Below are positions 1 through 64,000 of a DNA stretch of 64,000 bases, piece after piece. This DNA is from Pseudomonadota bacterium. GTDB taxonomy: Bacteria > Pseudomonadota > Alphaproteobacteria > UBA828. Numbering within the stretch: position 1 is the stretch's first letter; each line of letters starts with the position of its first letter. The stretch covers positions 1 through 64,000 of the forward strand of contig JAQBTG010000011.1 in assembly GCA_027624955.1 (NCBI GenBank), in the 5' to 3' direction. The notes under the pieces are model-generated. The model saw nothing but the letters and a program-made list of their open reading frames with translations, did no database searches and was not told the DNA's origin. The translations under genes were made by a program, and so were the position numbers.

Positions 1-1762
1 CGTTGCGCCGCCACAAACCGCCATATTCGCCCGAGAAGCTGAAGTAATATTCGCCGGTGCGCGCTTCCCAGGTACGGATACCATCCTCGTTGCGCCTGAC
101 CTCGATCACGCCCGGTACTTCGCTATGATACTGGATGCGCCAGTACCAGCCGTTGGCGCCGAGATACATCAAGCGGCCGCCGCGCTGCTGATAGGCAGCC
201 ATAGCGTCCCACATTTCGATCGAGTGATATTCCGGATGGCTTGAACTGACGACGACGGCGTAATCCTCGATCGCTGAGAGACCCTCATAATGCAGGTCCT
301 CATCGGTGATCACGTCATAGTCGATGTTCATGGCTTCGAGCCAGTCGGTGATATGGGTATCGGCGTTGAACTGCCAGAGCGTCGATTCCGTTGCGCCGAT
401 CCAGGCCCGGTGCTTGGGCCGCATGTTAAGAATCGGGCGGAGGCGCGAGGAATAGCAAACGCCCGAGCCGTCGGAATGAGAATCGTAGCAAGAGCCGCCA
501 TATTCGCGGTGCTCGTTAATAAACAGATTGAACTTGTCGAGCTGCACCAAGCGCCCGGCCATGAGCTGGCCAACCGGAGAATCGGTGTTCATATGCTCGT
601 TTGCATAAGCCTGGTAGCTGGCACTCGGCATGAGATAGAGCACCTTGGCGGTCGGCTTACCGCGCGGCGCGCGCACCGCAAATGGAATATGGTCTTCATC
701 TTCTCCGGACCGGAGGCGGGCGGCATAGACGCCGCTTTTCATGCCTTTCGGAATGGTTAGTTCGAAATCAACCTCCCAGCCGGCGTCATAGATATCGTCG
801 TCATGGAAATGAATGGCGCCATATTGCTCAGGCGCATGAGTCCAGTTCATTTCGGCGCCGGTCCAGTTCCAGCCGGTCATGGCGCGCGCTGGCAAATTGA
901 CGATCTCGCCATGCAGCAGGTTGGCGGACGCATCGCTCACTTTCAGGCCCTTGATGTCGGTACTGAAGTCCCACGCGGCGATTACCGAATTGCCGAGCTC
1001 GGCCGTGACCGGCCATGTTTTCAGGCTTTCCATTTCGGTCGCGCTGAGGGCGCGGTCAGAGACCCGCGGGCTGTCGATCTTGCCGTTGTAATGGCCGCCG
1101 CAAACGGTGCGGCCATTGTCGACACTCTTAAAATAGCCAGCCATGGTGAGCGGCGCATCATGGTTGGGTACGCGGCCGACTGTGGATTTCCGCCGCACCG
1201 TGGCGCGGTCGTTCCTGGTTTCATAGCCATGTAGCGGTTCTTGTACCAAGGTCACGGTTTTGCTCTTGGCGTCGTAGCTGGCGGCGACAAAATACCATTC
1301 CCGGGCAATCAGCGGCTTGCCAGTGTTGATGGTTTCAATCTTTCCCTTGCCGTTGCCGAGGCACAGCGCGATCGAACCGTTTTCCTTGGTGATGATCAGG
1401 GCCGCGCCGGCTTTGTCCTTGTCGCGCCATTTGGAGATGATCGCCTGGGTGCCGAGTTCCGGCGTGGTTGGCCAGATGAAGGCCTGCATGGTGAAGCTTT
1501 CGAGCCCGTCGAGCATGTCACTGGCGCCGATTTCGACGAACGAGCCGGCATGAATGACTTGCTTGCGGCTTTTGTAACTGCCGTTGGCGGCGGTCTTGAC
1601 CAGCTTTTCTTGATATCCCGGGCCGTCTGGATTTTCGTCACCGCAGATTACGCGGACGATATCGGCGCGGTAGCGTTTGCCGGCTTCCGAGTTGACCATG
1701 AATTTTATGGTCTCGCCGGGCGCGACGCTGATTTTATCGGCATAGCCGGTGATCTTCATCAT
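1..1762 (-). CDS. dmfA2: N,N-dimethylformamidase-type amidase, large (beta) subunit; C-terminus cut by window edge
   Basis: The frame opens at a double ATG (1762/1759) and runs off the left edge, giving 587 residues of a family that is usually about 760 long. Characterised members hydrolyse N,N-dimethylformamide to dimethylamine and formate with a mononuclear iron bound by two Tyr and one Glu. Visible in order: a LamG/concanavalin-like region at about residues 75-240, then the amidase domain with NLPARAMTGWNW (289-300), SASYQAYAN (from about 380), HSDGSGVCYSSRLRP (from 429) and SHPEYHSI. Glu511 in that last motif is my candidate for the iron-binding Glu, and Tyr386 and Tyr426 for the Tyr ligands; this needs an alignment. 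It lies 85 nt downstream of the small subunit and is the last visible gene of the aminotransferase-ABC-transporter run. Family is clear; the true substrate is not and may be another small or N-acylated amide. Confidence 0.86.
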   Translation of the reverse strand, partial: MMKITGYADKISVAPGETIKFMVNSEAGKRYRADIVRVICGDENPDGPGYQEKLVKTAANGSYKSRKQVIHAGSFVEIGASDMLDGLESFTMQAFIWPTTPELGTQAIISKWRDKDKAGAALIITKENGSIALCLGNGKGKIETINTGKPLIAREWYFVAASYDAKSKTVTLVQEPLHGYETRNDRATVRRKSTVGRVPNHDAPLTMAGYFKSVDNGRTVCGGHYNGKIDSPRVSDRALSATEMESLKTWPVTAELGNSVIAAWDFSTDIKGLKVSDASANLLHGEIVNLPARAMTGWNWTGAEMNWTHAPEQYGAIHFHDDDIYDAGWEVDFELTIPKGMKSGVYAARLRSGEDEDHIPFAVRAPRGKPTAKVLYLMPSASYQAYANEHMNTDSPVGQLMAGRLVQLDKFNLFINEHREYGGSCYDSHSDGSGVCYSSRLRPILNMRPKHRAWIGATESTLWQFNADTHITDWLEAMNIDYDVITDEDLHYEGLSAIEDYAVVVSSSHPEYHSIEMWDAMAAYQQRGGRLMYLGANGWYWRIQYHSEVPGVIEVRRNEDGIRTWEARTGEYYFSFSGEYGGLWRRN

Positions 1763-1847
1763 GATAATTTCATTCCCTGACCAGGGCGGGCGGACCCGCC
1801 TGAAGGTGGCGTGATGGGTGAGGAGCGCAGAGGTGTGCGGAGCTGCG

Positions 1848-2138
1848 CTAGGACAACGTCTCGCCGCGAAGCTGCTTCCAACGCTTTTTGAAGACGTACC
1901 ATTCGGCCTCTTCCAGGTTGGTAAACTTCTTGTTGAGCATTTTTACTGGTTTGCCGCGTACGCCGGAGGTCATGGCGAGCTGCCATTCGCGATTGGCCCT
2001 GATGCTGACCAGACAATATTTGTCTTTCATCGGCTGGCCGCGCAGCTCGTTCAGGATGACCTGCAACTCGGTGCTGTGGTGCCCGATGGGCGTCTTGCGA
2101 AATTCCTCAATCGCCCGGCTTTCAACTTCGTTTGGCAT
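1848..2138 (-). CDS. dmfA1: N,N-dimethylformamidase-type amidase, small (alpha) subunit
   Basis: A 96-residue basic protein directly in front of the large subunit, as in Paracoccus where a small dmfA1 precedes dmfA2. The small subunit wraps the catalytic one in the known alpha/beta complex and has no active site of its own. The core reads YCLVSIRANREWQLAM and NLEEAEWYVFKKRWKQLR, and the chain is rich in Lys and Arg. It is shorter than the roughly 130 residues I recall for the Paracoccus subunit, with the shortfall apparently at the ends. Start ATG 2138 has an AGGGGA Shine-Dalgarno about 8 nt upstream. The assignment rests on the pairing with the large subunit plus the EAEWYVFKKRW region. A remote alternative is an unrelated small basic protein, which I think unlikely. 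Confidence 0.75.
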   Translation of the reverse strand: MPNEVESRAIEEFRKTPIGHHSTELQVILNELRGQPMKDKYCLVSIRANREWQLAMTSGVRGKPVKMLNKKFTNLEEAEWYVFKKRWKQLRGETLS

Positions 2139-2241
2139 GTTTCAGTCCCCTATTTCTTGAACGGCCGATGTTGCCGATCAGCTTAACATCAGAAATATCA
2201 TGGATACCAGCCGACTCATTCGCTGTGTGTCTCTTGCCTGC

Positions 2242-3051
2242 CTAGGCCCGCTTTTGCGCGCGCCGCCGTTGCACGATGAGGAACATATATCCGACGAACA
2301 GGATGATGATCGAGCCATAGACCGAGAACGCGCCCATGGTCGGGATCATGGGCGTGTAACTACTGCTCATCTTGGTATAAAGCCACTCCGTCACCGTGCT
2401 GTCAGCGCCGGTGGTGTAGGTGGAAAGTGGAAAATTACCCCACGACAGTAGAAAGGCGAACAGCGCGCCGGAGAACAGGCCGGGCGCCAGTGCCGGCAGA
2501 GTGACTTCGCGGAACACTTGAAGGCGGTTGGCGCCGAGATCAAAGGCAGCTTCTTCCTGGCTGACGTCGAAGCCGTAAACCTGGATGGAAATCACCAGGG
2601 TGACGATCGGCACGATCCATACCAGATGCGCAAATACGGCGGCTTCCCAGGTTGGCAATACGCCGACATAGGTGAACCACAGCAGCAGTGCGAGGCCGAG
2701 GACAGCCTGCGGAAAAAAGATCGGCAGCATGATCAGGCGCTGATAGAAAACGCGCCCCTTCCAATCGTAGCGTGCGAACGCCAGCGCACCGAAAAAGCCC
2801 AACACCAAGGCGATGACGGCAACGCTGCCGGCGACGTAAAACGACGTCACATGCAGGGTTTCGGTCAGATTGGCGTTTATCGTTTGTTCATACCATTTGA
2901 GGCTCCAGTCCTTCACCGGGAAGCGAAAATAGCGCGACTTGCCAAAAGAGGAGATGATGACGCCGGCGATCGGGATGAAGAAAAATACCAGGATCACGCC
3001 GGTCCAAACGATGATCAGTGAGTTTACCCAGCGCTTGGCGCGGTGTTCCAC
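2242..3051 (-). CDS. ABC transporter inner-membrane permease, PotC-like
   Basis: 269-residue integral membrane protein with about six hydrophobic segments (first at residues 11-35). The EAA loop is EEAAFDLGANRLQVFREVTLP at 167-187; this couples the permease to the ATPase. Length and motif fit the second permease of the spermidine/putrescine class of importers. The start is GTG at 3051, one nucleotide after the stop of the other permease, so the two are translationally coupled. Its stop lies 103 nt ahead of the amidase small subunit on the same strand, which suggests but does not prove co-transcription. The substrate cannot be read from the permease alone. Confidence 0.9.
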   Translation of the reverse strand: MEHRAKRWVNSLIIVWTGVILVFFFIPIAGVIISSFGKSRYFRFPVKDWSLKWYEQTINANLTETLHVTSFYVAGSVAVIALVLGFFGALAFARYDWKGRVFYQRLIMLPIFFPQAVLGLALLLWFTYVGVLPTWEAAVFAHLVWIVPIVTLVISIQVYGFDVSQEEAAFDLGANRLQVFREVTLPALAPGLFSGALFAFLLSWGNFPLSTYTTGADSTVTEWLYTKMSSSYTPMIPTMGAFSVYGSIIILFVGYMFLIVQRRRAQKRA

Positions 3052-3052
3052 G

Positions 3053-3964
3053 TCACTTCCTCCCGAGTAATCGGTCGAGATCGAGACGGCGCATAATGAA
3101 GATCACCAGGATGCCGGTAATAGCGATGGCGAACATCGATATGGCGGAGCCAAGCGGCCAGTTCTGGGCATAGGTGAACTCATGCTGAATGGCATGGGCA
3201 ACAACAACGATATTGGCGCCGCCCAACACTTTGGCCTCTGAAATAGCGCCGACGGCAAGCACAAACGTCAAGAGCGAGCCGATCAAAATTCCCGGCATGG
3301 CAATGGGCAGTTCGACCTCACGGAAAATCTGCCATCGGTTGGCGCCGAGGTCGCTGGCCGAGTCCATTTGGTCTTTGGGCACCAGCGACAGGCCTAATGT
3401 GGTCGGAAACAGTGTATAGGGCAGGTAGACATAGACCATGCCCATCAGGGTTGTCCCGTTCGAGTAGAGCAATGTTCCGGTGTCGAAGCCGAACAGCGAC
3501 TTGGTGGTGCCGGCCAGAATGCCGCCGCCCTTCAGAAGTATGAGATACCAGCCGAACAGGCGGACATTCTCGGAAACGAATAACGGGATGACCAGAAGCA
3601 GCATCACCGGAGCCGCCCATCGGCCGAACACCCGGGCCAGGCCGTAAGACACCGGATAAGAAATCATCAGGCAGCACACCACGGTCGCGGCGGCGAGCCC
3701 GAACGACCACAGAAACGAAATGTAGTAACTGTCCGAGAGGATGTGGACGTAATTGTCGACCGTCCAATCGCCGTGGAATCCGAAAGTGCGCTCGGGGACA
3801 AAACTAAATCCAAGAACGATGATCAGTGGGCCGACGAAGCCAATCAAGAAAAATAGGAGGACCGGAGTAGCGGCGAGAAAGCCCGGCTGGCGCAGCCACT
3901 GGCCGAAAAGTCGTAGCGTACTCGGCTGCGGAAGCGGCGTAGGGGCGCCTAGCGTCGACGCCAT
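3053..3964 (-). CDS. ABC transporter inner-membrane permease, PotB-like
   Basis: 303 residues, with an N-terminal cytoplasmic tail of about 30 residues and then about six membrane segments. The EAA coupling loop is DSASDLGANRWQIFREVELP at 201-220, closely matching the loop of its partner permease. PotB and PotC form the heterodimeric channel of polyamine-class importers. ATG at 3964 lies one nucleotide after the stop of the ATPase gene, the very tight spacing of an operon. Substrates of this class include putrescine, spermidine, other small cationic amines and some amino-acid-like compounds. The neighbouring aminotransferases and amidase suggest an amine or amide here. Confidence 0.9.
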   Translation of the reverse strand: MASTLGAPTPLPQPSTLRLFGQWLRQPGFLAATPVLLFFLIGFVGPLIIVLGFSFVPERTFGFHGDWTVDNYVHILSDSYYISFLWSFGLAAATVVCCLMISYPVSYGLARVFGRWAAPVMLLLVIPLFVSENVRLFGWYLILLKGGGILAGTTKSLFGFDTGTLLYSNGTTLMGMVYVYLPYTLFPTTLGLSLVPKDQMDSASDLGANRWQIFREVELPIAMPGILIGSLLTFVLAVGAISEAKVLGGANIVVVAHAIQHEFTYAQNWPLGSAISMFAIAITGILVIFIMRRLDLDRLLGRK

Positions 3965-3965
3965 G

Positions 3966-5042
3966 TCAGTCGTTTACCAGGACGCTGTCTTTGACGTCCC
4001 AGCCGATAATGACATCATCATTGACGTTGCCGCGAAACGCCATTTCGCGCAATTTCTCGACCACCAGCATCTGGCCGGCCGTGCGCACATGATATTGCAC
4101 TCTGCTGCCCATGGCGTATTCGTTGAACAGCGAGCCTTTGATGTGGTTGTCGGCTTCAGATGGGTCGTCGAGGAAGCGCATCGATTCGGGACGGATGACA
4201 AGATAGCCGGTTTGTGTGCCGTTGGCAGAGGTCGCGGGTGACGGTCCGACGAATTGCGCGCCGAGATCAGGACAGTCGAACTTGCCATCGTCGCCAGCCT
4301 GTACCGGCAGCGTGTTCACCTCGCCCATAAATTCTGAGACGAATTTGTTGAGCGGCTGGGTGTAGATATCGTCTGGCGTGCCGATCTGGATCAACCGCCC
4401 TGATTGCATGATGCCGATGCGGTCGCTCATCACCATCGCTTCTTCGAGCGAATGGGTGATGTAGACGAAGGTCTTGCCGGTTTCTCTGTGCAGATCCTTC
4501 AATTCCACTTCCAGGAGCTTGCGCAATTGGTAATCGATCGCCGACAAGGGCTCATCGAAAAACATGATGTCCGGGTCCGAGGCCAGCGCCCGGGCTAGCG
4601 CCACCCGTTGGCGCTCGCCGCCTGAGCATTTGGTGACGCCCTTGGCGTAATATTCCTCCGGCAGGCGCACGACCTTCATCAGTTCATGCGCGCGCTCGCG
4701 CCGAGCGGCGCGGCTGACGCCGCGCATCTTCAGCGAGAATTCGATGTTCTGGCCGACCGTGCGGTGATTGAACAGCGCCAGCGACTGAAACACCATGCAG
4801 GTTGGACGCTTGTTGGCCGGCACGTCGTTGACCCGGTTGCCGCGCAACAGCAAATTGCCGGCGGTCGGCTTGTCGAGCCCCGCCAGCATGCGCAGAAGCG
4901 TCGTCTTGCCGCTGCCCGACGGACCGACAATGGTAAAGAATTCACCGTCGACAATATCGAGCGAAACGTCATTGACGGCGAGCAATTTGCCAAACTGCTT
5001 GGTCACATTTTCGATGCGAAGAATAGGCCCACCCTCGGCCAT
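3966..5042 (-). CDS. ABC transporter ATP-binding protein, PotA-like
   Basis: Cytoplasmic ATPase of the importer, 358 residues. Walker A GPSGSGKTT at 40-48, Q-loop MVFQSL at about 83, signature CSGGERQR at 139-146, Walker B IMFFDEP at 159-165 and the switch His in YITHSLEEA are all present. The region after about residue 240 is the TOBE-like regulatory extension typical of PotA/FbpC-type ATPases. I chose ATG 5042 rather than the TTG one codon upstream because an AGGAG lies 8 nt before it. The signature has Cys where most members have Leu (CSGGE for LSGGE); this is tolerated in some family members. It precedes both permeases with one-nucleotide gaps. Confidence 0.92.
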   Translation of the reverse strand: MAEGGPILRIENVTKQFGKLLAVNDVSLDIVDGEFFTIVGPSGSGKTTLLRMLAGLDKPTAGNLLLRGNRVNDVPANKRPTCMVFQSLALFNHRTVGQNIEFSLKMRGVSRAARRERAHELMKVVRLPEEYYAKGVTKCSGGERQRVALARALASDPDIMFFDEPLSAIDYQLRKLLEVELKDLHRETGKTFVYITHSLEEAMVMSDRIGIMQSGRLIQIGTPDDIYTQPLNKFVSEFMGEVNTLPVQAGDDGKFDCPDLGAQFVGPSPATSANGTQTGYLVIRPESMRFLDDPSEADNHIKGSLFNEYAMGSRVQYHVRTAGQMLVVEKLREMAFRGNVNDDVIIGWDVKDSVLVND

Positions 5043-5120
5043 CAATTCAGCTCCTGCTCTTCATAAGCGTGACGCGTATTAGTCATGAAATGCATGCCCA
5101 ACCGGCGACGGGAAACGAGC

Positions 5121-5143
5121 CGCGCGGACACCACATCCGCGCG
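5121..5143 (-). terminator. Intercistronic hairpin between binding-protein and ATPase genes
   Basis: Perfect 8-bp inverted repeat CGCGCGGA / TCCGCGCG with a 7-nt loop, in the 142-nt gap between the binding-protein stop and the ATPase start. No clear T-run follows on the transcribed strand. It looks like a partial attenuator or 3'-end stabiliser. Such hairpins are common after periplasmic binding-protein genes, whose product is needed in excess over the membrane parts. Confidence 0.45.
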
Positions 5144-5184
5144 ACTCTTTTACCTGTACGTATCGCCAGTTCTTGTTGGAGGGG

Positions 5185-6390
5185 TTAGGCCTTTTCCCTC
5201 AATGCCGCCGTGTAGATGTCGTAGAGCCGGTTGTAGTCGGGCACCACGTCATATTCCACCGCATTTTCGATGCGATAATCGAACTCATCCCATTGGAAGG
5301 AATCGAGCTCTTCCTTGGAGAATTTGGCCAGCACTGCCGGATCCGACAATTGGCCGACTGGCAGTAGGAAGCCACCGGCGGTGCCGACATAATAGGAAGT
5401 ATCCGGCTGCAAAATATACTCCATCCAATCGAAGGCTTTGGAATGGAGATTCGGGTTGTTGACCACCGAATTGAGCTCGATCCAGTTGATGCCGCCCTTG
5501 CCGTCGGCCGGGCCGCTCCTCGGCGTGACATGATAGACATTGCTGAGGCCGTCGAGACGGGCCGCCGAAACCGTATAGGTGCCGCCGCCGAAATACAGAT
5601 CGATTTCGCCGTTGATCAGGGCCAGATTGATGCCGACGAAATCGTCGGAGATCAATTTCGCGCCGTTGATCCAGCGCCGAGCGGTTTCCTCGAATTTGAC
5701 AACTTCGGCGTCGCTTTTCATCTTGAACGGATGCAGCCCGGCGCCCATGCATATATGCATGATATTCCAATTGTCATAGGCGAGGATGCCGTAGCGGCCC
5801 TTCATGTCGGGATTGTTGAAAAGGTCCCAACCTTCGTCCTTGCCCATTTCGGCCGAGATCACGTCGGTGTTGACCACGAAGTCGAACGTGTCGACACGTT
5901 GACAGACGCCGAGCAAATGCTCCTCATCCTGGCTCATCGCCCATTTGTATGGGGCTTTGAACATCGGCAGCATCTTGTCGAAATAGGGCTCGAAGCGTGC
6001 CCGATCGAGCTCGACGATAAGGTCTTCAGGCCACATTATTTCGCGCGCCCAAGGATTGTTGAGATTGATGATATCCCAAATCGCGGTTTGCCCGGCTCTG
6101 AGCTTGTTTACTGAATCCGGATCGGAGGTGTGCAGCTCGTATTTGATGTCGGTCGCGTGTTGGTCGGTGAATCCGTCAAGCACGCGCGGATCGACATAGC
6201 CGTCCCAGGTGAGCATCGTGAGTGCGCGATCATCAGCGGCGGATGCCATGCGCGGCAGTCCCATGCTGGCGCCCATAGCCAATGCGCCCGCGCCCGCGCC
6301 CATGCCTTTCAGCACATTGCGCCGTGACGGTCCCGCGTTGCGGATCGGATCGTTGTTCACCAATTGCTTTAAAAGCTTTTCGTTTTCCAT
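5185..6390 (-). CDS. ABC transporter periplasmic substrate-binding protein, PotD-like, Tat-exported
   Basis: 401 residues. The N-terminus carries a twin-arginine signal, SRRNVLKGMG at 22-31, then a hydrophobic stretch and MASAAD as the likely cleavage region near residue 51. The mature part begins LTMLTWDGYVDPRVLDGF, the usual opening of PotD/extracellular solute-binding family proteins, and contains MLPMFKAPYKWAMSQDEE and the late GGFLLPVGQLSDP. It should bind the substrate in the periplasm and deliver it to the two permeases downstream. Tat export suggests folding before secretion, as for several alphaproteobacterial PotD-like proteins. Strong AGGAGG 5 nt before ATG 6390. The 216-nt gap upstream leaves room for a promoter of its own. 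Ligand specificity cannot be told by eye. Confidence 0.9.
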   Translation of the reverse strand: MENEKLLKQLVNNDPIRNAGPSRRNVLKGMGAGAGALAMGASMGLPRMASAADDRALTMLTWDGYVDPRVLDGFTDQHATDIKYELHTSDPDSVNKLRAGQTAIWDIINLNNPWAREIMWPEDLIVELDRARFEPYFDKMLPMFKAPYKWAMSQDEEHLLGVCQRVDTFDFVVNTDVISAEMGKDEGWDLFNNPDMKGRYGILAYDNWNIMHICMGAGLHPFKMKSDAEVVKFEETARRWINGAKLISDDFVGINLALINGEIDLYFGGGTYTVSAARLDGLSNVYHVTPRSGPADGKGGINWIELNSVVNNPNLHSKAFDWMEYILQPDTSYYVGTAGGFLLPVGQLSDPAVLAKFSKEELDSFQWDEFDYRIENAVEYDVVPDYNRLYDIYTAALREKA

Positions 6391-6606
6391 TTCGTCCTCC
6401 TGTTGGAATCTCAGATTTATATTTTTCGTTGCTCTCGCGTCGTCGCGCGCCGTCGATCAGGCTGAATGTTTCGTAACGCGCGTAAAACGCCAAATCTCTA
6501 AATCAGCGGTTAGCCGCCATGTTATACGCCGCATTGAAGCATATATACCCGCATTGCACACGCTGTTTTCCGGTGGCGTATGTTTTCAGAGTGGTCGTTT
6601 GCTCCC

Positions 6607-7923
6607 TCACCAATTCATAAAGGCCTGGACGCTTTCATCGGAGACAACGCCGTTGGCGACATCACCCAAAGCGCGGTCGATAATGTCGAGCCCTTCTTCG
6701 ATCTCCGCTTCGCTGACGGTAAGCGGCGGGGTGATTTCCAGCACATTTGCATCGAGCCCGACATAAATAAAATTGGCGCCCAGTTCATAGGCGCGGTAGA
6801 TCACTTTGGCAGTCGTCGTGGCGCTGACCGGCGCGCGTGTTTCGCGCGAGGTGACCAGATCGACGCCGATCGCCAGGCCGCGCCCGCGCACATCACCGAT
6901 CATTTCGTGGCGCTCGGCGAGCTTGGTGAAACCGGCGCGCATCTTGTTGCCCATGTCATCGGCGCGCGCCGCCAGGTTTTCTTTGATGATCGTCTCCAAC
7001 ACCGCGCCACCGACTGCGGTGCACACCGGATTGCCGGCCGTCGTTTGCATGGCGAAGGCGGCGGCGTGATCGAGTATGGCCGCCGGGCCGATCATCGCCG
7101 ACAGCGGCAAGCCCCCACCCAGGCCCTTGCCGAAGACGATCATGTCGGGCTCCAGCCCGTCATGTTGATAGGCGTGTAGCTTGCCTGAGCGCCCGAGCCC
7201 GACTTTTACTTCGTCCAGCACCACCAGAATGCCGTGCCGCTGGCAGCGTTCCTGTAGCGCCAACAAAAATCCCTCAGGCGGCACGATCAATCCGCCGTCG
7301 GAAAGAATTGGCTCGATGAAGACTGCCGCCACTTGATCCGGCGGGCACGTCGTCTCGAACTGGTAGTCCAGCATGGCGAGCACTTCAGCCGGCGAAAAAT
7401 TCGGCCGGTAGGCGTTTGGATAAGGCAGCAACACCAGGCCGGGACGCGGCAGGCTGTGCGTCATTGCGGTATGGCCCGATATGCTCATCGAGCCGGCGAG
7501 GCAGCCGTGATAGGAGCCGATGAAAGAGATGAAGCGCCCACGCCCGGTGGCGGCAGAGGCCACGCGCATCGCCGCATCGTTGGCGTCGGAGCCGGAATGG
7601 CCGTACCAAACCTTACGCTCACCTCTGCCCGGCGTGACCGCCAGCAATTGCTCAGCCAACGCCGTGGCCGCTTCGTTCGGGATCATCAACAAGCTCGCGC
7701 CGGCCATATCACTTGCGGCTTTGACCATTGCTTCGACCACCGCCGGGTGGCCATAGCCGAGGCTGGCCGCGGTGGCGGAAGCGGAAAGATCGAGAATCCG
7801 CCGGCCGTCTTCATCCTGTAGATACGAGCCGGCGCCGCCGGTGGCAGCCAGGGGGTTGAAGCGCAGCGTCTGAATCTTGGCGATCACGGCGGCGTCGCGC
7901 GCCACCAGCGAGTTCTTGTCCAT
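6607..7923 (-). CDS. Class III (omega-type) aminotransferase
   Basis: PLP-dependent fold-type I aminotransferase, 438 residues. Visible: SGSDANDAAMR (110-120), which binds the PLP phosphate; GSYHG at 136-140; Asp237 in LVVLDEVKVGLG, which holds the pyridine nitrogen; and Lys266 in VFGKGLGGG as the Schiff-base lysine. The open frame extends up to 8067, but I start at ATG 7923 (MDKNSLVARD) because the extra stretch overlaps the preceding gene and is not conserved-looking. It lies 37 nt after a second class III enzyme. The pair could act on two amino groups of a diamine or on successive intermediates. Glutamate-1-semialdehyde aminomutase is a structural relative, but the ALA route here is hemA, so a catabolic role is more likely. 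Confidence 0.88.
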   Translation of the reverse strand: MDKNSLVARDAAVIAKIQTLRFNPLAATGGAGSYLQDEDGRRILDLSASATAASLGYGHPAVVEAMVKAASDMAGASLLMIPNEAATALAEQLLAVTPGRGERKVWYGHSGSDANDAAMRVASAATGRGRFISFIGSYHGCLAGSMSISGHTAMTHSLPRPGLVLLPYPNAYRPNFSPAEVLAMLDYQFETTCPPDQVAAVFIEPILSDGGLIVPPEGFLLALQERCQRHGILVVLDEVKVGLGRSGKLHAYQHDGLEPDMIVFGKGLGGGLPLSAMIGPAAILDHAAAFAMQTTAGNPVCTAVGGAVLETIIKENLAARADDMGNKMRAGFTKLAERHEMIGDVRGRGLAIGVDLVTSRETRAPVSATTTAKVIYRAYELGANFIYVGLDANVLEITPPLTVSEAEIEEGLDIIDRALGDVANGVVSDESVQAFMNW

Positions 7924-7960
7924 TTCCGTGCTTCCGCGCTTCCGCGCCGGCGTTTCCCGC

Positions 7961-9310
7961 TTAACCCAGGCCTCTGTCCTTGGTCTCCGCAATGATCGCC
8001 TTTTCCAGCGTATCGACGCAGGTATCGAGTTCCTCGCGGCTGGCGATATAGGGCGGCGACATTTCAACCGCTGTGCCTTCCTCGCCGATCAGCACACCCA
8101 TGTCGCGGCAGCGATGCACGATGTTCTTGATGGTCTTGTCTTTGAACGGCGCCTTGGTTTTTTTGTCGACCGTGAAGTCGACGCAAGTCCACATGCCGAG
8201 GCCGCGAACATCGCCGACGATGGGGAGTTCCCGCAAGCGCTGCAATTGCTCAAGAAAATAGGCGCCGTTTTCGCTGCTCTTGCGGATTAGGTCATTCTTC
8301 TCAATGTAATCGATGGTCGCCAGGCTGGCGGCGCAGGACGCCGGGTGGCCTTGATAGGTCTGGAGATGCGAGTAAATCGGCAAGGTGTCGGCGATCTTCT
8401 GTGTCACGGTCGAGGCGCCGAGCGGGCAATAGCCGGCGGTGATCGCCTTGGCGGTCGACATGATATCGGCCTGAACGCCCCAATGCTCCATGGCGAACCA
8501 TTTGCCGGTGCGCCCGAAGCCGGTGATCACTTCATCGGCGATCAACAGCACGTCATATTTATCGCAGACCGCGCGCACCTTCTTGAAATAATCGTCGGGC
8601 GGCACCTGCGCGCCGTCGCCCTGCATGACCGGCTCGGCAATGAAGGCGGCGACATATTCCGGCCCTTCATGGATGATTTCCTGCTCGAGATAATCGACGC
8701 AGAAATCGCTCACTTCTGAGGCATCCATGCCAAACGGCGTGCGATATAAAAAGGGCGCCGGAATCCGCCGGTGGCCGGGAACGCCGGGCTCGGTGATATG
8801 ACGCGTCCCGAGGATATCGGTGGCGCCGATCGCGCCCATCGTGGCGCCGTGATAGGCGTCCCAGCGCGAAATAATCTTGCGCGCATAGGGTTTGTCGCCC
8901 TTGTGGATGTGATATTCGCGCGCGAATTTGAACGAGTTCTCGTTCGCTTCTGAACCGGAGCCGCCAAAGGTTGTCGCCGTTAAATCGCCCGGCGCCAGTT
9001 CGGCAATCTTGGCCGCCAGGCGCACCGTGACATCGGCGACATGGGCGAAGGTGCCGGCATAATGCAGCTCCATCAACTGGTCGTAGATCGCTTTGGCGAT
9101 ATGCTCATTGGCAAATCCGAGCGAGCTGGCACGGGTATTGGTGCTCAGCATGTCGAGATAGGATTTGTCCATGATGTCGGTCATCATCATGCCCTTGCCG
9201 GACTTGAAGATGAGCGGGTCGCCGCCGAGGACGTCGGTTTTCGACACCAGCGGAAAGACGTAATGATCGAGCGCTTCGCGTGTGACGGGATCGATATTGC
9301 TAAGATCCAT
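7961..9310 (-). CDS. Class III aminotransferase (omega-amino acid:pyruvate / polyamine type)
   Basis: 449-residue PLP enzyme, first gene of the run leading into the ABC transporter. Key positions: GGSGSEANENSFKFAR at 116-131, DAYHGATMGA at 151-160, Asp259 in LLIADEVITGFGRTG, and Lys288 in IMSTAKAITAGY as the PLP lysine. The N-terminal DHYVFPLVSKTDVLGGDPLIFKSGKG is typical of the beta-alanine/taurine/putrescine-like omega-aminotransferase clade. Together with the second enzyme downstream and the polyamine-class importer it suggests removal of terminal amino groups from an imported amine. The promoter region holds an 11-bp-arm palindrome at 9395-9419. The two paralogues are clearly not a recent duplication: their motifs differ. 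Confidence 0.9.
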   Translation of the reverse strand: MDLSNIDPVTREALDHYVFPLVSKTDVLGGDPLIFKSGKGMMMTDIMDKSYLDMLSTNTRASSLGFANEHIAKAIYDQLMELHYAGTFAHVADVTVRLAAKIAELAPGDLTATTFGGSGSEANENSFKFAREYHIHKGDKPYARKIISRWDAYHGATMGAIGATDILGTRHITEPGVPGHRRIPAPFLYRTPFGMDASEVSDFCVDYLEQEIIHEGPEYVAAFIAEPVMQGDGAQVPPDDYFKKVRAVCDKYDVLLIADEVITGFGRTGKWFAMEHWGVQADIMSTAKAITAGYCPLGASTVTQKIADTLPIYSHLQTYQGHPASCAASLATIDYIEKNDLIRKSSENGAYFLEQLQRLRELPIVGDVRGLGMWTCVDFTVDKKTKAPFKDKTIKNIVHRCRDMGVLIGEEGTAVEMSPPYIASREELDTCVDTLEKAIIAETKDRGLG

Positions 9311-9394
9311 GGTTCGTCTCCCTGGTGCTGGGCCAATGCCGGTCTATTGCCGGGTTCTGATACCCTCTGGCGGTTTCTTTAACATGTCTCCGCG

Positions 9395-9419
9395 TATTGG
9401 TCTATAAAATAGACCAATA
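9395..9419. promoter_or_regulatory. Palindromic operator candidate before the aminotransferase-transporter run
   Basis: A perfect inverted repeat with 11-nt arms, TATTGGTCTAT and ATAGACCAATA, separated by AAA. It lies 85 nt before the start of the first aminotransferase and 8 nt after the stop of the upstream SDR gene. It is AT-rich in the centre and lacks the GC stem and T-run of a terminator, so an operator is the better reading. The GGTCTA core recurs in the promoter of the GntR/FadR-type regulator near 19476. Inference: binding site for a dimeric GntR-family repressor, possibly that one. Confidence 0.6.
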
Positions 9420-9427
9420 AGCTCGGG

Positions 9428-10207
9428 CTAAGCATCAGCCATCGCAGCCGGGCTTTCGGGAAGGATTTGCCCGCCATCGACGACCAATATCTGCCCGGTC
9501 ACATAGCGCGCCTGATCAGACGCTAAGTAAAACAGCGCATGCGCAATATCTTCCGGTTCGCCGATATAGCCCGCCGGAATAATCTGGCGCACTTGTTCAA
9601 GCGCCTCACCGCCGAGCTCCACCAAACCCTCGGACATGATCGAGCCCGGGCTGACGCCGTTCACGGTTATATTGTATTTCGCCAGTTCGAGCGCGGCGCC
9701 GCGAATAAAGGCATTGGCGCCGCCCTTGGACGCCCCGTAATGGGTCAGCCCGGGCCAGCCGACGTTCGGCCCGGTGATCGAAGACACCACCACGATACGC
9801 CCCGACATCTGCTTTTTCATGTGTGGGATACAGGCTTGCGTGCCGAAAAAGATTCCCTTGAGATTGGTATCGATCACCTCATCCCACATTTCTTCCGTGA
9901 GATCGCCGATCAGCGCGTTGGGAAAGATGCCAGCATTCAAACAAAGGACGTCGATGGCGCCAAAATTATCCATCGCCGCCGCCGCCATTGCTTCCATGTC
10001 GGCCTTGATTTTCACATTGCCCTGATGAAACACCGCCGTGCCACCCTTGGCCGTGATTTCGTCCACCACTTTTTGCCCGGCTTCGGCGCTGCGGTTCACC
10101 ACCAACACCTTCGCCCCGTCATCTGCGAACACATGGGCGATGCCGCGGCCAATACCGCGCCCTCCGCCGGTGACGATGACCGCTTTGCCCTGCAACGTGA
10201 TTGCCAT
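9428..10207 (-). CDS. SDR family NAD(P)-dependent oxidoreductase
   Basis: Classical short-chain dehydrogenase/reductase, 259 residues. Cofactor motif TGGGRGIG at 13-20, NAG at 91-93, catalytic Ser at 142/143, Tyr157 and Lys161 in HYGASKGG, and PG at the end of the substrate loop (VSPGSIMSEG). The frame is open up to 10336, but ATG 10207 has a GAGAGG Shine-Dalgarno and gives the normal N-terminus MAITLQGKAVIV. The arrangement (divergent from an amidohydrolase, upstream of the aminotransferase run) suggests oxidation or reduction of an intermediate of the same pathway. The 3-oxoacyl-ACP reductase FabG is the obvious alternative annotation, but there is no fatty-acid context here. Confidence 0.88.
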   Translation of the reverse strand: MAITLQGKAVIVTGGGRGIGRGIAHVFADDGAKVLVVNRSAEAGQKVVDEITAKGGTAVFHQGNVKIKADMEAMAAAAMDNFGAIDVLCLNAGIFPNALIGDLTEEMWDEVIDTNLKGIFFGTQACIPHMKKQMSGRIVVVSSITGPNVGWPGLTHYGASKGGANAFIRGAALELAKYNITVNGVSPGSIMSEGLVELGGEALEQVRQIIPAGYIGEPEDIAHALFYLASDQARYVTGQILVVDGGQILPESPAAMADA

Positions 10208-10351
10208 TTGATTTGCCTCTCTTCGGATTCGAACAAGCGCGCAAGCTAGCATGTCGGGCGGGCGGAAAATACGCGAAGATGGATCGACAGAACCGCCGCT
10301 TTTAACGACAATCCACGCCCACGCATCGGGTGCCAATACGGGATAGCCATT

Positions 10352-11500
10352 ATGAGCAGCGAAATCGGCGCGAAAGTCGCGCTAATCGACCACCATTGCC
10401 ACGGCGTCATGCCCCACGACCTCACCCTCGCCCAATTTGAGGATTCACTAAGTGAAGCGTTCGCGCCAGCGCCCGCCGGCACCAGCCATTGGGACAAGCC
10501 GGTCGCGCTCTCGATCCGCCGTTGGTGCGCGCCGCTCCTGGATTTGCCGAAATTCGCGTCGCCCGAGGATTATGCCGCACGTCGCCTGGAGCTGGGCGCG
10601 AGTGAGGTCAACAAACGCTTCATGCGCGCCGCCGGCTTCGAAATGCTGCTGGTCGATTCGGGCAACCGCCCGGAGGAGCTTTGCTCGGTCGAGGAATTGG
10701 GCGTGATCGCCGACGTGCCGGCGCGCGAAGTGGTGCGTATGGAATCTGTGGCCGAACGTGTCGCGTCAGGCGGCGGCATCAGCGCCGCCGGTTACGCCGA
10801 TGCCGTCGAAGCGGCGCTCCGCGCTTCTCTGCATGACAATGTGGTGGGCTTGAAAACGGTCATCGCCTACCGCGCGACGCTGGCCATCGATTACGTGCCG
10901 CCGGGGCCGGGTGAAGTCGCGCGCGCCGCCGGCGCCTGGCTTGCCGAGATCGAAAAAACCGGCCGCGCGCGCATCACCGATCACGTGCTGGAGCGGCATT
11001 TGCTGTGGACTGGCGCCAATATCGCGCGTGAGAAGGGCTTCCCGCTACAATTCCATATCGGCATCGGCGATCCTGATATCGAGCTCAACAAGGTCGATCC
11101 TAGCCGCCTGACGCCGTTCATCCACGAAGCCGAGGCCTGGCAATTCCCCATCACCTTGCTGCATTGCTACCCGTTCCACCGTCAGGCTGGGCTGATGGCC
11201 GAAAATTTCCCATTCGTTTATTTCGATGTCGGCTTTGTGCAAAACTGGGCCGGGCCGAGCTATCAACGCATCATGGATGAGGCGTTGGAGCTGGTGCCGT
11301 TCACCAAGCAGCTTTATTCGTCCGACGGGTTCGGTCTGTCCGAGCTTTATTACCTCGGCGCTTTCCGTTTCCGCACCAGTGTCGCGCGGGCACTGAACCG
11401 CTGGATCGATGAAGACGAATTGGCGGCCGGTGAAGCCGAGCGCATCGTCGATCTGATCGGGCGTGGCAATGCGCGGCGCATCTACCCGCTCGGTGATTGA
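10352..11500 (+). CDS. Amidohydrolase-superfamily protein, FluG N-domain-like
   Basis: 382 residues with a metal-dependent TIM-barrel layout. The first strand carries His-Cys-His (HxH, residues 15 and 17, in LIDHHCHGV). FHIGIGDPDIELNK and LLHCYPFHRQAG hold later metal-binding His residues, and the last strand has LYSSDGFGLSELYY with the conserved Asp. This resembles the amidohydrolase domain found alone or fused to glutamine-synthetase-like domains in FluG-type proteins, rather than urease-type enzymes. Its stop is 3 nt before an N-formylglutamate amidohydrolase-type gene, so the two are almost certainly co-translated. It is divergent from the SDR across a 144-nt gap (10208-10351) in which I see no clear site. 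Hydrolysis of an amide or lactone is inferred; the substrate is unknown. Confidence 0.78.
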   Translation: MSSEIGAKVALIDHHCHGVMPHDLTLAQFEDSLSEAFAPAPAGTSHWDKPVALSIRRWCAPLLDLPKFASPEDYAARRLELGASEVNKRFMRAAGFEMLLVDSGNRPEELCSVEELGVIADVPAREVVRMESVAERVASGGGISAAGYADAVEAALRASLHDNVVGLKTVIAYRATLAIDYVPPGPGEVARAAGAWLAEIEKTGRARITDHVLERHLLWTGANIAREKGFPLQFHIGIGDPDIELNKVDPSRLTPFIHEAEAWQFPITLLHCYPFHRQAGLMAENFPFVYFDVGFVQNWAGPSYQRIMDEALELVPFTKQLYSSDGFGLSELYYLGAFRFRTSVARALNRWIDEDELAAGEAERIVDLIGRGNARRIYPLGD

Positions 11501-11503
11501 TCG

Positions 11504-12295
11504 ATGCCGGCCGGCCTGATTGGCGCCAACGATCCGCTGCCCTTCGAAACCATCAATGAGGACGGTGAGGCGGCGCTGCTGCTGATCTGCGATCATGCCA
11601 GTTGCGCGGTGCCCGAGGCGCTCGACATGCTCGGCCTCGACGCCGCGACCGTCACCGACCATATCGGCTGGGATATCGGCGCCGCCGCGGTGACCCGGCA
11701 ACTCTCAGTGCTGCTCGACGCGCCGGCGGTTCTTGCCGGCTATTCGCGCCTTCTTATCGATTGCAACCGCCCCGCCGCCGCGCCCGATCAGGTGCCGCCA
11801 GTTGCAGACGGCCGGCCCGTTCCTGGCAATCAAAACCTCAGCCCGGCCGATATCGCGGCCCGCCGGGAGGCGTTCTTCGATCCCTATCACGAGGAAATCC
11901 GCTATTTCCTGGATAAGTTCGAGACCGCCGAACGGGTGCCGATACTGGCCGCCATCCACAGCTTTACCCCGTCGATGACGTCGGATAACGAAGCCCGCCC
12001 GTGGCAAATCTCGGTTTGTTGGGACCGCGATGGCCGGGTTGCGTTGCCGATGCTGGCGGCGCTCCGCGAAGAAGGCCTCTCAGTCGGTGAAAACCAGCCT
12101 TACGGCTTTGACGAACTGTCCGATTTCGCCATTCCGGAATACGGCCTGAAGCGCGGCTTGCCGCATATCCTGGTCGAAATTCGCAACGATCAAATTCGCT
12201 CTGACGCCGATGTTGCGACCTGGGCGGCGCGCCTCGCGCTTCATCTCGCGGTGGCGCTTGGCGATCCGGCGGCGCAACGCATCGAGAAGTTCTGA
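11504..12295 (+). CDS. N-formylglutamate amidohydrolase family protein (copy 1)
   Basis: 263 residues of the FGase family (zinc-dependent, HutG/DUF-type). Diagnostic stretches: LLLICDHASCAVPEAL near residue 25, DIGAAAVTRQLSVLLDAP, GYSRLLIDCNRP and AIHSFTPSM, all of which also occur in a second copy at 24384. Family members deformylate N-formyl-L-glutamate, the last step of one histidine degradation route, but no other hut gene is present. Many homologues encoded beside amidohydrolases act on other N-formyl or N-acyl compounds. It follows the FluG-like amidohydrolase by 3 nt. An N-formyl substrate would fit a locus that also encodes a formamide hydrolase, but this is inference. Confidence 0.84.
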   Translation: MPAGLIGANDPLPFETINEDGEAALLLICDHASCAVPEALDMLGLDAATVTDHIGWDIGAAAVTRQLSVLLDAPAVLAGYSRLLIDCNRPAAAPDQVPPVADGRPVPGNQNLSPADIAARREAFFDPYHEEIRYFLDKFETAERVPILAAIHSFTPSMTSDNEARPWQISVCWDRDGRVALPMLAALREEGLSVGENQPYGFDELSDFAIPEYGLKRGLPHILVEIRNDQIRSDADVATWAARLALHLAVALGDPAAQRIEKF

Positions 12296-12485
12296 ACTAA
12301 CCTGGCCATGGCGATTGGTCCTCCGCCGCAAGCAGCGCAGCCTCCAGCCAATGGCTCAGCAGGGCGCGCGTTTCCGCAATATTGTCGTACCGCCGCGCGC
12401 GGGTTAAACATGCTATTGAGCCCTGGATCGGCTGCCAAGGCGAGTTTACCCGGCGAGCCGCACGCCATTAATTCAAGAGGTATAG

Positions 12486-13016
12486 ATGCCGCTGCTGGAG
12501 GATTTCGATTTTCAACCGGGCGACGGGCTTCTCAAGCAAGTCGATGCACAACTGTTTAAAGAAGGCATGCGCCAGCTCACCGCCGGCGTGACCATCGTCA
12601 CCACCGCCATCGGCAGGGAGCGCCGCGGCCTCACCGCCACTGCCGTTTGTTCGCTCTCGGCCGAGCCGCCGACGCTGCTCGCCTGCGTCAACCGCGAGGC
12701 CGGCGCGCATGACCCGACCCTGCAAAGCCGCGTCTTTTGCGTCAATCTTCTGGCCACCCATCACCGCAAACTGGCCGCTCTGTTTGCCGATCCAACGAAA
12801 ACCGCGGAACGTTTCGAGAGTGGCGAATGGGGCACGCTTGCAAGTGGCGCTCCAGTGCTGATGGACAGCCTCGCCAGCTTCGATTGCATCCTTGGCCAGA
12901 CCATGCGCGCCGAAACCCACACCGTGCTGACCGGCCGGGTGCAGGCGGTGCGCCTCAACGATAGCCTGCGACCACTATTATATTCGCGCGGCGAGTTCGG
13001 CTCTTTCGCATCGTAA
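12486..13016 (+). CDS. Flavin reductase family protein (FMN-binding split barrel)
   Basis: 176 residues with the flavin-reductase-like fold. It opens with FKEGMRQLTAGVTIVTT (about residues 23-39), followed by GLTATAVCSLSAEPPTLLACV and FCVNLL, the standard FMN-cradling strands. Such proteins supply reduced FMN to a partner monooxygenase (HpaC/RutF type). A luciferase-like flavin-dependent oxidoreductase lies 4.5 kb away at 17572 and is a possible partner, though not in the same operon. Start ATG 12486 has AAGAGG upstream. The 190-nt gap before it (12296-12485) holds no convincing gene. A stand-alone reductase without a partner is the alternative. Confidence 0.86.
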   Translation: MPLLEDFDFQPGDGLLKQVDAQLFKEGMRQLTAGVTIVTTAIGRERRGLTATAVCSLSAEPPTLLACVNREAGAHDPTLQSRVFCVNLLATHHRKLAALFADPTKTAERFESGEWGTLASGAPVLMDSLASFDCILGQTMRAETHTVLTGRVQAVRLNDSLRPLLYSRGEFGSFAS

Positions 13017-13095
13017 AGGCGATGCCATCCACCGGGATACATGCAGATACGGTGAGGCGTTGCCCACACCGCCGCCACATTTGTAGGAGACAAAA

Positions 13096-13947
13096 ATGAA
13101 TATCGATATTGGCGGCGTAAACCTCTTTTTCGATATCGAAGGCGCGAAGTTCGTCCCTGAGGGCCCCGACATGCGCGAGCGCCCGACGCTTGTATTGCTA
13201 CATGGCGGGCCGGGCTTCGATCATTCCCATTTGATGCCGGCCCATTCTGAGTTGGCGGACGTAGCGCAATGCGTCTTCCTCGACCACCGGGGCAATGGGC
13301 GCAGCGATCGTTGCACGCCCGAGACCTGGAACCTCGCCCAATGGGGCGATGACGTTTATGAGTTTTGCCAGGCGCTCGGCATCGAGAAGCCGATCGTGCT
13401 CGGCCTCTCGTTCGGCGGCTTCGTCGCCCAGTCCTATGCCACCCGCCACCCCGAACACCCGGCCAAGCTCATACTATCGAGCACCGCGGGCACCATGCGG
13501 TGGGATCGTATTCACGACATGTTCGAGCGCCTTGGCGGCGCTGAAGCGCGCCGGCTGGCCGCGGATTTTTGGGCCGATGCCTCTAATGCGGCGGCGCTCG
13601 GGCGGTATCTGGAGACCTGCTTCCCGCTCTATAACCAGACGCCGCAAGGGACCGACATGCTCACCCGCAGCGTCATTAACGCCGATGTGCTTGGAGATTT
13701 CTTCAAGCCCGATGGCGAGGGCCACAGCTTTAATCTGCTGCCCGATCTGGCCAAGATTCAATGCCCGACCCTGGTGATGACCGGCGATATGGACCCGGTG
13801 ACGCCGCCGCCGCAATCGCAAGATATCGTCGCCGCACTGCCCGACGGCCTGGCCGAGCTCCGCATTTTCAAAGGCTGCGGCCACGGCGTCGAGCGCGACG
13901 ACAAAGAGGCCGCACTCAAAACCATCCGCGAATTTATCCTTAGCTAA
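13096..13947 (+). CDS. Alpha/beta hydrolase, proline-iminopeptidase-like
   Basis: 283 residues. The oxyanion-hole motif HGGPG is at 36-40, DHRGNGRSD at 63-71, the nucleophile elbow GLSFGG has Ser105, the acid is probably the Asp in MTGDMDPVTPP, and the base is the His in GCGHGVERDD. HGGPG plus DxRGxGxS is the signature of the S33 proline iminopeptidase branch, which also contains many esterases, lactonases and amide hydrolases. Start ATG 13096 has GTAGGAGA ahead of it. It ends 2 nt from the stop of a convergent small gene. Peptidase versus small-molecule hydrolase cannot be decided by eye. Confidence 0.86.
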   Translation: MNIDIGGVNLFFDIEGAKFVPEGPDMRERPTLVLLHGGPGFDHSHLMPAHSELADVAQCVFLDHRGNGRSDRCTPETWNLAQWGDDVYEFCQALGIEKPIVLGLSFGGFVAQSYATRHPEHPAKLILSSTAGTMRWDRIHDMFERLGGAEARRLAADFWADASNAAALGRYLETCFPLYNQTPQGTDMLTRSVINADVLGDFFKPDGEGHSFNLLPDLAKIQCPTLVMTGDMDPVTPPPQSQDIVAALPDGLAELRIFKGCGHGVERDDKEAALKTIREFILS

Positions 13948-13949
13948 AC

Positions 13950-14243
13950 CTAGGCGTCGGTCTTGTTGAAATAGCGGATGGAGGGCGGGCCTTCGAGGGC
14001 TTCGACGAAAGCGCCAAGCACGCCGGTCTCCTCGCGCCAAGCGATATATTTTTCGAAATGGCCCTGGCTGTCCCAAACGCCCTCGATGATGCAGGCATCC
14101 GGGTCATCCTGCTTTTGATAAACCACGATGCTGTGGTTGCCGTCATAGCTCCTGGTATCGGGCAAAATTTCCTTGAGCTTCTCCACCAGCCCGTTGCCGG
14201 CCCCGGCTTTGGCCTTGAATTCAAGCATAACCGTGGTTGTCAT
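13950..14243 (-). CDS. Antibiotic biosynthesis monooxygenase (ABM) domain protein, putative quinol monooxygenase
   Basis: 97 residues, a single ferredoxin-like ABM/YgiN-type domain: MTTTVMLEFKAKAGAGN at the N-terminus, HSIVVYQKQDDPDACIIEGVWDS in the middle strand, and HFEKYIAWREETGVLGAF before the end. Such dimers oxidise quinols or aromatic compounds without a cofactor, or act as binding proteins. It is transcribed towards the alpha/beta hydrolase, ending 2 nt from it, with its own start beside the GGGAGGC at about 14247. No partner gene is obvious. Function beyond the fold is not supported. Confidence 0.78.
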   Translation of the reverse strand: MTTTVMLEFKAKAGAGNGLVEKLKEILPDTRSYDGNHSIVVYQKQDDPDACIIEGVWDSQGHFEKYIAWREETGVLGAFVEALEGPPSIRYFNKTDA

Positions 14244-14310
14244 GGGAGCCTCCCTGTTTCGTTGTCATCTATTCCTATTGAACCTCAGCCAAGGTCGTCA
14301 AGCAGCGTTT

Positions 14311-15849
14311 TTATTCTGACCGCACGAACAGAATATCCGCGACCGCACGCTCGAACGGGATGGTGAGGCCGGCGATGGCGCCGTCGCCGTCGTTGAGGAA
14401 CGAAACTTCGAGATGGCTGCGCGACGTCACTGGGATTTTGACAATCTCGAAGATGTCGCCGCGGTAGGGGCGGAGCGGCAGTGTGAACTGGCCATAGCCG
14501 AGCGTCAGCGCCTGATCCTTCAGCATGATCCGCACCTCCCCATAAGCGGGATGATGGTAGGTGCCGACAAACTCCGTGAGCGCGTGTGTGGGGCCGACAG
14601 TGAGGTCACGCGACCGCGCGTGGCGGGCGGCTTTTTGCCGCTGTTGCAAATCCCATTCAAGATAATCCGACGCCACCCAATCGTTCCACGGCAGCGGCGC
14701 CAATCCGAGCAGGCGGTCGAATAGATTGCGCGTCAGGATGGTCGGCGCCGGATTGCGGTCGAGATTACTCAGCGCAACGACACCGATACCGGCATCAGGC
14801 AAAAAGGCGAGGAGGGCGACAAAGCCATCTACACCGCCGGCATGCCAGACGATACGCTGACCGCGATAGGTCGATATAAGGAACCCCATGCCATAGGCGG
14901 CAGGGCCGAGCGCCGCATGTGTCGGCGCATCGTCGAGCACGACGCGCGGCGTCTGCATAGCTTTCGCCTGGCCTTCGGATAGCAACGGCACGCCGTTATG
15001 GCGTCCCTGGTTCATGTGAAAGGCGAGATAGCGCAGCATATCATCGGCGCTGGAGTTGATCGCGCCGGCCGGCGCGATAGCGCGCATGTCGTAAAACGCC
15101 AGCCGGTGGATTTGGCCATCGCCTAATTCGTAAGGCTTGGCGTGCCCCGGGTTGTTTTCGTTCGGCGAAAAATCCGTGTGAGTCATGCCGAGCGCGGCGA
15201 GCAGGCGGCGGCGGGTAAATTTCTGCCAGCTTTCGCCGCTCAGGGCTTCGGCAATGCGCCCGGCGGCGGCAACCATCAGATTGTTATATTGCCAGGTGCT
15301 GCGGAACAGCGCGCCGGGTGCGAGGTGGCGCATGGCGTTGAACAGCTGGTCGGCGCTGAGGCCGCTGCCGTACCACAGCATATCGTGGCGTGCCAAACCG
15401 CTGCGGTGGGTGACCATGTCGCGCGGCGTGGTTTCCGCCGCGGCGAGCGCATCGGCGAGGGCGAATTCGGGCAATATGCCGCGCACCGGACTGTCCCAGT
15501 CCAGGCGGCCCTCGTCCGCCAGCAGGCCTAGGCCGGCGATGGTGAAAGATTTGGTGATCGAGCCGATGGCGAAAACCGTCTGCGGCGTCACCGCCACCCG
15601 GTCTTCCACATCGGCGAAGCCGTAACCGGCGCAATAGAGCGTTTCGCCGTCCTGGATGATCCCAAGCGCGAGGCCCGGCACCTGCCACTCGGCCATCACG
15701 CTACGGGCGAATTCATCGAACCCCGCCAGCGCTTCAGGCGCGCGTTCTCCGCCGCAAGAAGCCTGCGCCACGCCGGGCAAAATGCCGGCCAGCAGCACGC
15801 CCGAGAGGACGGCAAACAGCAAAAAGAGAACGCCGATAAAGTGGCGCAT
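14311..15849 (-). CDS. Serine hydrolase of the beta-lactamase/class C (S12) family, exported
   Basis: 512 residues. Residues 1-30 form a signal peptide ending GVAQA. The class C tetrad is visible: SxxK as Ser97-Ile-Thr-Lys100 in AIGSITKSF, a YxN equivalent in WQYNNLMVAAAG, and HAGG in IVWHAGGVDGF. About 120 residues beyond the penicillin-binding fold form a C-terminal beta domain of the DUF3471 kind (VGTYHHPAYGEVRIML). Family members are esterases, D-amino-acid peptidases or beta-lactamase-like enzymes of the periplasm; a true beta-lactamase role is not implied. Last gene of the run headed by the GntR-type regulator; its start is 10 nt from the SDR stop. Confidence 0.88.
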   Translation of the reverse strand: MRHFIGVLFLLFAVLSGVLLAGILPGVAQASCGGERAPEALAGFDEFARSVMAEWQVPGLALGIIQDGETLYCAGYGFADVEDRVAVTPQTVFAIGSITKSFTIAGLGLLADEGRLDWDSPVRGILPEFALADALAAAETTPRDMVTHRSGLARHDMLWYGSGLSADQLFNAMRHLAPGALFRSTWQYNNLMVAAAGRIAEALSGESWQKFTRRRLLAALGMTHTDFSPNENNPGHAKPYELGDGQIHRLAFYDMRAIAPAGAINSSADDMLRYLAFHMNQGRHNGVPLLSEGQAKAMQTPRVVLDDAPTHAALGPAAYGMGFLISTYRGQRIVWHAGGVDGFVALLAFLPDAGIGVVALSNLDRNPAPTILTRNLFDRLLGLAPLPWNDWVASDYLEWDLQQRQKAARHARSRDLTVGPTHALTEFVGTYHHPAYGEVRIMLKDQALTLGYGQFTLPLRPYRGDIFEIVKIPVTSRSHLEVSFLNDGDGAIAGLTIPFERAVADILFVRSE

Positions 15850-15859
15850 ATCGCTCAGA

Positions 15860-16630
15860 TTACAGTTGCGCCATCAAGCCGCCATCGACAACCAGATCGA
15901 TGCCGGTGATGAACGACGCACGATCGGAAAGCAGGAATAGGCAGGCAAAGGCGATGTCTTCCGGCAGACCGAGGCGCCTGAGCGGTGTGCGCGCCGCCAT
16001 AGCCTCGGCGCGCTCAGGATAGACATCGTAAATCGGGCTGGTCATTGGCGAGAGAATTGCGCCGGGGCAGATGGTGTTGGAGCGGATATTATCGAGCGCA
16101 AATTGCAAGGTGAGCGAGCGCGACAGCCCAACAAGCGCAAACTTTGACGCCTGATAAGCCTCCATCGGGCCGCCTTCGATGATGTTTTCCATGTTGCGCA
16201 ACCCGGCGACGCTGGCGATATGCACCAGCACGCCGCCGCGCCCGCCCTGTTTGATCAGTGGCACGGCATAGCGCGCCATCAGGCCGGCGCCGGTAAGGTT
16301 GATCTCGATCACCTGACGCCACACCGCCATATCCATCTCGACAATCGAGGTATCGGTGTCGAACCAACCCACGCCGGCGGCGTTGACCAGATAATCGAGC
16401 CGCCCGGCGCGCGCATGGGCGGCGGCGATGGTGGCTTTGACGAAAGCCTCGTCAGTGATGTCGCCTTCGACATAATGGCCGCTGCCGAGGTTGAAATCGT
16501 CAGGCTCGGGCTTGAGGTCGATCGCCGTCACCTCAGCGCCTTCTTCTTGTAGGGCGCGCGCGATGGCCAGGCCTTGGCCGCCACCGGCGCCCGTAAGAAT
16601 AACGTTCCTGCCGCTGAATTCCTTGGTCAT
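15860..16630 (-). CDS. SDR family oxidoreductase
   Basis: 256 residues. Cofactor motif TGAGGGQG at 13-20, Asp38 after strand 2 (AIDLKPEPD, implying NAD preference), NAAG at 83-86, Ser140, Tyr159 and Lys163 in AYQASKFA. It resembles the SDR at 20641 over the whole length, with the shared GAGGG(Q/M)GLAIA, D(L/I)KPEP and ASFITG motifs, so the two are paralogues on opposite sides of one regulator. Its start overlaps the preceding esterase stop by 4 nt, indicating translational coupling. Likely oxidises an alcohol released by the esterase or the oxygenase; the substrate is unknown. Confidence 0.88.
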   Translation of the reverse strand: MTKEFSGRNVILTGAGGGQGLAIARALQEEGAEVTAIDLKPEPDDFNLGSGHYVEGDITDEAFVKATIAAAHARAGRLDYLVNAAGVGWFDTDTSIVEMDMAVWRQVIEINLTGAGLMARYAVPLIKQGGRGGVLVHIASVAGLRNMENIIEGGPMEAYQASKFALVGLSRSLTLQFALDNIRSNTICPGAILSPMTSPIYDVYPERAEAMAARTPLRRLGLPEDIAFACLFLLSDRASFITGIDLVVDGGLMAQL

Positions 16631-17559
16631 GTGTTGAATACCTCGCGCAAAGCTGCGGCGGAATCGTAAAGACCCGCCTCGGCGCTCTCGATCAAACCGG
16701 TGATCGAGGCAAATCCGTGAATCATGTTCTCATAGCATTTATGTTGCACCGCCACGCCGGCTTCGGCGAGGCGCTTGGCATAGGCATCGCCCTCGTCGCG
16801 CAACGGATCGAAGCCGGCCGTCAGCACAAAGGCCGGCGGCAGGCGCGTGAGATCGGTGGCGCGGAGCGGCGAGGCCAGGGGGTCCAGCGCGTCGCCCTTC
16901 GGGCCGAGATAACTGGCGATATAGAACGGCATGGAATCGAGCAGATAGCCGCTCGAATAGAGGCGTTTCGATTTCGTCTCGCTGGCGAGGTCGGTGACCG
17001 GATAAATCAGCAATTGGAACATCAGAGTCGGCCCGCCGCCGTCGCGCGCCAAATGCGTCACGGCGCAGGCAAGATTGCCGCCGGCGCTGTCGCCGCCGAT
17101 GGCAAGGCGCGCCGGATCGCCGCCCCACGCCGCGGCGTTTTCAGCCACCCAGCGCACCCCCGCCAGCGCGTCATGCACGGGCCCAGGAAAGTGACATTCG
17201 GGCGCCGGGCGATAGTCGATCGCCGCCACGATGCAGCCCGCGTGATGGCACAGGAAGCGGCAGATATCGTCATGCGTATCGAGATCGCCGCGGATCCAGC
17301 CGCCGCCATGGATATAACTGAGCACGGGCAGGGCGGATGCGCCCACTTCCGGATGGTAGATGCGTGCCGCAAGCGGCCCGCCGGGGCCCTCGAATTCGCG
17401 CGCTTCGATCCGCGCGACCGCGAGCGGCTTGCCAGCCACTGCCGCCATTTCCGCCTTCCAGATTTCGCGTGCGCGTACGGGCGTCATTTCCTCGACCGGC
17501 TCTTCCCCGCTAGGATCAAGGGAATCGAGGATTTCCTTCAGCTTGGGGTCGAGTTCCAT
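16627..17559 (-). CDS. Alpha/beta hydrolase fold-3 (HSL/lipase-esterase family)
   Basis: 310 residues of the hormone-sensitive-lipase family. Oxyanion motif HGGGW at 84-88, nucleophile elbow GDSAG at 156-160 with Ser158, acid probably the Asp in GFDPLRDEGDAY and base the His in MIHGF. The N-terminal cap (1-60) is typical of bacterial HSL esterases acting on short-chain esters. ATG 17559 lies 12 nt after the LLM oxidoreductase stop, and the stop overlaps the SDR start by 4 nt, so it is part of the regulator-led run. An ester produced by a Baeyer-Villiger-like flavin oxidation would be an attractive substrate, but that is inference. Confidence 0.9.
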   Translation of the reverse strand: MELDPKLKEILDSLDPSGEEPVEEMTPVRAREIWKAEMAAVAGKPLAVARIEAREFEGPGGPLAARIYHPEVGASALPVLSYIHGGGWIRGDLDTHDDICRFLCHHAGCIVAAIDYRPAPECHFPGPVHDALAGVRWVAENAAAWGGDPARLAIGGDSAGGNLACAVTHLARDGGGPTLMFQLLIYPVTDLASETKSKRLYSSGYLLDSMPFYIASYLGPKGDALDPLASPLRATDLTRLPPAFVLTAGFDPLRDEGDAYAKRLAEAGVAVQHKCYENMIHGFASITGLIESAEAGLYDSAAALREVFNT

Positions 17560-17571
17560 GCCCGCTGCGGC

Positions 17572-18663
17572 TCAGCCCTTGAATTTTGACGAATAGCGCG
17601 GCGCCACTTCTTTGGCGAAGCGCCGCATCCAGTCATGGCGCTTGGCGCGCGGCACGCCGGTGGTGGCGATATGCAGCAGGAAACTGCCGAACCCCGCCGC
17701 CCTATAGCGCTCCAACTGGCGGCACACGGTTTCCGGCGAGCCGACGAACTGAAATTGCGACCAGCGCGGCATGGATTCGGGGTTGCACTTGTCCACCATG
17801 CTGTTGAACACATGGCTCCAGGATTTGTACGAGCCCAAATTTTTAAAATGGTCCTTGTCGCCTTCATAATGATCGACCTGCTGCTGCATGAAGGGCGGAA
17901 TGAAGGTCTTGGCGTCCTCCACCGCTTCTTCGTCGGTGTCGGCAATGATGCAATTGACCATCAGCGGGATCGGCTTTGAGGTGTTGAGGCCGTGCGCCGC
18001 CGCCCGTTCATGCCAGCGCGCGATGACCTCATGCTGCTTCTCAAAATTGGCGATGGTGGTGCACATTGGGGTGAGCCCGAGATCGGCCATGATCTCGGCA
18101 CTCTCTGGGCTGGCTCCGAGGGCGCCGTAAAAGTTTATTTTTGCCGTATCGCCGCGCGGGCGGATTTCGATTTCCTTCGGCACGTTCAAATGTTCGCCCT
18201 GATAAGTGAAGCGCCCTCCCTTGAGCGCCGTGGAGATGATCTCATAGCACTCACGGAATCGCGCCCGGCCCAATTCCATGTCGATGCCGAAGGCGTCATA
18301 TTCCATTTTTGCGGTGCCGCGCCCGATGCCGAGATGAAGCGGCTGCTTGGTGAGCGCGTTGAGCTGGGCGATCTCTTCGGCCAGGCGCAGTGGCTCATAC
18401 CAGGGCGTCACCAATACGCAGGTGCCGAGCCCAAGGTCGGGAAAGCGCGCGGCGATAAAATGCAAAAACGCCAGCGGGTTGGGTGTCGGGTAGTAGTCCG
18501 AGAAATGATGCTCGATCATATACGCGGTGGCGTAGCCCAACTCCTGGCCAAGCTCGCAATCGGCGAGGATTTCGTCGTAGCTTTCGCCGTCCGTCAGGCT
18601 CCTTTCACCTGACGGCGCGGCGACGAAGCCGAACTCAATATCCCGTTGGGCGCTGATGGTCAT
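17572..18663 (-). CDS. LLM class flavin-dependent oxidoreductase (luciferase-like)
   Basis: 363 residues with the bacterial-luciferase TIM-barrel pattern: EFGFVAAPSGE at the N-terminus, AYMIEHHFSDYYPTPNPLAFL, VLVTPWYEPLRLAEEIAQL, and LGIGRGTAKMEYDAFGID as the flavin phosphate loop. Such enzymes use reduced FMN from a separate reductase (a candidate is encoded at 12486) or F420 to oxygenate organic substrates. It is the first gene after the GntR-type regulator, 19 nt downstream, and is followed by an esterase, an SDR and a serine hydrolase. Reaction and substrate cannot be named. FMN dependence is favoured because no F420 genes are seen. Confidence 0.88.
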   Translation of the reverse strand: MTISAQRDIEFGFVAAPSGERSLTDGESYDEILADCELGQELGYATAYMIEHHFSDYYPTPNPLAFLHFIAARFPDLGLGTCVLVTPWYEPLRLAEEIAQLNALTKQPLHLGIGRGTAKMEYDAFGIDMELGRARFRECYEIISTALKGGRFTYQGEHLNVPKEIEIRPRGDTAKINFYGALGASPESAEIMADLGLTPMCTTIANFEKQHEVIARWHERAAAHGLNTSKPIPLMVNCIIADTDEEAVEDAKTFIPPFMQQQVDHYEGDKDHFKNLGSYKSWSHVFNSMVDKCNPESMPRWSQFQFVGSPETVCRQLERYRAAGFGSFLLHIATTGVPRAKRHDWMRRFAKEVAPRYSSKFKG

Positions 18664-18682
18664 GTCTCTCTATCTCCATTTG

Positions 18683-19450
18683 TTATTGCTTGGCCGGAAC
18701 GGCACGTTGCACCAGGCCCTCGACGCCACCCTGGCTGGCGCGCAAATGCGCCGCCATGGCGGCTTCCGCCGCGTCGGCATCGCCGGCCTCTAGGGCGGCA
18801 AAGATCGCTTCGTGATAGGCGTTGGCATTGTCTTCGAGTCTGCGGAACACCGCACCAATCGGAAGAAACATCGCGGCGCGAGCCTCTTCGATGGCGGCCA
18901 GCAGATAGTCGTTGCGCGCCGCCCGAGCGATGCCCAGATGAAATTCGGAATCAACCGCCATGAACTGGCTCACCGTGGCCATCGCCTGGGCTTCGTCGGC
19001 CTCTGGACGCGGCGTGGCGAGCTCGCCCATACGCTTCACATGGCGCGCCAGCGCCACCAAATCGCTCTTGCTGCGGCGTGCCGAGGCAAGCCCCGCGGCG
19101 CTGCATTCGATCGCCATGCGGTAATCGTAAATCGCCTCAATCGCCTTCAATCTGCCGGCGAGTGATTTCTCCAAAACATCGGCGTTCTGTTCCAATATCG
19201 TGAGGCCGCCCGCCGCACCGCGTTTGCTTTGCACCAAGCCATAGCCTTCCAATATCTTGACCGCGTCGCGCACGGTGGTGCGTGAAACGCCAAGCTGCTT
19301 GGCCAGTTCGCGCTCCGGCGGCAATTTGTCGCCAGCCAAAAAGCGCCCCAAATGGATCGCCCGGCGCAACTGCTCGACCACCAGCTCGCAGGCCGAGGTC
19401 GGGCGCACCGGATCGATAACGGCATGGGCTTGGCCTATGGGATGGCCCAT
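18683..19450 (-). CDS. GntR/FadR-type transcriptional regulator (FCD domain)
   Basis: 255 residues. N-terminal winged helix-turn-helix at about 20-90 (LPPERELAKQLGVSRTTVRDA is the recognition region, then GYGLVQSKRGAAGG as the wing) and a C-terminal all-helical FCD effector domain at about 110-235 with SEFHLGIARAARN and the NANAYHEAIFAALEAGD end. FCD regulators sense organic acids, often with a metal ion, and usually repress catabolic operons. I start at ATG 19450 because an AAAGGA lies about 7 nt upstream; an in-frame start 15 nt earlier lacks one. A GGTCTAA/TTAGACC inverted repeat at 19476-19499 in its own promoter suggests autoregulation and control of the genes on both sides. Confidence 0.88.
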   Translation of the reverse strand: MGHPIGQAHAVIDPVRPTSACELVVEQLRRAIHLGRFLAGDKLPPERELAKQLGVSRTTVRDAVKILEGYGLVQSKRGAAGGLTILEQNADVLEKSLAGRLKAIEAIYDYRMAIECSAAGLASARRSKSDLVALARHVKRMGELATPRPEADEAQAMATVSQFMAVDSEFHLGIARAARNDYLLAAIEEARAAMFLPIGAVFRRLEDNANAYHEAIFAALEAGDADAAEAAMAAHLRASQGGVEGLVQRAVPAKQ

Positions 19451-19475
19451 GTAAATTCCTTTCAAATTTTAGAAT

Positions 19476-19499
19476 GGTCTAAATATCATACCTTAGACC
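19476..19499. promoter_or_regulatory. Inverted-repeat operator candidate in the divergent regulator promoter
   Basis: GGTCTAA (19476-19482) and TTAGACC (19493-19499) form a perfect 7-bp inverted repeat with a 10-nt spacer. It lies 26 nt before the start of the GntR-type gene and 70 nt before the divergent plus-strand gene. The same core GGTCTA/TAGACC occurs at 9395-9419, but there the cores are 5 nt apart instead of 12. Candidate autoregulatory operator; the difference in spacing weakens the claim that one protein binds both. Confidence 0.5.
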
Positions 19500-19568
19500 G
19501 TTGCACACGGCACTTGTCAGCCGCGCCACGATTTATCAACTTGTCTGTGACAGGTGAAGGAGAGACAC

Positions 19569-20636
19569 ATGGCGCAGGAAGTAACAGGCGGCGCGGTAGC
19601 GTTCGATGCCGATCTCGGCCATGCGGCGCCGAGGGGCCCGATCGCCGCACAAGGCGAATCGAGCTATCGCCGGGCGGCGCAAGCACTCGCTGCGGGGCGC
19701 TTCCAAGACGCCGCCGATTTCGCGCGGTACACAATCGAAGAAGCGCGCGAAGGGCATGAGGTGTATGCCGCCTGGGCCGATCAAACCCGGCGTTACCTGC
19801 TGCGCGAGGGCGTCAGTGCAGACACCCTCGCGGCGGAGGATGCGCGTCTCGCCGGTCTGTTGCGCCTCGACGACGGCACAGCGTTCGACGCTGCCGAGCG
19901 CTGGGCTGAATATAACCGCCTGATCGATAATTTCATATTCGCCTGCGGGGCCGGCGACAGCGCGGCGGCCGCTACCAATTTGGAAGCGGCACGGCTTTCC
20001 TGGCGCGCTACCCATGACCGCGCTTGCGATTGGTTGTACGGCCTGTTGGATGCCGTGGTGCGCCATTTTGGCGAAGCACGCATCGGCCCGCTCTGGGACG
20101 AATTGTTGGCGCCGATGTATGCGACCTATGACCGCTACGATCCCGCGGTCACGCCGTGGCCGGAGTCAATCCGCCGCTTGGTGTTGGTGGCCGCAGAATC
20201 TTTACGCGGCCATCTCAGCGGCCCCGGGCGCATGGGCGATATCGAAATAGTCGAAGAGGCGGATCGCTGGGTGCTGAGCTTTGATCCGTGCGGCACGGGC
20301 GGGCGCACGTACCGCGATGATGCAGCCGAAGGCTATACGCCGCGTATGGTGCCGCCCTATGATTTCGCCGTCACGCAAGAGGAACATGATTGGGCGTGGA
20401 ACAAGAAGGGCGTCTGCGTGTACTGCGTGCATTGCTGCCAGCTCAACCAGCGCATGCCCATCGCCCGCTTCGGCTTTCCCACCCGCGTGGTGACACCGCC
20501 GACCTGGCCAGAAGCACGAACCGGTGGAAAATGCGTCTGGAGCATTTACAAAGACCCTTCAGCGGTGCCGGAGGAAGCCTACCGGGAGGTTGGCCTCGAA
20601 AAGCCGGTGCGCTTCGGCGGTACCGGAGAGGGATGA
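19569..20636 (+). CDS. Uncharacterised cysteine-rich protein, predicted metal site
   Basis: 355 residues, family not recognised. The N-terminal 200 residues look all-alpha (SSYRRAAQALAAGRFQDAADFARYTI; a helical, perhaps TPR-like or ligand-sensing part). The C-terminal 120 residues hold Cys241 in FDPCGTGGR, then Cys283, Cys286, His288, Cys289 and Cys290 in KGVCVYCVHCCQLN, and Cys322, followed by YKDPSAVPEEAYREVG. Clustered Cys/His with well-ordered flanks suggests a metal or iron-sulfur site, or a redox-active thiol. No signal peptide or membrane segment. GAAGGAG stands 7 nt before ATG 19569. It is divergent from the GntR-type regulator and 4 nt ahead of an SDR, so it is probably a catabolic enzyme of the same regulon. 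I do not assign a function. Confidence 0.72.
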   Translation: MAQEVTGGAVAFDADLGHAAPRGPIAAQGESSYRRAAQALAAGRFQDAADFARYTIEEAREGHEVYAAWADQTRRYLLREGVSADTLAAEDARLAGLLRLDDGTAFDAAERWAEYNRLIDNFIFACGAGDSAAAATNLEAARLSWRATHDRACDWLYGLLDAVVRHFGEARIGPLWDELLAPMYATYDRYDPAVTPWPESIRRLVLVAAESLRGHLSGPGRMGDIEIVEEADRWVLSFDPCGTGGRTYRDDAAEGYTPRMVPPYDFAVTQEEHDWAWNKKGVCVYCVHCCQLNQRMPIARFGFPTRVVTPPTWPEARTGGKCVWSIYKDPSAVPEEAYREVGLEKPVRFGGTGEG

Positions 20637-20640
20637 GCAC

Positions 20641-21399
20641 ATGGCGCAAATAAATTTCCAAAATCGCGGCGGTTTGGTCGCTGGCGCCGGCGGCGGCATG
20701 GGCCTCGCCATCGCCAACGGCCTAATTGAGGGCGGCGCCGATATTGTCCTGGCCGATATCAAGCCCGAGCCCCAAGGCATTGCCGCCGGTCCGGGCCGCG
20801 CGCTTTATCTACAGGGCGATTTGAGCGATGAGGATTTCGTCCGCGATGTCGTCGCCCAAACCCAAGCCCATGCCAGGCGCTTCGATTATCTCGTCAATAC
20901 AGTCGGCGTGTGGTGGGGCGAAACGGATCTGTCCGTTGTCGATATCGAGCGCTCGGTGTGGGATCGGGTGTTCGACATCAATCTCGGCTCTATGATGTTG
21001 ACGGCGCGCCATGCGGTGCCGCTGATGCAAGCCAATGGCGGCGGCGCCATCCTATTGATTTCTTCGATCCAGGCGCTGCGCGGTGATCCTCGCGCGCAGG
21101 ACGCCTACGGAATTTCAAAGGGTGCCATCCGTACGCTGTCCAAATCCCTCGCCATCCAGTTTGCCGGCGATAACATCCGCTGCAACGCTATCTTGCCGGG
21201 CTATGTCCGGAGCGAAATGACGCGCCGCTTCGATGACAATTCAGCGCGCAGCGAGGCGGTACGCAAACGCATCCCGCTCGCCCGTTTCGGCGAGGTTGCG
21301 GATATCGCCGGGCCAAGCTTGTTCTTGCTGTCCGACGCCGCCTCGTTCATTACCGGCACGGAGTTGATCGTCGACGGCGGTACGACCGCCCTACCGTAA
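20641..21399 (+). CDS. SDR family oxidoreductase (paralogue of the 15860 gene)
   Basis: 252 residues. Glycine motif AGAGGGMG at 14-21 (the usual Thr is replaced by Ala), Asp39 in ADIKPEPQ, Ser141/142, Tyr156 and Lys160 in AYGISKGA. Start ATG 20641 sits 4 nt after the stop of the cysteine-rich gene with GGAGAGGG upstream; the frame is open further upstream but overlaps that gene. Its last 9 nt overlap the 3' end of the convergent radical SAM gene. The similarity to the SDR on the other side of the regulator suggests two related dehydrogenation steps. NAD preference is inferred from the acidic residue after strand 2. Confidence 0.87.
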   Translation: MAQINFQNRGGLVAGAGGGMGLAIANGLIEGGADIVLADIKPEPQGIAAGPGRALYLQGDLSDEDFVRDVVAQTQAHARRFDYLVNTVGVWWGETDLSVVDIERSVWDRVFDINLGSMMLTARHAVPLMQANGGGAILLISSIQALRGDPRAQDAYGISKGAIRTLSKSLAIQFAGDNIRCNAILPGYVRSEMTRRFDDNSARSEAVRKRIPLARFGEVADIAGPSLFLLSDAASFITGTELIVDGGTTALP

Positions 21400-22545
21400 A
21401 GTCGGCACGACCGTCTTACCTAAAATTTCTGTCGCCTCAGCGGTGAAATCGCGCATCCGTACCGGCAGGCGTTTGGCACCCCAGGCGCCCGGCGCGCCCT
21501 CGAACACCCCGGCGCAGGGCGTGCCGCATTGGCGGCAGGCGCCGGCATCGTTCAACCCCCAGAATGAGAGCGTATAGCGGTCGCGCCCGATCAGCAGCGC
21601 CGAGCAATTATGGCAATAGGTGCTGCCGCGCCCGCGGTCGCTGACATTGCCGACATAGGCATGGCGCACGCCGTTTTTGAGTGCCGTGCGGCGCGCCAGA
21701 TTGAGGGTTTGGTGCGGCGTATTGGGCTTGTCCATCATGCGGTAATCGGGATGGAAAGCGGAAAAATGCAGCGGCACATCGGGTCCGAGATGTTCGACCA
21801 CCCAGGCGCTCATTTCATCGAATTCACCCTCTGAATCATTCTCGCCGGGGATCACCAGATTGGTGAGCTCGAACCAGGTGTCGGTTTCCTCTTTGAGAAA
21901 TATCAGCGTCTCCAGCACATCCTTCAAGTGGCTGTTGGTGATGTTCCAGTAGAAATCCTCGGTGAACGCCTTTAAATCGACATTGGTCGCGTCCATATGG
22001 CGGAAGAATTCGGCGCGCGGCTTGGGCGAAATATAGCCAGCCGTCACCGCCACCGTAGCGATGCCGATCTCCTTACAGGCCTGGGCGATATCGATGGCAT
22101 ATTCCATGAATATCACGGGGTCGTTATAGGTAAAGGCGACGCTTCGGCAGCCGAGCTTCTGCGCCACTGCCGCGACTTGCTCCGGCTTGGCGCCGTCGGC
22201 CAAGGTGTCGATCTCGCGCGATTTGCTGATGTCCCAATTCTGGCAAAACTTGCAGGCAAGATTGCAGCCCGCCGTGCCGAACGACAGCGTCGGCGTGCCG
22301 GGCAGGAAATGATTGAGTGGCTTTTTCTCGATCGGATCGACGCAAAAGCCGCTCGAACGCCCATAGGTGGTGAGCACCACTTGATCACCCAGCCGCCCGC
22401 GCACAAAACACAGGCCGCGCTGGCCTTCGTTCATTTTGCATGCGCGCGGGCACACATCGCATTGAATGCGGCCATCGTCGAGCGCATGCCAATATTGCGT
22501 CGGCCAGCTTTCAGTATTTTCGTCGATGCGCTCGTCGCCGCTCAT
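21391..22545 (-). CDS. amrS: AmmeMemoRadiSam system radical SAM enzyme
   Basis: 384 residues. The radical SAM cluster motif CNLACKFC is at Cys94, Cys98 and Cys101. An N-terminal Cys cluster (CDVCPRACKMNEGQRGLC, residues 29-46) and a C-terminal zinc-ribbon-like set (YCHNC, CRQCGTPC) complete the usual AmrS layout. The AmrS family is tightly linked to Memo and AMMECR1 proteins, and a fusion of those two is encoded divergently 60 nt away. The biochemical product of the system is not established as far as I know. I prefer ATG 22545 (MSGDERIDEN); an in-frame TTG at 22587 would add 14 residues. The 3' end overlaps the convergent SDR by 9 nt. Confidence 0.93.
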   Translation of the reverse strand: MSGDERIDENTESWPTQYWHALDDGRIQCDVCPRACKMNEGQRGLCFVRGRLGDQVVLTTYGRSSGFCVDPIEKKPLNHFLPGTPTLSFGTAGCNLACKFCQNWDISKSREIDTLADGAKPEQVAAVAQKLGCRSVAFTYNDPVIFMEYAIDIAQACKEIGIATVAVTAGYISPKPRAEFFRHMDATNVDLKAFTEDFYWNITNSHLKDVLETLIFLKEETDTWFELTNLVIPGENDSEGEFDEMSAWVVEHLGPDVPLHFSAFHPDYRMMDKPNTPHQTLNLARRTALKNGVRHAYVGNVSDRGRGSTYCHNCSALLIGRDRYTLSFWGLNDAGACRQCGTPCAGVFEGAPGAWGAKRLPVRMRDFTAEATEILGKTVVPTLR

Positions 22546-22605
22546 GAGGAATTTTCCGTGTGTTGTGCTAGAATGCGAGCGTAGCAAACCTATGAGAGCC
22601 TAGCC

Positions 22606-23988
22606 ATGGCAAGCGTGCGCCAACCGGCCGTCGCCGGCACATTTTATTCGGCCGAGGCATCGGAGTTAGAAAATTCCGCAGCCGCTCATCTTAATTCGCC
22701 CTTGGCCTGGGATATTGCCGCCAAGGCGCTGGTGGTGCCGCATGCGGGTCACGTCTATTCCGGCGCCATCGCCGGCACGGCCTATGCCTCGGTGCGACAC
22801 CTGGCCGCGCAAATTGAGCGCGTGGTTCTGCTCGGCCCGGCCCACCGTGTGGCGTTTAAGGGCGTCGCTGTGCCGAGCGCCGATGCCCATGCCACGCCGC
22901 TTGGCAATGTACCGGTCGATTGGCCGGGCGTCGCGACTGCGCTGGCGCTGCCGCAAGTGCATATCAACGATGCCGCGTTCGAAAATGAGCATTCGCTGGA
23001 AGTGCATCTGCCGTTCCTGCAACGCGCTCTCGGCGATTTCGCCCTGGTGCCGCTGCTGGTCGGTGATACCAAGCCCGAAGGGGTGGAGCAGGTGCTGCAA
23101 AAATTATGGGGCGGGCCGGAAACCCTGATCGTCATCAGCACCGATCTCAGCCACTTTCATGATTATGCCGAGGCACAAAAGCTCGACGCGAGCGCCACCC
23201 GCGCAATCGAGACCTTCAATGTCGAAGGCTTGAGCGGCGAGCTTGCCTGCGGCTTCCGCCCGCTTTCCGGCCTGTTGCGCGCCGCGCAGCGGCTTGACCT
23301 CCGTCCGACGACGCTCGATGTGCGCAATTCCGGCGATACGGCGGGCGATAAAATGCGGGTCGTCGGTTACGGCTCTTATGCGTTCGAATATTCCGGCGCC
23401 GCGCGCACGCCCGACAAATACCGCACGCCGTTCCTTGATATCGCCCAACAATCGATCCGCCACGGCATCAAGACCGGTGCCTGCCCGAATGTTGACCTAT
23501 CGGGCTTTCCGTATCCGATGCGCACCCACCGGCGCACATTTGTCAGCGTCCACACCGGCGGCAAGCTGCGCGGTTGTGTCGGCTCGCTGGTTGCCAACAA
23601 TCCGCTGATTGCCGATGTCGTGCAAAACGCCTACCGCGCCGCCTTCGAGGACAAGCGCTTCAAGCCGCTTACCGAAGAGGACCTGGTCGAGACCGATATT
23701 TCAATCTCCATTCTCAGCACGCCGCGGCCCATGGTTTTTCGCAATGAGGCCGATCTTGTGGCACAGATCCAGCCCGATACCGATGGCCTGATCCTGCAAG
23801 ACGGTAACAAGCGCGGCATCTTTCTGCCCGTCGTGTGGGAGCAGATTTCTGAGCCGCGCGAATTCCTGCGCCACCTCAAAAACAAGGCCGGCTTGCCGCT
23901 TGACCATTGGTCAGACGGCATCAAGCTGTGGCGCTACACCACCGAATCCTTCGCCACCAAATTCGCGCCAGCGCCGGCCGACGCTTAA
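22606..23988 (+). CDS. Memo-AMMECR1 fusion protein (AmmeMemoRadiSam B and A components)
   Basis: 460 residues in two parts. Residues 1-265 are the Memo domain: PHAGHVYSG (45-53), NEHSLEVHLPF (127-137), ISTDLSHFHD (177-186) and ACGFRPLSG with Cys215 line a metal site resembling non-haem iron dioxygenases. Residues 275-455 are the AMMECR1 domain with the hallmark KLRGCVGSL at 320-328. In many genomes these are separate genes; a single chain argues that the two work together. The start ATG 22606 is 60 nt from the divergent radical SAM partner, implying joint regulation. The cellular reaction is unknown; a role in modifying a nucleotide or small molecule with the radical SAM enzyme is only a guess. 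Confidence 0.92.
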   Translation: MASVRQPAVAGTFYSAEASELENSAAAHLNSPLAWDIAAKALVVPHAGHVYSGAIAGTAYASVRHLAAQIERVVLLGPAHRVAFKGVAVPSADAHATPLGNVPVDWPGVATALALPQVHINDAAFENEHSLEVHLPFLQRALGDFALVPLLVGDTKPEGVEQVLQKLWGGPETLIVISTDLSHFHDYAEAQKLDASATRAIETFNVEGLSGELACGFRPLSGLLRAAQRLDLRPTTLDVRNSGDTAGDKMRVVGYGSYAFEYSGAARTPDKYRTPFLDIAQQSIRHGIKTGACPNVDLSGFPYPMRTHRRTFVSVHTGGKLRGCVGSLVANNPLIADVVQNAYRAAFEDKRFKPLTEEDLVETDISISILSTPRPMVFRNEADLVAQIQPDTDGLILQDGNKRGIFLPVVWEQISEPREFLRHLKNKAGLPLDHWSDGIKLWRYTTESFATKFAPAPADA

Positions 23989-24293
23989 CGACTGGCAATC
24001 ACCGCCGGTGCGAGACGATCTGGCGGCGGCGGCAGCCACATCCAGACAGGACCCAGCCCGCGCTGCGACGCAGCTGAAATCTTGGCAGTTTCGGCGTGCT
24101 GGCCGCGAGCCTTAGGTTTGCTCGCTGGCGCGCGCGAGCGCGAAGACGCGGGATCCTTGATGCTGTCGAGAAAACCGAGCTGGAAAGTATCTTTGGAATC
24201 GGCGAACGCAGGAATTGCGACTATATGAACCGTGAATGCCGCGCTCAAGGCGAGCGCCAGGGTGGCGTATAGGGGGATAAAACTTAGCGGCAT
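23985..24293 (-). CDS. Small hypothetical exported protein
   Basis: 102 residues. A hydrophobic segment at about residues 5-30 ends in AIPAFADS, a good signal-peptidase I site. The mature part of about 70 residues is basic and rich in Pro, Ala and Ser, with a C-terminal WMWLPPPPDR. A perfect GGAGG stands 7 nt before ATG 24293, which argues that it is translated. Its stop overlaps the 3' end of the Memo-AMMECR1 gene by 4 nt on the opposite strand. No family recognised; it could be lineage-specific. Confidence 0.55.
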   Translation of the reverse strand: MPLSFIPLYATLALALSAAFTVHIVAIPAFADSKDTFQLGFLDSIKDPASSRSRAPASKPKARGQHAETAKISAASQRGLGPVWMWLPPPPDRLAPAVIASR

Positions 24294-24383
24294 ACTTTGC
24301 CTCCATAGTTGAGCTAACTGCTGCCTAGTCCTATGGCTTAGTACGGTAAACCGATGAGGTTTCCGATTGCTTAAGCGTTATGC

Positions 24384-25205
24384 TTAACGGGCCAATATTT
24401 CGAACGGCCCATGATCGGCGAGCGCGGTTTCGAGTGCCTCGGCAACCTGCCCGGCCCACAGCGCAGCACCCTCCGCTGTGTCGATCAAATCCTGGCGAAT
24501 TTCGATTTCGATATGCGGCAAGCCAAGTTTCTGGCCATACTCAGGGATCGAATAGTCGGACGGGCCGACAATCGCATAGGGTTCGTTGTCGCCGATGCAG
24601 ATGCCGGGCACCAAGGCAGAGAACGCCGCCTGCAGCGGCGCCACCAGCCGCCCGTCATGCTCCCACAGGAGGCCGATCTGCCACGGCCGCGCCTCGCCGC
24701 CGCTCATTTGCGGTGTGAAGCTATGCACCGCGACAAAGAGCGGTATTTTCCCGCCGGCGATCAGCCGGTCGAGCGCGCCGGCAACTTGCCGGTGATAGGG
24801 CCAAAATAGCGCGTCCGCCCGCGCCGCCGCCTCCACTGCCGAGACGCCTTGGTTAGCGGGAATTTCACTGCCGTCGCTCACCGGCGGTATCGAAGTCGGC
24901 GAGGTAAGCGGGCGGTTGCAATCAATGACGAGGCGCGAATATCCGGCGAGGAATGCCGTTGCGTCCAGCCGCTCGGCGAGATGGCGGGTTACTGCGGCCG
25001 CACCAATGTCCCAGGCGATATGGCGGCTGAGATCGCCCTCCGTCAGGCCAAGCCCGTTCATATGGCCGGGCACAGCGCGGCTTGCATGGTCGCACGTGAG
25101 TAGAAAGCGCGATCCCCCCACCGGGTTAAACCGGGTGAAGGGCGGCGGATCGTTGGCATTGAGCCGTGCCGGATCGAAGGGCGGCGAATCGTTCATGGCG
25201 GTCAT
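24384..25205 (-). CDS. N-formylglutamate amidohydrolase family protein (copy 2)
   Basis: 273 residues, the second FGase-family member in the window. It shares with copy 1 (11504) LLTCDHASRAVPGHM, DIGAAAVTRHLAERLDA, GYSRLVIDCNRPL and AVHSFTPQM, with the metal-binding Asp-His and the following His in the same positions. The ends differ, so the copies are paralogues rather than a recent duplication. Start uncertain: ATG 25205 or ATG 25196, neither with a strong Shine-Dalgarno, and TTG 25220 is also in frame. It is divergent from the isochorismatase-type gene. Deformylation or deacylation of an amino-acid derivative is the family-level expectation. Confidence 0.84.
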   Translation of the reverse strand: MTAMNDSPPFDPARLNANDPPPFTRFNPVGGSRFLLTCDHASRAVPGHMNGLGLTEGDLSRHIAWDIGAAAVTRHLAERLDATAFLAGYSRLVIDCNRPLTSPTSIPPVSDGSEIPANQGVSAVEAAARADALFWPYHRQVAGALDRLIAGGKIPLFVAVHSFTPQMSGGEARPWQIGLLWEHDGRLVAPLQAAFSALVPGICIGDNEPYAIVGPSDYSIPEYGQKLGLPHIEIEIRQDLIDTAEGAALWAGQVAEALETALADHGPFEILAR

Positions 25206-25271
25206 ATTGCCAGACAACAAGCGCCGGCTCGACTATGATCATCGCCAAGAAAATTTTCCGGAGAGCTGAAA

Positions 25272-25946
25272 ATGGCTGATGGTCAAACCGGTCTCACGCG
25301 CGACGTGCCCCTGGAGCCGGGCCGCGCGGCGCTGTTGATCGTCGATGTGCAGAATTATTGCTGCGCCCGCAGCGGCAGCGCGTTCGACGGTTTGGACGAA
25401 GCCGGGTTCGAAGCCAAGTATGGCGATTATTTCCGCCGCCTTGAGCGCCAGACGATCCCCAATCTGCAAGCGCTGATCGCCGCCTGCCGCGCCGCCGGCG
25501 TCGAGGTCATATACACGGTGATCGAAGCGCTTACCCGCGATGGCCGCGATCGCGGCCTCGATTACAAGATCACCGGCTTTCTCGTCCCGCGTGGCTCGCC
25601 CGACGGCCGCGTGATCGCCGCCATCGCGCCCGGCGACGACGAGATCGTGTTGTTGAAATCAGCGTCCAGCGTCTTCAATTCGACCAATATTGAATATGTG
25701 CTGCGCAATCTCGGTGTCGAACGGCTCGCCATTTGCGGCGTCTATACCGAGCAATGCGTCGAATCTGCGGTGCGCGATGCCTGCGACCGCGGCTTTCTGG
25801 TCACCCTTGTGGGTGATGCCTGCACGACGCCGTCGCAAACCGCACATGACAATTCACTACAGGCGATCAAGGGCTATTGCCGGACCGTCAACACGGCGGA
25901 TTTGGTGACGGAGCTGAACGGCTATCGCCAGCGCCGCGCCAGTTAA
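25272..25946 (+). CDS. Isochorismatase-family cysteine hydrolase
   Basis: 224 residues with the amidase triad Asp25 (LLIVDVQNYC), Lys129 (IVLLKSASSVF) and Cys162 (GVYTEQCVESAVRDA), plus the cis-peptide region just before the Cys. The Asp-Lys-Cys triad identifies N-carbamoyl, ureido or nicotinamide-type amide hydrolysis rather than isochorismate cleavage. Start ATG 25272 has GAGAGCTGAAA ahead of it. It is 29 nt before a cupin and divergent from the second FGase-type enzyme. A ureido or carbamoyl substrate would fit the hydantoinase/oxoprolinase operon further right, but no direct link is visible. Confidence 0.87.
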   Translation: MADGQTGLTRDVPLEPGRAALLIVDVQNYCCARSGSAFDGLDEAGFEAKYGDYFRRLERQTIPNLQALIAACRAAGVEVIYTVIEALTRDGRDRGLDYKITGFLVPRGSPDGRVIAAIAPGDDEIVLLKSASSVFNSTNIEYVLRNLGVERLAICGVYTEQCVESAVRDACDRGFLVTLVGDACTTPSQTAHDNSLQAIKGYCRTVNTADLVTELNGYRQRRAS

Positions 25947-25975
25947 TCTTCTTAACCTCAGCATAGGAGCGCGCC

Positions 25976-26479
25976 ATGAGTGGCGATTCGCCGGTGATCA
26001 ATCTCGATGAAATCGAAATGGAACAGTGCGGCCCGTTCGGCGAATCCGGTGACTTCGAGGCGCAAATGGGCGCTATCGGCAGAGAAATCGGCGCGCAAAA
26101 ACTCGGTAGTCGCTTGGTCGTGGTGCCACCGGGCAAGCGCGCATGGCCGTTTCACCTGCACTACGCCAATGAGGAAATGTTCGTGATCCTGTCCGGCTCG
26201 GGGATGCTGCGCTACGGCGAACAAACCTTTCCGCTGCGCGGTGGCGATATCGTCGCGGCACCGCCCGGTACCGGCAAGGCACATCAGATCATCAATGATT
26301 CAGACGGTGAGCTGCGCTATCTCGCGATCAGCACCATGGAGCATCCGGAAGTGGCGGAGTATCCCGATTCCGACAAGATCGGCGTGGTTGCCGGGGCGCC
26401 GCCCGGCCGCCGGCCCTACGACCTGTTCTATTTCGCCAAGCGCGAATCAGGCGTTGATTACTGGGACGGCGAATCTTGA
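25976..26479 (+). CDS. Cupin domain-containing protein
   Basis: 167 residues, a single double-stranded beta-helix domain. The metal-binding set is His60, His62 and Glu66/67 (PFHLHYANEE), followed by GSGMLRYGEQTFPLRGGDIVAAPPG and His103 (KAHQIIN). The C-terminus, RPYDLFYFAKRESGVDYW, is common in small sugar- or acid-binding cupins. ATG 25976 follows TAGGAG and lies 29 nt after the isochorismatase-type hydrolase, so the pair is co-transcribed. Isomerase, dioxygenase or simple binding roles are all possible. Confidence 0.85.
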   Translation: MSGDSPVINLDEIEMEQCGPFGESGDFEAQMGAIGREIGAQKLGSRLVVVPPGKRAWPFHLHYANEEMFVILSGSGMLRYGEQTFPLRGGDIVAAPPGTGKAHQIINDSDGELRYLAISTMEHPEVAEYPDSDKIGVVAGAPPGRRPYDLFYFAKRESGVDYWDGES

Positions 26480-26519
26480 GGCTCTGCCCGATGGCGCTCG
26501 TAAACCGGGCGGGGGGTGG

Positions 26520-26756
26520 CTAATTTGCCAAGCGCTGCTTGAACAGGGTGATATCGTCGGGGGTGGTGCGCCCGGCCGCTGCGCCCGATGCCAACGCGTA
26601 GAGATCAGCTTCGATGGCGGCCTCGGTGATGGCGCCGGCCTGGATCGCCGGCCTGGATCGCCAGCCGGATATCGCCGGCGTTTGATAGCGCGCAGGCGCC
26701 GGTATCGGCGAAGACGCGCGCTCGCGCCAAGGTGGCGCAACAGATGATATCGGCCC
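26520..26756 (-). pseudogene. Remnant of an ornithine cyclodeaminase-family gene, internally deleted and frameshifted
   Basis: The reverse strand reads WADIICCATLA, then directly ARVFADTGACALSNAGDIRLAIQ, then after one frame change AGAITEAAIEADLYALASGAAAGRT and TPDDITLFKQRLAN-stop. Each piece matches the C-terminal part of the intact homologue at 29730-30674 (WADIISCATLS, ARIFVDTRAGALAEAGDILLAIQ, TGAISEEAIVADLYALTSGAAAGRT). The lesions are visible: loss of the 5' half, an internal deletion joining CATL to ARVF, a 13-nt tandem duplication (26637-26649 and 26650-26662, GGCCTGGATCGCC twice) that shifts the frame, and a short altered C-terminus. About 13% of residues in the matching blocks differ in kind, so it is an old paralogue rather than a fresh copy. 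Not translatable. Confidence 0.85.
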
Positions 26757-26931
26757 AGTTTCTCAGAATTTGCGATAGCTACCACAACAATTACATGAAT
26801 GTTGCGCGTTGATGTGGAGAAGTTTGGCTACATCTCGACTCGATTCTAGGTAAGATTAAAGTAAGATAAGACTGGCACTATTCGCAGTTGAGATTTTCAT
26901 TTCCGATTCGATTACAAATAGATAAAGAGCC
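26757..26931. promoter_or_regulatory. AT-rich upstream region of the sensor kinase with phased direct repeats
   Basis: This 175-nt stretch, together with the pseudogene, fills the 452-nt gap between the cupin and the kinase. It is much richer in A and T than its surroundings. It holds two GTAAGAT repeats at 26850-26856 and 26861-26867, exactly 11 nt (one helical turn) apart, in GTAAGATTAAAGTAAGATAA. Phased repeats of this kind often bind a response regulator, but no cognate one is encoded nearby. The promoter cannot be placed with confidence. Confidence 0.35.
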
Positions 26932-29754
26932 TTGCAGGTCACGCGACACAATTCCCCAGGGCCGTTCGCTTCAAAGGACGAGGCGGCGGAGGGCGCCGCT
27001 GGCGGCGCGGATAGCAGGCTGATTGCCGCTCAGGAGGAGAATCTCGCCCTCAAGGCCGAGTTGGAGCGCTACCGCCTCGCGGCCCTGGCGTCGCGCGAAA
27101 GCCTGTGGGAGTTGGATATCGCAACCGGCGACATCTGGTATTCGCCGCAAATTCTCGAAATGCTTGGCTGGGAAGGCCACGAGCGGGGCAGCCCGCAGGG
27201 GCTAATCGTCAGCTCCGACGACTGGATTGCTGAGGTTCATCCCGAAGATTTGGGCTTCGCCATGGAGGCGATCAAAGCCCATATAAAACATCACGCGGCC
27301 TACGACCTGGAATACCGCTTTCGCAGGCCGAGCGGCGAGTATCGTTGGCTGCGGATGACGGGACAGGCCATACGCGACGAAACGAATTTCGCGACGCGCA
27401 TGGTGGGCGTGGTCAGCGATGTTACTGAGCGCAAGCTGGCGGAGCAGGCGTTGCGAGAGAGCCAGGCCGAATCCGAAGCCGCGCGCAGCTATCTCACCAA
27501 CGCGCTGCAGAGCATGCGCGACGGCTTCGGCATTTGGGACGCGGATGAACGCCTGGTGATATTCAACGAGTCGTTCCGCACGTTGGCCGGCGAGGCAGCG
27601 GATTTCTATCGGGTGGGAGTGGCCTTCGAGGATGTCATCCGCCAAGGCGCTGAGATCGGCCAGTGGTATCTCGGTGAGGGCGGCGTGGAAGGCTTTGTTG
27701 CGGAACGCTTGGCCAGTTTCAGGGCCGGCGAGACATATGAACTGCGTCGCAGCGACGGCACCTGGATGGAAGCCCTCGACCACAAGGCGGAAGGCGGGCA
27801 AACCATCAGCTGCCGCATCGACATCACCGCGCGGAAACACACCGAGGAGGCGCTGCGCCGAAATGAGGCGAACCTCAAAGCGGCGCAGCAGATATCCACT
27901 ATCGGCAATTGGGAGATTAGCGACGACGAGGATGCCGGCGAGTGGTCGGACGAGGTTTACCGGATATTTGGGCGTGACAAGGACGCGTTCGGCGCCTCTT
28001 ACAACCGCTTCCTTGAATGCGCCCATCCGGACGATCGCGAGATGGTAAAGAGCGAAATCGCGCAGGGTATGGCCGCGGGGGTAGCCTTCTCCTTCCGGCA
28101 CCGGATCGTCCGCCCGGGCGGCGAGGTGCGCCACGTGCTGGAGCGCGCGGTTCCGCGTTGGGCGAAGGACGGAACCGTGATCGGTGGCGCCGGTACGGTG
28201 CAGGACATTACCGAACAAACAGAATTGGACGAGGCGCTGCGTCACAGCGAGCACCGGCTGCGCGAAGCCCAACGCATTTCCAGTATCGGCGACTGGGAAT
28301 CTGTCGGCGCCTCGAGAAAGCGCCGTTGGTCGGACGAGATTTACCAAATTCTCGGACGCGATCCAGAGACCTATGCGTCAAGCTACGATAACTTCTTGGC
28401 TTGTATCCATCCGGATGACCAAGATCAGGTCGAAGCTTCGATTCGTACAGGGGTGGCGTCGGGCAAGCCGTATTCCTTCGAGCACCGCATTGTCCGCCCG
28501 GATGGTAGCGTGCGCCATGTCCTTCAGCGGGCGCTCGCCCGCCGTGCCGAAAACGGCGAAATGGGCACGGTCGGCACCGTTCAGGACATCACCGAGCGCA
28601 TGGAGATGTTGGAACGGCTGCAGCAGGCGCAGAAAATGGAAGCCGTCGGTCAGCTCACCGGTGGCATTGCTCATGATTTCAACAATCTGCTGACGGTGAT
28701 CATCGGCAATCTCGATTTGCTCAAGGAAACGGTGGAGCAAAATTCCGACAAGATCGATTTGATCGACCGCGGCGTGCGTGCCGCCGAGCGCGGCGCCGAT
28801 CTGACCCACAGGCTGCTCGCCTTTTCGCGCCGGCAGACGCTCTTGCCGGTGGCGGTGGATCTCAACATGCTGATCTCGGGCATGATCGAAATGCTGCGCC
28901 GCACACTGGGCGAAACGATCACTATCTCGACCCGCGAGCCGGCCGATTTGTGGCTGTGCGAGGCGGACAAGTCGCAGTTAGAGAATGCGCTGTTGAATCT
29001 GGCGATCAACGCGCGCGACGCGATGCCAGATCGCGGTAAGCTGTTGATCGAAACCGCCAATGTTGAATTCAGCGAGGACGAGGGCGGCGTCCTCAATATC
29101 GAGCCCGGTTGCTATGTAAAGCTACGCATTGCCGATACCGGCAGTGGGATCGCTGCGGAAATGCTGAATCATGTGTTCGAGCCTTTCTTCACCACCAAGG
29201 ATGTCGGCAAGGGTTCGGGCCTGGGGCTCAGCATGGTTTACGGTTTCGCCCGTCAATCCGGCGGCGTCGTGATGATCGACAGCGCGCTGGGCAAGGGTAC
29301 CGCGGTCTCGCTCTATCTGCCGCGCGCGAACGACGGGACGGTACGCGGCGCGGAAAGTCTCTCCCATATTGAGGTCTTGCGCGGCAACGAAGAGCGCATC
29401 CTGGTCGTTGAGGACGACCGCGGCGTGCGCGACCAGACGGTCAACCTGTTGCTGTCGCTCGGATATCGCGCCTATCCGGTGGATTCAGGGCAGGCCGCAT
29501 TGAAGCAATTGGCGGAGATGCCGTCGTTTGACCTGTTGTTGAGCGATGTCGTGCTGCCCGATTTGAATGGCCCGTCTCTGGTCGAGATCGCCCGGCGGCA
29601 GGACCCCGATATCGCCGTCTTGTACATGACCGGCTACGCCGATGGCGCCTTCGAGCACCATGCCGAGGAAAATAAATCGACCGGCCTGATCAACAAACCG
29701 TTCACCAAAGCGCAGCTCGCGCGTTCAGTTCACGACGCCTTGAGGCGCTTATAG
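26932..29754 (+). CDS. Hybrid sensor histidine kinase, four PAS domains, HisKA, HATPase and receiver
   Basis: 940 residues, apparently soluble: no membrane segments or signal peptide. Order: short coiled region (25-50), PAS 1 (about 50-168), PAS 2 (about 185-305), PAS 3 (312-430), PAS 4 (437-555), HisKA with His581 in GGIAHDFNNLL, HATPase with N box NLAINARDAMP and G boxes ADTGSGIA and GKGSGLGLSM, and a receiver from about 823 with the phospho-acceptor Asp872 (LLLSDVVLPD). PAS 3 and PAS 4 are an internal duplication (WSDE(V/I)Y, FLxCxHPDD, VRHVLxRA repeated). The start is unclear: TTG 26932 has no well-placed Shine-Dalgarno and no ATG occurs before PAS 1. The last 25 nt overlap the 3' end of the convergent cyclodeaminase gene. 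An orphan: its downstream partner is not in the window. Confidence 0.92.
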   Translation: MQVTRHNSPGPFASKDEAAEGAAGGADSRLIAAQEENLALKAELERYRLAALASRESLWELDIATGDIWYSPQILEMLGWEGHERGSPQGLIVSSDDWIAEVHPEDLGFAMEAIKAHIKHHAAYDLEYRFRRPSGEYRWLRMTGQAIRDETNFATRMVGVVSDVTERKLAEQALRESQAESEAARSYLTNALQSMRDGFGIWDADERLVIFNESFRTLAGEAADFYRVGVAFEDVIRQGAEIGQWYLGEGGVEGFVAERLASFRAGETYELRRSDGTWMEALDHKAEGGQTISCRIDITARKHTEEALRRNEANLKAAQQISTIGNWEISDDEDAGEWSDEVYRIFGRDKDAFGASYNRFLECAHPDDREMVKSEIAQGMAAGVAFSFRHRIVRPGGEVRHVLERAVPRWAKDGTVIGGAGTVQDITEQTELDEALRHSEHRLREAQRISSIGDWESVGASRKRRWSDEIYQILGRDPETYASSYDNFLACIHPDDQDQVEASIRTGVASGKPYSFEHRIVRPDGSVRHVLQRALARRAENGEMGTVGTVQDITERMEMLERLQQAQKMEAVGQLTGGIAHDFNNLLTVIIGNLDLLKETVEQNSDKIDLIDRGVRAAERGADLTHRLLAFSRRQTLLPVAVDLNMLISGMIEMLRRTLGETITISTREPADLWLCEADKSQLENALLNLAINARDAMPDRGKLLIETANVEFSEDEGGVLNIEPGCYVKLRIADTGSGIAAEMLNHVFEPFFTTKDVGKGSGLGLSMVYGFARQSGGVVMIDSALGKGTAVSLYLPRANDGTVRGAESLSHIEVLRGNEERILVVEDDRGVRDQTVNLLLSLGYRAYPVDSGQAALKQLAEMPSFDLLLSDVVLPDLNGPSLVEIARRQDPDIAVLYMTGYADGAFEHHAEENKSTGLINKPFTKAQLARSVHDALRRL

Positions 29755-30674
29755 ACCAGGCTCGCAGCGGCAAGGTCTTCGAGCGCCGCACCGACCGATT
29801 TGAACACCGTGATCTCGTCGCCGCTGGTGCGCCCCGCAGCCGCGCCCGAAGTGAGCGCGTAAAGATCGGCAACAATCGCCTCTTCCGATATCGCGCCGGT
29901 CTGGATCGCCAGCAGAATGTCGCCCGCCTCCGCGAGCGCGCCGGCGCGGGTATCGACGAAGATGCGCGCCCGCACCAAAGCGGCATCGTCGCTCTCGCGC
30001 ATATCCGGGCGGAACGCGCCGACGAGGTCGAGATGCACGCCAGCGCTTAGCCATTCGCCTTTTATGAGCGCCGCCTGTGACAGCGTGGCGCAACTGATGA
30101 TGTCGGCCCAACCGGCGGACTCCCGTAAATCCGTGATCGGCGAGATATCGACGCCCGGCAGGTCCAGGCGCGCGGCCAAGGCTTCAGCATTTTTCGCCTG
30201 GCGCGACCACACCCGGACTTCGCGAATTGGCCGCATCGCGGCATGGGCGCTGATCAGGTACGGCGCCAAGCTGCCCGAGCCGACCATCAACAGGCGTGCC
30301 GAACCGCTGCGCGAAAGATAGTCGGAGGCCAGCGCCGAGGCGGCGGCAGTCCGCCACCGCGTTAGGACAGTCCCTTCAATCAACGCCAGCGGTTCGCCGC
30401 TCGCGGCATCCATCAGATAATATTGGCCGAGGACGGAGGGCAGTTCGCGCGCCGCATTGTCGCCAAAAATCGTGACGGTTTTTACGCCCATCATGCCGCC
30501 GGCCTGCCAGGCCGGCATTATCAGGAGGGTGCCTTGGGCGCCGCCCGGCACGTCAACTGTGTGATGATGGCGGGTCGGCATCTCGCAAGGCTTGCGAAAC
30601 ATATCGCGCAGCGCCTCGATCAGCGCCGGGTAGTCGAGCAATCCGGCGAGCGTTTCGGCGTTGATAATTTGCAT
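29730..30674 (-). CDS. Ornithine cyclodeaminase / mu-crystallin family protein
   Basis: 314 residues with the family pattern: MPTRHHHTVDVPGGAQGT, GTVLTRWRTAAASALASDYLSR as the substrate and cofactor region, and LLMVGSGSLAPYLISAHAA as the NAD-binding GxGxxA-like turn, followed by VRVWSR. Members include ornithine cyclodeaminase, delta-1-pyrroline-2-carboxylate reductase, alanine dehydrogenase and tauropine-type enzymes; the activity cannot be chosen from sequence alone. It lies 9 nt downstream of the last hydantoinase B gene on the same strand, so it probably acts on the amino or imino acid released by that operon. A decayed relative lies on the other side of the kinase at 26520-26756. Confidence 0.87.
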   Translation of the reverse strand: MQIINAETLAGLLDYPALIEALRDMFRKPCEMPTRHHHTVDVPGGAQGTLLIMPAWQAGGMMGVKTVTIFGDNAARELPSVLGQYYLMDAASGEPLALIEGTVLTRWRTAAASALASDYLSRSGSARLLMVGSGSLAPYLISAHAAMRPIREVRVWSRQAKNAEALAARLDLPGVDISPITDLRESAGWADIISCATLSQAALIKGEWLSAGVHLDLVGAFRPDMRESDDAALVRARIFVDTRAGALAEAGDILLAIQTGAISEEAIVADLYALTSGAAAGRTSGDEITVFKSVGAALEDLAAASLVYKRLKAS

Positions 30675-30683
30675 GAGGCGCGG

Positions 30684-32396
30684 CTAGTCCGCCTGGTAGC
30701 CATAATCCTTTTTGGCGCGCTCGGGCGATATATAGCCCTCGGCGACATCGTTCGCGATCGCCGCGCGGTCGCGTTGATCCGGATTGCCAAAGCCGCCGCC
30801 GCCGGCGGTGCGAAGGCGGATGCGATCGCCGTCACGTACTGTGATGTTCGACCATTTGCTGGTCGAGGGCTTGTTGAACGCCTCGGTCATGGTCTGCCAT
30901 TTTGTGCCGCCCGCTGCCATATAGACAGTGGTGCCGGTGCCGCCCGGGCCGCCGCCGTTCAATCCCCAAGCGCTATGGTGGTGGCGGTCGGAGAGCTGGC
31001 TGATGATCATATCCGGATTGCTGCAACTGATCGTGCGCGTTGTCGCCAGGCCGCCGCGATAGGTGCCGGCGCCGCCCGAATCCGGCACCAGGCTGAAACT
31101 TTCGGTGAACCATGGATAGCGCGTCTCGAACACTTCGACCGGAATCACCCGGCAATTGCCGTTGATCGAATCTGTGGCGTCATTGCCGTCGGCATATGGC
31201 CGCCCGCCCCAGCCGGAAAGCTCGATGTCGTAACAGGCGAAATATTCATCGAATTCATGGTCTGTGCCGCCGAACACGAAATTGGTATGCGATCCGCCTT
31301 CCGCTGCCATTGCGCGGTGCGGTATGGCCGGCGCCAGCGCGCCCATAACGGTGCCGGCAATACGCGGATGGGTTTCCGTGTTGCCGCCCACTTCCGGCGC
31401 TGGATAATTAACGTTCAACAGCGTGCCCGGCGGCGCAACCACGCGAATCGGGCGGAAGCAGCCGGAATTCTTCGGGATCGTCTCATCGGTCATATGCAGG
31501 ATGGCGTTGTATGTCGCCGACCAGGTGACGCCGAGGGTGGCGTTGATCGGGCCCGCCATCTGCTTCGACGACGCGCTGAAATCGACAACGATTTCGTCGC
31601 CCTGCACGAACGCCGCGACATTGATCGCCGCCGGCACGTTGGAGAGCCCGTCATTGTCCATATAGTCTTCGAAATCGTAGCGTCCGTCCGGCACTTGCGC
31701 CAATTCGTCGCGCATCCGTGCCTCGGAATAATCCATCAGATCGTTGCAGGTTTGGCGGAACACATCGGCGCCCTGTTTTTTGACGATCTCCTTGAGCCTC
31801 GCCGCGCCGACCTCGACACCGCTGATCAGCGCCCGCATATCGCCGTAATTGTGGCGCGGCGTGCGCACATTGGCGAGCCACATCTTCCACACCGCTTCGA
31901 CATCGACGCCGCGTTTCTTGATCTTCACCGGCGGCACGCGGATACCTTCATGAAAAATTTCCGAGGCTTCCGCCGGGAACGAGCCCGGCGCCATGCCGCC
32001 GACTTCCGCGATATGGCCGATGGCGACGGTAAAGGCGATCAGTTCCCCGTCGATGAACACCGGCGTGAATAGCGAATGTTCCGGCGTGTGCAGCCCGCCC
32101 CGATAGGGATCATTATGGACGATCACATCGCCCTCTTCGATTTGGTCGAGCGGGATTTCTTGTAGGGAAGATTGGATCACCAGCGGCATGCCGCCGATCT
32201 GCGCTGGGCAAAACTCAGCCACCGCATACATATCGCCGTTCGGCGCGGCGATGGCGCAAGTGAAATCGAGCGCCTCATTGAAGATCGTCGAATAGGACGT
32301 CTTCATCAGGGTGATGCCCATTTCCCGGCACACCGAGACCATGGTCGAATCCAAAATACTCATGGCGACCATGTCCATTTGGCGGTCCTCGCTCAT
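30684..32396 (-). CDS. hyuB: Hydantoinase/oxoprolinase family B subunit (second copy in operon)
   Basis: 570 residues of the HyuB/oxoprolinase-B family. Landmarks: FNEALDFTCAIAAPNGDMYA, GDVIVHNDPYRGGLHTPEH, NVRTPRHNYGDMRALISG, DSINGNCRVIPVEVFETRYPW and DSGGAGTYRGGLAT. B subunits work with the ATP-dependent A subunit (34237) to open cyclic amides such as hydantoins, 5-oxoproline or lactams, or to carboxylate ketones in related systems. It follows another B gene by 59 nt, and the two are alike over their full length (for instance the DPYRGGLH, TNFVFGGTD and DATDSINGNCRVIPVE blocks are identical). Start ATG 32396. Two B subunits beside one A is unusual; see findings. Confidence 0.92.
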   Translation of the reverse strand: MSEDRQMDMVAMSILDSTMVSVCREMGITLMKTSYSTIFNEALDFTCAIAAPNGDMYAVAEFCPAQIGGMPLVIQSSLQEIPLDQIEEGDVIVHNDPYRGGLHTPEHSLFTPVFIDGELIAFTVAIGHIAEVGGMAPGSFPAEASEIFHEGIRVPPVKIKKRGVDVEAVWKMWLANVRTPRHNYGDMRALISGVEVGAARLKEIVKKQGADVFRQTCNDLMDYSEARMRDELAQVPDGRYDFEDYMDNDGLSNVPAAINVAAFVQGDEIVVDFSASSKQMAGPINATLGVTWSATYNAILHMTDETIPKNSGCFRPIRVVAPPGTLLNVNYPAPEVGGNTETHPRIAGTVMGALAPAIPHRAMAAEGGSHTNFVFGGTDHEFDEYFACYDIELSGWGGRPYADGNDATDSINGNCRVIPVEVFETRYPWFTESFSLVPDSGGAGTYRGGLATTRTISCSNPDMIISQLSDRHHHSAWGLNGGGPGGTGTTVYMAAGGTKWQTMTEAFNKPSTSKWSNITVRDGDRIRLRTAGGGGFGNPDQRDRAAIANDVAEGYISPERAKKDYGYQAD

Positions 32397-32455
32397 GCCG
32401 GGCCTTTCTTTAATTGAATGTCTGTCCGGCCGTCTGCGCGACGGCGCGTTTTGGC

Positions 32456-34177
32456 TCAGTCGTCGCCGGCGCCTTCCAGGCCATAGACATCGCGCGCCTG
32501 ACGGCGGGAGATATAACCCTCCGCCACATCATTGCGCACGCTCTCTTTCACCCGTTCGCTGGGCTCGCCCCAGCCGCCGCCGCCCGGTGTTTGAAAGCGG
32601 ATGCGGTCGCCCGGTGCGATGGTGACGTTGCTCCATTTGCTCGGGCTCACTTTGCCGAAGGCGTCGTCGATGGTGCGCCACTCGACTGTATTGGCGGCCA
32701 TGTGCCAGGTGCCCGCGGTGCCACCGGATTGGCCGCCGAACAGGCCCCAAGGACGGTTGTGGTGGCGGTCAGACATCTGGCTGCCGGTGATCGGGGTATC
32801 GAGGCTTTTCAGCGTACGCTGGGTGCTGAGGCCGCCGCGGAATCTTCCGGCGCCGCCCGAATCCTCGACCATGATGTAGGATTCGCACTGCATCGGAAAC
32901 CGCGTCTCGAACACTTCTACTGGAATCACCCGGCAATTGCCGTTGATCGAATCGGTGGCGTCGTTGCCGTCGGCGAAATTACGCCCGCCCCAGCCGGACA
33001 GCTCAATAGCGTAGCAAACGAATGCCTCGCCGCTGTCCTTGTCGGTGCCGCCGAACACGAAATTGGTGTGCGTCGCGCCCTCGGCGGCCATGGTGCGGTC
33101 GGGCAATGCCGGCGCCATGGCGCCGATCACCGCGCCGGCGATCTTGCAATGGGTCTCGGTGTTGCCGCCCACTTCTGGCGCCGGGTAATCGACGTTTAAG
33201 AGCGAACCCGGCGGCGAGACCACGCGGATCGGGCGGAAACACCCGGAATTGGTCGGAATCGATTCATCGGTGATATGCAGCATGCCGTTATAGGCGGCGG
33301 AATAGGAGACACCGAGGGTGGCGTTGATCGGCCCCTTGGCCTGCGGCGAGGTGCCGGAATAGTCGACCACCGCCTCATCGCCATAGATGTGAACGGCGAC
33401 ATTGATGGTGTAGGATTTTTTCTCGATGCCGTCATCTTCGACTTCATCGCTGAAGGTATATTTGCCGTCCGGAATAGCGGCGATCTCGGCCCGCATGCGG
33501 CTCTCGGAATAGTCGAGCAGATCGGCGGTATTGCGGCGGAAATGTTCCTTGCCATATTTCTCGATCATGGCGCCGAGCTGGCGCACACCAACATCGGTGC
33601 CGGCGATCAGAGCGCGCAGGTCGCCATAGTTGAAGCGCGGCGTGCGCACATTGGCGAGCAGCAGCTTCCATACTTCTTCGACGTCCTCGCCGCGTTTCTT
33701 GATGAACACCGGTGGTACGCGGAGCCCCTCCTGGAAGATTTCCGTGGCCTCGCCGGCAAATGCGCCCGGCACCATGCCGCCAATTTCGACCAGATGGCCG
33801 ATGGTCATCGCGAAGGCCATCAGCTCGCCGTCAACAAACACGGGTTGGAACATGGTGTGTTCGGGGCTGTGCAGGCCACCGCGGTAGGGATCGTTATGGA
33901 CCACAACATCGCCCGGTTCCCATTCGTCGAGCGGGATTTCCATGACGCAGCTCCGCACCAGCAGTGGCACGCCGCCGATCATCGATGGGCAGAACTCGGC
34001 CTGGGCGATCATTTCGCCGTTTGGGCTGGCCAGGGCGCAGGTGAAATCGAGCGCCTCGTTGAAAATCGTCGAATAGGAGGTGCGCATCAGGGTAATGCCC
34101 ATCTCGCGGCAAATGGCGGTCATGGTGGAATCGATGATGCTCATCGTCACCATATCGACTTCATGCTTTTTACTCAT
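32456..34177 (-). CDS. hyuB: Hydantoinase/oxoprolinase family B subunit (first copy in operon)
   Basis: 573 residues, a full-length HyuB. It has FNEALDFTCALASPNGEM, GDVVVHNDPYRGGLHSPEH, NVRTPRFNYGDLRALIAG, DSINGNCRVIPVEVFETRFPM and DSGGAGRFRGGLST, and ends DVYGLEGAGDD. It is translated 59 nt after the A subunit and 59 nt before the other B gene, in the same direction. Catalytic roles in the family are shared between A (ATP binding) and B (metal and ring-opening site). Divergence from the other copy is spread along the chain and includes several acid/base changes, consistent with distinct substrate choice or a heteromeric complex rather than a silent duplicate. Confidence 0.92.
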   Translation of the reverse strand: MSKKHEVDMVTMSIIDSTMTAICREMGITLMRTSYSTIFNEALDFTCALASPNGEMIAQAEFCPSMIGGVPLLVRSCVMEIPLDEWEPGDVVVHNDPYRGGLHSPEHTMFQPVFVDGELMAFAMTIGHLVEIGGMVPGAFAGEATEIFQEGLRVPPVFIKKRGEDVEEVWKLLLANVRTPRFNYGDLRALIAGTDVGVRQLGAMIEKYGKEHFRRNTADLLDYSESRMRAEIAAIPDGKYTFSDEVEDDGIEKKSYTINVAVHIYGDEAVVDYSGTSPQAKGPINATLGVSYSAAYNGMLHITDESIPTNSGCFRPIRVVSPPGSLLNVDYPAPEVGGNTETHCKIAGAVIGAMAPALPDRTMAAEGATHTNFVFGGTDKDSGEAFVCYAIELSGWGGRNFADGNDATDSINGNCRVIPVEVFETRFPMQCESYIMVEDSGGAGRFRGGLSTQRTLKSLDTPITGSQMSDRHHNRPWGLFGGQSGGTAGTWHMAANTVEWRTIDDAFGKVSPSKWSNVTIAPGDRIRFQTPGGGGWGEPSERVKESVRNDVAEGYISRRQARDVYGLEGAGDD

Positions 34178-34236
34178 CTCATACTCTCCCTGGCGTGGCG
34201 CCGGTTTGGCTTTGGCGGCGCGCCGTATTGGTCCCG

Positions 34237-36276
34237 CTATTCGGCGATTTTTCCGATCAGCAAATTGCCGTATGCGTCCACTCGTAAATTATGGTCCGGG
34301 CGTAGGATCGTTACCGACGCCGCTTCTTCGACAATCGCCGGGCCGCTGATCCTGTGGCCTTCGAGGAGGCTCGCCCGGTCGTAAATTGGCGTATCGTGCT
34401 GGCCATCTTCAAATGTCACTTCGCGCCGCGAACTCGGTTCCGCCGCCGTGCCGCCGCTTTTGCCGATGGTGGCTAATTCTGGCTTCTCGGTCAGCGATAC
34501 GGTGGTCGCCTTGACGGTGATCACTTCGATCACTTCGCGCGGAATGTTGAAGCCGAAACGCGCCAGATGCATGTCGTGAAATGCCTGCCACAACTGCGGC
34601 GTGGTCTCGTCGGTAAAGCCATCGAACGAAATCGGGATTTCCAACTCGTAATTTTGGCCGAGATAGCGCATTTCCAGCGAGCGGAAGACTTCCACATTTT
34701 TGCCGTAGCCCTGCGCCGTGAGATCGTTGATCCCGGTTTCAATCAAGGCGCGCATGACTTCGGTGGCGCGCGTCTGATCGAAGCGCTTTGATGTCATTTG
34801 CACGGTGCGCATGGTGTCGACGCGGGCATCGGTGAGGATAAATCCGAAAGCCGAGAACTGGCCCGGATAGTTGGGCACGATACCGCTTGGGATGCCGGCG
34901 TCGTTCATCAGATCGGAGATGTGGAGTGGCCCGGCACCGCCGAAGCCAAGCAGCGAGAAATCGCGCGGATCGAGGCCGCGTTCGATCAGCACCGAGCGCA
35001 GCGCGCCGACCATATTATTGTTGGCGATCTGGATGACGGCGAGCGCCGTCTCGGCGGGTGAGCGGCCAAGTTCTTTGGCGACTGCCTGCATGGCGCTTTC
35101 GGCCGCTTTTTTGTCGAGCTTCATGGCGCCGCCGAGGAAATAATCGGGGTTGATTCTCCCGAGGATCACATTGGCGTCGGTCACTGTGGCTTTGGTGCCG
35201 CCGTTGCCGTAACACGCTGGGCCCGGATCAGCGCCCGCGCTTTCGGGGCCAACGCGGAGCATGCCGCCTTTATCGATCCACGCGATTGAGCCGCCGCCGG
35301 CGCCGATGGTGCGGATATCGATCATCGGGATTTGGATCGGAATGCCGAACTCAATCTCGAAATCGGTGGTGAAATTTTCCTTGCCACCGACGATGGTCGA
35401 CGTGTCGGTCGAGGTGCCGCCCATATCGATGGTCACCAGATGATCAATGCCGACAAGCTTGGCGATATGCTTGCCGGCAATGACGCCACCGGTCGGGCCG
35501 GAAACGGTCATTTGAATCGGCGAGTTTTCCGCCGCTTCCAAGGACATTTCGCCGCCGTTCGATTTAATCACCACGATATGATCCGTGATGCCGTTTTCGA
35601 CGAAGCGCTGGCGGATATTGCGCACCTGTTTGCTGACGATGGGTTTTATATAGGCGTCGGCGATGGTGGTTGAGGCGCGCTCATATTCTTTCCATTTGGG
35701 CAGCACTTCATAGGATATGGAGACCGGAATATCGGGTAAATCCTCGGCGAGAATTTCCTTAACGCGGCGCTCATGCTCGGGGCTCACATAGGAAAACAAG
35801 AAATTGACGGCCAGTGCCTCGATCTCGCCCTCTTGCTTGATCTGTTTCGCCATAGCGCGCACGCCGGCCTCGTCGAGCGGTATTTCGACCTCGCCATTGG
35901 CCATCACGCGCTCGGAAATTTCGTAGCAATGGCGCCGTTTGACCAGCGGTTTCGGCTTGATCCATGTGATGTCGTAATGACTGCGCCGGTTGCCGCGCTG
36001 GATGAATGGAATATCCTTGAAGCCATTGGTGGTGACATAGCCCACCGTCGCGCCTTTGCGCTCCAAAATCGCGTTGGTCGCGACTGTGGTGCCGAGGCGG
36101 ATATTTTTAATGTCGCCAGGGTTTTCGAATTTTCCTAAACCGGTGAGAATCCCGTCATTCGGGTCTTTCGGCGTAGAGGGATTCTTCCACACTTCAACGG
36201 TTTTGGTCTGCGGATCATAGGACACAAAATCAGTGAACGTCCCGCCCACATCGATACCAACCATGTAACCTGCCAC
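34237..36276 (-). CDS. hyuA: Hydantoinase/oxoprolinase family A subunit
   Basis: 679 residues of HyuA. The N-terminal acetate/sugar-kinase-like ATP motif MVGIDVGGTFTDFV opens the chain, followed by VATNAILERKGATVGYVTTNGF, SNGGEMSLEAAENSPI, DMGGTSTDTS and GAGGGSIAWID, all typical of ATP-dependent oxoprolinase/hydantoinase A subunits. I chose GTG 36276 (VAGYMVGID) because GGGGAGAG stands 5 nt before it; ATG 36264 is the alternative. First gene of the A-B-B-cyclodeaminase operon. The product hydrolyses a cyclic amide with ATP, or carboxylates a ketone if this is the acetone/acetophenone-carboxylase branch; which branch cannot be told by eye. Confidence 0.92.
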   Translation of the reverse strand: MAGYMVGIDVGGTFTDFVSYDPQTKTVEVWKNPSTPKDPNDGILTGLGKFENPGDIKNIRLGTTVATNAILERKGATVGYVTTNGFKDIPFIQRGNRRSHYDITWIKPKPLVKRRHCYEISERVMANGEVEIPLDEAGVRAMAKQIKQEGEIEALAVNFLFSYVSPEHERRVKEILAEDLPDIPVSISYEVLPKWKEYERASTTIADAYIKPIVSKQVRNIRQRFVENGITDHIVVIKSNGGEMSLEAAENSPIQMTVSGPTGGVIAGKHIAKLVGIDHLVTIDMGGTSTDTSTIVGGKENFTTDFEIEFGIPIQIPMIDIRTIGAGGGSIAWIDKGGMLRVGPESAGADPGPACYGNGGTKATVTDANVILGRINPDYFLGGAMKLDKKAAESAMQAVAKELGRSPAETALAVIQIANNNMVGALRSVLIERGLDPRDFSLLGFGGAGPLHISDLMNDAGIPSGIVPNYPGQFSAFGFILTDARVDTMRTVQMTSKRFDQTRATEVMRALIETGINDLTAQGYGKNVEVFRSLEMRYLGQNYELEIPISFDGFTDETTPQLWQAFHDMHLARFGFNIPREVIEVITVKATTVSLTEKPELATIGKSGGTAAEPSSRREVTFEDGQHDTPIYDRASLLEGHRISGPAIVEEAASVTILRPDHNLRVDAYGNLLIGKIAE

Positions 36277-36447
36277 GCGTTCTCTCCCCGGCGTTCTGGG
36301 CCGGCCCGCCGCTTGGCGCGCCAGCAATTATCCATACTGAAATTGCGCAGATTTTCCGCGCAAATTGAGGCGCGATGTTATCGGCGCCGAACGTTCGGGG
36401 CAACTGAATTGCGGCGCGCCGCCCCGGCGCTGCGAGGCGCGCTGAGT

Positions 36448-37827
36448 CTAGCGGATCAGGATGAAAAGCGAGCCGTCGCCGCGGATAATATTGAGCAGCA
36501 GGGAGCCACCGCCCTGTGCCGCCACCGCCATCAGCTCACTCGGGTCCGTGACCGGTTTGCGGTTGACCGAGGTGATCACGTCCTCATCCCGGAGGCCCGC
36601 TTCCCAAGCCGGCGAATCCGCGACGACGCTCACCACATAGACACCCTTCACACGGCCGAAAAATGGCGAGTTTTGCGGGATCGGGCCGAAGGCGGCGCCT
36701 TTGAGTTTGGGGATTTCGCTGCCCGATTCGACGCGCGCTTCCTCGATTGCGCCTACCTTCAGATCGATCATGAGCTCTATGCCGTCGCGCACCACCTGAA
36801 GTTTCACCCGCGCGCCAACCCGCAGCAGGCCGATGAAATTGCGCAAATCAGAGCCGCTGTGCACCGCTTTGCGATTGACCGATATGATTACGTCGCCGGA
36901 GCTGAGTCCGGCCTTGGCAGCCGGTGACTCTGGCAAGACCTGCGCGATCAACGCGCCGCCGTCATGGTCGACGTTGAATTCTTTGGCCAATTCCGGTGTG
37001 AGGTCTTGGATTTGCACGCCGATACGGCCGCGCTCTATTTCGCCGAACTCGATGAGCTGGTCCATGATCTGGCGCGCCATATTTATCGGAATGGCGAAAC
37101 CGATGCCGATATTGCCGCCGCCGGGCGCGATAATGGCGGTATTGATACCGACCAACCGGCCATGCAGATCGACCAGCGCGCCGCCGGAATTGCCAGGATT
37201 GATTGACGCGTCTGTCTGGATGAAATTCTCGTAGGATTCGATGCCGAGGCCGGTTCGCCCCAAGGCGCTCACGATGCCGGACGAGACCGATTGGCCGAGG
37301 CCGAACGGATTGCCGATGGCAATGACGAAATCGCCAACCTCAAGAATTTCTGAATCCGCCATTTTTAGCGCCGTCAGGCCTTCCGGATCGACCTTGAGAA
37401 CGGCGACATCCGTGCCCGCGTCGTGGCCGATCAGCTCGGCTTTGAGCTGACGCCTGTCGGTGAGCGTGACGATAATTTCATCCGCTTTGGCAACCACATG
37501 GCTATTGGTGAGGATATAGCCTTTGGCGGCATTAATGATAACGCCGGAGCCGACGCTCTGGGTTTGGCGCTGTCGCGGCTGCTGATGCGGCTGATCGCCG
37601 AAAAAGCGGCGGAAAAAGGGATCATCGAAAAACGGGTTGCGATCGACCTCGACCGTGCCCTGGGTGGCAATATTAACCACCGCCGGGGATACTTCCTTGA
37701 TCAAGGGTGCCAGGGTCGGTACCGCTTCGCTCGGTATGACCGCCCGCGCCGGATTGATGGCGAACACGAAAATCGCCGTGACGGCGAGCATCAGCGCTAC
37801 GGTTATTCGGATTGGTCGAGGCGTCAT
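36448..37827 (-). CDS. degP: Do/HtrA-type periplasmic serine protease
   Basis: 459 residues. Signal peptide to about residue 29 (NPARA-V), trypsin-like domain with the triad His110 (ILTNSHVV), Asp140 (DAGTDVAVLKV) and Ser214 (NPGNSGGALVD), then two PDZ domains at about 240-345 and 365-455. The Phe- and Asp-rich stretch around DRNPFFDDPFFRRFFG (62-77) is the LA loop region seen in alphaproteobacterial DegP/MucD proteases. It degrades or refolds damaged periplasmic and outer-membrane proteins. No operon partner; it is convergent with nothing and has a 207-nt upstream gap with no recognisable heat-shock promoter to my eye. Confidence 0.94.
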   Translation of the reverse strand: MTPRPIRITVALMLAVTAIFVFAINPARAVIPSEAVPTLAPLIKEVSPAVVNIATQGTVEVDRNPFFDDPFFRRFFGDQPHQQPRQRQTQSVGSGVIINAAKGYILTNSHVVAKADEIIVTLTDRRQLKAELIGHDAGTDVAVLKVDPEGLTALKMADSEILEVGDFVIAIGNPFGLGQSVSSGIVSALGRTGLGIESYENFIQTDASINPGNSGGALVDLHGRLVGINTAIIAPGGGNIGIGFAIPINMARQIMDQLIEFGEIERGRIGVQIQDLTPELAKEFNVDHDGGALIAQVLPESPAAKAGLSSGDVIISVNRKAVHSGSDLRNFIGLLRVGARVKLQVVRDGIELMIDLKVGAIEEARVESGSEIPKLKGAAFGPIPQNSPFFGRVKGVYVVSVVADSPAWEAGLRDEDVITSVNRKPVTDPSELMAVAAQGGGSLLLNIIRGDGSLFILIR

Positions 37828-38034
37828 ATATTCCTCCGTAGCGCGCTATCCGCACAGCAAATGAGTCGCTTGCCGCAGCTCTAGTTTGCAATTCTAGACT
37901 AAATGGCGGCGCAATGTGGTCTCTTTAAGACCCTGGCGAAGATCCTGTAGAACCCTTGCGCCGCACAACCGTTAAAATGTTTCCCGGCTAATGGAAAGTA
38001 AACATTTTCGTTACCATGCCGAGCGCTGTGTTCG

Positions 38035-38610
38035 TTACCGTGCGAAGCTCCGTGATGTAGTTTCGCGGCCGAGACGTTCAATCAACAGCGGCGCCACTGG
38101 CCGGGCGATGCGTTGGTCACCGGCAGTTCGTGTCCGCCCTGCCGCCCGGCCGCGCCACAGAAGCGCACCATCGGCCCCTTCCAGCGCCAACTCGAACAAG
38201 AACGAGATCTGCCGGACGGACGAGTTGCCGCCCAACAACCCCAAATCCAGGCCGATGCCAATTTCGTTCACGCCGCTGCTGCTGCCCGCCGCCCCGCCGA
38301 CTGCGACGCCGAAGCCGCCATCGCCCGAATCCGTGAGCGTGCTATAAATAATGTAGCGCAAGGTCAGCGGCGCATCCTCAGCAACGACGTAGCCACGGCG
38401 CTCGAGAGAGCTGCGGAGGATACGCTCAACATCGGCGTTCGGTGCGCCGCCCTCGGGCGGCGCAACGTGGAGCGCGGGAATATCGCCGATATCGCCATAC
38501 ACGCCGGTTTCGAACTTGCCCCATACATCGGCGCCGGCCGGCGCGCGACGCCCCGACGCGCCACACGCAACGGTGACCAGAGCCAAAGCAACAACGAGCA
38601 GCACGCGCAT
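38035..38610 (-). CDS. Putative lipoprotein of unknown function
   Basis: 191 residues. Residues 1-15 are a short signal followed by Cys16 in VTVACGAS, an acceptable lipobox, so I start at ATG 38610; an in-frame ATG at 38667 would add 19 residues before the signal. The mature protein has a middle segment SGDGGFGVAVGGAAGSSSGVNEIGIGLDLGLLGG rich in Gly and likely to be beta or flexible, and a C-terminus ending TSRSFAR. I do not recognise a family; a DUF4136-like lipoprotein is a possibility. It is divergent from the histone-deacetylase-type gene. Confidence 0.6.
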   Translation of the reverse strand: MRVLLVVALALVTVACGASGRRAPAGADVWGKFETGVYGDIGDIPALHVAPPEGGAPNADVERILRSSLERRGYVVAEDAPLTLRYIIYSTLTDSGDGGFGVAVGGAAGSSSGVNEIGIGLDLGLLGGNSSVRQISFLFELALEGADGALLWRGRAAGRTRTAGDQRIARPVAPLLIERLGRETTSRSFAR

Positions 38611-38714
38611 CGCGCCAGTTTGCCGTGCTACTCGGTAGCTGTCGATAGATGCGGAACTCGCCGCCATGTTATGCTGTGGCAGAAGATTTTAAAGACGATT
38701 TAAAAGAGGTATCC

Positions 38715-39644
38715 GTGGCCAAGACAGCATTTTATAGCCATCTCATCTGCCAGGAACATGAAGCCGGGCCAGGCCATCCCGAGCAGCCGGCCCGGCTCAA
38801 GGCGATCCTGGATGCCTTGCAGGCGCCCGAGTTTGCCGCGCTCGACCGCCAGAGCGCGCCCTTAAGCGACATCACCGCGCTGAAAGAAGTGCATGATGCG
38901 GATCTGGTCGATCAGATATTCGCCAAGGTGCCGAGCGAGGGCTATGCCGCGATTGACGGCGATACGCTGATGTCTCCGGCGTCCGGTGAGGCGGCGTTGC
39001 GCGCCGTCGGCGCAGTCCGCGCGGCGGTCGACGCGGTCATGGCCGGCGCCGCCGACAACGCTTTCTGCGCCGTCCGCCCGCCCGGCCATCATGCTGAACC
39101 CGGACGTTCGATGGGCTTTTGCCTGTTTAACAATGTCGTCCTCGGCGCCGAGCGGGCGCGGCGCGAATACGGCCTTGGCCGGGTCGCCGTGGTTGATTTC
39201 GATGTTCACCACGGCAATGGCACGCAAGCCGCGTTCGAGCGTGACGGCGATCTGTTTTTTGCCTCAACCCATCAATCGCCGCTCTATCCCGGCACCGGCG
39301 CTGCCGACGAGCGCGGTGTTGGCAATATCTTCAACGCGCCACTCAGGCCGGAATCAGGCTCGGCGGAGTTCCGCGACGCCATGCAAAGCAAGCTGTTACC
39401 GGCACTGCGCGATTTCGCTCCGGAACTGATCCTGATCTCCGCCGGGTTCGACGCCCATAATGATGACCCGCTGGCAAATTTGCGTTTGTTCGAAGCGGAC
39501 TACGCTTGGGTGACAACGGAACTGTGCCGAATCGCCGCGGAAAAATGCGCTGGGCGCGTCGTCTCGACGTTGGAAGGCGGCTATGATCTCCACGCATTGG
39601 CGTCCAGCGCGGCGGCCCATGTCGGCGCCCTGATGGCAGCATAG
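38715..39644 (+). CDS. Histone deacetylase family protein (acetylpolyamine amidohydrolase-like)
   Basis: 309 residues of the zinc-dependent deacetylase fold: GHPEQPARL near residue 20, AVRPPGHHAEPGRSMGFCLFNN with the catalytic His pair, VDFDVHHGNGTQ with two zinc ligands, and LILISAGFDAHNDDPL with the third. Bacterial members deacetylate small acyl amides, acetylpolyamines or acetoin-related targets. I start at GTG 38715 because AAAGAGG lies 5 nt upstream; the frame is open to 38649. It is 68 nt before the xseB-ispA block but probably independent. An acetylpolyamine substrate would fit the polyamine-type importer elsewhere in the window, but that link is speculative. Confidence 0.9.
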   Translation: MAKTAFYSHLICQEHEAGPGHPEQPARLKAILDALQAPEFAALDRQSAPLSDITALKEVHDADLVDQIFAKVPSEGYAAIDGDTLMSPASGEAALRAVGAVRAAVDAVMAGAADNAFCAVRPPGHHAEPGRSMGFCLFNNVVLGAERARREYGLGRVAVVDFDVHHGNGTQAAFERDGDLFFASTHQSPLYPGTGAADERGVGNIFNAPLRPESGSAEFRDAMQSKLLPALRDFAPELILISAGFDAHNDDPLANLRLFEADYAWVTTELCRIAAEKCAGRVVSTLEGGYDLHALASSAAAHVGALMAA

Positions 39645-39712
39645 GCGCGCTTGGGCGGCCACTTGTCCTGTCGCTTGCCCTGACTCGGAGCAGCCCCTAT
39701 TCTGGCGCCATC

Positions 39713-39964
39713 ATGAGCAAAAATGACAAATCCGCAGAGGTCGAAAAAGACCTTGAGAGCATCGATTTCGAGAAAGCGCTCGGCGAGCTCGAAGAGATCG
39801 TACAACGTCTCGAATCCGGCGATACCAGCCTCGAAGGCGCCATCGAAGCCTATGAGCGTGGCGTCCTCCTAAAGAAACATTGCGAGGGCAAATTGCGCGA
39901 CGCTCAGCTTCGGGTCGAGAAGATCGAAAAAGACGGCACCCTCAGCGCGGAGCCGTTGGACTAA
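39713..39964 (+). CDS. xseB: Exodeoxyribonuclease VII small subunit
   Basis: 83 residues, nearly all helical and acidic: SIDFEKALGELEEIVQRLESGDTSLEGAIEAYERG is the diagnostic core (split here into shorter recognisable parts: FEKALGELEEIV, LESGDTSLE, AYERGVLLKKHCE). It binds in several copies to the large subunit XseA, which is not in the window, to degrade single-stranded DNA. Start ATG 39713; stop 16 nt before ispA. The xseB-ispA pairing is conserved across many proteobacteria. Length is normal. Confidence 0.95.
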   Translation: MSKNDKSAEVEKDLESIDFEKALGELEEIVQRLESGDTSLEGAIEAYERGVLLKKHCEGKLRDAQLRVEKIEKDGTLSAEPLD

Positions 39965-39980
39965 CAATGAGGAGGCCGGT

Positions 39981-40877
39981 TTGAGCCGCCTGAAAGAGGC
40001 GATGGGAGCATCGGCCGCACAGGTCAACGCCGCGCTCGACGGCTATATCCCACGTTCCGCCGATAGCGATGGCCGTTTGTTTGATGCCATGCGCTATTCC
40101 ACCCTTGCTGGCGGCAAGCGCCTGCGCCCGTTTCTCGTTCTGCGCTCGGCGGCGCTGTTCGACGTGCCGTTGGAATGGGCGATGCCAAGCGCCGCCGCCA
40201 TCGAAATGGTGCATACCTATTCACTGGTGCATGACGATCTTCCAGCGATGGACAATGACGATCTGCGCCGCGGCTTGCCGACCTGCCACAAGAAATTCGA
40301 CGATGCGACGGCGATCCTGGCCGGTGATTCACTGCTCACGCTCGCCTTCGAAGTGGTTGCCGCGCCCGACGGCCATCCGGACTCCGGCGTGCGCGCTGAA
40401 ATCACCCATCAATTGGCCATCGCCGCCGGCGGTGGCGGCATGGCGGGCGGCCAGATGATGGATTTAGCCGCCGAAGATAGCACCCTCGACCTTGCCGCCG
40501 TGACCCGCCTGCAAGGCAAAAAAACCGGCGCCTTGTTCCATTTTTCCTGCATCGCCGGCGCAATTTTGGCGAAACGCGGCGAGGCGGGTCAGGCGGAGCG
40601 GGCAGCACTTGGGCGCTACGCCGAGGCGATTGGCCTGGCCTTTCAAATCGCCGATGATTTGCTCGACGTCGAAGGCAGCGAAGCCGATCTCGGCAAGGCG
40701 GTGCAGAAAGACGCCGCCGCCGGCAAGGCGACGTTCGTCGATCTTCTCGGGCTCGAAGGCGCGCGTAGTCGCGCCGCGCAATTGGTCGAAGAGGCGGTTA
40801 CGGCCTTGCAGCCATTCGATGACAAAGCCGATCTGTTGCGCGACGTCGCGCGCTTTATCGTGGCGCGCAAGAATTAG
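39981..40877 (+). CDS. ispA: Farnesyl diphosphate synthase (geranyltranstransferase)
   Basis: 298 residues of the trans-isoprenyl diphosphate synthase fold. The first Asp-rich motif DDLPAMDNDD is at 85-94 with the aromatic YSL just before it (product length C15 rather than longer), GGKRLRP at 44-50, and the second Asp-rich motif DDLLD at 225-229. It condenses IPP with DMAPP and GPP to farnesyl diphosphate in the cytoplasm. TTG start at 39981 with GAGGAGG upstream. In many alphaproteobacteria dxs follows ispA; here tlyA comes next instead (40 nt). Confidence 0.94.
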   Translation: MSRLKEAMGASAAQVNAALDGYIPRSADSDGRLFDAMRYSTLAGGKRLRPFLVLRSAALFDVPLEWAMPSAAAIEMVHTYSLVHDDLPAMDNDDLRRGLPTCHKKFDDATAILAGDSLLTLAFEVVAAPDGHPDSGVRAEITHQLAIAAGGGGMAGGQMMDLAAEDSTLDLAAVTRLQGKKTGALFHFSCIAGAILAKRGEAGQAERAALGRYAEAIGLAFQIADDLLDVEGSEADLGKAVQKDAAAGKATFVDLLGLEGARSRAAQLVEEAVTALQPFDDKADLLRDVARFIVARKN

Positions 40878-40916
40878 CGGCACACCATAAACGCGCCAGC
40901 ATAAAGGCTTAGGCAA

Positions 40917-41666
40917 ACGGCAAAACCAGAAAAAATCCGGCTCGACAGCCTGCTCGTCGAACGCGGCTTGGTCGACAGCAAGACCAAGGCGGCGGCGCTG
41001 GCGATGGCGGGCAAGGTGTTTTCCGGGACGCGTAAACTGGAAAAGCCGGGCCAAAAGCTCGATCCCGATACGCCGCTCAGCCTGCGCGAGGCGCCACACC
41101 CCTGGGTGTCGCGCGGCGGCATCAAGCTGGCCCATGCGCTCGAACATTTCGCCCTCGACGTCACCGGCCGGACAGCCCTCGATATCGGCGCCTCCACCGG
41201 CGGCTTCACTGATGTCCTGTTGGCACGCGGCGCGGCGCAGGTTTATGCCGTCGATGTCGGCTACGGCCAGCTTGCCGATAAACTGCGGCGCGACAACCGC
41301 GTCATCGTGCTGGAGCGCCTCAACGCCCGCTACCTAACCTCGGAGCATGTCCCCGAGCCGGTCGATGCCGTTGTGTGTGACGCCAGTTTCATTGGCCTTC
41401 GCACCGTGCTGCCGGCGGCGCTGGCGTTGGCCGCGCCGGGCGCCTTCCTGGTCGCGCTGATCAAGCCGCAGTTTGAGGCCGGGAAGGAGCGTGTCGGCAA
41501 GGGCGGCATCGTCCGCGATCCGGAAATCCATTGTGAAATATGCGCCACCATGAGCGCTTGGCTGGAGGAACTACCGGGCTGGCAGCTGCTCGGCATTTGC
41601 CCGAGCCCGATCACCGGCGCCGAGGGCAACAAGGAGTTCCTGCTCGCCGGGCGCTTCGCCGGCTAA
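40917..41666 (+). CDS. tlyA: TlyA-family rRNA/hemolysin-like methyltransferase with atypical start
   Basis: S4 RNA-binding domain (about residues 5-65) followed by an FtsJ-like SAM methyltransferase: LDIGASTGGFTDVLL is the SAM-binding loop, VVCDASFI carries the catalytic region, and IKPQFEAGKERVGKGGIV follows. The normal N-terminus AKPEKIRLDSLLVERGLVDS begins at 40920 in frame, immediately after ACG (40917) where an ATG is expected; there is no ATG, GTG or TTG upstream before a stop at 40902. The first standard start is TTG 40968, which would delete the beginning of S4. TlyA methylates 2'-O of 16S/23S rRNA cytidines in mycobacteria; in proteobacteria the role is less clear. Full length would be 249 residues, normal for the family. 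Confidence 0.85.
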   Translation, partial: TAKPEKIRLDSLLVERGLVDSKTKAAALAMAGKVFSGTRKLEKPGQKLDPDTPLSLREAPHPWVSRGGIKLAHALEHFALDVTGRTALDIGASTGGFTDVLLARGAAQVYAVDVGYGQLADKLRRDNRVIVLERLNARYLTSEHVPEPVDAVVCDASFIGLRTVLPAALALAAPGAFLVALIKPQFEAGKERVGKGGIVRDPEIHCEICATMSAWLEELPGWQLLGICPSPITGAEGNKEFLLAGRFAG

Positions 41667-41678
41667 CCACAATTCGCT

Positions 41679-42869
41679 CTATTCTTTGACGTAGCCGTCG
41701 CGGGTTTGCGGCAGGCGTTTGCCGAGGATGCGCGAGGCAACCTGGGTGCGGAGAATTTGCGCCGTGCCGCCGCCGATGGTGAACATGCGCGCATCGCGCA
41801 CCATGCGCTCAAGCGGCCGTGCCCGCGAATAACCCGCGGCACCGAAGATTTGCAGCGCGTCATTGGTCACCCGGATCGCCATTTCCGACGCAAAAATCTT
41901 GGCCTGGGCGGCCTCCAGCACGTCGGGGAATTCGCCGAGCGGGCAGACCGCCGCGCGCTGGATGAGGCTGCGCGCCGCCGCCAGGCCAATGCTCATATCC
42001 GCCAGCATCCATTGCAGTCCCTGAAATTCAGCGATCGGCCGGCCGAACTGCTCGCGCTCCTGGGCGTAGTCGAGGGCCAGGCGATAGGCGCCCTCGGCAA
42101 TGCCAAGTGCCACGGTCGCCGCGCCGACGCGCTGGCCGTTATAGGCGGTCATTAAATCGGCAAAGCCTTTCTTCAGGCCGCGTGGCGGCAGCACCAGCAT
42201 ATCGGCGTTGACGACCATCTCGTTCATCAGGATTTCGCATTCGGGGATACCCCGGAGACCCATGGTTCTCTCGCGCCGGCCCAGTTCCAGCCCCGCGGTT
42301 TTGTCTCTGATCGCGATGAAGCCGCCGATGCCTTGTTCCTCGCCTTTGGCGTCGAACACGCGGGCAAATATCAGATGCAGACGCGACACGCCGCCGCCGG
42401 TAATCCAATGCTTTTTGCCGTTGAGGACATAGCCGTTGCCGCGCTGATCGGCGCGGCTGGTCATTTCTGTCGCCGCACTTCCGGCGTCGGGCTCGGTGAT
42501 GCAGATCGCCGGCTTGTCGCCGTCCAACACCAGCTCGGCCGCGAGTTTTTTCTGCGCCTCGCTGCCATAGGTCATGATGATGCTGATGGCGCCCATATTG
42601 GCCTCAACCGAAATGCGCCCGGTGACGGCGCAGGCCTTGGCCATTTCCTCGACCACCAGAACCGTGTCGAAATAATCGAGTCCTTGGCCGCCATAGGCCT
42701 TCGGAATCGTCATGCCGAAAAACCCGGATTGCTTGAGGAGATCGACATTGTCCCACGGATAAGCTTCGCTGCGGTCGACCTCAGCGGCGCGCGCGGTTAT
42801 TTGACCCGCCGCCACGTCGCGGGCGCGAGCTTGAAGATCTATTTGTTCGGCGCTCAGGCTGAAATCCAC
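41679..42869 (-). CDS. Acyl-CoA dehydrogenase-fold protein resembling 3-sulfinopropanoyl-CoA desulfinase
   Basis: 396 residues with the standard acyl-CoA dehydrogenase fold and FAD-binding parts (ITEPDAGSAATEM, WITGGGVS, REQFGRPIAEFQGLQWMLADM). The usual catalytic Glu is absent: the late motif reads FTIGGGTAQIL (363-373) instead of a GTxEIQ with Glu, and at the alternative base position there is Gln246 in AYNGQR. From memory, the desulfinase of Advenella (AcdDPN7) has exactly these substitutions with Gln246 and an Arg84 that binds the sulfinate; here Arg85 (VTGRISVEAN) is in the matching place. That enzyme releases sulfite from 3-sulfinopropanoyl-CoA in dithiodipropionate/sulfinopropionate breakdown. 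If the match fails, a generic acyl-CoA dehydrogenase annotation would remain. It is divergent from a TPR protein. Confidence 0.8.
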   Translation of the reverse strand: MDFSLSAEQIDLQARARDVAAGQITARAAEVDRSEAYPWDNVDLLKQSGFFGMTIPKAYGGQGLDYFDTVLVVEEMAKACAVTGRISVEANMGAISIIMTYGSEAQKKLAAELVLDGDKPAICITEPDAGSAATEMTSRADQRGNGYVLNGKKHWITGGGVSRLHLIFARVFDAKGEEQGIGGFIAIRDKTAGLELGRRERTMGLRGIPECEILMNEMVVNADMLVLPPRGLKKGFADLMTAYNGQRVGAATVALGIAEGAYRLALDYAQEREQFGRPIAEFQGLQWMLADMSIGLAAARSLIQRAAVCPLGEFPDVLEAAQAKIFASEMAIRVTNDALQIFGAAGYSRARPLERMVRDARMFTIGGGTAQILRTQVASRILGKRLPQTRDGYVKE

Positions 42870-42947
42870 AAGGAAATCCCATCTTTTGCGTGTATTACAA
42901 TTGTGGCATGGTGCCGGGAGTTAGCTACCATCCGCAAGGGTTCAGTT

Positions 42948-44330
42948 ATGCAAAGCGATTGCTTTGGCTTGGCCATGACGGCGGCGAGCCGCGAGGCCGC
43001 CCGCCACTATGACGAAACCCTGTGCGCCTTCCTTGGATTTCGTGGCGATACGGGCAGCCATCTAAAGCAGGCCCTGGCCGCCGATGAAGGCTTTTTTATG
43101 GGCCATTGCATCAAGGGCTATTTCTTCAAACTCTTCGCGCTACCCGCATTAGAAGAAAAAGCGACGCAATGCGCCGAGAATGCGCGCGAAATGGCCAAGG
43201 TCGTGAGCGCGCGCGAATGCGAGCATTTGGCGGCGCTCGAATCCTGGTGCGCCGGCGATATGGTCGAATGCACGGACCGGTGGGAGCGCATTCTGATCGA
43301 CTATCCGCGCGACATCCTGGCGCTCCGCCTGGCCCATTTCTGCCACTTTTATATGGGTGACAGCATTGGCATGCGCACTTCCGTAGCGCGCGTCCTGCCG
43401 GCCTGGGAAGCAGGCGGGCCGGGCGCCGGGTTCGTACACGGCATGTACGCCTTCGGCCTCGAGGAATGCGGTGAATACGTAGCCGCCCGCTCCATGGGAG
43501 AGCGAGCGGTGGAAGCCAATCCGGGCGATATATGGGCGGTACATGCGGTCGCCCATGTGCATGAAATGCAAGGCCAGTGCCAGGACGGAATCGCCTGGCT
43601 GAAGAGCACCGAAGACGGCTGGAGCGGCTGCAATAACTTCACCTACCATGTGTGGTGGCACCGCGCGCTTTATCATTATGAGCGTGAGCAATATGACGAG
43701 GTGCTGCGTCTTTACGATGCGCATATCCGCGCCGATCAATCGGACGACTATCTCGATATCAGCAATGCCGTCGCAACGTTGTGGCGCCTGGAGAATGCCG
43801 GCGTCGCCACCGGCGGGCGCTGGGAGGAACTGGCAGACAAGGCGGAAAAGCGCACCGGCGATCATCTCCTGGTCTTCGCTGATCTGCATTTCGCCATCGC
43901 GTTGGCTGCAGCAGGGCGTACCTCCGCGCTCGATGAAATGATCGCATCGATGGGTGCCGCCAAGTCCTACACGCGCAACAGGCAGGCGGAGGTTTTGAAT
44001 GCGGTCGGAACAGCTTTGGCGCAGGCGGTACGCGCGCAATATCACGGCGATTTCGATCTGGCGCTGAGCTTGATGCTGCCGCTGCGCTATCGTATCTGCT
44101 CCATCGGCGGCAGCCATGCGCAGCGCGATCTATTCGCGCAGATGCTCATCCGAGTAGCGCTTAAATGCGGCAAATATCCGCTCGCCAGTTCGCTCCTCCA
44201 GGAGCGCACCGCCTCGAAGCCAAACAATGCCCAGGCCTGGAAACTCTTGGCCACGGCACTTGAAGGCGAGGGAAAAGCAACAGACGCGGCGGCGGCTAGG
44301 CGCCGCGCCGAGCAGTTGCTCGCGGCGTGA
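42948..44330 (+). CDS. TPR-repeat protein of the TTC38 family
   Basis: 460 residues, helical throughout, about the length of TTC38-family proteins. Repeats are visible as paired helices: ETLCAFLGFRGDTGSHLKQALA, KATQCAENAREMAKVV, LESWCAGDMVECTDRWERIL and a block around YHVWWHRALYHYEREQYDEVLRLYDAHI. The conserved AVHAVAHVHEMQG and WHRALYHYE segments fit this family well. Function is unknown; protein-protein interaction is the usual inference. The frame is open far upstream (to 42333), but ATG 42948 gives the family's N-terminus, MQSDCFGLAMTA. Encoded divergently from the desulfinase-like gene, 78 nt away. Confidence 0.82.
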   Translation: MQSDCFGLAMTAASREAARHYDETLCAFLGFRGDTGSHLKQALAADEGFFMGHCIKGYFFKLFALPALEEKATQCAENAREMAKVVSARECEHLAALESWCAGDMVECTDRWERILIDYPRDILALRLAHFCHFYMGDSIGMRTSVARVLPAWEAGGPGAGFVHGMYAFGLEECGEYVAARSMGERAVEANPGDIWAVHAVAHVHEMQGQCQDGIAWLKSTEDGWSGCNNFTYHVWWHRALYHYEREQYDEVLRLYDAHIRADQSDDYLDISNAVATLWRLENAGVATGGRWEELADKAEKRTGDHLLVFADLHFAIALAAAGRTSALDEMIASMGAAKSYTRNRQAEVLNAVGTALAQAVRAQYHGDFDLALSLMLPLRYRICSIGGSHAQRDLFAQMLIRVALKCGKYPLASSLLQERTASKPNNAQAWKLLATALEGEGKATDAAAARRRAEQLLAA

Positions 44331-44367
44331 ACGACCCAAGAAAGATTCTGCCGAAAGGCACCACCCC

Positions 44368-44388
44368 CAGAATGCTTCATGCATTCTG
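44368..44388. repeat. Intergenic hairpin in the gap between convergent genes
   Basis: CAGAATGC (44368-44375) and GCATTCTG (44381-44388) form a perfect 8-bp stem with loop TTCAT, 38 nt after the TPR gene stop. It is followed further right by a second, stronger hairpin. No T-run. It may be part of an intergenic repeat or a bidirectional end signal. Confidence 0.4.
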
Positions 44389-44505
44389 GCAAGCGCGACC
44401 GCGCGCCCGAGTTAATACGAGGTAGCCAAGAGAGCGGACGCGACCGCCCGGCGTCTGAGGGACCAAAAAAATGCCCTTCGCGCTTGGCTTGCCGCTTTTC
44501 CCCAA

Positions 44506-44530
44506 CCCCTCTTCCCCCGGGGAAGAGGGG
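44506..44530. terminator. Strong GC hairpin between convergent genes
   Basis: CCCCTCTTCCCC (44506-44517) and GGGGAAGAGGGG (44519-44530) are perfect inverted 12-nt arms around a single C, so a real stem would be about 10 bp with a short loop. It lies 17 nt beyond the stop of the carboxymuconolactone-decarboxylase-type gene (44547) on the minus strand and 176 nt past the plus-strand TPR gene stop. A weak T-rich tail (CGCTTTTCCCC) is on the minus-strand side. It could terminate transcription from the right, or be a copy of a dispersed palindromic repeat. Confidence 0.45.
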
Positions 44531-44546
44531 CTTGTCGTGCGACTCG

Positions 44547-45152
44547 CTATCTTCCCATGTCGTGATATTCCGCATTTGGGCGGGCATCGACGGCACTGGC
44601 CAGACGATTCGAGGCGGCGTAGAAGGCGGCCACTTCGGCAATATCGAATATATCCTCGTCGCTGAATCCAGCGCGGCGCAGCGCGGCGCGGTCGCTTTCC
44701 TCGATCAACGCCGGCGTTGCGCTCAGCTTCCAGGCGAAATCAAGCATCGCGCGCTGACGCGCCGGCAGCTCGGCCGAGCGGTAATTGGTCGCCAATTGAT
44801 CGCCGAGATGCGCATCGCCCGAGAGCACCCGCACCGCCGCGCCATGCGCGACCAGGCAGTAATGGCAATGGTTTACCGAGGACACCACCACCGCGATCAT
44901 CTCGCGCTCCAGCCTGGTCAGCCCGGACTCGCCCAGCATCAGCTCGTTATTATATTGCCGGAAATGCTCCAGCCGCCCGGGCCGCAGGGTGTAAGAGCGG
45001 AAGACGTTGGGCACGAAGCCGAGTTTCTCGATGAATTTTGCAAACAGCGCCTTGATCGCTGGGTCGAGACGACGCTGATCGGGCAATTTGAGCGCATGCA
45101 CCGGGTTGGCCCGGGTCTTGCCGGGTTTGCCGGATTTGCTCGGCCGCGCCAT
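44547..45152 (-). CDS. Peroxidase-related (AhpD/carboxymuconolactone decarboxylase-fold) protein
   Basis: 201 residues. The CxxC active pair sits in SVNHCHYCLVAHG (Cys-His-Tyr-Cys) with the following His that defines the AhpD fold, preceded by LTRLEREMIAVVVSS. This is the uncharacterised peroxidase-related subgroup with the longer N-terminal basic stretch (KSGKPGKTRANPVHALKLPDQ). It would reduce alkyl hydroperoxides or be a thiol-disulfide partner. It starts directly at the aroC stop (ATG at 45152, aroC stop 45153-45155), so the two are translationally coupled with fabI upstream. Confidence 0.85.
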   Translation of the reverse strand: MARPSKSGKPGKTRANPVHALKLPDQRRLDPAIKALFAKFIEKLGFVPNVFRSYTLRPGRLEHFRQYNNELMLGESGLTRLEREMIAVVVSSVNHCHYCLVAHGAAVRVLSGDAHLGDQLATNYRSAELPARQRAMLDFAWKLSATPALIEESDRAALRRAGFSDEDIFDIAEVAAFYAASNRLASAVDARPNAEYHDMGR

Positions 45153-46226
45153 TTAGCCGCACTGGGCGCGGTGGAGCAGCAAATGATCGGCCAGCACGCA
45201 GGCCATCATCGCTTCACCGACCGGCACGGCGCGGATGCCGACGCAGGGATCATGCCGGCCCTTGGTCGAAATCTCGGCGTTCTCGCCGGCCAGAGTCACC
45301 GTTTGCCGAGGCTTCAAGATCGAGCTGGTCGGCTTGACGGCAAAGCGGACGCGGATGTCCTGGCCGGTCGAAATACCGCCCAGGATGCCGCCCGCATTGT
45401 TCGAGAGAAATTCGGGTTGGCCGTCCGTGCCGCTGCGCATTTCATCGGCATTGTCCTCGCCGCTCAGCCGCGCCGCGGCGAATCCGGCGCCGATTTCGAC
45501 GCCCTTCACGGCGTGAATGCTCATCATCGCGGCGGCCAGATCGGCGTCCAGCTTACCGTAATGCGGCGCACCGAGACCGGCCGGTACGCCCGATGCCTCG
45601 ATTTCAATGATCGCGCCGACCGACGAGCCGGCCTTGCGCACGCCATCGAGATAGGTTTCCCATCCCACCACCGCCGCCGCATCCGGGCACCAAAAATCAT
45701 TCGCCGTGGTGGCCGCCCAATCCCAGCGCCCGCGATCTACTTCTTTCTCGCCGAGCTGCACCAAGGCGCCACGAATGGTGATGTCGGGCCCCAATATGAT
45801 GCGCGCGACCGCGCCGGCGGCAACGCGCATGGCGGTTTCGCGCGCGCTTGCCCGCCCGCCGCCGCGATGGTCGCGGATGCCGTATTTGGCTTGATAGGTG
45901 AAATCAGCGTGGCCCGGGCGGTAGCGGTCGAGGTTCTTGTCATAATCGCCGGAGCGCGCGTCTTGATTTTGAATTTCGAGCGCAATCGGCGTCCCGGTCG
46001 TCAGGCCCTCAAAGGTGCCGGAGAGGATGGCGACGCTGTCGCTCTCTTTGCGCTGGGTGACGAAGCGCGATTGTCCGGGGCGGCGCTTATCGAGAAAGGG
46101 CTGAATATTGCTGGTGTCGAGCGCCAGACGCGGCGGCACGCCGTCGAGCACGCAGCCGATCGCCGGGCCATGGCTTTCGCCCCATGTCGTGACGCGAAAC
46201 AATCGCCCGAAGCTGTTGAACGACAT
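45153..46226 (-). CDS. aroC: Chorismate synthase
   Basis: 357 residues. Signature segments: [18 protein letters not shown] at the N-terminus, [23 protein letters not shown] (in shorter pieces: [26 protein letters not shown]), GVEIGAGF and [15 protein letters not shown] near the end. The enzyme makes chorismate from EPSP with reduced FMN, the last common step of aromatic synthesis. ATG 46226 is 3 nt after the fabI stop. The fabI-aroC-AhpD-like order is a compact housekeeping operon. Length and motifs are normal. Confidence 0.95.
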
Positions 46227-46229
46227 GGG

Positions 46230-47042
46230 TCAAACCACCGAAATATCCGGCGCGTCCGGGTGTTTCATTCCAACAACATGGTAGCCGCAATCGACATGAT
46301 GAATCTCGCCGGTGACGCCGCTGCTGAGATCGCTGAGAAAATACACGCCGGCGCCGCCCACCTCGTCGATGGTGACGTTGCGCCGGAGCGGCGCGTTATA
46401 CTCGTTCCATTTCAGAATATAGCGAAAATCACCAATGCCGGACGCCGCCAGAGTCTTGATCGGCCCGGCGGAAATCGCGTTGACGCGGATCTTGTCGGTG
46501 CCTAAATCGGCGGCGAGATAGCGCACGCTCGCTTCGAGCGCCGCTTTGGCGACCCCCATGACATTATAATGCGGCATCACCCGCTCGGCGCCCGCATAGG
46601 TCAGCGTCAGCAGGCTGCCGCCGTCCGGCATCAACACCGCCGCATGGCGGCAGAGCGCGGTGAAGGAATAGCAGGATATGGCCAGGGTTGAGGTGAAGTT
46701 CTCCGCCGTCGTGTCGAGATAGCGGCCCTTCAGTTCCTCTTTGTCGGAGAAGGCGATGGCGTGGACGAGAAAATCTAATTTTCCCCATTTAGATTTGATC
46801 GCCGCGAACAGCGCTTCGATGCTCGCATTATCGGTTACATCGCACGGCAGAATGACGTCGGAACCGACTGATTCGGCGAGTGGTATCACGCGTTTTTGCA
46901 GCGCCTCGCCCTGATAGCTGAAGGCGAGTTCCGCACCGTGGCTGGCGGCAGCGCGGGCGATGCCCCAAGCGAGCGAGCGCTCGTTGGCGACGCCCATGAT
47001 GAGCCCCCGTTTTCCCGCCATGAGCAAGCTTGAATCGTTCAT
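46230..47042 (-). CDS. fabI: Enoyl-[acyl-carrier-protein] reductase (NADH), FabI type
   Basis: 270 residues. The N-terminal MAGKRGLIMGVANERSLAWGIA with the late Gly pattern (GVANERSLAWG) is diagnostic of FabI rather than other SDRs. Tyr149, Tyr159 and Lys166 give the Tyr-x6-Lys motif (PHYNVMGVAKAALE). It reduces enoyl-ACP in fatty-acid elongation in the cytoplasm. I start at ATG 47042 (MNDSSLLMAGK); the frame extends 25 codons further with no homology-like features. First gene of the fabI-aroC-AhpD-like operon. Confidence 0.95.
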   Translation of the reverse strand: MNDSSLLMAGKRGLIMGVANERSLAWGIARAAASHGAELAFSYQGEALQKRVIPLAESVGSDVILPCDVTDNASIEALFAAIKSKWGKLDFLVHAIAFSDKEELKGRYLDTTAENFTSTLAISCYSFTALCRHAAVLMPDGGSLLTLTYAGAERVMPHYNVMGVAKAALEASVRYLAADLGTDKIRVNAISAGPIKTLAASGIGDFRYILKWNEYNAPLRRNVTIDEVGGAGVYFLSDLSSGVTGEIHHVDCGYHVVGMKHPDAPDISVV

Positions 47043-47187
47043 GAAATCCCCGAGTTTGGCGTATTTGAGAGGCCCGAATCCGAGCGCACGCATCCTACAC
47101 CAAAGCACTCGGCGCATGAAACACCTGCGTCCAGCTATCGCCTATTCGCAGGGTGGCGGGATTCCGTAAGGTTTGCTGAGCGGCCAG

Positions 47188-47670
47188 TCAGTTAACGATG
47201 CGCCAGCTGCCGTCCTCTTGGCGGCAGGCAGTACCGTAGGCCTGTTGGGTCTCACCGCCGATGGTGACGGTTTGCTGATATTCGCGGCACGGCTGGCCCG
47301 AATCCGAATACGACGTGCGGACCGGCGTGATGGTGCCGCTATTGCCGCTATCGGGATTGCTCCAGGTGCTGCTTTGGCCAGTTGGCGTGGATTCGAGTGC
47401 AACGTCGGCAGTGCGCTCGGCATAAAGCTGATCTGCTTTGTCGAGCGATGAGCCGACTTCCTGGCCGATAAAGAAGCCGAGCAGGGCACCGACCGCAGTG
47501 GCCGCGAGCTGGCCCGTACCGCCGCCGATCTGCGCGCCGGCCAAACCGCCCAAAGCAGCGCCGCCAAGCGAGCCGAGCGTTTCTTTATCGCCTGCGTTTT
47601 GATTGCAGGCGCCGAGCCCGACCATGCCAATTAAAGCAATGCCGAGGGCTGCGTTTCGCACGAGTCTCAT
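47188..47670 (-). CDS. Glycine-zipper lipoprotein (Rickettsia 17-kDa surface antigen-like)
   Basis: 160 residues. Signal peptide with lipobox LGAC at Cys22, then a glycine zipper GSLGGAALGGLAGAQIGGGTGQ at about 33-54 continuing to GALLGFFIG (62-70), and a C-terminal domain with GQPCREYQQTVTIGGETQQAYGTACRQEDGSW. This matches the alphaproteobacterial 17-kDa surface antigen family, outer-membrane lipoproteins of unclear function. ATG 47670 has AGGAGAC upstream. It stands alone between fabI and pdxH. Confidence 0.9.
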   Translation of the reverse strand: MRLVRNAALGIALIGMVGLGACNQNAGDKETLGSLGGAALGGLAGAQIGGGTGQLAATAVGALLGFFIGQEVGSSLDKADQLYAERTADVALESTPTGQSSTWSNPDSGNSGTITPVRTSYSDSGQPCREYQQTVTIGGETQQAYGTACRQEDGSWRIVN

Positions 47671-47884
47671 GATCCTGTCTCCTCAGTTTAGAGCTATCCG
47701 CGGACCGCATTGCCAAACGCAGCGGCTTCACCTTGTCACCATATAGGCAAAATTGGCGAATTTCTCAATATAGCAAAAAATTGTGGCGGTTTTATGTGTT
47801 TGTGATCACAGTATGGTGAGTGCTTTTCCTGGCGGCGCAGCAATAAGACGTTAATAAAAAACGATAAAACGGAAAATAATCGGC

Positions 47885-48475
47885 ATGGCGATACGTGAGG
47901 ACAAAGACCCCTTCGACCTGTTCGCGGAATGGTATGCCGCCGCCGCCGAAAGCGGACTGGATGAGCCAACAGCGGTCAACCTGGCCACGGCGGATGAAAC
48001 CGGGCGGCCCAGTACGCGGATGGTGCTGTTGAAGGGCTATGACGACAAGGGCTTCGTCTTCTACACCAATCTCGGCAGCCGCAAGGGCCGCCAATTGAGC
48101 GCCAATCCGTTTGCTGCGATGTGTTTTTATTGGATGCCGCTCGGCCGCCAAGTGCGCATTGAGGGCCCGGTGTCGGCGGTCTCGGCGGCAGAGGCCGATG
48201 CCTATTTCGCCTCGCGCCATAAAGACAGTCAGATCGGCGCCTGGGCGTCGAAGCAATCAACGCCCTTGGAAGGCAGGCTCGCGCTCGAGCGCCGTGTCGC
48301 CAAATATGTTCTCAAATTCGGCATCGGCAAAGTGCCGCGGCCGGATTTCTGGTCGGGTTTCAGACTGACGCCTGAGCGCATCGAATTCTGGCAGGACCGG
48401 CCGTCGCGCCTGCATGAGCGGCGGTTGTTCGAGCGCGCCGGTGCCGGCTGGACCACACAGCGGTTGTTTCCTTAG
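47885..48475 (+). CDS. pdxH: Pyridoxine/pyridoxamine 5'-phosphate oxidase
   Basis: 196 residues. Characteristic stretches: [32 protein letters not shown] (in parts: [24 protein letters not shown]), [17 protein letters not shown] and the C-terminal [11 protein letters not shown] and [10 protein letters not shown], with the FMN-binding RxV/K residues. It makes pyridoxal phosphate, the cofactor of the two aminotransferases and ALA synthase in this window. The 214-nt region before it is AT-rich and carries a good promoter candidate but no riboswitch that I can recognise. Confidence 0.94.
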
Positions 48476-48515
48476 GGCAGGGCCGAGGGCGGCAAATAGG
48501 CAGGGCCGAGGGCGG
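48476..48515. repeat. Imperfectly spaced 17-nt direct repeat after pdxH
   Basis: GGCAGGGCCGAGGGCGG occurs at 48476-48492 and 48499-48515, separated by CAAATA, immediately after the pdxH stop. Two exact copies suggest local duplication or a small dispersed repeat. No function visible. Confidence 0.55.
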
Positions 48516-48557
48516 TGTAATTTTCACCGCTCGGCTGTATCGGGCTAAACTGGGCAT

Positions 48558-49469
48558 ATGACAGCGCGTCCGATATCGAGCGACCAAGCCAAGCGGCTGA
48601 TGCAGCGCGCGACGATGGCTGCGGTCGGCGTTGCGTTGGTGCTCATCGTCCTCAAGCTTGCCGCCTGGTTGATCACTGATTCAGTCAGCCTGTTATCGTC
48701 TCTGGCCGATTCGGCGATGGATGCGCTGGCCTCGCTGGTCAATCTGTTTGCCGTGCGCCATGCCTTGCAACCCGCTGATTCAGAACACAGATTTGGCCAT
48801 GGCAAGGCGGAACCCCTGGCCGGACTAGGGCAGGCGGCGTTCATCAGCGCCTCCGGTATCTATCTTATTTTCGAAGCAATCGGCCGCCTGTTGGAGCCGC
48901 GCGCCATCGAGCAGGGCGTGCTCGGGCTCGGCGTGATGGCGTTTTCCATCGTCGTCACCAGTGCGTTGGTGGTCTATCAGCGCTCGGTCATCCGGCGTAC
49001 CGATTCGCTCGCGATTCGCGCCGATTCGGTGCATTACGCCACCGATATACTGGTCAATGCCGGAGTTATCGTATCGCTATTGTTGGTGATGTTCCTCGAT
49101 TGGGGCGCCGCCGATCCGATTGTTGCGCTGATCATTGCCGGCTTCATTATTTACAGTGCCTTCCGGATCGCCCGCGAATCGCTCAACCATCTGATGGATC
49201 GCGAATTGCCCGATGCCGATCGTGACAACATCAAGAAAATCGCCTTACGTCATCCCTCGGTGATCGATTGTCACGACCTCAAAACCCGCGCCGCCGGGCT
49301 CAACAGTTTCATCCAATTGCATATCTCGATGGATGGCGGGTTGACCTTGGATGAATCGCACATCGTCTCCGACGCGGTCGAAATGGCCATTCTCGCCGCC
49401 TATCCCAACGCAGAAGTAATCATCCACGCTGACCCCGAAGGCCTCGACGAAGAGCGCCAGGAATTTTGA
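48558..49469 (+). CDS. Cation diffusion facilitator family transporter (FieF-like)
   Basis: 303 residues with six membrane segments and a C-terminal cytoplasmic domain from about 205. Metal-site motifs: SLADSAMDAL in segment 2 (Asp51 and Asp55), HRFGHGKAEPLAG in the loop, and VHYATDILVN in segment 5 with His and Asp. The DxxxD plus HxxxD layout is that of FieF/YiiP, which exports Zn2+ and Fe2+ in exchange for protons. The C-terminal part holds DLKTRAAGLNSFIQLHISMDG and HADPEGLDE with further metal-binding His. Start ATG 48558. Confidence 0.93.
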   Translation: MTARPISSDQAKRLMQRATMAAVGVALVLIVLKLAAWLITDSVSLLSSLADSAMDALASLVNLFAVRHALQPADSEHRFGHGKAEPLAGLGQAAFISASGIYLIFEAIGRLLEPRAIEQGVLGLGVMAFSIVVTSALVVYQRSVIRRTDSLAIRADSVHYATDILVNAGVIVSLLLVMFLDWGAADPIVALIIAGFIIYSAFRIARESLNHLMDRELPDADRDNIKKIALRHPSVIDCHDLKTRAAGLNSFIQLHISMDGGLTLDESHIVSDAVEMAILAAYPNAEVIIHADPEGLDEERQEF

Positions 49470-49481
49470 GGTAACGCGCTT

Positions 49482-50720
49482 TCAGTCGGCGCCGGCCGTG
49501 GTGCTGACAGGGGTGCTGACAGTGGTGCCGGCTTCGAGGTGACGCGGGCGCATCGGCAGCCACATTGCGGCGAAGCCGACTGCTAGGGCGCAGGCGGCGA
49601 GCATCGCGAACAGCCAGGTGAACCCGCCGCCCGTGGTGTGCAACGCCGCAATTATCGGCACCGACAACGCACTAGCGCCAAGCGCGAGGGAAAACTTCAA
49701 GCCGAAGATGCGCGAGCGCAGGTGGTCGGGCGTGTGGCGGGTCAACAGCGCATCCTGGATCGGAATTTCACCAAATATGACCACCAGCAAGGCGAAGGCC
49801 GCGATCAGCAGGCCGACCTGTGAAACCATGCCGACCACTATCAACAGCGGAACCTGCAAAAACAGCGCGCCGATCCACACCGATTTGATCGGAAACCTGT
49901 CGACAAGCAGGCCGGTGGCGATCTGGGTAAAGGCCGCGATGGCGATCGCTACCGACACCATGCCGCCGACGCCGAGCCCCGATGACGCGATGTCGCCGAG
50001 CCCCTCTTCGAACAGTTTGGGCAGCGCGATGGTGCTGGTCTGGAACACCACCCCAACCAAAAACGCCGCCATACCGAGAATGCCAATGACCCGCCACATG
50101 GCTTGGCGCGCCTCCGGTGAGGCAGCTATTGCCGCCATCATATTTTCCTTCTTCGGCGCGGCGACCTTGTCCTCCACTGGCCAGGAGCGTGACGCCACGA
50201 CGTACACCACGCCGGTCAGCACGGCCACCGCGCCGGGGATATAGAACGCCGCGCCCCACGATATCCAATCGCCGAGCGCGCCGGCGACCAACGCTGCCGC
50301 AGCGAGACCCATATTGCCCCACACGCCGTTGATGCCCAACAGCCGCCCAACTTTCTCTCGTCCCTGGACGATCATCGCAATACCGACCGGATGATAGATC
50401 GAGGCAAACAGGCCGATGAAGAATAAGCCGATGGCGATTTCGAGTTGGCTGCGCGCCATGCCGGTGAGGATCGCTGACGCACCGATGCCGAAAAAGAATA
50501 TCGCCATCATGCCCGAGCGGCTCCAGCGGTCGGCGAGCCAGCCGGCCGGTATGGCGCCAGCGGCAAAGGCCACGAGTCCCGGTGTCGCCAGCAGCAGCAA
50601 TTCGTCGTAGGGCTGATCGAATTGATGCTGCAACGTCAGGACGACGGTCGGATAGAGGAACACGAACAGATGGTCGTAAAAATGACCGACGTAGAGAAAT
50701 AAAAGGCGCGAGCGGTTCAT
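49482..50720 (-). CDS. Major facilitator superfamily transporter
   Basis: 412 residues with twelve hydrophobic segments. The loop between segments 2 and 3 is GWLADRWSRSGMM, a form of the MFS motif A, and the fold repeats around SIYHPVGIAMIVQGREKVGRLLG. It begins close to MNRSRLLFLYVGHFYDHLFVFLYPTVVLTLQHQF, a start often seen in fosmidomycin-resistance-like carriers (short parts: GHFYDHLFVF, YPTVVLTLQ), hence fsr-like is a reasonable guess. Transcribed towards the CDF gene, ending 12 nt past its stop. Substrate unknown. Confidence 0.88.
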   Translation of the reverse strand: MNRSRLLFLYVGHFYDHLFVFLYPTVVLTLQHQFDQPYDELLLLATPGLVAFAAGAIPAGWLADRWSRSGMMAIFFFGIGASAILTGMARSQLEIAIGLFFIGLFASIYHPVGIAMIVQGREKVGRLLGINGVWGNMGLAAAALVAGALGDWISWGAAFYIPGAVAVLTGVVYVVASRSWPVEDKVAAPKKENMMAAIAASPEARQAMWRVIGILGMAAFLVGVVFQTSTIALPKLFEEGLGDIASSGLGVGGMVSVAIAIAAFTQIATGLLVDRFPIKSVWIGALFLQVPLLIVVGMVSQVGLLIAAFALLVVIFGEIPIQDALLTRHTPDHLRSRIFGLKFSLALGASALSVPIIAALHTTGGGFTWLFAMLAACALAVGFAAMWLPMRPRHLEAGTTVSTPVSTTAGAD

Positions 50721-50827
50721 TCGCTATGTTCTCTCAAAATCGCCGTGGCGCGGCCTGAGTTTCCGGGCAGCTTACCCACCGTCACGCGACGATAACAGCA
50801 ACTGCGGAGCCACACCATAATTGCCCT

Positions 50828-50861
50828 GAGTGTGGCCGCCACTTGAGTGTGGCCGCCACTT
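50828..50861. repeat. Perfect tandem 17-nt repeat
   Basis: GAGTGTGGCCGCCACTT occurs twice in direct succession (50828-50844 and 50845-50861), downstream of the metallo-hydrolase gene (on the minus strand) and upstream of the MFS gene start. Each unit contains AGTG/CACT as small inverted arms. Its role is unknown; replication slippage is the simplest origin. Confidence 0.7.
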
Positions 50862-50917
50862 GCAGCCTCTTCCATGAAAAGGCGCGCGGCTTCAGCCGGG
50901 CCCCGGCGATCCGCGCC

Positions 50918-51898
50918 TTATCGCTTGGCGCAGCCGTCTACGCAATCGCCGTGGGCGTTGAACGTCATCACCTGTTCGCTCAACGGTACATGCACCGGCA
51001 CTCTCGAAGCGCGGATGAACATATCCGTTTTGCTGCCCGTGATGACGATGCCGTCTTTGGTGGCGACCTCGTTGGCGTGGCTGGCGATCACCGAGTTTGG
51101 CCGCACCAGTTCGTTGATGACGAACGCCGCTTCCTTCGGTCCAGTGGTGAACACATCGCCGATATTCATCACCACAAGCTGTGCACGATAATGCCGGCGC
51201 ACCACGCTCTCCTGTTCCGCCGTAATGCCGGTATCGCCAGATAGATACGCGCTCAGCCCGTTCGAGAACGTCAGCACATAGCCGGTCGGCGGGCCGACAT
51301 AGGCGCCAAGCCCGGCGGCAGACAGAAGCGCGCCAAGTTCACCGCCGATCATTGCCGGATTGACGGCGTTCGAATGGGCCGCCGGCACCGTGGTGATGGT
51401 GACCCCGCCAATCTGGCGCGCCCCGCCGAAGCGCGCCAGCAACGAATTCCCCGGATCGCCGCCAAGCGCCTGCAGTTTATTGGCGAAAAATTGGGGCATC
51501 TCGCTGCCGGTGACGATCTTGGCGTCCTTGAACAGCGCGATGTTGATCAGATTGGTATTGGGCAGCGCGCTAACCGATAGATCCGGTTCGCCGCAGCTCC
51601 CGGCATTGGGCGCCGGCTGATGCTTGTCGCCGACATGATCGCCGTGCATATGGCTCGCCAGGATCACATCGATCCGGCCGAGGCGCGGATCCTTCGGGCC
51701 AGCCACCGTACGGCCCGGGTCGTAGAGAATGCGCGTACCGTCCGGGTCCTCAAAGATCATCGCCCGGTCAAACTTGCAAAATTCTCCCTTTACCAACCCG
51801 AGCGGCGTCACCTTCACACCCTCCGCCGCCGTTGCCGGTGGAGTGAAACCGGCCACGGTCATCGCCAGCGCCGCTAAAAATGGAAATATGACGCGCAT
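50918..51898 (-). CDS. Exported metallo-beta-lactamase-fold hydrolase
   Basis: 326 residues. Signal peptide to about residue 24 (PPATAAEG). The binuclear zinc motif HMHGDH is at His83-x-His85-x-Asp87-His88. It is followed by a late His in AHSNAVNPAMIGG and an Asp-containing YLSGDTGITAEQ, the usual metal bridges, so all ligands look present. ATG 51898 has GAGGAGG at 7 nt; the upstream in-frame ATG lacks one. It is probably a periplasmic hydrolase (UlaG/lactonase-like). The C-terminal HGDCVDGCAKR holds two Cys that may bond. Confidence 0.87.
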   Translation of the reverse strand: MRVIFPFLAALAMTVAGFTPPATAAEGVKVTPLGLVKGEFCKFDRAMIFEDPDGTRILYDPGRTVAGPKDPRLGRIDVILASHMHGDHVGDKHQPAPNAGSCGEPDLSVSALPNTNLINIALFKDAKIVTGSEMPQFFANKLQALGGDPGNSLLARFGGARQIGGVTITTVPAAHSNAVNPAMIGGELGALLSAAGLGAYVGPPTGYVLTFSNGLSAYLSGDTGITAEQESVVRRHYRAQLVVMNIGDVFTTGPKEAAFVINELVRPNSVIASHANEVATKDGIVITGSKTDMFIRASRVPVHVPLSEQVMTFNAHGDCVDGCAKR

Positions 51899-51967
51899 TG
51901 CCCGTCCTCCTCTGAATGGCTGCACCGGGTATCGTAGTCCGTTCCCGTATCGTAATCCGCCCACCCG

Positions 51968-52816
51968 TCAGTAACTCGGCTTGGCCGCGAATGGCGTGAG
52001 TTGGAGCTCGTGCGTCCAGCAGGAGCGGTCCTGGCTGTGCAGATAGTAATATGCTTCGGCGATCTTGACCGGGTTGAGCACCGCGTCTGGATTTTCCAGG
52101 GCGCGCGGCAGGGTCCTTGTGCCGGGCGAATCGATGAGGCCGTCGATCACCACATTGGCGACATGCACGCCATGCTCGGAATATTCCTCCGTCAGCACCT
52201 GGGCCAGCGCGCGCATCATGACGCGCGGGTAATAGAGCGATTCTCCGGTCATGCGTTTGCTGCCGCGCAGCGATTTGGCGTTGTTTGAAATCAGAAATGA
52301 GCCCGCGCCTTTATGACGCATCGCCGGCAGCGCTTGCTTGGCGACAAGAAAGAGCCCGCGATTGGCGACGTGATGGGCGGTATCAAACATCTCGACCGGT
52401 ATATGTTCGAGCAGCTCCTTTTCCGGCGGTAGGTCGCGGCCCTCAAGATAGCCGGCGTTATAGACCACCACCTCCGGCTCGCCGGCCTCGCGCCGAGTGA
52501 TGGCGAAGGCTGCCGCGATTGAATCTTCCGATGCCAGATCGAGCTCAACGATCATGCAATCGCCGCTCTGTTCACGGATCGCCGCCGCCAGCGGTACCGC
52601 ATTGGCCTCGGCACGAGTGCTGAGCACGGTAAAAAAGCCCTCCGCGGCAAACTTCTGCGCCACCGCGCCGCCGACGCCCCAGCGCGCGCCGACCGGCAGG
52701 CCGCTATCGTCAAGTGCTCGGCCATGCGCAAGCAGCGTATTACGCCCATCCGATTGCCATTTAGACGTCGCGCCGATCACCATGGCGACCGGCTTGTTCT
52801 CGGCGTTTCGGCTCAT
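51968..52816 (-). CDS. Atypical SDR-like oxidoreductase with split cofactor motif and no YxxxK
   Basis: 282 residues. The Rossmann start VAMVIGAT (10-17) is followed by about 29 inserted residues (SKWQSDGRNTLLAHGRALDD and on to GARW) before GVGGAVAQKFAAEGF (47-61), so the usual TGxxxGxG is interrupted. VVYNAGYLEG gives the NAG-like turn and SFLISNNAKSLRG the Ser strand. In the place of Tyr-xxx-Lys the sequence reads ESLYYPRVMMRAL, without the Lys. ATG 52816 overlaps the stop of the molybdenum hydroxylase large subunit by 4 nt. Either a divergent SDR using other residues or a non-catalytic relative; co-translation with the hydroxylase suggests a shared pathway. Confidence 0.72.
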   Translation of the reverse strand: MSRNAENKPVAMVIGATSKWQSDGRNTLLAHGRALDDSGLPVGARWGVGGAVAQKFAAEGFFTVLSTRAEANAVPLAAAIREQSGDCMIVELDLASEDSIAAAFAITRREAGEPEVVVYNAGYLEGRDLPPEKELLEHIPVEMFDTAHHVANRGLFLVAKQALPAMRHKGAGSFLISNNAKSLRGSKRMTGESLYYPRVMMRALAQVLTEEYSEHGVHVANVVIDGLIDSPGTRTLPRALENPDAVLNPVKIAEAYYYLHSQDRSCWTHELQLTPFAAKPSY

Positions 52817-54976
52817 GACATGCGCCAGCGGTCTTCCGGATAGAGCGGCAGGCGGCGGATGCGTTTGCCGGTCGCCGCAAAATATGCGTTGACCAGTGCC
52901 GGTGCGATGGGCGGGGTCGCCGGCTCACCGACGCCGCCCGGCGGCGCATCGCTGGCTACTATATGGACATCAATTTGAGGCATTTGGTGCATACGCAGCA
53001 TGCGGTAATCGTGGAAATTGCTTTGTTGTACCCGCCCGTCCTTCAGTGTGATGCGGCCGTAAAGCGCCGCCGTCAAGCCGTAGACGATGCTGCCCTCGAC
53101 CTGCGCGGTGACGGTGTCGGGATTGACCACCACGCCGCAATCGATGGCGCAGGTGACCCTGTGCACGCGCAGCTCTTCGCCCGGCGGTACGGAGATTTCC
53201 GCGACCTCGGCGACGATCGCCCCCATAGATTCGTGGAACGCGATGCCGCGGTGACGTCCCGCTGGCAGAGCCCGACCCCAGCCGGCGCGTTCGGCGGCGA
53301 GCTCGAGCACCGCCAGATGACGTGGCGCTTGGGCGAGCATGCGGGCGCGGAATTCGAGCGGGTCGCGCCCGGCCGCCGCTGCCAGTTCGTCGGCGAAGGC
53401 TTCCATGGCGAAGGCGGTGTGCGAGTTGCCCACCGAGCGCCAGAAGCCGGCGGCGAGCGGCGTCTCCACCTCGACGTAATCGATGCGCCGGTTTGGAATG
53501 GCGTAGGCCCGTCGCACGGCGCCGTCTATGGAGGTGATATCCACTTGGCCGTCCGGCACGGCGCCGGGAAAATAACGCCGGAGGATGGAAGGCCCCGCCA
53601 GGCGGTGGCTCCAGGCGGCGGTGTCGCCGGCGCTGTCCAAGCCCGCCCGGAGACGGTGATACATGCACGCCCGGAAGGTGCCGTGGCAGGTGTCGTCCTC
53701 GCGCGACCACACCACCTTGACCGGCGCGCCGAGGGCGCGCGCGAGATGCACCGCTTCGACAACGAAATCGATCTCCCCCCGTCGGCCGAAGCTGCCGCCG
53801 ATCATCGTCGTGTGCACCTTCACCTGCGCCGGATCGAGCCCGGCAACCATGGCTGCGACGCGTTGCGTCAAAGTTTGTGCTTGGGTTGGCGCCCAGACTT
53901 CGCAAGAATCGGCACGCACGTCGGCCGTGCAACTCATCGGCTCCATCGGCGCATTGGCCAGATACGGCACTTCGTATTCCGCTTCGACGATCTCGGCCGC
54001 CGCTATCAGGGCGGCGTCGACATCGCCTTCGGATTCTGCCGTGAGCGCCGGCCCCTGGTCGGCAGCGGCGGCAAGGCGTCGGCTGATTTCTTCGCTGTCG
54101 ATCGTGGCGTTCGGACCCTCGTCCCATGTCACCTCGAGCGCGTCGACGCCGCGCTTGGCGGCCCAGGTGTCGTCGGCGGCGACAGCGATGCCGCTTTCGA
54201 TTTGCAGCACATGGCGCACGCCCGGGATGGCAAGCGCGGCTTCGGCATCGAAGCTGCGCGCCGTCCCGCCTTGTACCGGGCTGCGCCGGATCATCGCCGT
54301 CAACATGCCGGGGCGGCGCACATCCATAGAGTATTCGGCACTGCCGTTGACCTTAGCCGGTGTGTCGACGCGTTTCTGCGGCGTGCCGATGAGGCGGAAA
54401 AACTTTTGCCGCCTTGAGCGGCGCGCCATCGGGCATTGGCAGCGCCGCCGCCGCGCCGGCAAGCTCCGTATAGGGCGCGCTGCGCCCGCTCGCTTCATGC
54501 GTTACCGCGCCGTTCTTGGCTCGGCAGGCACCGGCGCTGACGGCCCAATGCTGTGCCGCCGCCGTGATCAGCATCTCGCGCGCTGTGGCGCCGGCGCGGC
54601 GCAGGGGCTCCCAGCCATCCGCGATGCTGGTACTGCCGCCGGTCGCCTGCTGGCCAAAAAAGGACGGGTTGCCATACGCGCTGTCGGCGGGCGCCTGCTC
54701 GATAATGACCTGATCGAGCGCGATTTCGAGTTCCTCGGCGACCAGCATAGGCAGCGACGTCAATACGCCCTGGCCCATTTCCGACTGGCTCACCAGAATC
54801 GTCACGCCGTCGCCGTCGATACGGAGCCATGCATTGGGCGCGAACGTCGTCGTTTGCGCAGCTACGTTGAGCCGCCCCGGCAGGTGAATTCCGATGGCGA
54901 AGCCTCCGGCAGCGAGCGCCGTGATCTTGAGGAATGTCCGCCGGCTCGGCTCGGCGAAGACGTTCGGTGGCGCCAT
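52813..54976 (-). pseudogene. iorB: Isoquinoline 1-oxidoreductase/xanthine dehydrogenase-type molybdopterin subunit, frameshifted
   Basis: Two frames together make one large subunit. The first (54976 to about 54400) begins MAPPNVFAEPSRRTFLKITALAAGG, a Tat-type start (parts: SRRTFLKI), followed by QSEMGQGVLTSLPMLVAEEL. The second (to 52813) continues RLIGTPQKRVDTPAKVNGSAEY, then PMEPMSCTADV, GGSFGRRGEIDFVVEAV and the end [18 protein letters not shown], the Mo-site and molybdopterin-cytosine-dinucleotide regions. The break is at a run of five A on the plus strand (54398-54402); with four the two halves join as AAKVFRLIGTPQ. It is either a real mutation or a homopolymer error in the assembly. 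No stop codon is needed other than the shift, and all downstream motifs are intact. Oxidises a small aromatic or aldehyde substrate in the periplasm with electrons to a cytochrome. Confidence 0.85.
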
Positions 54977-54977
54977 C

Positions 54978-55439
54978 TCAACTCTCCCGCATCGCTCGGG
55001 CAGCGCGGTGGATCGCCTTGCGGATGCGTCCATAGGTGCCACAGCGACAAATATTACCGGCCATGGCGGCGTCGATGTCGTCATCGTCAGGCTTGTCGGT
55101 ATGCGCCAGCAGCCCGGCGGCGCTCATGATCTGCCCGGACTGGCAATAGCCGCATTGCGGCACGTCTTCTTCGATCCAAGCTTGTTGCAACGGATGTCCG
55201 TTGTCGGTGGAAAGGCCCTCGATGGTGGTGATCGGGCGATCGCGAATATCCGACAGGGCGAGGACACAGCTTCGTACCGGCTCGTCTCCCAACAGCACCG
55301 TACAGGCACCGCAGCGCGCAATACCGCAGCCAAACTTTGTGCCTGTCAGGCCGAGGTGGTCGCGCAAGACCCAGAGCAACGGCGTCTCCGGATCGGCTGA
55401 AACATCCTGGCGTTGCCCGTTGATAAGCAGCGTGGTCAT
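54978..55439 (-). CDS. iorA: (2Fe-2S)-binding subunit of a molybdenum hydroxylase (IorA type)
   Basis: 153 residues carrying two [2Fe-2S] clusters. The N-terminal plant-ferredoxin-like cluster is in [19 protein letters not shown] (Cys-x4-Cys-x2-Cys, plus a later Cys in RSC), and the C-terminal helical cluster is CGYCQSGQ and CRCGTYGRI. This is the small subunit of xanthine dehydrogenase, aldehyde oxidase and IorAB enzymes. Start ATG 55439 ([11 protein letters not shown]); its stop is one nt before the large-subunit start, so they are coupled. Frame is intact, unlike the large subunit. No FAD subunit is nearby, in line with the two-subunit IorAB type that passes electrons to cytochrome c. Confidence 0.93.
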
Positions 55440-55485
55440 AGCCTTGGCCTTTCCTATCTCGCCACTGGAGTCACTTGGGGCGCGA

Positions 55486-56103
55486 TCATTCGGGGCATGG
55501 TGCGCCCGCTTGCGCCCAGGTTCGCGCGGCTGCCATGAAATCTTCGTGCGGAATGCGAACCGCTGTGCGCCCGGCCCCGGGATCGAAGGCCCACAACACA
55601 AGCGGATCTTTGTCGAGATGAAAGATGATGTCTTTTAGGCCGAGGCCGCCGGTTTTCCTCTTGTCCTTCAACTGGCGGCACAGCTCTCCGGGACGACGTC
55701 CCTGAATCGCCATTTCAATCGGCGCGAGCTGCCATACAGGGAACGGCTCAACATGGGGCACGCCTGGTGGCAGCTGTGCGCCGGCAAGCGGGCGCTGCTG
55801 GTGACAGGTTTCGCAGCGCATTCCCGTCCGGCCCTTGTTGTCGGGCCCGCGCTGGACATTCATCGCGTGCGGCACGCTCCGGTCCGTTTGCAGAGGCTTA
55901 TTTCCAACAGGGTGGCAGTTCACGCAACGCGGATGCGCGAACACCTCGTACACAAGCATAAATGCGTCACGTGCCGCTTCACGGTCGGCGGCGGAAGCTT
56001 CCGTCTGGGCGCGTGCGCCGCCATGGGTGAACGTAGTGAACGCCAGCGTCAGCGCTAAAATTGCGCTTGAAAAAAGTACGGGGAAGCGCAAGCGAGAGTT
56101 CAA
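55486..56103 (-). CDS. Periplasmic diheme cytochrome c, likely electron acceptor of the IorAB hydroxylase
   Basis: 205 residues. Signal peptide to about 32 (THGGARAQ). Two haem-binding motifs, CVNCH at 60-64 and CETCH at 97-101. The region between and after ([18 protein letters not shown]-like segment, [20 protein letters not shown]) is that of the cytochrome that accompanies IorAB-like hydroxylases in several proteobacteria. It lies 46 nt upstream of iorA on the same strand. Role as direct acceptor is inferred from position and exported location. No third haem motif. Confidence 0.85.
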
Positions 56104-56298
56104 ATCGGTCCGACCAAATAATTTTCGTCCGCTTTAAACATCCATCTCGACCATCTGTTTTTGCCACGTCGGAGCGGGCGTGGTCGGATGATTCGTTTTG
56201 AATCGCATGCTGACCACAATATAGGCATCCGACGGCGCCAATCCAAGTGCTGCCGTTATTGTGGCACCTTGCCTGCCCAGCTCATACGCAATGCTCGT

Positions 56299-57135
56299 TC
56301 ATGTGAGATGTAGCATGCGGTCCCATTGCCACCAGGCGCACAGCGCGTCGCCCATTATCAATCTCTTGTCCGCAACATTGAGCCAGGGCAATTCCTCGGT
56401 AAACATCGTCACGCAGTGGCGCCACGAACATGGCATTTTGGTGATGTCCGTGCCCCAAAACATGCGCTCCGGGCCGAACGCATCGTAAACTTGGCGTACA
56501 TAGGCATGCAGCGCCGGAAACGGATAGGCTTCGCTGGAATAGCCCGGCACGCCGGTCGCCTTGACCGCAACGTTGGGGAATTTGGCCAGCGCCACAAGGT
56601 CGGGCAGGTGGGTCATGGCGGCGCCGTCTTTCAACGTGGTGTTGCCGCCGCGGCCGCCGAGGTGATCGATGGTGAGGCGAAGTCCGGGATGGCGCGCGGC
56701 GATCTGCCCGAACAGCGCCAGTGAATCCGTCGCCATGACGGCAATCGGCACGCCGGCACTTTCCGCTGCCGGCCACAGCCAATCGAGCGCGCCCTCATGC
56801 AGCCAGCGGCGCGCTGGATCTTTCAGAAACATATATCGGAGACCCAGCATGCCGGGCTGATCTCGCCATCCGGCGATCTGGTTGCGCGACCCTGGCGTAT
56901 CGAGTGCCAGCGAGCCCATCACCGCAAAGCGGGCGGGATAGCGGCGCACCGCATCCATTGCCAAGTCGTGCGCCCCTGGGTCCCAAGACGGCGGATGAAT
57001 CACCGCGGCGTCAATACCGCCTTCATCCATCAAACCGATCGCTTCCTCGGCGCTGAATTTCGTGACCTGGCGATGGGCTAGGTTGCTCGGCAGGCCAGTT
57101 CCCCAAAGATGAATTTGCGCGTCGACGATGTGCAT
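56299..57135 (-). CDS. Amidohydrolase family protein (amidohydrolase_2/LigI-like)
   Basis: 278 residues, a TIM-barrel metal-dependent hydrolase. First strand MHIVDAQIHLWGTG (His9 in place of the HxH second position; typically DxHxH becomes DAQIH, so the first metal-binding His is a Gln), then HRQVTKFSAEEAIGLMDEGG, VIHPPSWDPGA, RLTIDHLGGRGG and FWGTDITKMP with the catalytic Asp. The LigI and rhamnono-lactonase group in this family often need no metal. A lactone or dicarboxylate derivative is a likely substrate. Start ATG 57135. Confidence 0.85.
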   Translation of the reverse strand: MHIVDAQIHLWGTGLPSNLAHRQVTKFSAEEAIGLMDEGGIDAAVIHPPSWDPGAHDLAMDAVRRYPARFAVMGSLALDTPGSRNQIAGWRDQPGMLGLRYMFLKDPARRWLHEGALDWLWPAAESAGVPIAVMATDSLALFGQIAARHPGLRLTIDHLGGRGGNTTLKDGAAMTHLPDLVALAKFPNVAVKATGVPGYSSEAYPFPALHAYVRQVYDAFGPERMFWGTDITKMPCSWRHCVTMFTEELPWLNVADKRLIMGDALCAWWQWDRMLHLT

Positions 57136-57148
57136 CTGATTCTGTTTT

Positions 57149-57307
57149 CTACTCCTGCCAATCGCTGAGCTTGCGGCGATTGTCGAGGCCGTGCAAGCGG
57201 CGCCATTTGTCCCGCCGCTGTCCCGCCGCGCAATTTCCGCTTTGCATCTGGCGCGTCCGGTAACCGAGAATGTGCTGCGCCTGCCGATTCGCGGTCGGCG
57301 CGCTCAA
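57149..57307 (-). CDS. Possible small protein, alternatively a coding remnant
   Basis: A 52-codon frame starting at TTG 57307 and ending at TAG 57149-57151, 13 nt before the amidohydrolase start. It reads SAPTANRQAQHILGYRTRQM and then a strongly basic, protein-like C-terminus, DKWRRLHGLDNRRKLSDWQE. The composition of the last 25 residues looks selected, but I find no Shine-Dalgarno and do not know a family. The frame is open only back to about 57330. It could be the 3' remnant of a lost gene. Confidence 0.3.
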   Translation of the reverse strand: MSAPTANRQAQHILGYRTRQMQSGNCAAGQRRDKWRRLHGLDNRRKLSDWQE

Positions 57308-57372
57308 CGCATTAGCAAAAATGCGGCGTCACATCGTCCCTTAGGCGAAGCGCGCTGAGAGAACTTCTGGAG

Positions 57373-58032
57373 GTGCACGGGACGGTGCCGGTCTATTGCG
57401 AAACATGGCTCTATCCGCCGGGCGCCTTTCCCGCCGAGCCGATCAATGCCGCCACCAGCTTTGCCCCCGTCGTGCTGGGGGTTTTGGCCCTGCTGTTCCT
57501 GCTGCGCCGCAGCGACCAAGGCCGCATCGCCTATGCGCTAGCGATCTTGCTCGTCCTTACCGGTCTGGGAAGCGTTGCCTGGCATTCGCTCCGCACCGAT
57601 CTCACGCTTACACTCGATGCGCTGCCGGGTGTCATCTATTTTGTCGTTCTGGTGGTCTTCTGGGTCTATTACCTCGGCGGCCGATTTTTCGGCGTCATCC
57701 CCATCGGCCTGATCGTCACGCTCATCGCCTTCTTCCGTCCGGGGTCACAGGACGATGCTCGAATCGTCGTGATTAGTGTCATGTTGGCGTTTGCGGTAGG
57801 GCTGTTGGTGGCCACATGGCTGCGCAAGCGGCACGCCTTTAAGCTTGCGCTTGCCATGGTGGGCTGTGCGCTGGTCGCGGCGACGTTCCGCACCCTCGAT
57901 CTCAGCGTGTGCGACACAATTCCCTTCGGCACGCATTTTTTCTGGCATATCTTTCTTTCTACGGCTGCCTACGCTGGCGTCCGCATGATGGTGGTGCTCA
58001 GAAACGGGGCGCCAGAAAAAATTACAGATTAG
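57373..58032 (+). CDS. Ceramidase-domain membrane protein (CREST superfamily)
   Basis: 219 residues, about seven membrane segments. The family landmarks of alkaline ceramidase-like proteins are present: YCETWLYPPGAFPAEPINAATSF (in parts: YCETW, EPINAATS) at the start, GSVAWHSLRTDLTLTLDALPG with the catalytic His and Asp, and the late HFFWHIFLSTAAYAGVR with two His of the zinc site. In bacteria these are of unknown substrate. GTG 57373 has the Shine-Dalgarno too close; GTG 57385, 11 nt after TGGAGG, is the better start but the difference is four residues. It is followed 5 nt later by a Rossmann oxidoreductase. Confidence 0.84.
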   Translation: MHGTVPVYCETWLYPPGAFPAEPINAATSFAPVVLGVLALLFLLRRSDQGRIAYALAILLVLTGLGSVAWHSLRTDLTLTLDALPGVIYFVVLVVFWVYYLGGRFFGVIPIGLIVTLIAFFRPGSQDDARIVVISVMLAFAVGLLVATWLRKRHAFKLALAMVGCALVAATFRTLDLSVCDTIPFGTHFFWHIFLSTAAYAGVRMMVVLRNGAPEKITD

Positions 58033-58037
58033 AGCAA

Positions 58038-58721
58038 ATGCAAAATAAATCGACGGCAGCGAAAGTGCTTTTAACCGGGGCGAGCGGCATGGTCGGCCGT
58101 CAGGTGCTTGCACATTTGCTGGCTCACCCGGCGGTGGGAGAAATTGTCTCAATTGGCCGGCGGCAATCTGGCATCAGTGATGGCAAGCTGCGTGAAATTT
58201 TGCACACGGATTTTCTTGATTTGGCGCCGCTCGCTTCTGAATTCGCTAATATCGATGTCTGCTTCCATTGCCTTGCCGTCTACCAAAGCCAGGTTTCGAA
58301 AAAGGCTTATTTCGAAATCACCTGCGATTATCAGCAGGCGCTGACCGACGCCTTGTCGGCGGCAAGCCCGGCGGCAACCTTTGTCTTGTTCGGCGCGCAA
58401 GGGGCGCGGACCGATGGCAAGGGCATGCCCTTCGCGCGCGTCAAAGGCCAGGCCGAGAGTCTGCTTCAGGCCACCAGTTTTCCACGCAAATATATCTTCC
58501 GACCCGGCCATATTCAGCCAACGGGCAAGCGAAAACCGCCGGGTTGGATATACCGGCTGCTGGTGCTGCCGATCATGACCAAGAAGTTCGCCAAAAAACC
58601 AGCCATCGGCATTACAGATAGCGATTTGGCCAAGGCGATGGTCAAGGTCGGGCTCGCGGCGACAGACGAATCGGAAATATTCAGCAATCAAATGATCCGC
58701 GAAGCTGCGGCTTCTGATTGA
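58038..58721 (+). CDS. NAD(P)-binding Rossmann protein (HTATIP2/TIP30-like atypical SDR)
   Basis: 227 residues. Glycine motif LLTGASGMVGRQVL (12-25) then HPAVGEIVSIGRRQSG, and the atypical SDR pattern AKVLLTGA, DVCFHCLAVYQSQVSK with the Tyr and Lys moved, and RPGHIQPTGKRKPPGW. This resembles HTATIP2-type NADPH-binding proteins and the short reductases near membrane lipid genes. Start ATG 58038; the frame is open far upstream across the ceramidase gene, which I discount. Its start overlaps nothing but sits 5 nt after the ceramidase stop, so the two are co-transcribed, and a lipid-related substrate is plausible. Confidence 0.78.
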   Translation: MQNKSTAAKVLLTGASGMVGRQVLAHLLAHPAVGEIVSIGRRQSGISDGKLREILHTDFLDLAPLASEFANIDVCFHCLAVYQSQVSKKAYFEITCDYQQALTDALSAASPAATFVLFGAQGARTDGKGMPFARVKGQAESLLQATSFPRKYIFRPGHIQPTGKRKPPGWIYRLLVLPIMTKKFAKKPAIGITDSDLAKAMVKVGLAATDESEIFSNQMIREAAASD

Positions 58722-58746
58722 GGGCGAGGGACAAATAGGCATCGCT

Positions 58747-59799
58747 ATGATCCGAGCTATGATCCGATTTTTACCAACCTTGGCGGCGCGCTGCTTGGTG
58801 ATAGCGGTGCTCGGTCCGTGCGTTGTTCTTGGCGCCGGCGCCGCTGCGGCGTCCGACGCTGGGTTCCGCGATATGAATTTTTCCGATGACGAACGCGGGC
58901 GCACTATTCCCGTCGCTCTCTGGTATCCGACCGACGATACGGCGGCGGCGCTCACCTACGGCGGCATTCATGCCGGGCGGGCGGCAACGGGCGGCGCCAT
59001 CGCGCCGGGTCGCCATCCGCTGGCGCTGCTGTCGCACGGCACCGGCGGCAACCGCTTCAACCAATTCAACCTCGCCGAATTTCTCGCCCGGCATGGCTAT
59101 ATCGTTGCCGCGCTGGAGCATCCCGGCGACCGCACCTTCGACAATGGCGATTTCGGCAGCGCGAAGAATCTCTATAACCGCCCGCGTGATCTGAGTTTTG
59201 TGCTGGGTGCATTGCTCGCCGATAGCGCCATCGGCGACCAAATTGATGACAAGCGCATCGCCGCGCTCGGCCATTCGGCAGGTGGCTTTACCGCCATCGC
59301 CGCTGCCGGCGGACGCCCCAAACTGCAAAATCTATTCGACTATTGCGTCCGCCAGCCGACCGCCAGCCTCACCTGCCCAAAGAATGCCGGCGAGCCCGGC
59401 GAGGAAGACCCGCTATATATCGATTTCATGTCGGGCAGCGTCAGCCTGAAAGACCCGCGCCTTCGTGCTCTGGTCGTCGCCGCGCCGGCAATCGGCCCAC
59501 TGTTCGATGCGTCCGGCCTCGCCGAGGTGGATATCCCGGTGCTAATCTTTTGGGCCGGCGCCGACGCCATCCTCAACGAGCCTGATAATAGTCGCTTCTA
59601 TCTCGACGGCATCGCACGGGCACAAGAGCGCGAAATGCCGGGCATCGGCCATTTCACGTTTTTGTCGGAATGTTCGAATATGCTGCGCAGCGTCGCGCCG
59701 CAAATATGCACCGATCCACAAGGCGTCTTGCGCGCCGATCAGCACCGAGCAATCAACTCTGAGACGCTCGACTTTCTTTCGCGTCACCTCGGCAATTAA
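58747..59799 (+). CDS. Exported alpha/beta hydrolase, PAF-acetylhydrolase/dienelactone-hydrolase-like
   Basis: 350 residues. Signal peptide at 1-34 (GAGAAAASDA). Triad: Ser in GHSAGGF, Asp in WAGADAILNEPD and His in GIGHFTFLSEC; LSHGTGGNRFNQFNLAEFLARHGY gives the oxyanion strand. Lipase-like hydrolases of this type carry short substrates. Cys in FTFLSECSNML and PQICTDP and CVRQP may form disulfides, as expected for an exported protein. ATG 58747 precedes ATG 58759 in frame; both are possible. It ends the run ceramidase, oxidoreductase, hydrolase, which together look like a lipid-metabolism group. Confidence 0.85.
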   Translation: MIRAMIRFLPTLAARCLVIAVLGPCVVLGAGAAAASDAGFRDMNFSDDERGRTIPVALWYPTDDTAAALTYGGIHAGRAATGGAIAPGRHPLALLSHGTGGNRFNQFNLAEFLARHGYIVAALEHPGDRTFDNGDFGSAKNLYNRPRDLSFVLGALLADSAIGDQIDDKRIAALGHSAGGFTAIAAAGGRPKLQNLFDYCVRQPTASLTCPKNAGEPGEEDPLYIDFMSGSVSLKDPRLRALVVAAPAIGPLFDASGLAEVDIPVLIFWAGADAILNEPDNSRFYLDGIARAQEREMPGIGHFTFLSECSNMLRSVAPQICTDPQGVLRADQHRAINSETLDFLSRHLGN

Positions 59800-59956
59800 T
59801 TCTCCGCACCGAGGCCGAAACCGCGCTGTTTTTCTTGTTGCCTGAAAGTCCACAAAATATACCGCGTTCCCATAGAGGTAATTGCTCTCGGTTGCTGGAA
59901 GGCGTTATGAAGTCAGCCGCCGAAGCCGCGCCACAGCCACGAGCAGGCGGAGTTGG

Positions 59957-60394
59957 ATGATTATGCGAAGGTTGCTGGGAGGTCACGGCGGTCAAGAAGC
60001 TGGTGCCAGCCAGATAGGGTTGCTCATATTTTGGACCGGTTTCGCTCTTCTTCTTGCGCACGAGCTTGATGCCGTAGCGCAGTCTGAATGGCGGCTGCTC
60101 CCGCTTATTAATTTAATGGCGGATGAACCCGCGTACACCGTCTTCGTCGCGCTGCATGTCCCGCTGGTGGTGGTCTTGATATGGCTATTCACACACCCGT
60201 CAAAAATCGTGCGATGGCGTTCCCAGCTCGCGTTGGATGCCTTTCTTTGTGCTCATGCGCTGGTGCATTGGCTCATGTCGGGTGATGCTGAATACACATT
60301 CCATTCGCCACTCTCCAAGGCCATGATTTTTGGCGGCGGCGCTGTCGGCTTGGTACATGGTCTATTGATGCTGCGGTCGTCGCGCCCGACATAA
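59957..60394 (+). CDS. Small conserved membrane protein of unknown function
   Basis: 145 residues with four hydrophobic segments. The first is followed by a conserved-looking HELDAVAQSEWRLLPLIN (in the loop after segment 1), which resembles a small DUF group (DUF6713-like, from memory) with acidic and His residues. Start ATG 59957 with GGCGGAG before it; the frame is open back to 59882. No neighbours in the same direction. A heme or metal site in the His-rich parts is a guess. Confidence 0.6.
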   Translation: MIMRRLLGGHGGQEAGASQIGLLIFWTGFALLLAHELDAVAQSEWRLLPLINLMADEPAYTVFVALHVPLVVVLIWLFTHPSKIVRWRSQLALDAFLCAHALVHWLMSGDAEYTFHSPLSKAMIFGGGAVGLVHGLLMLRSSRPT

Positions 60395-60460
60395 CAAATT
60401 TAGAGCGCGGCGCGGCGCGGGCCGGGCAGGGCCGGCGCGGGTGTGATTTGACTGGGTCGC

Positions 60461-61693
60461 CTAGCTGACGAAATTAAGCCCTAACTTGCGCCAAACATCG
60501 CAGAGCGCGGCGATCAGCCGGTCCATCATGGCGTCGTCATGCAAGGGGCTCGGCGTGATGCGGAGGCGCTCGCTGCCTTTCGGCACGGTGGGGTAATTGA
60601 TCGGCTGGATATAGATACCGTAATCGGCCATCAGCATGTCGGAGGCCGCTTTGCAGCGCACCGGATCGCCGACCAGCACGGGCACGATATGGCTCTCGCT
60701 CGGCATCACCGGCAGGCCGGCTTTTTTTAGCTCGGCCTTGCAGCGCGCCGCGCGGTCTTGATGGCGCGTGCGCTCGGCATTGCTTGCTTTCAAATGGCGG
60801 ACGCTGGCGAGCGCGCCGGCAGCGATCGCTGGCGGCAGCGCGGTGGTGAAAATGAATCCGGGCGCGAAGCTGCGCACCACATCAATCAGCGGCGCCGAGC
60901 CGGCAATATAGCCGCCCATCACACCAAACGCTTTGGCCAGTGTGCCTTCGATCACGGTGAGGCGCTCCATCAAGCCTTCCTGCTCGGCAATGCCGCCGCC
61001 GCGCGGGCCGTAGAGGCCAACCGCATGGACTTCATCGAGATAAGTCATCGCGCCATAAAGCTCGGCGACATCGCAAATCTCTTTGATCGGCGCAATATCG
61101 CCGTCCATCGAATAGACCGATTCGAATGCCACCAGCTTAGGCACCGCCGGGTCGGCTTCGCGCAACAGGCGCTCAAGATCGGCCGGGTCGTTATGTTTGA
61201 AGATGGTCTTGCTGGCGCCACTGTGGCGGATGCCTTGAATCATCGAAGCGTGATTGAGCGCGTCGGAAAATACATGGCAATTCGGCAACACCTGAGCCAG
61301 CGTGCTGAGCGTCGCCTCATTCGAAATATAGCCTGAGGTGAATACCAATGCCGCCTGCTTGCCGTGCAGATCGGCGAGCTCGCGCTCCAGCGTCACCACC
61401 GGATGCGAGGTGCCGGAAATATTGCGGGTGCCGCCGGCGCCGGCGCCATGCGCCTTGATCGCCGCGGTCATCGCCTCCAGCACGGCGGCGTGTTGGCCCA
61501 TGCCGAGATAATCATTGCTGCACCAAATCGCGACGTCGCCAATTTCCTCGCCGGTCCCGGAATAGCGCCGCGCATGCGGATAGTTTCCAGCATGGCGCGC
61601 CAGTTCCGCGAACTCGCGGTAATTGCCTTGGTCCTTCAATTCCGAGATTTTCTCGGCGAAGAAGGCGTCGTAATCGATGCCGTCGTGATTCAT
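60461..61693 (-). CDS. hemA: 5-aminolevulinate synthase
   Basis: 410 residues. PLP fold type I with the catalytic Lys254 in [14 protein letters not shown], the cofactor His in [12 protein letters not shown], and Asp220 in [27 protein letters not shown] (82-95) binds substrate. It condenses glycine and succinyl-CoA to give ALA, the C4 route typical of alphaproteobacteria, which supports the taxonomic placement. ATG 61693. It lies 119 nt after the ppdK stop on the same strand but is probably separately transcribed. It depends on the PLP provided by pdxH. Confidence 0.96.
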
Positions 61694-61812
61694 TTGCTAG
61701 TTTTCCACCCGCGCGGCGTTTTGAAGTCCGAATCAGTATCGCCGAAAAGTCGCTATTTTCAATTAAACTTTGTTGTGAGCGCCGATATGCCGCAGGTCGC
61801 TGAAAACGGCGC

Positions 61813-64000
61813 TCAGCCCCGCTTTAACCTCGCTTGGGCAGCGGCGAGGCGGGCAATCGGCACCCGGTAGGGCGAGCAAGAGACGTAATCCAGGCCGCAT
61901 TTTTCGAAAAAATGAATCGAGGCGGGGTCGCCGCCATGCTCGCCGCAGACGCCAAGTTTGATGGCGGGCCGCGATTCGCGGCCGCGGTTACACGCGGTCT
62001 CGATCAGCTCGCCCACCCCTTCCTGATCGAGGCTGGCGAACGGGTCCTGGGTAAAGAGGCCCTGACGCACATAGCTGTCCATGAAGCTTGCGGCGTCGTC
62101 GCGGCTGATGCCGAGCGTGGTTTGGGTCAAATCATTGGTGCCGAAGCTGAAAAAATCGGCGACCTCGGCAATGTCGCCGGCACGCAGCGCCGCGCGCGGC
62201 AATTCGATCATGGTGCCGACGATATAGTCCGGCACGGTACCGCCTTCGCGCGTCAATTCCGCCGCCACGTCATCAACCAAAGTTTTCAATATTTTTAGCT
62301 CCGGCGCGCCCATCACCAGGGGAATCATGATTTCCAATATCGTCGCCTGGCTGCCGTCTATCTGGCTGGCTTCGATCGCCGCCTCGAAGATGGCGCGCAC
62401 CTGCATTTCGTAAATTTCGGGGTGCGAGATGCCAAGGCGGCAGCCGCGGTGGCCGAGCATCGGATTGTTCTCGCGCAACTGCGCCACGCGGGCGCTGACA
62501 TCCTCGAAGCTGACCTCGGCCGATTTGGCAACATCGCGAATCTCTGCTTCGCCATGCGGTAAAAATTCATGCAAGGGCGGGTCGAGCAGGCGGATCGTCA
62601 CCGGCAGCCCGGCCATGATGTGGAACAGTTCGACGAAATCCTGGCGTTGCATCGGCAGCAGTTTGGCCAGCGCCGTGCGCCGCCCGGCGCTGTCGTCGGC
62701 CAGGATCATCTCGCGCATGGCGATAATGCGCAGCGAATCGAAAAACATATGTTCGGTGCGGCAGAGGCCGATGCCTTCGGCGCCAAATTTCCGCGCCGTC
62801 GCGGCGTCCGCTGGGGTTTCGGCGTTGGCGCGCACGCCGAGGCCGCGGATTTCGTCGGCCCAGCCCATCAGAGTGGCGAACGCGTCCGACATTTCCGGCT
62901 CGATGGTCGGAATTTCGCCGGCTAATACTTCGCCGCGGCTGCCATCGACGGTGATCAGATCGCCTGCTTTCACCGTCACGCCGCCAACGCTGAAGCTGCC
63001 GCCTGCCACATCGATGCGCATCTCGATCGCGCCGGTGATGCACGGCCGGCCCATGCCGCGCGCTACCACGGCGGCGTGGCTGGTCATGCCGCCGCGGCTG
63101 GTGAGGATGGCGCGCGCCGCATGCATGCCGTGGATATCTTCCGGGCTGGTCTCGGGGCGCACCAAAATTACCGCCTCGCCCTTGGCGGCAAGGTCTTCGG
63201 CACGCTCGGACGAAAACACCACCTTGCCCGCTGCGGCGCCGGGCGATGCCGGCAGGCCGCGTGTCAACACATGGCGCGGCGCGTCTGGATCAAGCCTCGG
63301 ATGCAGTAATTGCTCCAGGGCTGCCGGCTCGATGCGCTGAACTGCGGCCGCCTGATCAAGCACGCCTTCCGCCACCATGTCGACCGCGATTTGCAGCGCC
63401 GCCGCCGCCGTGCGTTTGCCGGATCGGGTTTGCAGCATCCATAATTTACCCTTCTGTACGGTAAACTCGATGTCCTGCATGTCGCGGTAATGCGCCTCCA
63501 GGCGGCCCGCGATGTTGCCCAGTTCGGCATAGATCTCCGGCATCGACGTTTCCAGCGCTGGCGCGCTTGGCTTGTTCGCCCTCTTGCCGCCAGCCGCCTC
63601 ATTGCCGTCCGCCGCCAGCGGCTGCGGCGTGCGGATACCGGCGACCACATCCTCGCCCTGGGCGTTGATCAGATATTCGCCGTAAATCCGCTTGTCGCCG
63701 TTCGAAGGATTGCGCGTGAAGGCGACGCCGGTGGCGCAATCATTGCCCATATTGCCGAACACCATGGCCTGAATATTCACCGCCGTGCCCCAGCTTTCAG
63801 GGATATCGTAAAGCCGGCGATAGGTCAGAGCGCGCTCGTTCATCCAGGAATCAAACACCGCCCGCATGGCGCCCCATAGCTGTTCGCCAACATCCTGCGG
63901 GAACGGCGCGCCCAGGCGCGTAGTCACCAAATTCTTATACTGCTCAATCAGGCTCTGCCAATCCTCCGCCGTCATGTCGGTGTCGAGCGCGATGTTGCGC
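61813..64000 (-). CDS. ppdK: Pyruvate, phosphate dikinase; N-terminus beyond the window
   Basis: Frame open to the right edge with NIALDTDMTAEDW at the cut, so about 729 of some 890 residues are present, missing the N-terminal ATP-grasp part. The central phospho-His domain is visible as LTSRGGMTSHAAVVARGMGRPCITG (in parts: GGMTSHAAV, GRPCITG) with the catalytic His, and the C-terminal PEP/pyruvate barrel ends with KLGVCGEHGGDP carrying the catalytic Cys. It interconverts pyruvate and PEP with ATP and phosphate. Stop 61813. Convergent with nothing; followed by hemA. Confidence 0.95.
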   Translation of the reverse strand, partial: RNIALDTDMTAEDWQSLIEQYKNLVTTRLGAPFPQDVGEQLWGAMRAVFDSWMNERALTYRRLYDIPESWGTAVNIQAMVFGNMGNDCATGVAFTRNPSNGDKRIYGEYLINAQGEDVVAGIRTPQPLAADGNEAAGGKRANKPSAPALETSMPEIYAELGNIAGRLEAHYRDMQDIEFTVQKGKLWMLQTRSGKRTAAAALQIAVDMVAEGVLDQAAAVQRIEPAALEQLLHPRLDPDAPRHVLTRGLPASPGAAAGKVVFSSERAEDLAAKGEAVILVRPETSPEDIHGMHAARAILTSRGGMTSHAAVVARGMGRPCITGAIEMRIDVAGGSFSVGGVTVKAGDLITVDGSRGEVLAGEIPTIEPEMSDAFATLMGWADEIRGLGVRANAETPADAATARKFGAEGIGLCRTEHMFFDSLRIIAMREMILADDSAGRRTALAKLLPMQRQDFVELFHIMAGLPVTIRLLDPPLHEFLPHGEAEIRDVAKSAEVSFEDVSARVAQLRENNPMLGHRGCRLGISHPEIYEMQVRAIFEAAIEASQIDGSQATILEIMIPLVMGAPELKILKTLVDDVAAELTREGGTVPDYIVGTMIELPRAALRAGDIAEVADFFSFGTNDLTQTTLGISRDDAASFMDSYVRQGLFTQDPFASLDQEGVGELIETACNRGRESRPAIKLGVCGEHGGDPASIHFFEKCGLDYVSCSPYRVPIARLAAAQARLKRG

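What the first reader, a model, noticed from the sequence alone, without database searches (positions are those of the whole stretch)
19569..20636. Unrecognised protein with a CxxCxHCC cluster in a GntR regulon
A 355-residue protein with an alpha-helical N-terminal region and a C-terminal C-x2-C-x-HCC plus two more Cys does not match any family I can name. It is the first gene of a divergent pair controlled with an LLM oxidoreductase, esterase, serine hydrolase and two related SDRs. It could be a new redox or metal enzyme of a catabolic route.
Basis: partly seen in the sequence, partly recalled or inferred. Interest (0 to 1): 0.65.

Follow-up and report, generated by a model that had tools for sequence, protein, structure and literature searches.

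The report
Unnamed three-cysteine catabolic protein family
The gene encodes a member of a real but unnamed bacterial protein family, marked by three invariant cysteines, that is inherited together with enzymes for breaking down an unidentified compound; its role is unknown, and it is only faintly related to zinc-binding ligand-binding domains and ring-opening hydrolases.

Summary
Window 19569-20636 (+) encodes a 355-aa protein with C-x2-C-x-H-C-C (C283, C286, H288, C289, C290) plus C241 and C322. It matches no Pfam, NCBIfam or PDB sequence. It belongs to an uncharacterised, rare family. A long form (~350 aa) occurs across the window's order and on three Rhodococcus plasmids. A short form (~245 aa) occurs as a paralog in the same order, in a few other alphaproteobacteria and on Rhodococcus pRHL3. 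One genome carries two tandem copies. All six cysteines are invariant in 17/17 long forms. Across the whole family C241, C286 and C322 are invariant, with the motif PCG[ST]G[GQ]R and K328. Context is conserved: a GntR/FCD regulator, a luciferase-like monooxygenase (LLM), an HSL-type hydrolase and two SDRs, and in other lineages a directly adjacent glutamine-synthetase-like ligase. A 21-bp conserved intergenic motif supports the regulon. Profile comparison gives a weak but above-control similarity to ATC_hydrolase (PF14196), a relative of the V4R domain; both carry a three-Cys cluster. My best guess is a Cys-site V4R/ATC-like enzyme or ligand-binding protein serving this catabolic pathway. Structure prediction was poor, so fold and chemistry remain unproven.

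The parts
19569..20636 (+). the family protein, long form, 355 aa (P0001)
   Evidence: homologs
19662..19793 (+). residues ~32-75: extra N-terminal helical module, resembling the module that begins the short form
   Evidence: hhalign of the long-form N-terminus with the short-form profile: prob 92, E 6e-7, 43 columns; direct N-terminus vs middle comparison within the long form gave nothing
19881..20618 (+). residues ~105-350: core domain shared with all short forms
20286..20306 (+). PCGTGGR motif with C241 and R246
   Evidence: invariant C/R in 38 homologs and in both copies of the tandem protein
20415..20438 (+). CxxCxHCC (C283-C290); C286 invariant in the family, H288 in all but one copy
20532..20552 (+). 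C-x-W-x2-Y-K motif, C322 and K328 invariant
20641..21399 (+). SDR, same operon, 4 nt downstream
   Evidence: conserved partner
19475..19495 (+). conserved 21-bp motif TGGTCTAAATATCATACCTTA in the divergent intergenic region (candidate GntR operator)
   Evidence: identical in three species of the genus, about 15 of 21 bases kept in G299; once in the window, 0 expected
18683..19465 (-). GntR/FCD regulator
   Evidence: Pfam GntR and FCD
17572..18663 (-). luciferase-like (LLM) monooxygenase
   Evidence: Pfam PF00296 E 5e-50
16627..17559 (-). HSL-type alpha/beta hydrolase
   Evidence: NCBIfam NF058653 at its cut-off
15860..16630 (-). second SDR
   Evidence: 47% identical to the first
14311..15849 (-). 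class-C beta-lactamase-like serine hydrolase; seen only in the window's genus among the loci compared

Best explanation
The gene encodes a cytosolic pathway protein of an unnamed family: four helices, then beta-beta-helix-beta-beta, with three invariant Cys placed at the end of strand 2 (C241), the start of the following helix (C286) and the last strand (C322). SHOWN: the family, its invariant residues, its two architectures (the long form has an extra helical module) and its gene linkage. INFERRED, weakly: the core is a remote V4R / ATC-hydrolase-like domain in which C241, C286, C322 (with H288 or C289) form one site, probably zinc, that ties the sheet to the helix and frames a small-molecule pocket. 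INFERRED, more weakly: as in ATC hydrolase it acts on a pathway intermediate, opening a C-N or C-S/C-O bond, between the GntR-controlled oxidation steps (SDRs, LLM monooxygenase, HSL esterase) and, in other lineages, the glutamine-synthetase-like ligases encoded directly next to it. The GntR repressor would sit on the 21-bp motif at 19475-19495 and control both directions.
For: Invariant residues across 38 homologs, most of the core ones still invariant in a very distant tandem copy. Profile match to ATC_hydrolase: score 33.3, prob 38, E 3e-4, against a maximum of 20.9 for 36 unrelated families, 22.8 for reversed profiles and (smaller ATC set) 15.7 for column-shuffled profiles; as strong as V4R against ATC in the same test (32.5); the aligned part ends with C241 on the ATC Cys. 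V4R and ATC domains share a cluster of three conserved Cys (PMC5847659), and V4R-type PoxR and TRAPPC3 bind Zn through Cys that tether the sheet to helix D (PMC10933270). Both weak models give helices-beta-beta-helix-beta-beta. Context; operator motif; Rid (imine/enamine deaminase type) next to the long form in one genus.
Against: Models have mean pLDDT 57 and 54 and Foldseek found nothing. Without the tandem-copy protein the ATC score drops to 25.5, about the level of a reversed-profile control (25.0). The C-terminal part with C286 and C322 gives no profile signal of its own. No scanned member hits PF14196 or PF02830 in hmmscan. H288 and C289 are each replaced in some members. Short forms sit in acyl-CoA gene sets without obvious nitrogen chemistry.
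Confidence: 0.35

Rival explanations
1. Non-catalytic V4R-like ligand-binding protein: Zn is structural, the pocket binds the pathway's substrate or an acyl-CoA intermediate, and the protein acts as carrier or allosteric partner.
For: [quoted passage not shown] the family occurs with many different enzyme sets, which suits a binding module.
Against: No fused effector domain in any member seen; invariant R246, K328 and (in all 38 aligned homologs) H149-D150 and H215 outside the Cys look enzyme-like.
Confidence: 0.25
2. Accessory subunit or maturation partner of the adjacent enzyme (GS-like ligase or SDR for the long form, B12 acyl-CoA mutase for the short form).
For: Long form abuts the GS-like gene in 12 loci of three lineages; short form lies directly before the mutase large subunit in three genomes.
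Against: Partners are unrelated to each other; the window's own long form has no GS next to it and its genome has no close GS ortholog (best 33%).
Confidence: 0.2
3. Redox or Fe-S protein feeding electrons to the monooxygenase.
For: Six Cys in the long form's C-terminal part, four of them within eight residues, linked to an LLM monooxygenase.
Against: Only three Cys are family-wide; C283 and C290 are Pro and Ala/Thr in all short forms; long forms of genus g227 have no LLM nearby.
Confidence: 0.12
4. The helical part is a B12-binding_2 (cobalamin cap) domain and the protein serves corrinoid chemistry.
For: Weak Pfam hits of two short forms (E 0.045 and 0.14); three short forms lie beside a B12 mutase.
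Against: Profile comparison 23.0 against 21.4 for the best control, so hardly above background; no corrinoid-binding Rossmann domain.
Confidence: 0.04

Closest known systems
[quoted passage not shown]
   Same: Weak profile match over helix plus two strands ending on a conserved Cys; three conserved Cys in the same order; similar size
   Different: No Pfam hit; different surrounding motifs (PCG[ST]GGR, C-x-W-x2-Y-K); C-terminal part not alignable with confidence; activity unknown
V4R domain, PF02830 (PoxR/MopR sensor, TRAPPC3 relatives)
   Same: Helices then beta-beta-helix-beta-beta in the weak models; Cys cluster; last strand begins with a Cys followed by an aromatic residue in most members
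   Different: No Pfam hit and no direct profile signal (score 17.7, within controls); no fused regulator domain
WP_226949923.1 / WP_065493512.1 / WP_011600302.1 of Rhodococcus plasmids
   Same: True homologs (two long forms at 40 and 39%, one short form at 31% to the window protein), in SDR-containing catabolic clusters
   Different: Annotated only as hypothetical proteins; the long-form clusters carry two GS-like ligases, an AllG-like protein and an FMO-like enzyme instead of the LLM

Membership tests
ATC_hydrolase (PF14196) | Pfam gathering-score match | tested here: not met
   No hit to E 10 for P0001, none to E 1 for the further family sequences scanned
ATC_hydrolase (PF14196) | Three conserved Cys in order after strand 2, in the next helix, before the last strand | tested here: inconclusive
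   Three invariant Cys in matching order; only the first is aligned with any confidence
ATC_hydrolase (PF14196) | Profile homology | tested here: inconclusive
   Score 33.3, prob 38, above all controls, but dependent on one divergent protein
ATC_hydrolase (PF14196) | Thiazoline ring opening activity | not testable with these tools
   needs enzyme assay
V4R (PF02830) | Pfam or profile match | tested here: not met
   hmmscan none; hhalign at most 18.7, within controls
V4R (PF02830) | Helices plus four-stranded sheet with Zn tether between sheet and helix D | tested here: inconclusive
   Order of elements fits, but pLDDT 54-57 and no Foldseek match
B12-binding_2 (PF02607) | Profile match of the helical module | tested here: not met
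   23.0 versus 21.4 for the best control
GntR/FCD regulon with LLM, HSL and SDRs | Gene linkage kept in other lineages and a shared operator-like motif | tested here: met
   Linkage in the genus, G299, G289 and, with FMO for LLM, three Rhodococcus plasmids; motif

The most novel reading that the evidence does not exclude
A new enzyme family, outside every curated library searched, whose three-Cys (probably zinc) active site catalyses an unknown step in breakdown of an amine- or amide-containing compound, shared by horizontal transfer between marine alphaproteobacteria and rhodococci.
Probability: 0.25. Interest if true: 0.65.

Novelty: new variant of a known kind. Interest (0 to 1): 0.42.

Why it matters
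A catabolic gene set shared by marine alphaproteobacteria and Rhodococcus plasmids contains one protein no library searched here names. Cultured hosts (R. opacus 1CP, R. jostii RHA1) make both the substrate and the protein's role directly testable, and the family would add a member to the poorly understood V4R/ATC group that spans sensors, hydrolases and a eukaryotic trafficking component.

Tried and rejected
DUF5078 (E 0.048, 42 residues, far below cut-off): chance. TPR_4 and MRPL52: chance. L012 (threonyl-tRNA synthetase by its sequence, E 6e-4): false hit, dropped. B12 cap domain: tested, hardly above control. Direct V4R profile match: none. Relatives in viral contigs: none. Self-comparison of the long form's N-terminus with its own middle: no signal, though the same N-terminus matches the short forms. 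AlphaFold with four close sequences: poor twice; I did not feed loci from the genome search into the predictor because its stated rule does not list them. Foldseek on these models: nothing usable. Methyl-ethyl-ketone breakdown as the role of the SB3094 plasmid cluster: rejected, since that paper assigns it to mekA/mekB genes with other locus tags (Y013_12760/12765; PMC4038895). The R. opacus 1CP transcriptome paper does not mention these genes in its main text by tag or as glutamine synthetase. No Rfam element nearby.

Full report
What is there. The ORF is as reported: ATG 19569, stop 20634-20636, 355 aa, with CVYCVHCC at residues 283-290 and two further Cys at 241 and 322. There are eight Cys in all; C126 and C153 lie in the helical part. 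Downstream, 4 nt after the stop, an SDR starts at 20641. Upstream and divergent lie GntR/FCD, LLM monooxygenase, HSL-type hydrolase, a second SDR (47% identical to the first) and a class-C beta-lactamase-like hydrolase.

Not in the libraries. No Pfam match (best DUF5078, E 0.048), no NCBIfam match, no PDB sequence match even with a profile.

Relatives. In the window's order 20 of 22 genomes carry the family. There are two paralogs: a long form like the window protein, and a short form of about 245 aa that aligns to residues ~107-350 and also exists in the window's own genome (G000:C32). Elsewhere it is rare: 8 of 289 alphaproteobacterial genomes with the single sequence (one of these a false hit, L012), 10 of 385 with a profile, and 2 of 299 Pseudomonadota. 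Three Rhodococcus plasmids carry the long form at 39-40% identity and R. jostii RHA1 pRHL3 carries the short one. These are annotated 'hypothetical protein' where the record is annotated. Genome G478 has a 459-aa protein with two tandem copies. In a tree the 17 long forms fall on one side of a fully supported branch (100/99), with the Rhodococcus plasmid proteins inside that group, though their exact place is not well supported.

Conservation. In 17/17 long forms all six C-terminal Cys are kept. In 21 short forms C283 is Pro and C290 is Ala or Thr, while C241, C286, H288 and C322 are invariant and C289 is Cys or, in three, Glu. Adding both halves of the tandem protein leaves G168, P240, C241, G242, G244, R246, C286, C322 and K328 invariant. 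So the core signature is PCG[ST]G[GQ]R, then a Cys usually followed by x-H-C, then a Cys six residues before an invariant Lys; CxxCxHCC is a long-form elaboration. The long form's extra N-terminus (residues 32-75) matches the helical module of the short form (hhalign prob 92, E 6e-7), so it looks like a duplicated module; a direct comparison with the long form's own second module gave no signal, so this rests on the short forms.

Gene context. Window genus: long form then SDR, divergent GntR-LLM-HSL, with the second SDR and the beta-lactamase-like gene where seen. G299: long form, two GS-like ligases, SDR, with divergent GntR-LLM-HSL-SDR. G289: long form, two SDRs, LLM, HSL, GntR; the contig ends just past the long form, so a GS there cannot be excluded. 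Rhodococcus plasmids: FCD regulator, SDR, AllG-like protein, SDR, long form, two GS-like ligases, HSL, SDR, FMO-like enzyme, acetate-CoA ligase; nearby also a PuuD-type gamma-glutamyl hydrolase and glutaminase. Genus g227 (8 genomes): Rid, quinone-oxidoreductase-like, long form, GS-like. The GS-like gene thus abuts the long form in 12 loci of three lineages; the window genome has no close ortholog of it (best 33%). Short forms sit with an AMP-ligase and thiolase, with a B12 acyl-CoA mutase set (three genomes), or with an SDR and CoA-transferase or acyl-CoA dehydrogenase genes. The GS-like, Rid and PuuD-like neighbours suggest nitrogen chemistry for the long form; this is inference.

Regulation. 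The divergent intergenic region carries TGGTCTAAATATCATACCTTA (19475-19495), identical in three species of the genus and kept at about 15 of 21 positions in G299; it occurs once in the window with 0 expected. It overlaps a promoter-like match. It is a candidate GntR/FCD operator, untested.

Fold. Two AlphaFold runs with only four close sequences gave pLDDT 57 and 54; Foldseek found nothing. Both models still give helices, beta-beta, helix, beta-beta. Because that order and the Cys placement recalled V4R and ATC hydrolase, I fetched members of PF14196 and PF02830 and compared profiles. Against ATC_hydrolase: score 31.3 then 33.3 with more sequences, prob 38, E 3e-4; 36 unrelated families reach 20.9 at most, reversed profiles 22.8 (25.0 with the smaller ATC set), column-shuffled profiles 15.7. 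V4R against ATC, a published similarity (PMC5847659), scores 32.5 here. Caveats: the score falls to 25.5 without the G478 tandem protein, and the C-terminal part alone has no signal. I regard remote kinship to the V4R/ATC group as somewhat more likely than not, but unproven. Literature for that group: a three-Cys cluster shared by V4R and ATC domains (PMC5847659), a Zn site of Cys residues tethering sheet to helix D in PoxR and TRAPPC3 (PMC10933270), ligand binding by V4R (PMC2253512).

Verdict. The interpretation as a new catabolic protein with a conserved Cys site stands; 'redox enzyme' is not supported over 'zinc-type site in a V4R/ATC-like domain'. Function is not established. It is filed under no family: the Pfam criterion for PF14196 and PF02830 was tested and not met.

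Noticed in passing
21391-22587 (-) and 22606-23988 (+): Divergent AmmeMemoRadiSam-type pair: a radical SAM protein and a fused Memo-AMMECR1 protein; separate from the finding.
   Followed up: partly
L065 / L112 (G478): A 459-aa protein with two full tandem copies of the core domain; copy 1 has lost H288 and carries FCQICKAC. SDR genes and an acyl-CoA dehydrogenase lie nearby.
   Followed up: partly
L056, L057, L058: Short form directly upstream of a B12 acyl-CoA mutase large subunit, with B12 subunit, ALDH and (found in two of three) a MeaB-type GTPase; possibly a 2-hydroxyisobutyryl-CoA mutase-like route.
   Followed up: partly
L054 (G027) 11388-17430: Tandemly repeated DUF6285 - phosphotransferase - acyl-CoA dehydrogenase unit beside the short form.
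   Followed up: no
L014, L015, L017: Solitary AllG-like (DUF1116) protein between two SDRs on Rhodococcus catabolic plasmids; no other oxamate carbamoyltransferase subunit annotated nearby in the two annotated records.
   Followed up: no
L094, L097 (G000): The window's genome encodes two small stand-alone V4R proteins.
   Followed up: no

Follow-up and report, generated by a model that had tools for sequence, protein, structure and literature searches.

Pseudogenes derived from duplicated genes in bacteria are characterised by truncation in combination with insertions and deletions. Rearrangement of gene order by tandem duplication and subsequent random loss has been described for animal mitochondrial genomes (e.g., PMC5745709), where a leftover pseudogene lies between the reordered genes. 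The locus treated in the present study touches on both and belongs to an uncultured marine alphaproteobacterium, in whose DNA positions 26458-26757 (minus strand) of the window, i.e., the whole stretch of 64,000 nt that was analysed, were confirmed as the degraded C-terminal part of a second gene copy of the ornithine cyclodeaminase (OCD)/mu-crystallin family.

Like the pseudogenes of bacterial gene duplicates, this relic is truncated, frame-shifted, altered in excess at conserved sites and situated near an intact homologue; unlike in the usual case, its convergent partner is not that of the intact copy, and the two junctions are each kept in different relatives. With the mitochondrial rearrangements it shares the leftover pseudogene between reordered genes, here between a cupin-domain gene and a histidine kinase gene, but it differs in lying on a bacterial chromosome, in involving few genes and in that the two full copies were found together in no relative. 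Measured against its family, the intact gene passes the cut-offs of OCD/mu-crystallin and of the reductase PRK06141, whereas about 60% of the family's length (roughly the first 187 codons, i.e., everything before the motif WADII at about codon 188) is missing from the relic, together with a further 35 codons. A literature search found no paper on an ornithine cyclodeaminase pseudogene with hydantoinase.

Results

Extent and lesions of the relic

The window lies on contig C11 of genome G000, a 3.58-Mb draft made up of 84 contigs, with a completeness of 98.25% and a contamination of 2.35%. The following features were distinguished:

25272-25946, plus strand: isochorismatase-fold hydrolase gene (iso), bordering the variable slot on the left
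25976-26479, plus strand: cupin-domain gene, convergent with the relic and overlapping the stop of the latter by 22 nt
26458-26757, minus strand: relic (pseudogene) of an OCD/mu-crystallin-family gene, C-terminal part, stop codon kept at 26458-26460
26538-26539 (approximate), minus strand: junction of a 10-nt deletion restoring the frame of the relic tail
26633-26658, minus strand: exact, frame-shifting 13-nt tandem duplication within the relic
26730-26731 (approximate, from the alignment), minus strand: junction of an in-frame internal deletion of 105 nt (35 codons) in the relic
26758-26931, no strand: spacer from the relic to the start of the kinase gene, with weak similarity to the DNA between iso and kinase in G002 and G003
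26932-29754, plus strand: gene of a PAS-rich hybrid histidine kinase, overlapping the intact OCD gene by 25 nt
29730-30674, minus strand: intact OCD-family gene, NCBIfam PRK06141 (Delta1-pyrroline/piperideine-2-carboxylate reductase)

A local alignment of the minus strand of 26440-26960 with the intact gene reached a score of 143.2, as opposed to a mean of 27.1 and a maximum of 45.3 in 200 dinucleotide shuffles. The fossil beside an intact homologue, which had been proposed from the letters of the DNA alone, is thus real, and the gene beyond the kinase, to which that sequence-only reading had related it, is indeed the homologue of this dead copy. When the gap between cupin and kinase was compared by BLAST with its own genome, the sole other place found was 29800-29984 within the intact gene (71%, E 5e-24), and no second close OCD copy was found elsewhere in that genome. 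Over 249 homologous columns the relic is identical to the intact gene in 185 (74.3%), to the gene of G003 in 73.1% and to that of G004 in 71.5%.

Along the relic the lesions follow each other as 5' loss, 105-nt deletion, 13-nt duplication and 10-nt deletion. An internal deletion and a tandem duplication shifting the frame had been claimed before, and both were recovered: the former is in frame and visible in the alignment, the latter consists of two identical units at 26633-26645 and 26646-26658. The 10-nt deletion had been missed; since it returns the tail to the original frame, only the part between the duplication and this deletion near 26538 is shifted. Similarly, the interval given at first (26520-26756) located the relic but was too short at the 3' end, as the homology reaches 26458, where the tail ALGKLATPRPVYERHRAEPQDSPSQ and the stop codon of the relic itself survive within the 3'-terminal part of the cupin gene. 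With homology above chance, disabling lesions and relaxed constraint, the relic is an ordinary pseudogene, which in addition records how the locus was reshuffled.

A variable slot in related genomes

As far as contigs reach, genomes of the same genus share a block rSAM-AMMO-FGase-iso-[slot]-OCD-hyuB1-hyuB2-hyuA (the gene nicknames are our own). Flanked by iso and OCD, which are convergent, the slot is empty in G001, holds the cupin gene in G004, the kinase gene in G003, kinase and cupin in G002 (order iso-kinase-cupin-OCD), and cupin, relic and kinase in the window (25947-29729). The locus of G003 was pieced together from two contigs that have 55 identical bases in common at their ends, within the kinase gene. 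In G005 hyuB2 follows iso, with neither OCD nor hyuB1 between them, and in G007, a member of another genus of the family, the slot (L091:3630-6912) carries a pyridoxal-dependent decarboxylase-like gene, an ArsR-type regulator, a methyltransferase and a GST. The cargo of the iso-OCD gap hence differs in nearly every genome compared. Two full OCD copies were seen in none of the 20 other genomes of the family, several of which have contig breaks, and among 80 loci of the genome collection two (L102, L103) had the neighbours of this locus, apparently from genomes already in the comparison. Two genes in the relatives matched in two pieces in different frames, namely the OCD gene of G003 (L089:2299-2475) and the cupin gene of G004 (L092:12524-12526), each reflecting a frameshift that is either real or an assembly error.

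Two types of junction

A comparison with relatives for an intact copy had been suggested as a check, and G002 and G004 have one at the corresponding place: in both, the cupin and OCD genes share 22 nt with overlapping stop codons, and the overlap of cupin and relic in the window is exactly 22 nt as well. The overlap of kinase and OCD genes amounts to 25 nt in G003 and to exactly 25 nt for the intact gene of the window. The encoded tails fall into the same types, one on the cupin side (...QDSPSQ/K; relic YERHRAEPQDSPSQ, G002 AYQRHGARPQDSPSQ, G004 VYKRHAERVQDSPSK) and one on the kinase side (...KRxxAS; VYKRLKAS in the intact gene of G000, VYKRCNAS in G003). Because junctions and tails match by type, the relic is the copy on the cupin side and the intact gene that on the kinase side. 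The locus thus comprises two pairs of convergent genes, one of cupin and OCD-a (dead), the other of kinase and OCD-b (alive). As the cupin-type tail runs antisense to cupin coding sequence, its conservation is presumably in part imposed by the cupin gene; it is the shared junction and not the tail residues alone that bears the argument.

In a joint tree of the flanking proteins G000+G004 (support 67) and G001+G002 (support 100) formed sister pairs, while the placement of G003 and G005 was not firm. Being spread across the genus tree, both junction types are likely old. The value of the relic is that of a dated trace: as the overlaps from stop to stop are exact (22 nt and 25 nt), the descent of each junction can be read off, and how this small metabolic locus was reshuffled becomes directly testable with a few more genomes.

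Divergence and constraint

Relic and intact gene differ at 19 of 83, 9 of 84 and 36 of 82 first, second and third codon positions, respectively. The corresponding differences of the intact gene are 14, 8 and 37 to G003 and 14, 9 and 36 to G004, and since these values are close to each other, the copies appear to have parted at about the time the species did and to have evolved mostly while coding. In columns identical among the functional genes of G000 to G004 the relic is altered at 7 of 54, 4 of 64 and 2 of 17 positions (first, second and third), and private changes at first and second positions of the same stretch number 11 in the relic as opposed to 2 in G000, 3 in G004, 4 in G001, 2 in G002 and 3 in G003. 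This excess at conserved codon positions places the decay in a later phase. The test by codon position gives the same picture for old duplicates on one chromosome and for two lineages fused later, and cannot tell them apart.

Searches in the gaps

The gap 26758-26931 is weakly similar to the iso-kinase gaps of relatives, with scores that were reached by 2 of 500 shuffles for G002 and 1 of 500 for G003; the better-scoring G002-like stretch between relic and kinase is 26818-26921 (2 of 500 shuffles). A G002-like segment beginning this gap at 26765 was dismissed, as the alignment did not hold at that point, and no OCD homology was seen in the alignments of 26758-26931. Nor was a second OCD remnant established in eight gaps of G002, G003, G004, G005 and G007. 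The strongest candidate, in the iso-kinase gap of G003, scored 31.7, the highest of 200 simple shuffles being 30.4, but was discarded, as 12 of 200 dinucleotide shuffles reached its score. For G005 (FGase-iso gap) and G004 (iso-cupin gap) the scores were attained by 3 and 7 of 200 shuffles, respectively, all of them simple ones.

Discussion

Origin of the two pairs

With a probability of roughly one half we infer an old tandem duplication, by which two convergent pairs arose and of which the cupin-side copy, OCD-a, decayed in this genome. An ancestor would have gained the pairs cupin/OCD-a and kinase/OCD-b by duplication of a segment, and different parts would then have been lost in different lineages according to the scheme of tandem duplication and random loss: here OCD-a through 5' truncation, internal deletion and two small indels, in G004 the kinase and one OCD copy, in G003 the cupin and one OCD copy, and in G001 everything between iso and OCD. 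Such an ancestor with both pairs is preferred because neither junction type is confined to a single branch of the genus. Against it stand three points: a tree joining the relic to G004 and the intact gene to G003 was not obtained (6.6 log-likelihood units short of the best tree, AU p 0.126, i.e., neither supported nor rejected), the order iso-kinase-cupin-OCD in G002 would require a permutation, and neither a second OCD remnant in the gaps of relatives nor a genome with two full copies was observed.

The same two overlaps of 22 nt and 25 nt would also be expected if two versions of the locus had been fused, i.e., if a native iso-cupin-OCD arrangement, as in the sister G004, had received kinase-OCD(-hyuB) DNA from a G003-like relative through homologous recombination at the hyuB/OCD end and through an illegitimate join that fell within the native OCD gene and inactivated it from then on. 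The abrupt end of the relic at about codon 188, beside DNA with a weak resemblance to what precedes the kinase gene in relatives, is explained by such a join as well as by duplication. Quartet sites grouping G000 with G004 as opposed to G000 with G003 (outgroup G002) numbered 101:47 for the pooled upstream genes AMMO, FGase and iso, and 22:25 for the intact OCD gene (Fisher p 0.0096 against these three), which hints at an exchange in the OCD gene, the signal being dependent on the outgroup: with G001, the ratio was 24:17 in OCD and, in iso, which alone of the upstream genes could be tested with this outgroup, 24:11. Furthermore, OCD trees keep the intact gene of G000 with that of G004 (support 74), hyuB1 (26:16) does not differ from the upstream genes (p 0.46), and an intact OCD gene composed of a G004-like and a G003-like part was abandoned for want of a clear breakpoint. 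On balance a fusion is regarded as possible, though somewhat doubtful. Placement of the relic among 945 topologies of 7 taxa, to which it contributed about 249 columns, left the best trees with relic+G000, relic+G004 and relic+G003 unrejected (AU p 0.748, 0.373 and 0.771); relic+G001 was rejected (0.037) and relic+G002 borderline (0.062), while a first test on one fixed backbone had rejected both of the latter (each p 0.011). The gene trees are therefore too weak to choose between duplication and fusion. Hence, of two cyclodeaminase genes flanking the kinase, as postulated by the sequence-only reading, the dead copy is established; two full-length genes may once have stood side by side in this lineage, or the truncation of the relic could date from the joining of two versions of the locus, between which the gene trees do not decide.

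A recent copy of the intact gene, made in this lineage alone and followed by rapid decay, would agree with the intact gene of G000 being the top pairwise match of the relic (185 of 249) and with the unrejected tree that unites them. It was given up as the main reading and is improbable, as the relic bears the cupin-type tail and stop of G002 and G004 instead of the kinase-type tail of the intact copy, and as the differences between the two are rich in third positions and as numerous as between species. An even smaller chance is assigned to two strains having been joined during metagenome assembly: the draft is divided into 84 contigs, with 98.25% completeness and 2.35% contamination, and the two junction types occur separately in relatives, but a strain join accounts neither for the duplication and the two deletions in the relic nor for its surplus of changes at conserved sites. 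That the remnant still acts, for instance as a terminator or antisense element, is suggested by its position between two genes on the opposite strand, yet it is very improbable, as no promoter-like or terminator-like site was found in 26300-27100 and conserved codon positions were changed in excess. Most likely the relic is inert and the intact OCD-b supplies the enzyme.

To return to the old tandem duplication, we tentatively regard the iso-OCD gap as a slot of fast turnover, in which gene order may change by tandem duplication and loss, this genome having perhaps been caught midway. If so, the two junctions, one live and one dead, which among the compared genomes are present together here alone, would explain the single-junction states of the relatives.

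The intact enzyme and neighbouring genes

The intact protein scored 211.5 bits with PF02423 (OCD/mu-crystallin; Pfam gathering cut-off 24) and 426 bits with NF004793 (PRK06141, equivalog of Delta1-pyrroline-2-carboxylate/Delta1-piperideine-2-carboxylate reductase; cut-off 322). With the cyclodeaminase equivalogs NF005762 and NF006141 it attained 130.2 of 350 and 135.9 of 408 bits, respectively, and it lay far below the NCBIfam cut-offs of ornithine cyclodeaminase and EutC. Its best solved relative by sequence, 7rbp (E 3e-67), was deposited as ornithine cyclodeaminase/mu-crystallin. On the strength of these profile scores the enzyme is probably a pyrroline/piperideine-2-carboxylate reductase. 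The label ornithine cyclodeaminase used at first therefore holds for the family (PF02423), but probably not for the function, since the reductase cut-off was passed and the models named after cyclodeaminases were not reached; proteins of PF02423 should not by default be named ornithine cyclodeaminases.

The kinase of the window comprises 940 aa as opposed to 1081 aa in the open frame of its counterpart in G002, and the best kinase match begins at residue 98 here and at residue 237 in G002, which suggests that its N-terminal part is different or shortened. For the hyuA-like protein (34237-36327) the top NCBIfam match was caprolactamase subunit alpha with 564.7 bits, below the cut-off of 1000; together with the two HyuB-like genes it may represent a hydrolase of lactam or oxoproline type. 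On the other side of the slot, a radical-SAM-like gene, the name of which is provisional, is situated divergently beside a fused Memo-AMMECR1 gene (PF01875 + PF01871), and this pair, at 21391-23988, is conserved in several genomes of the genus.
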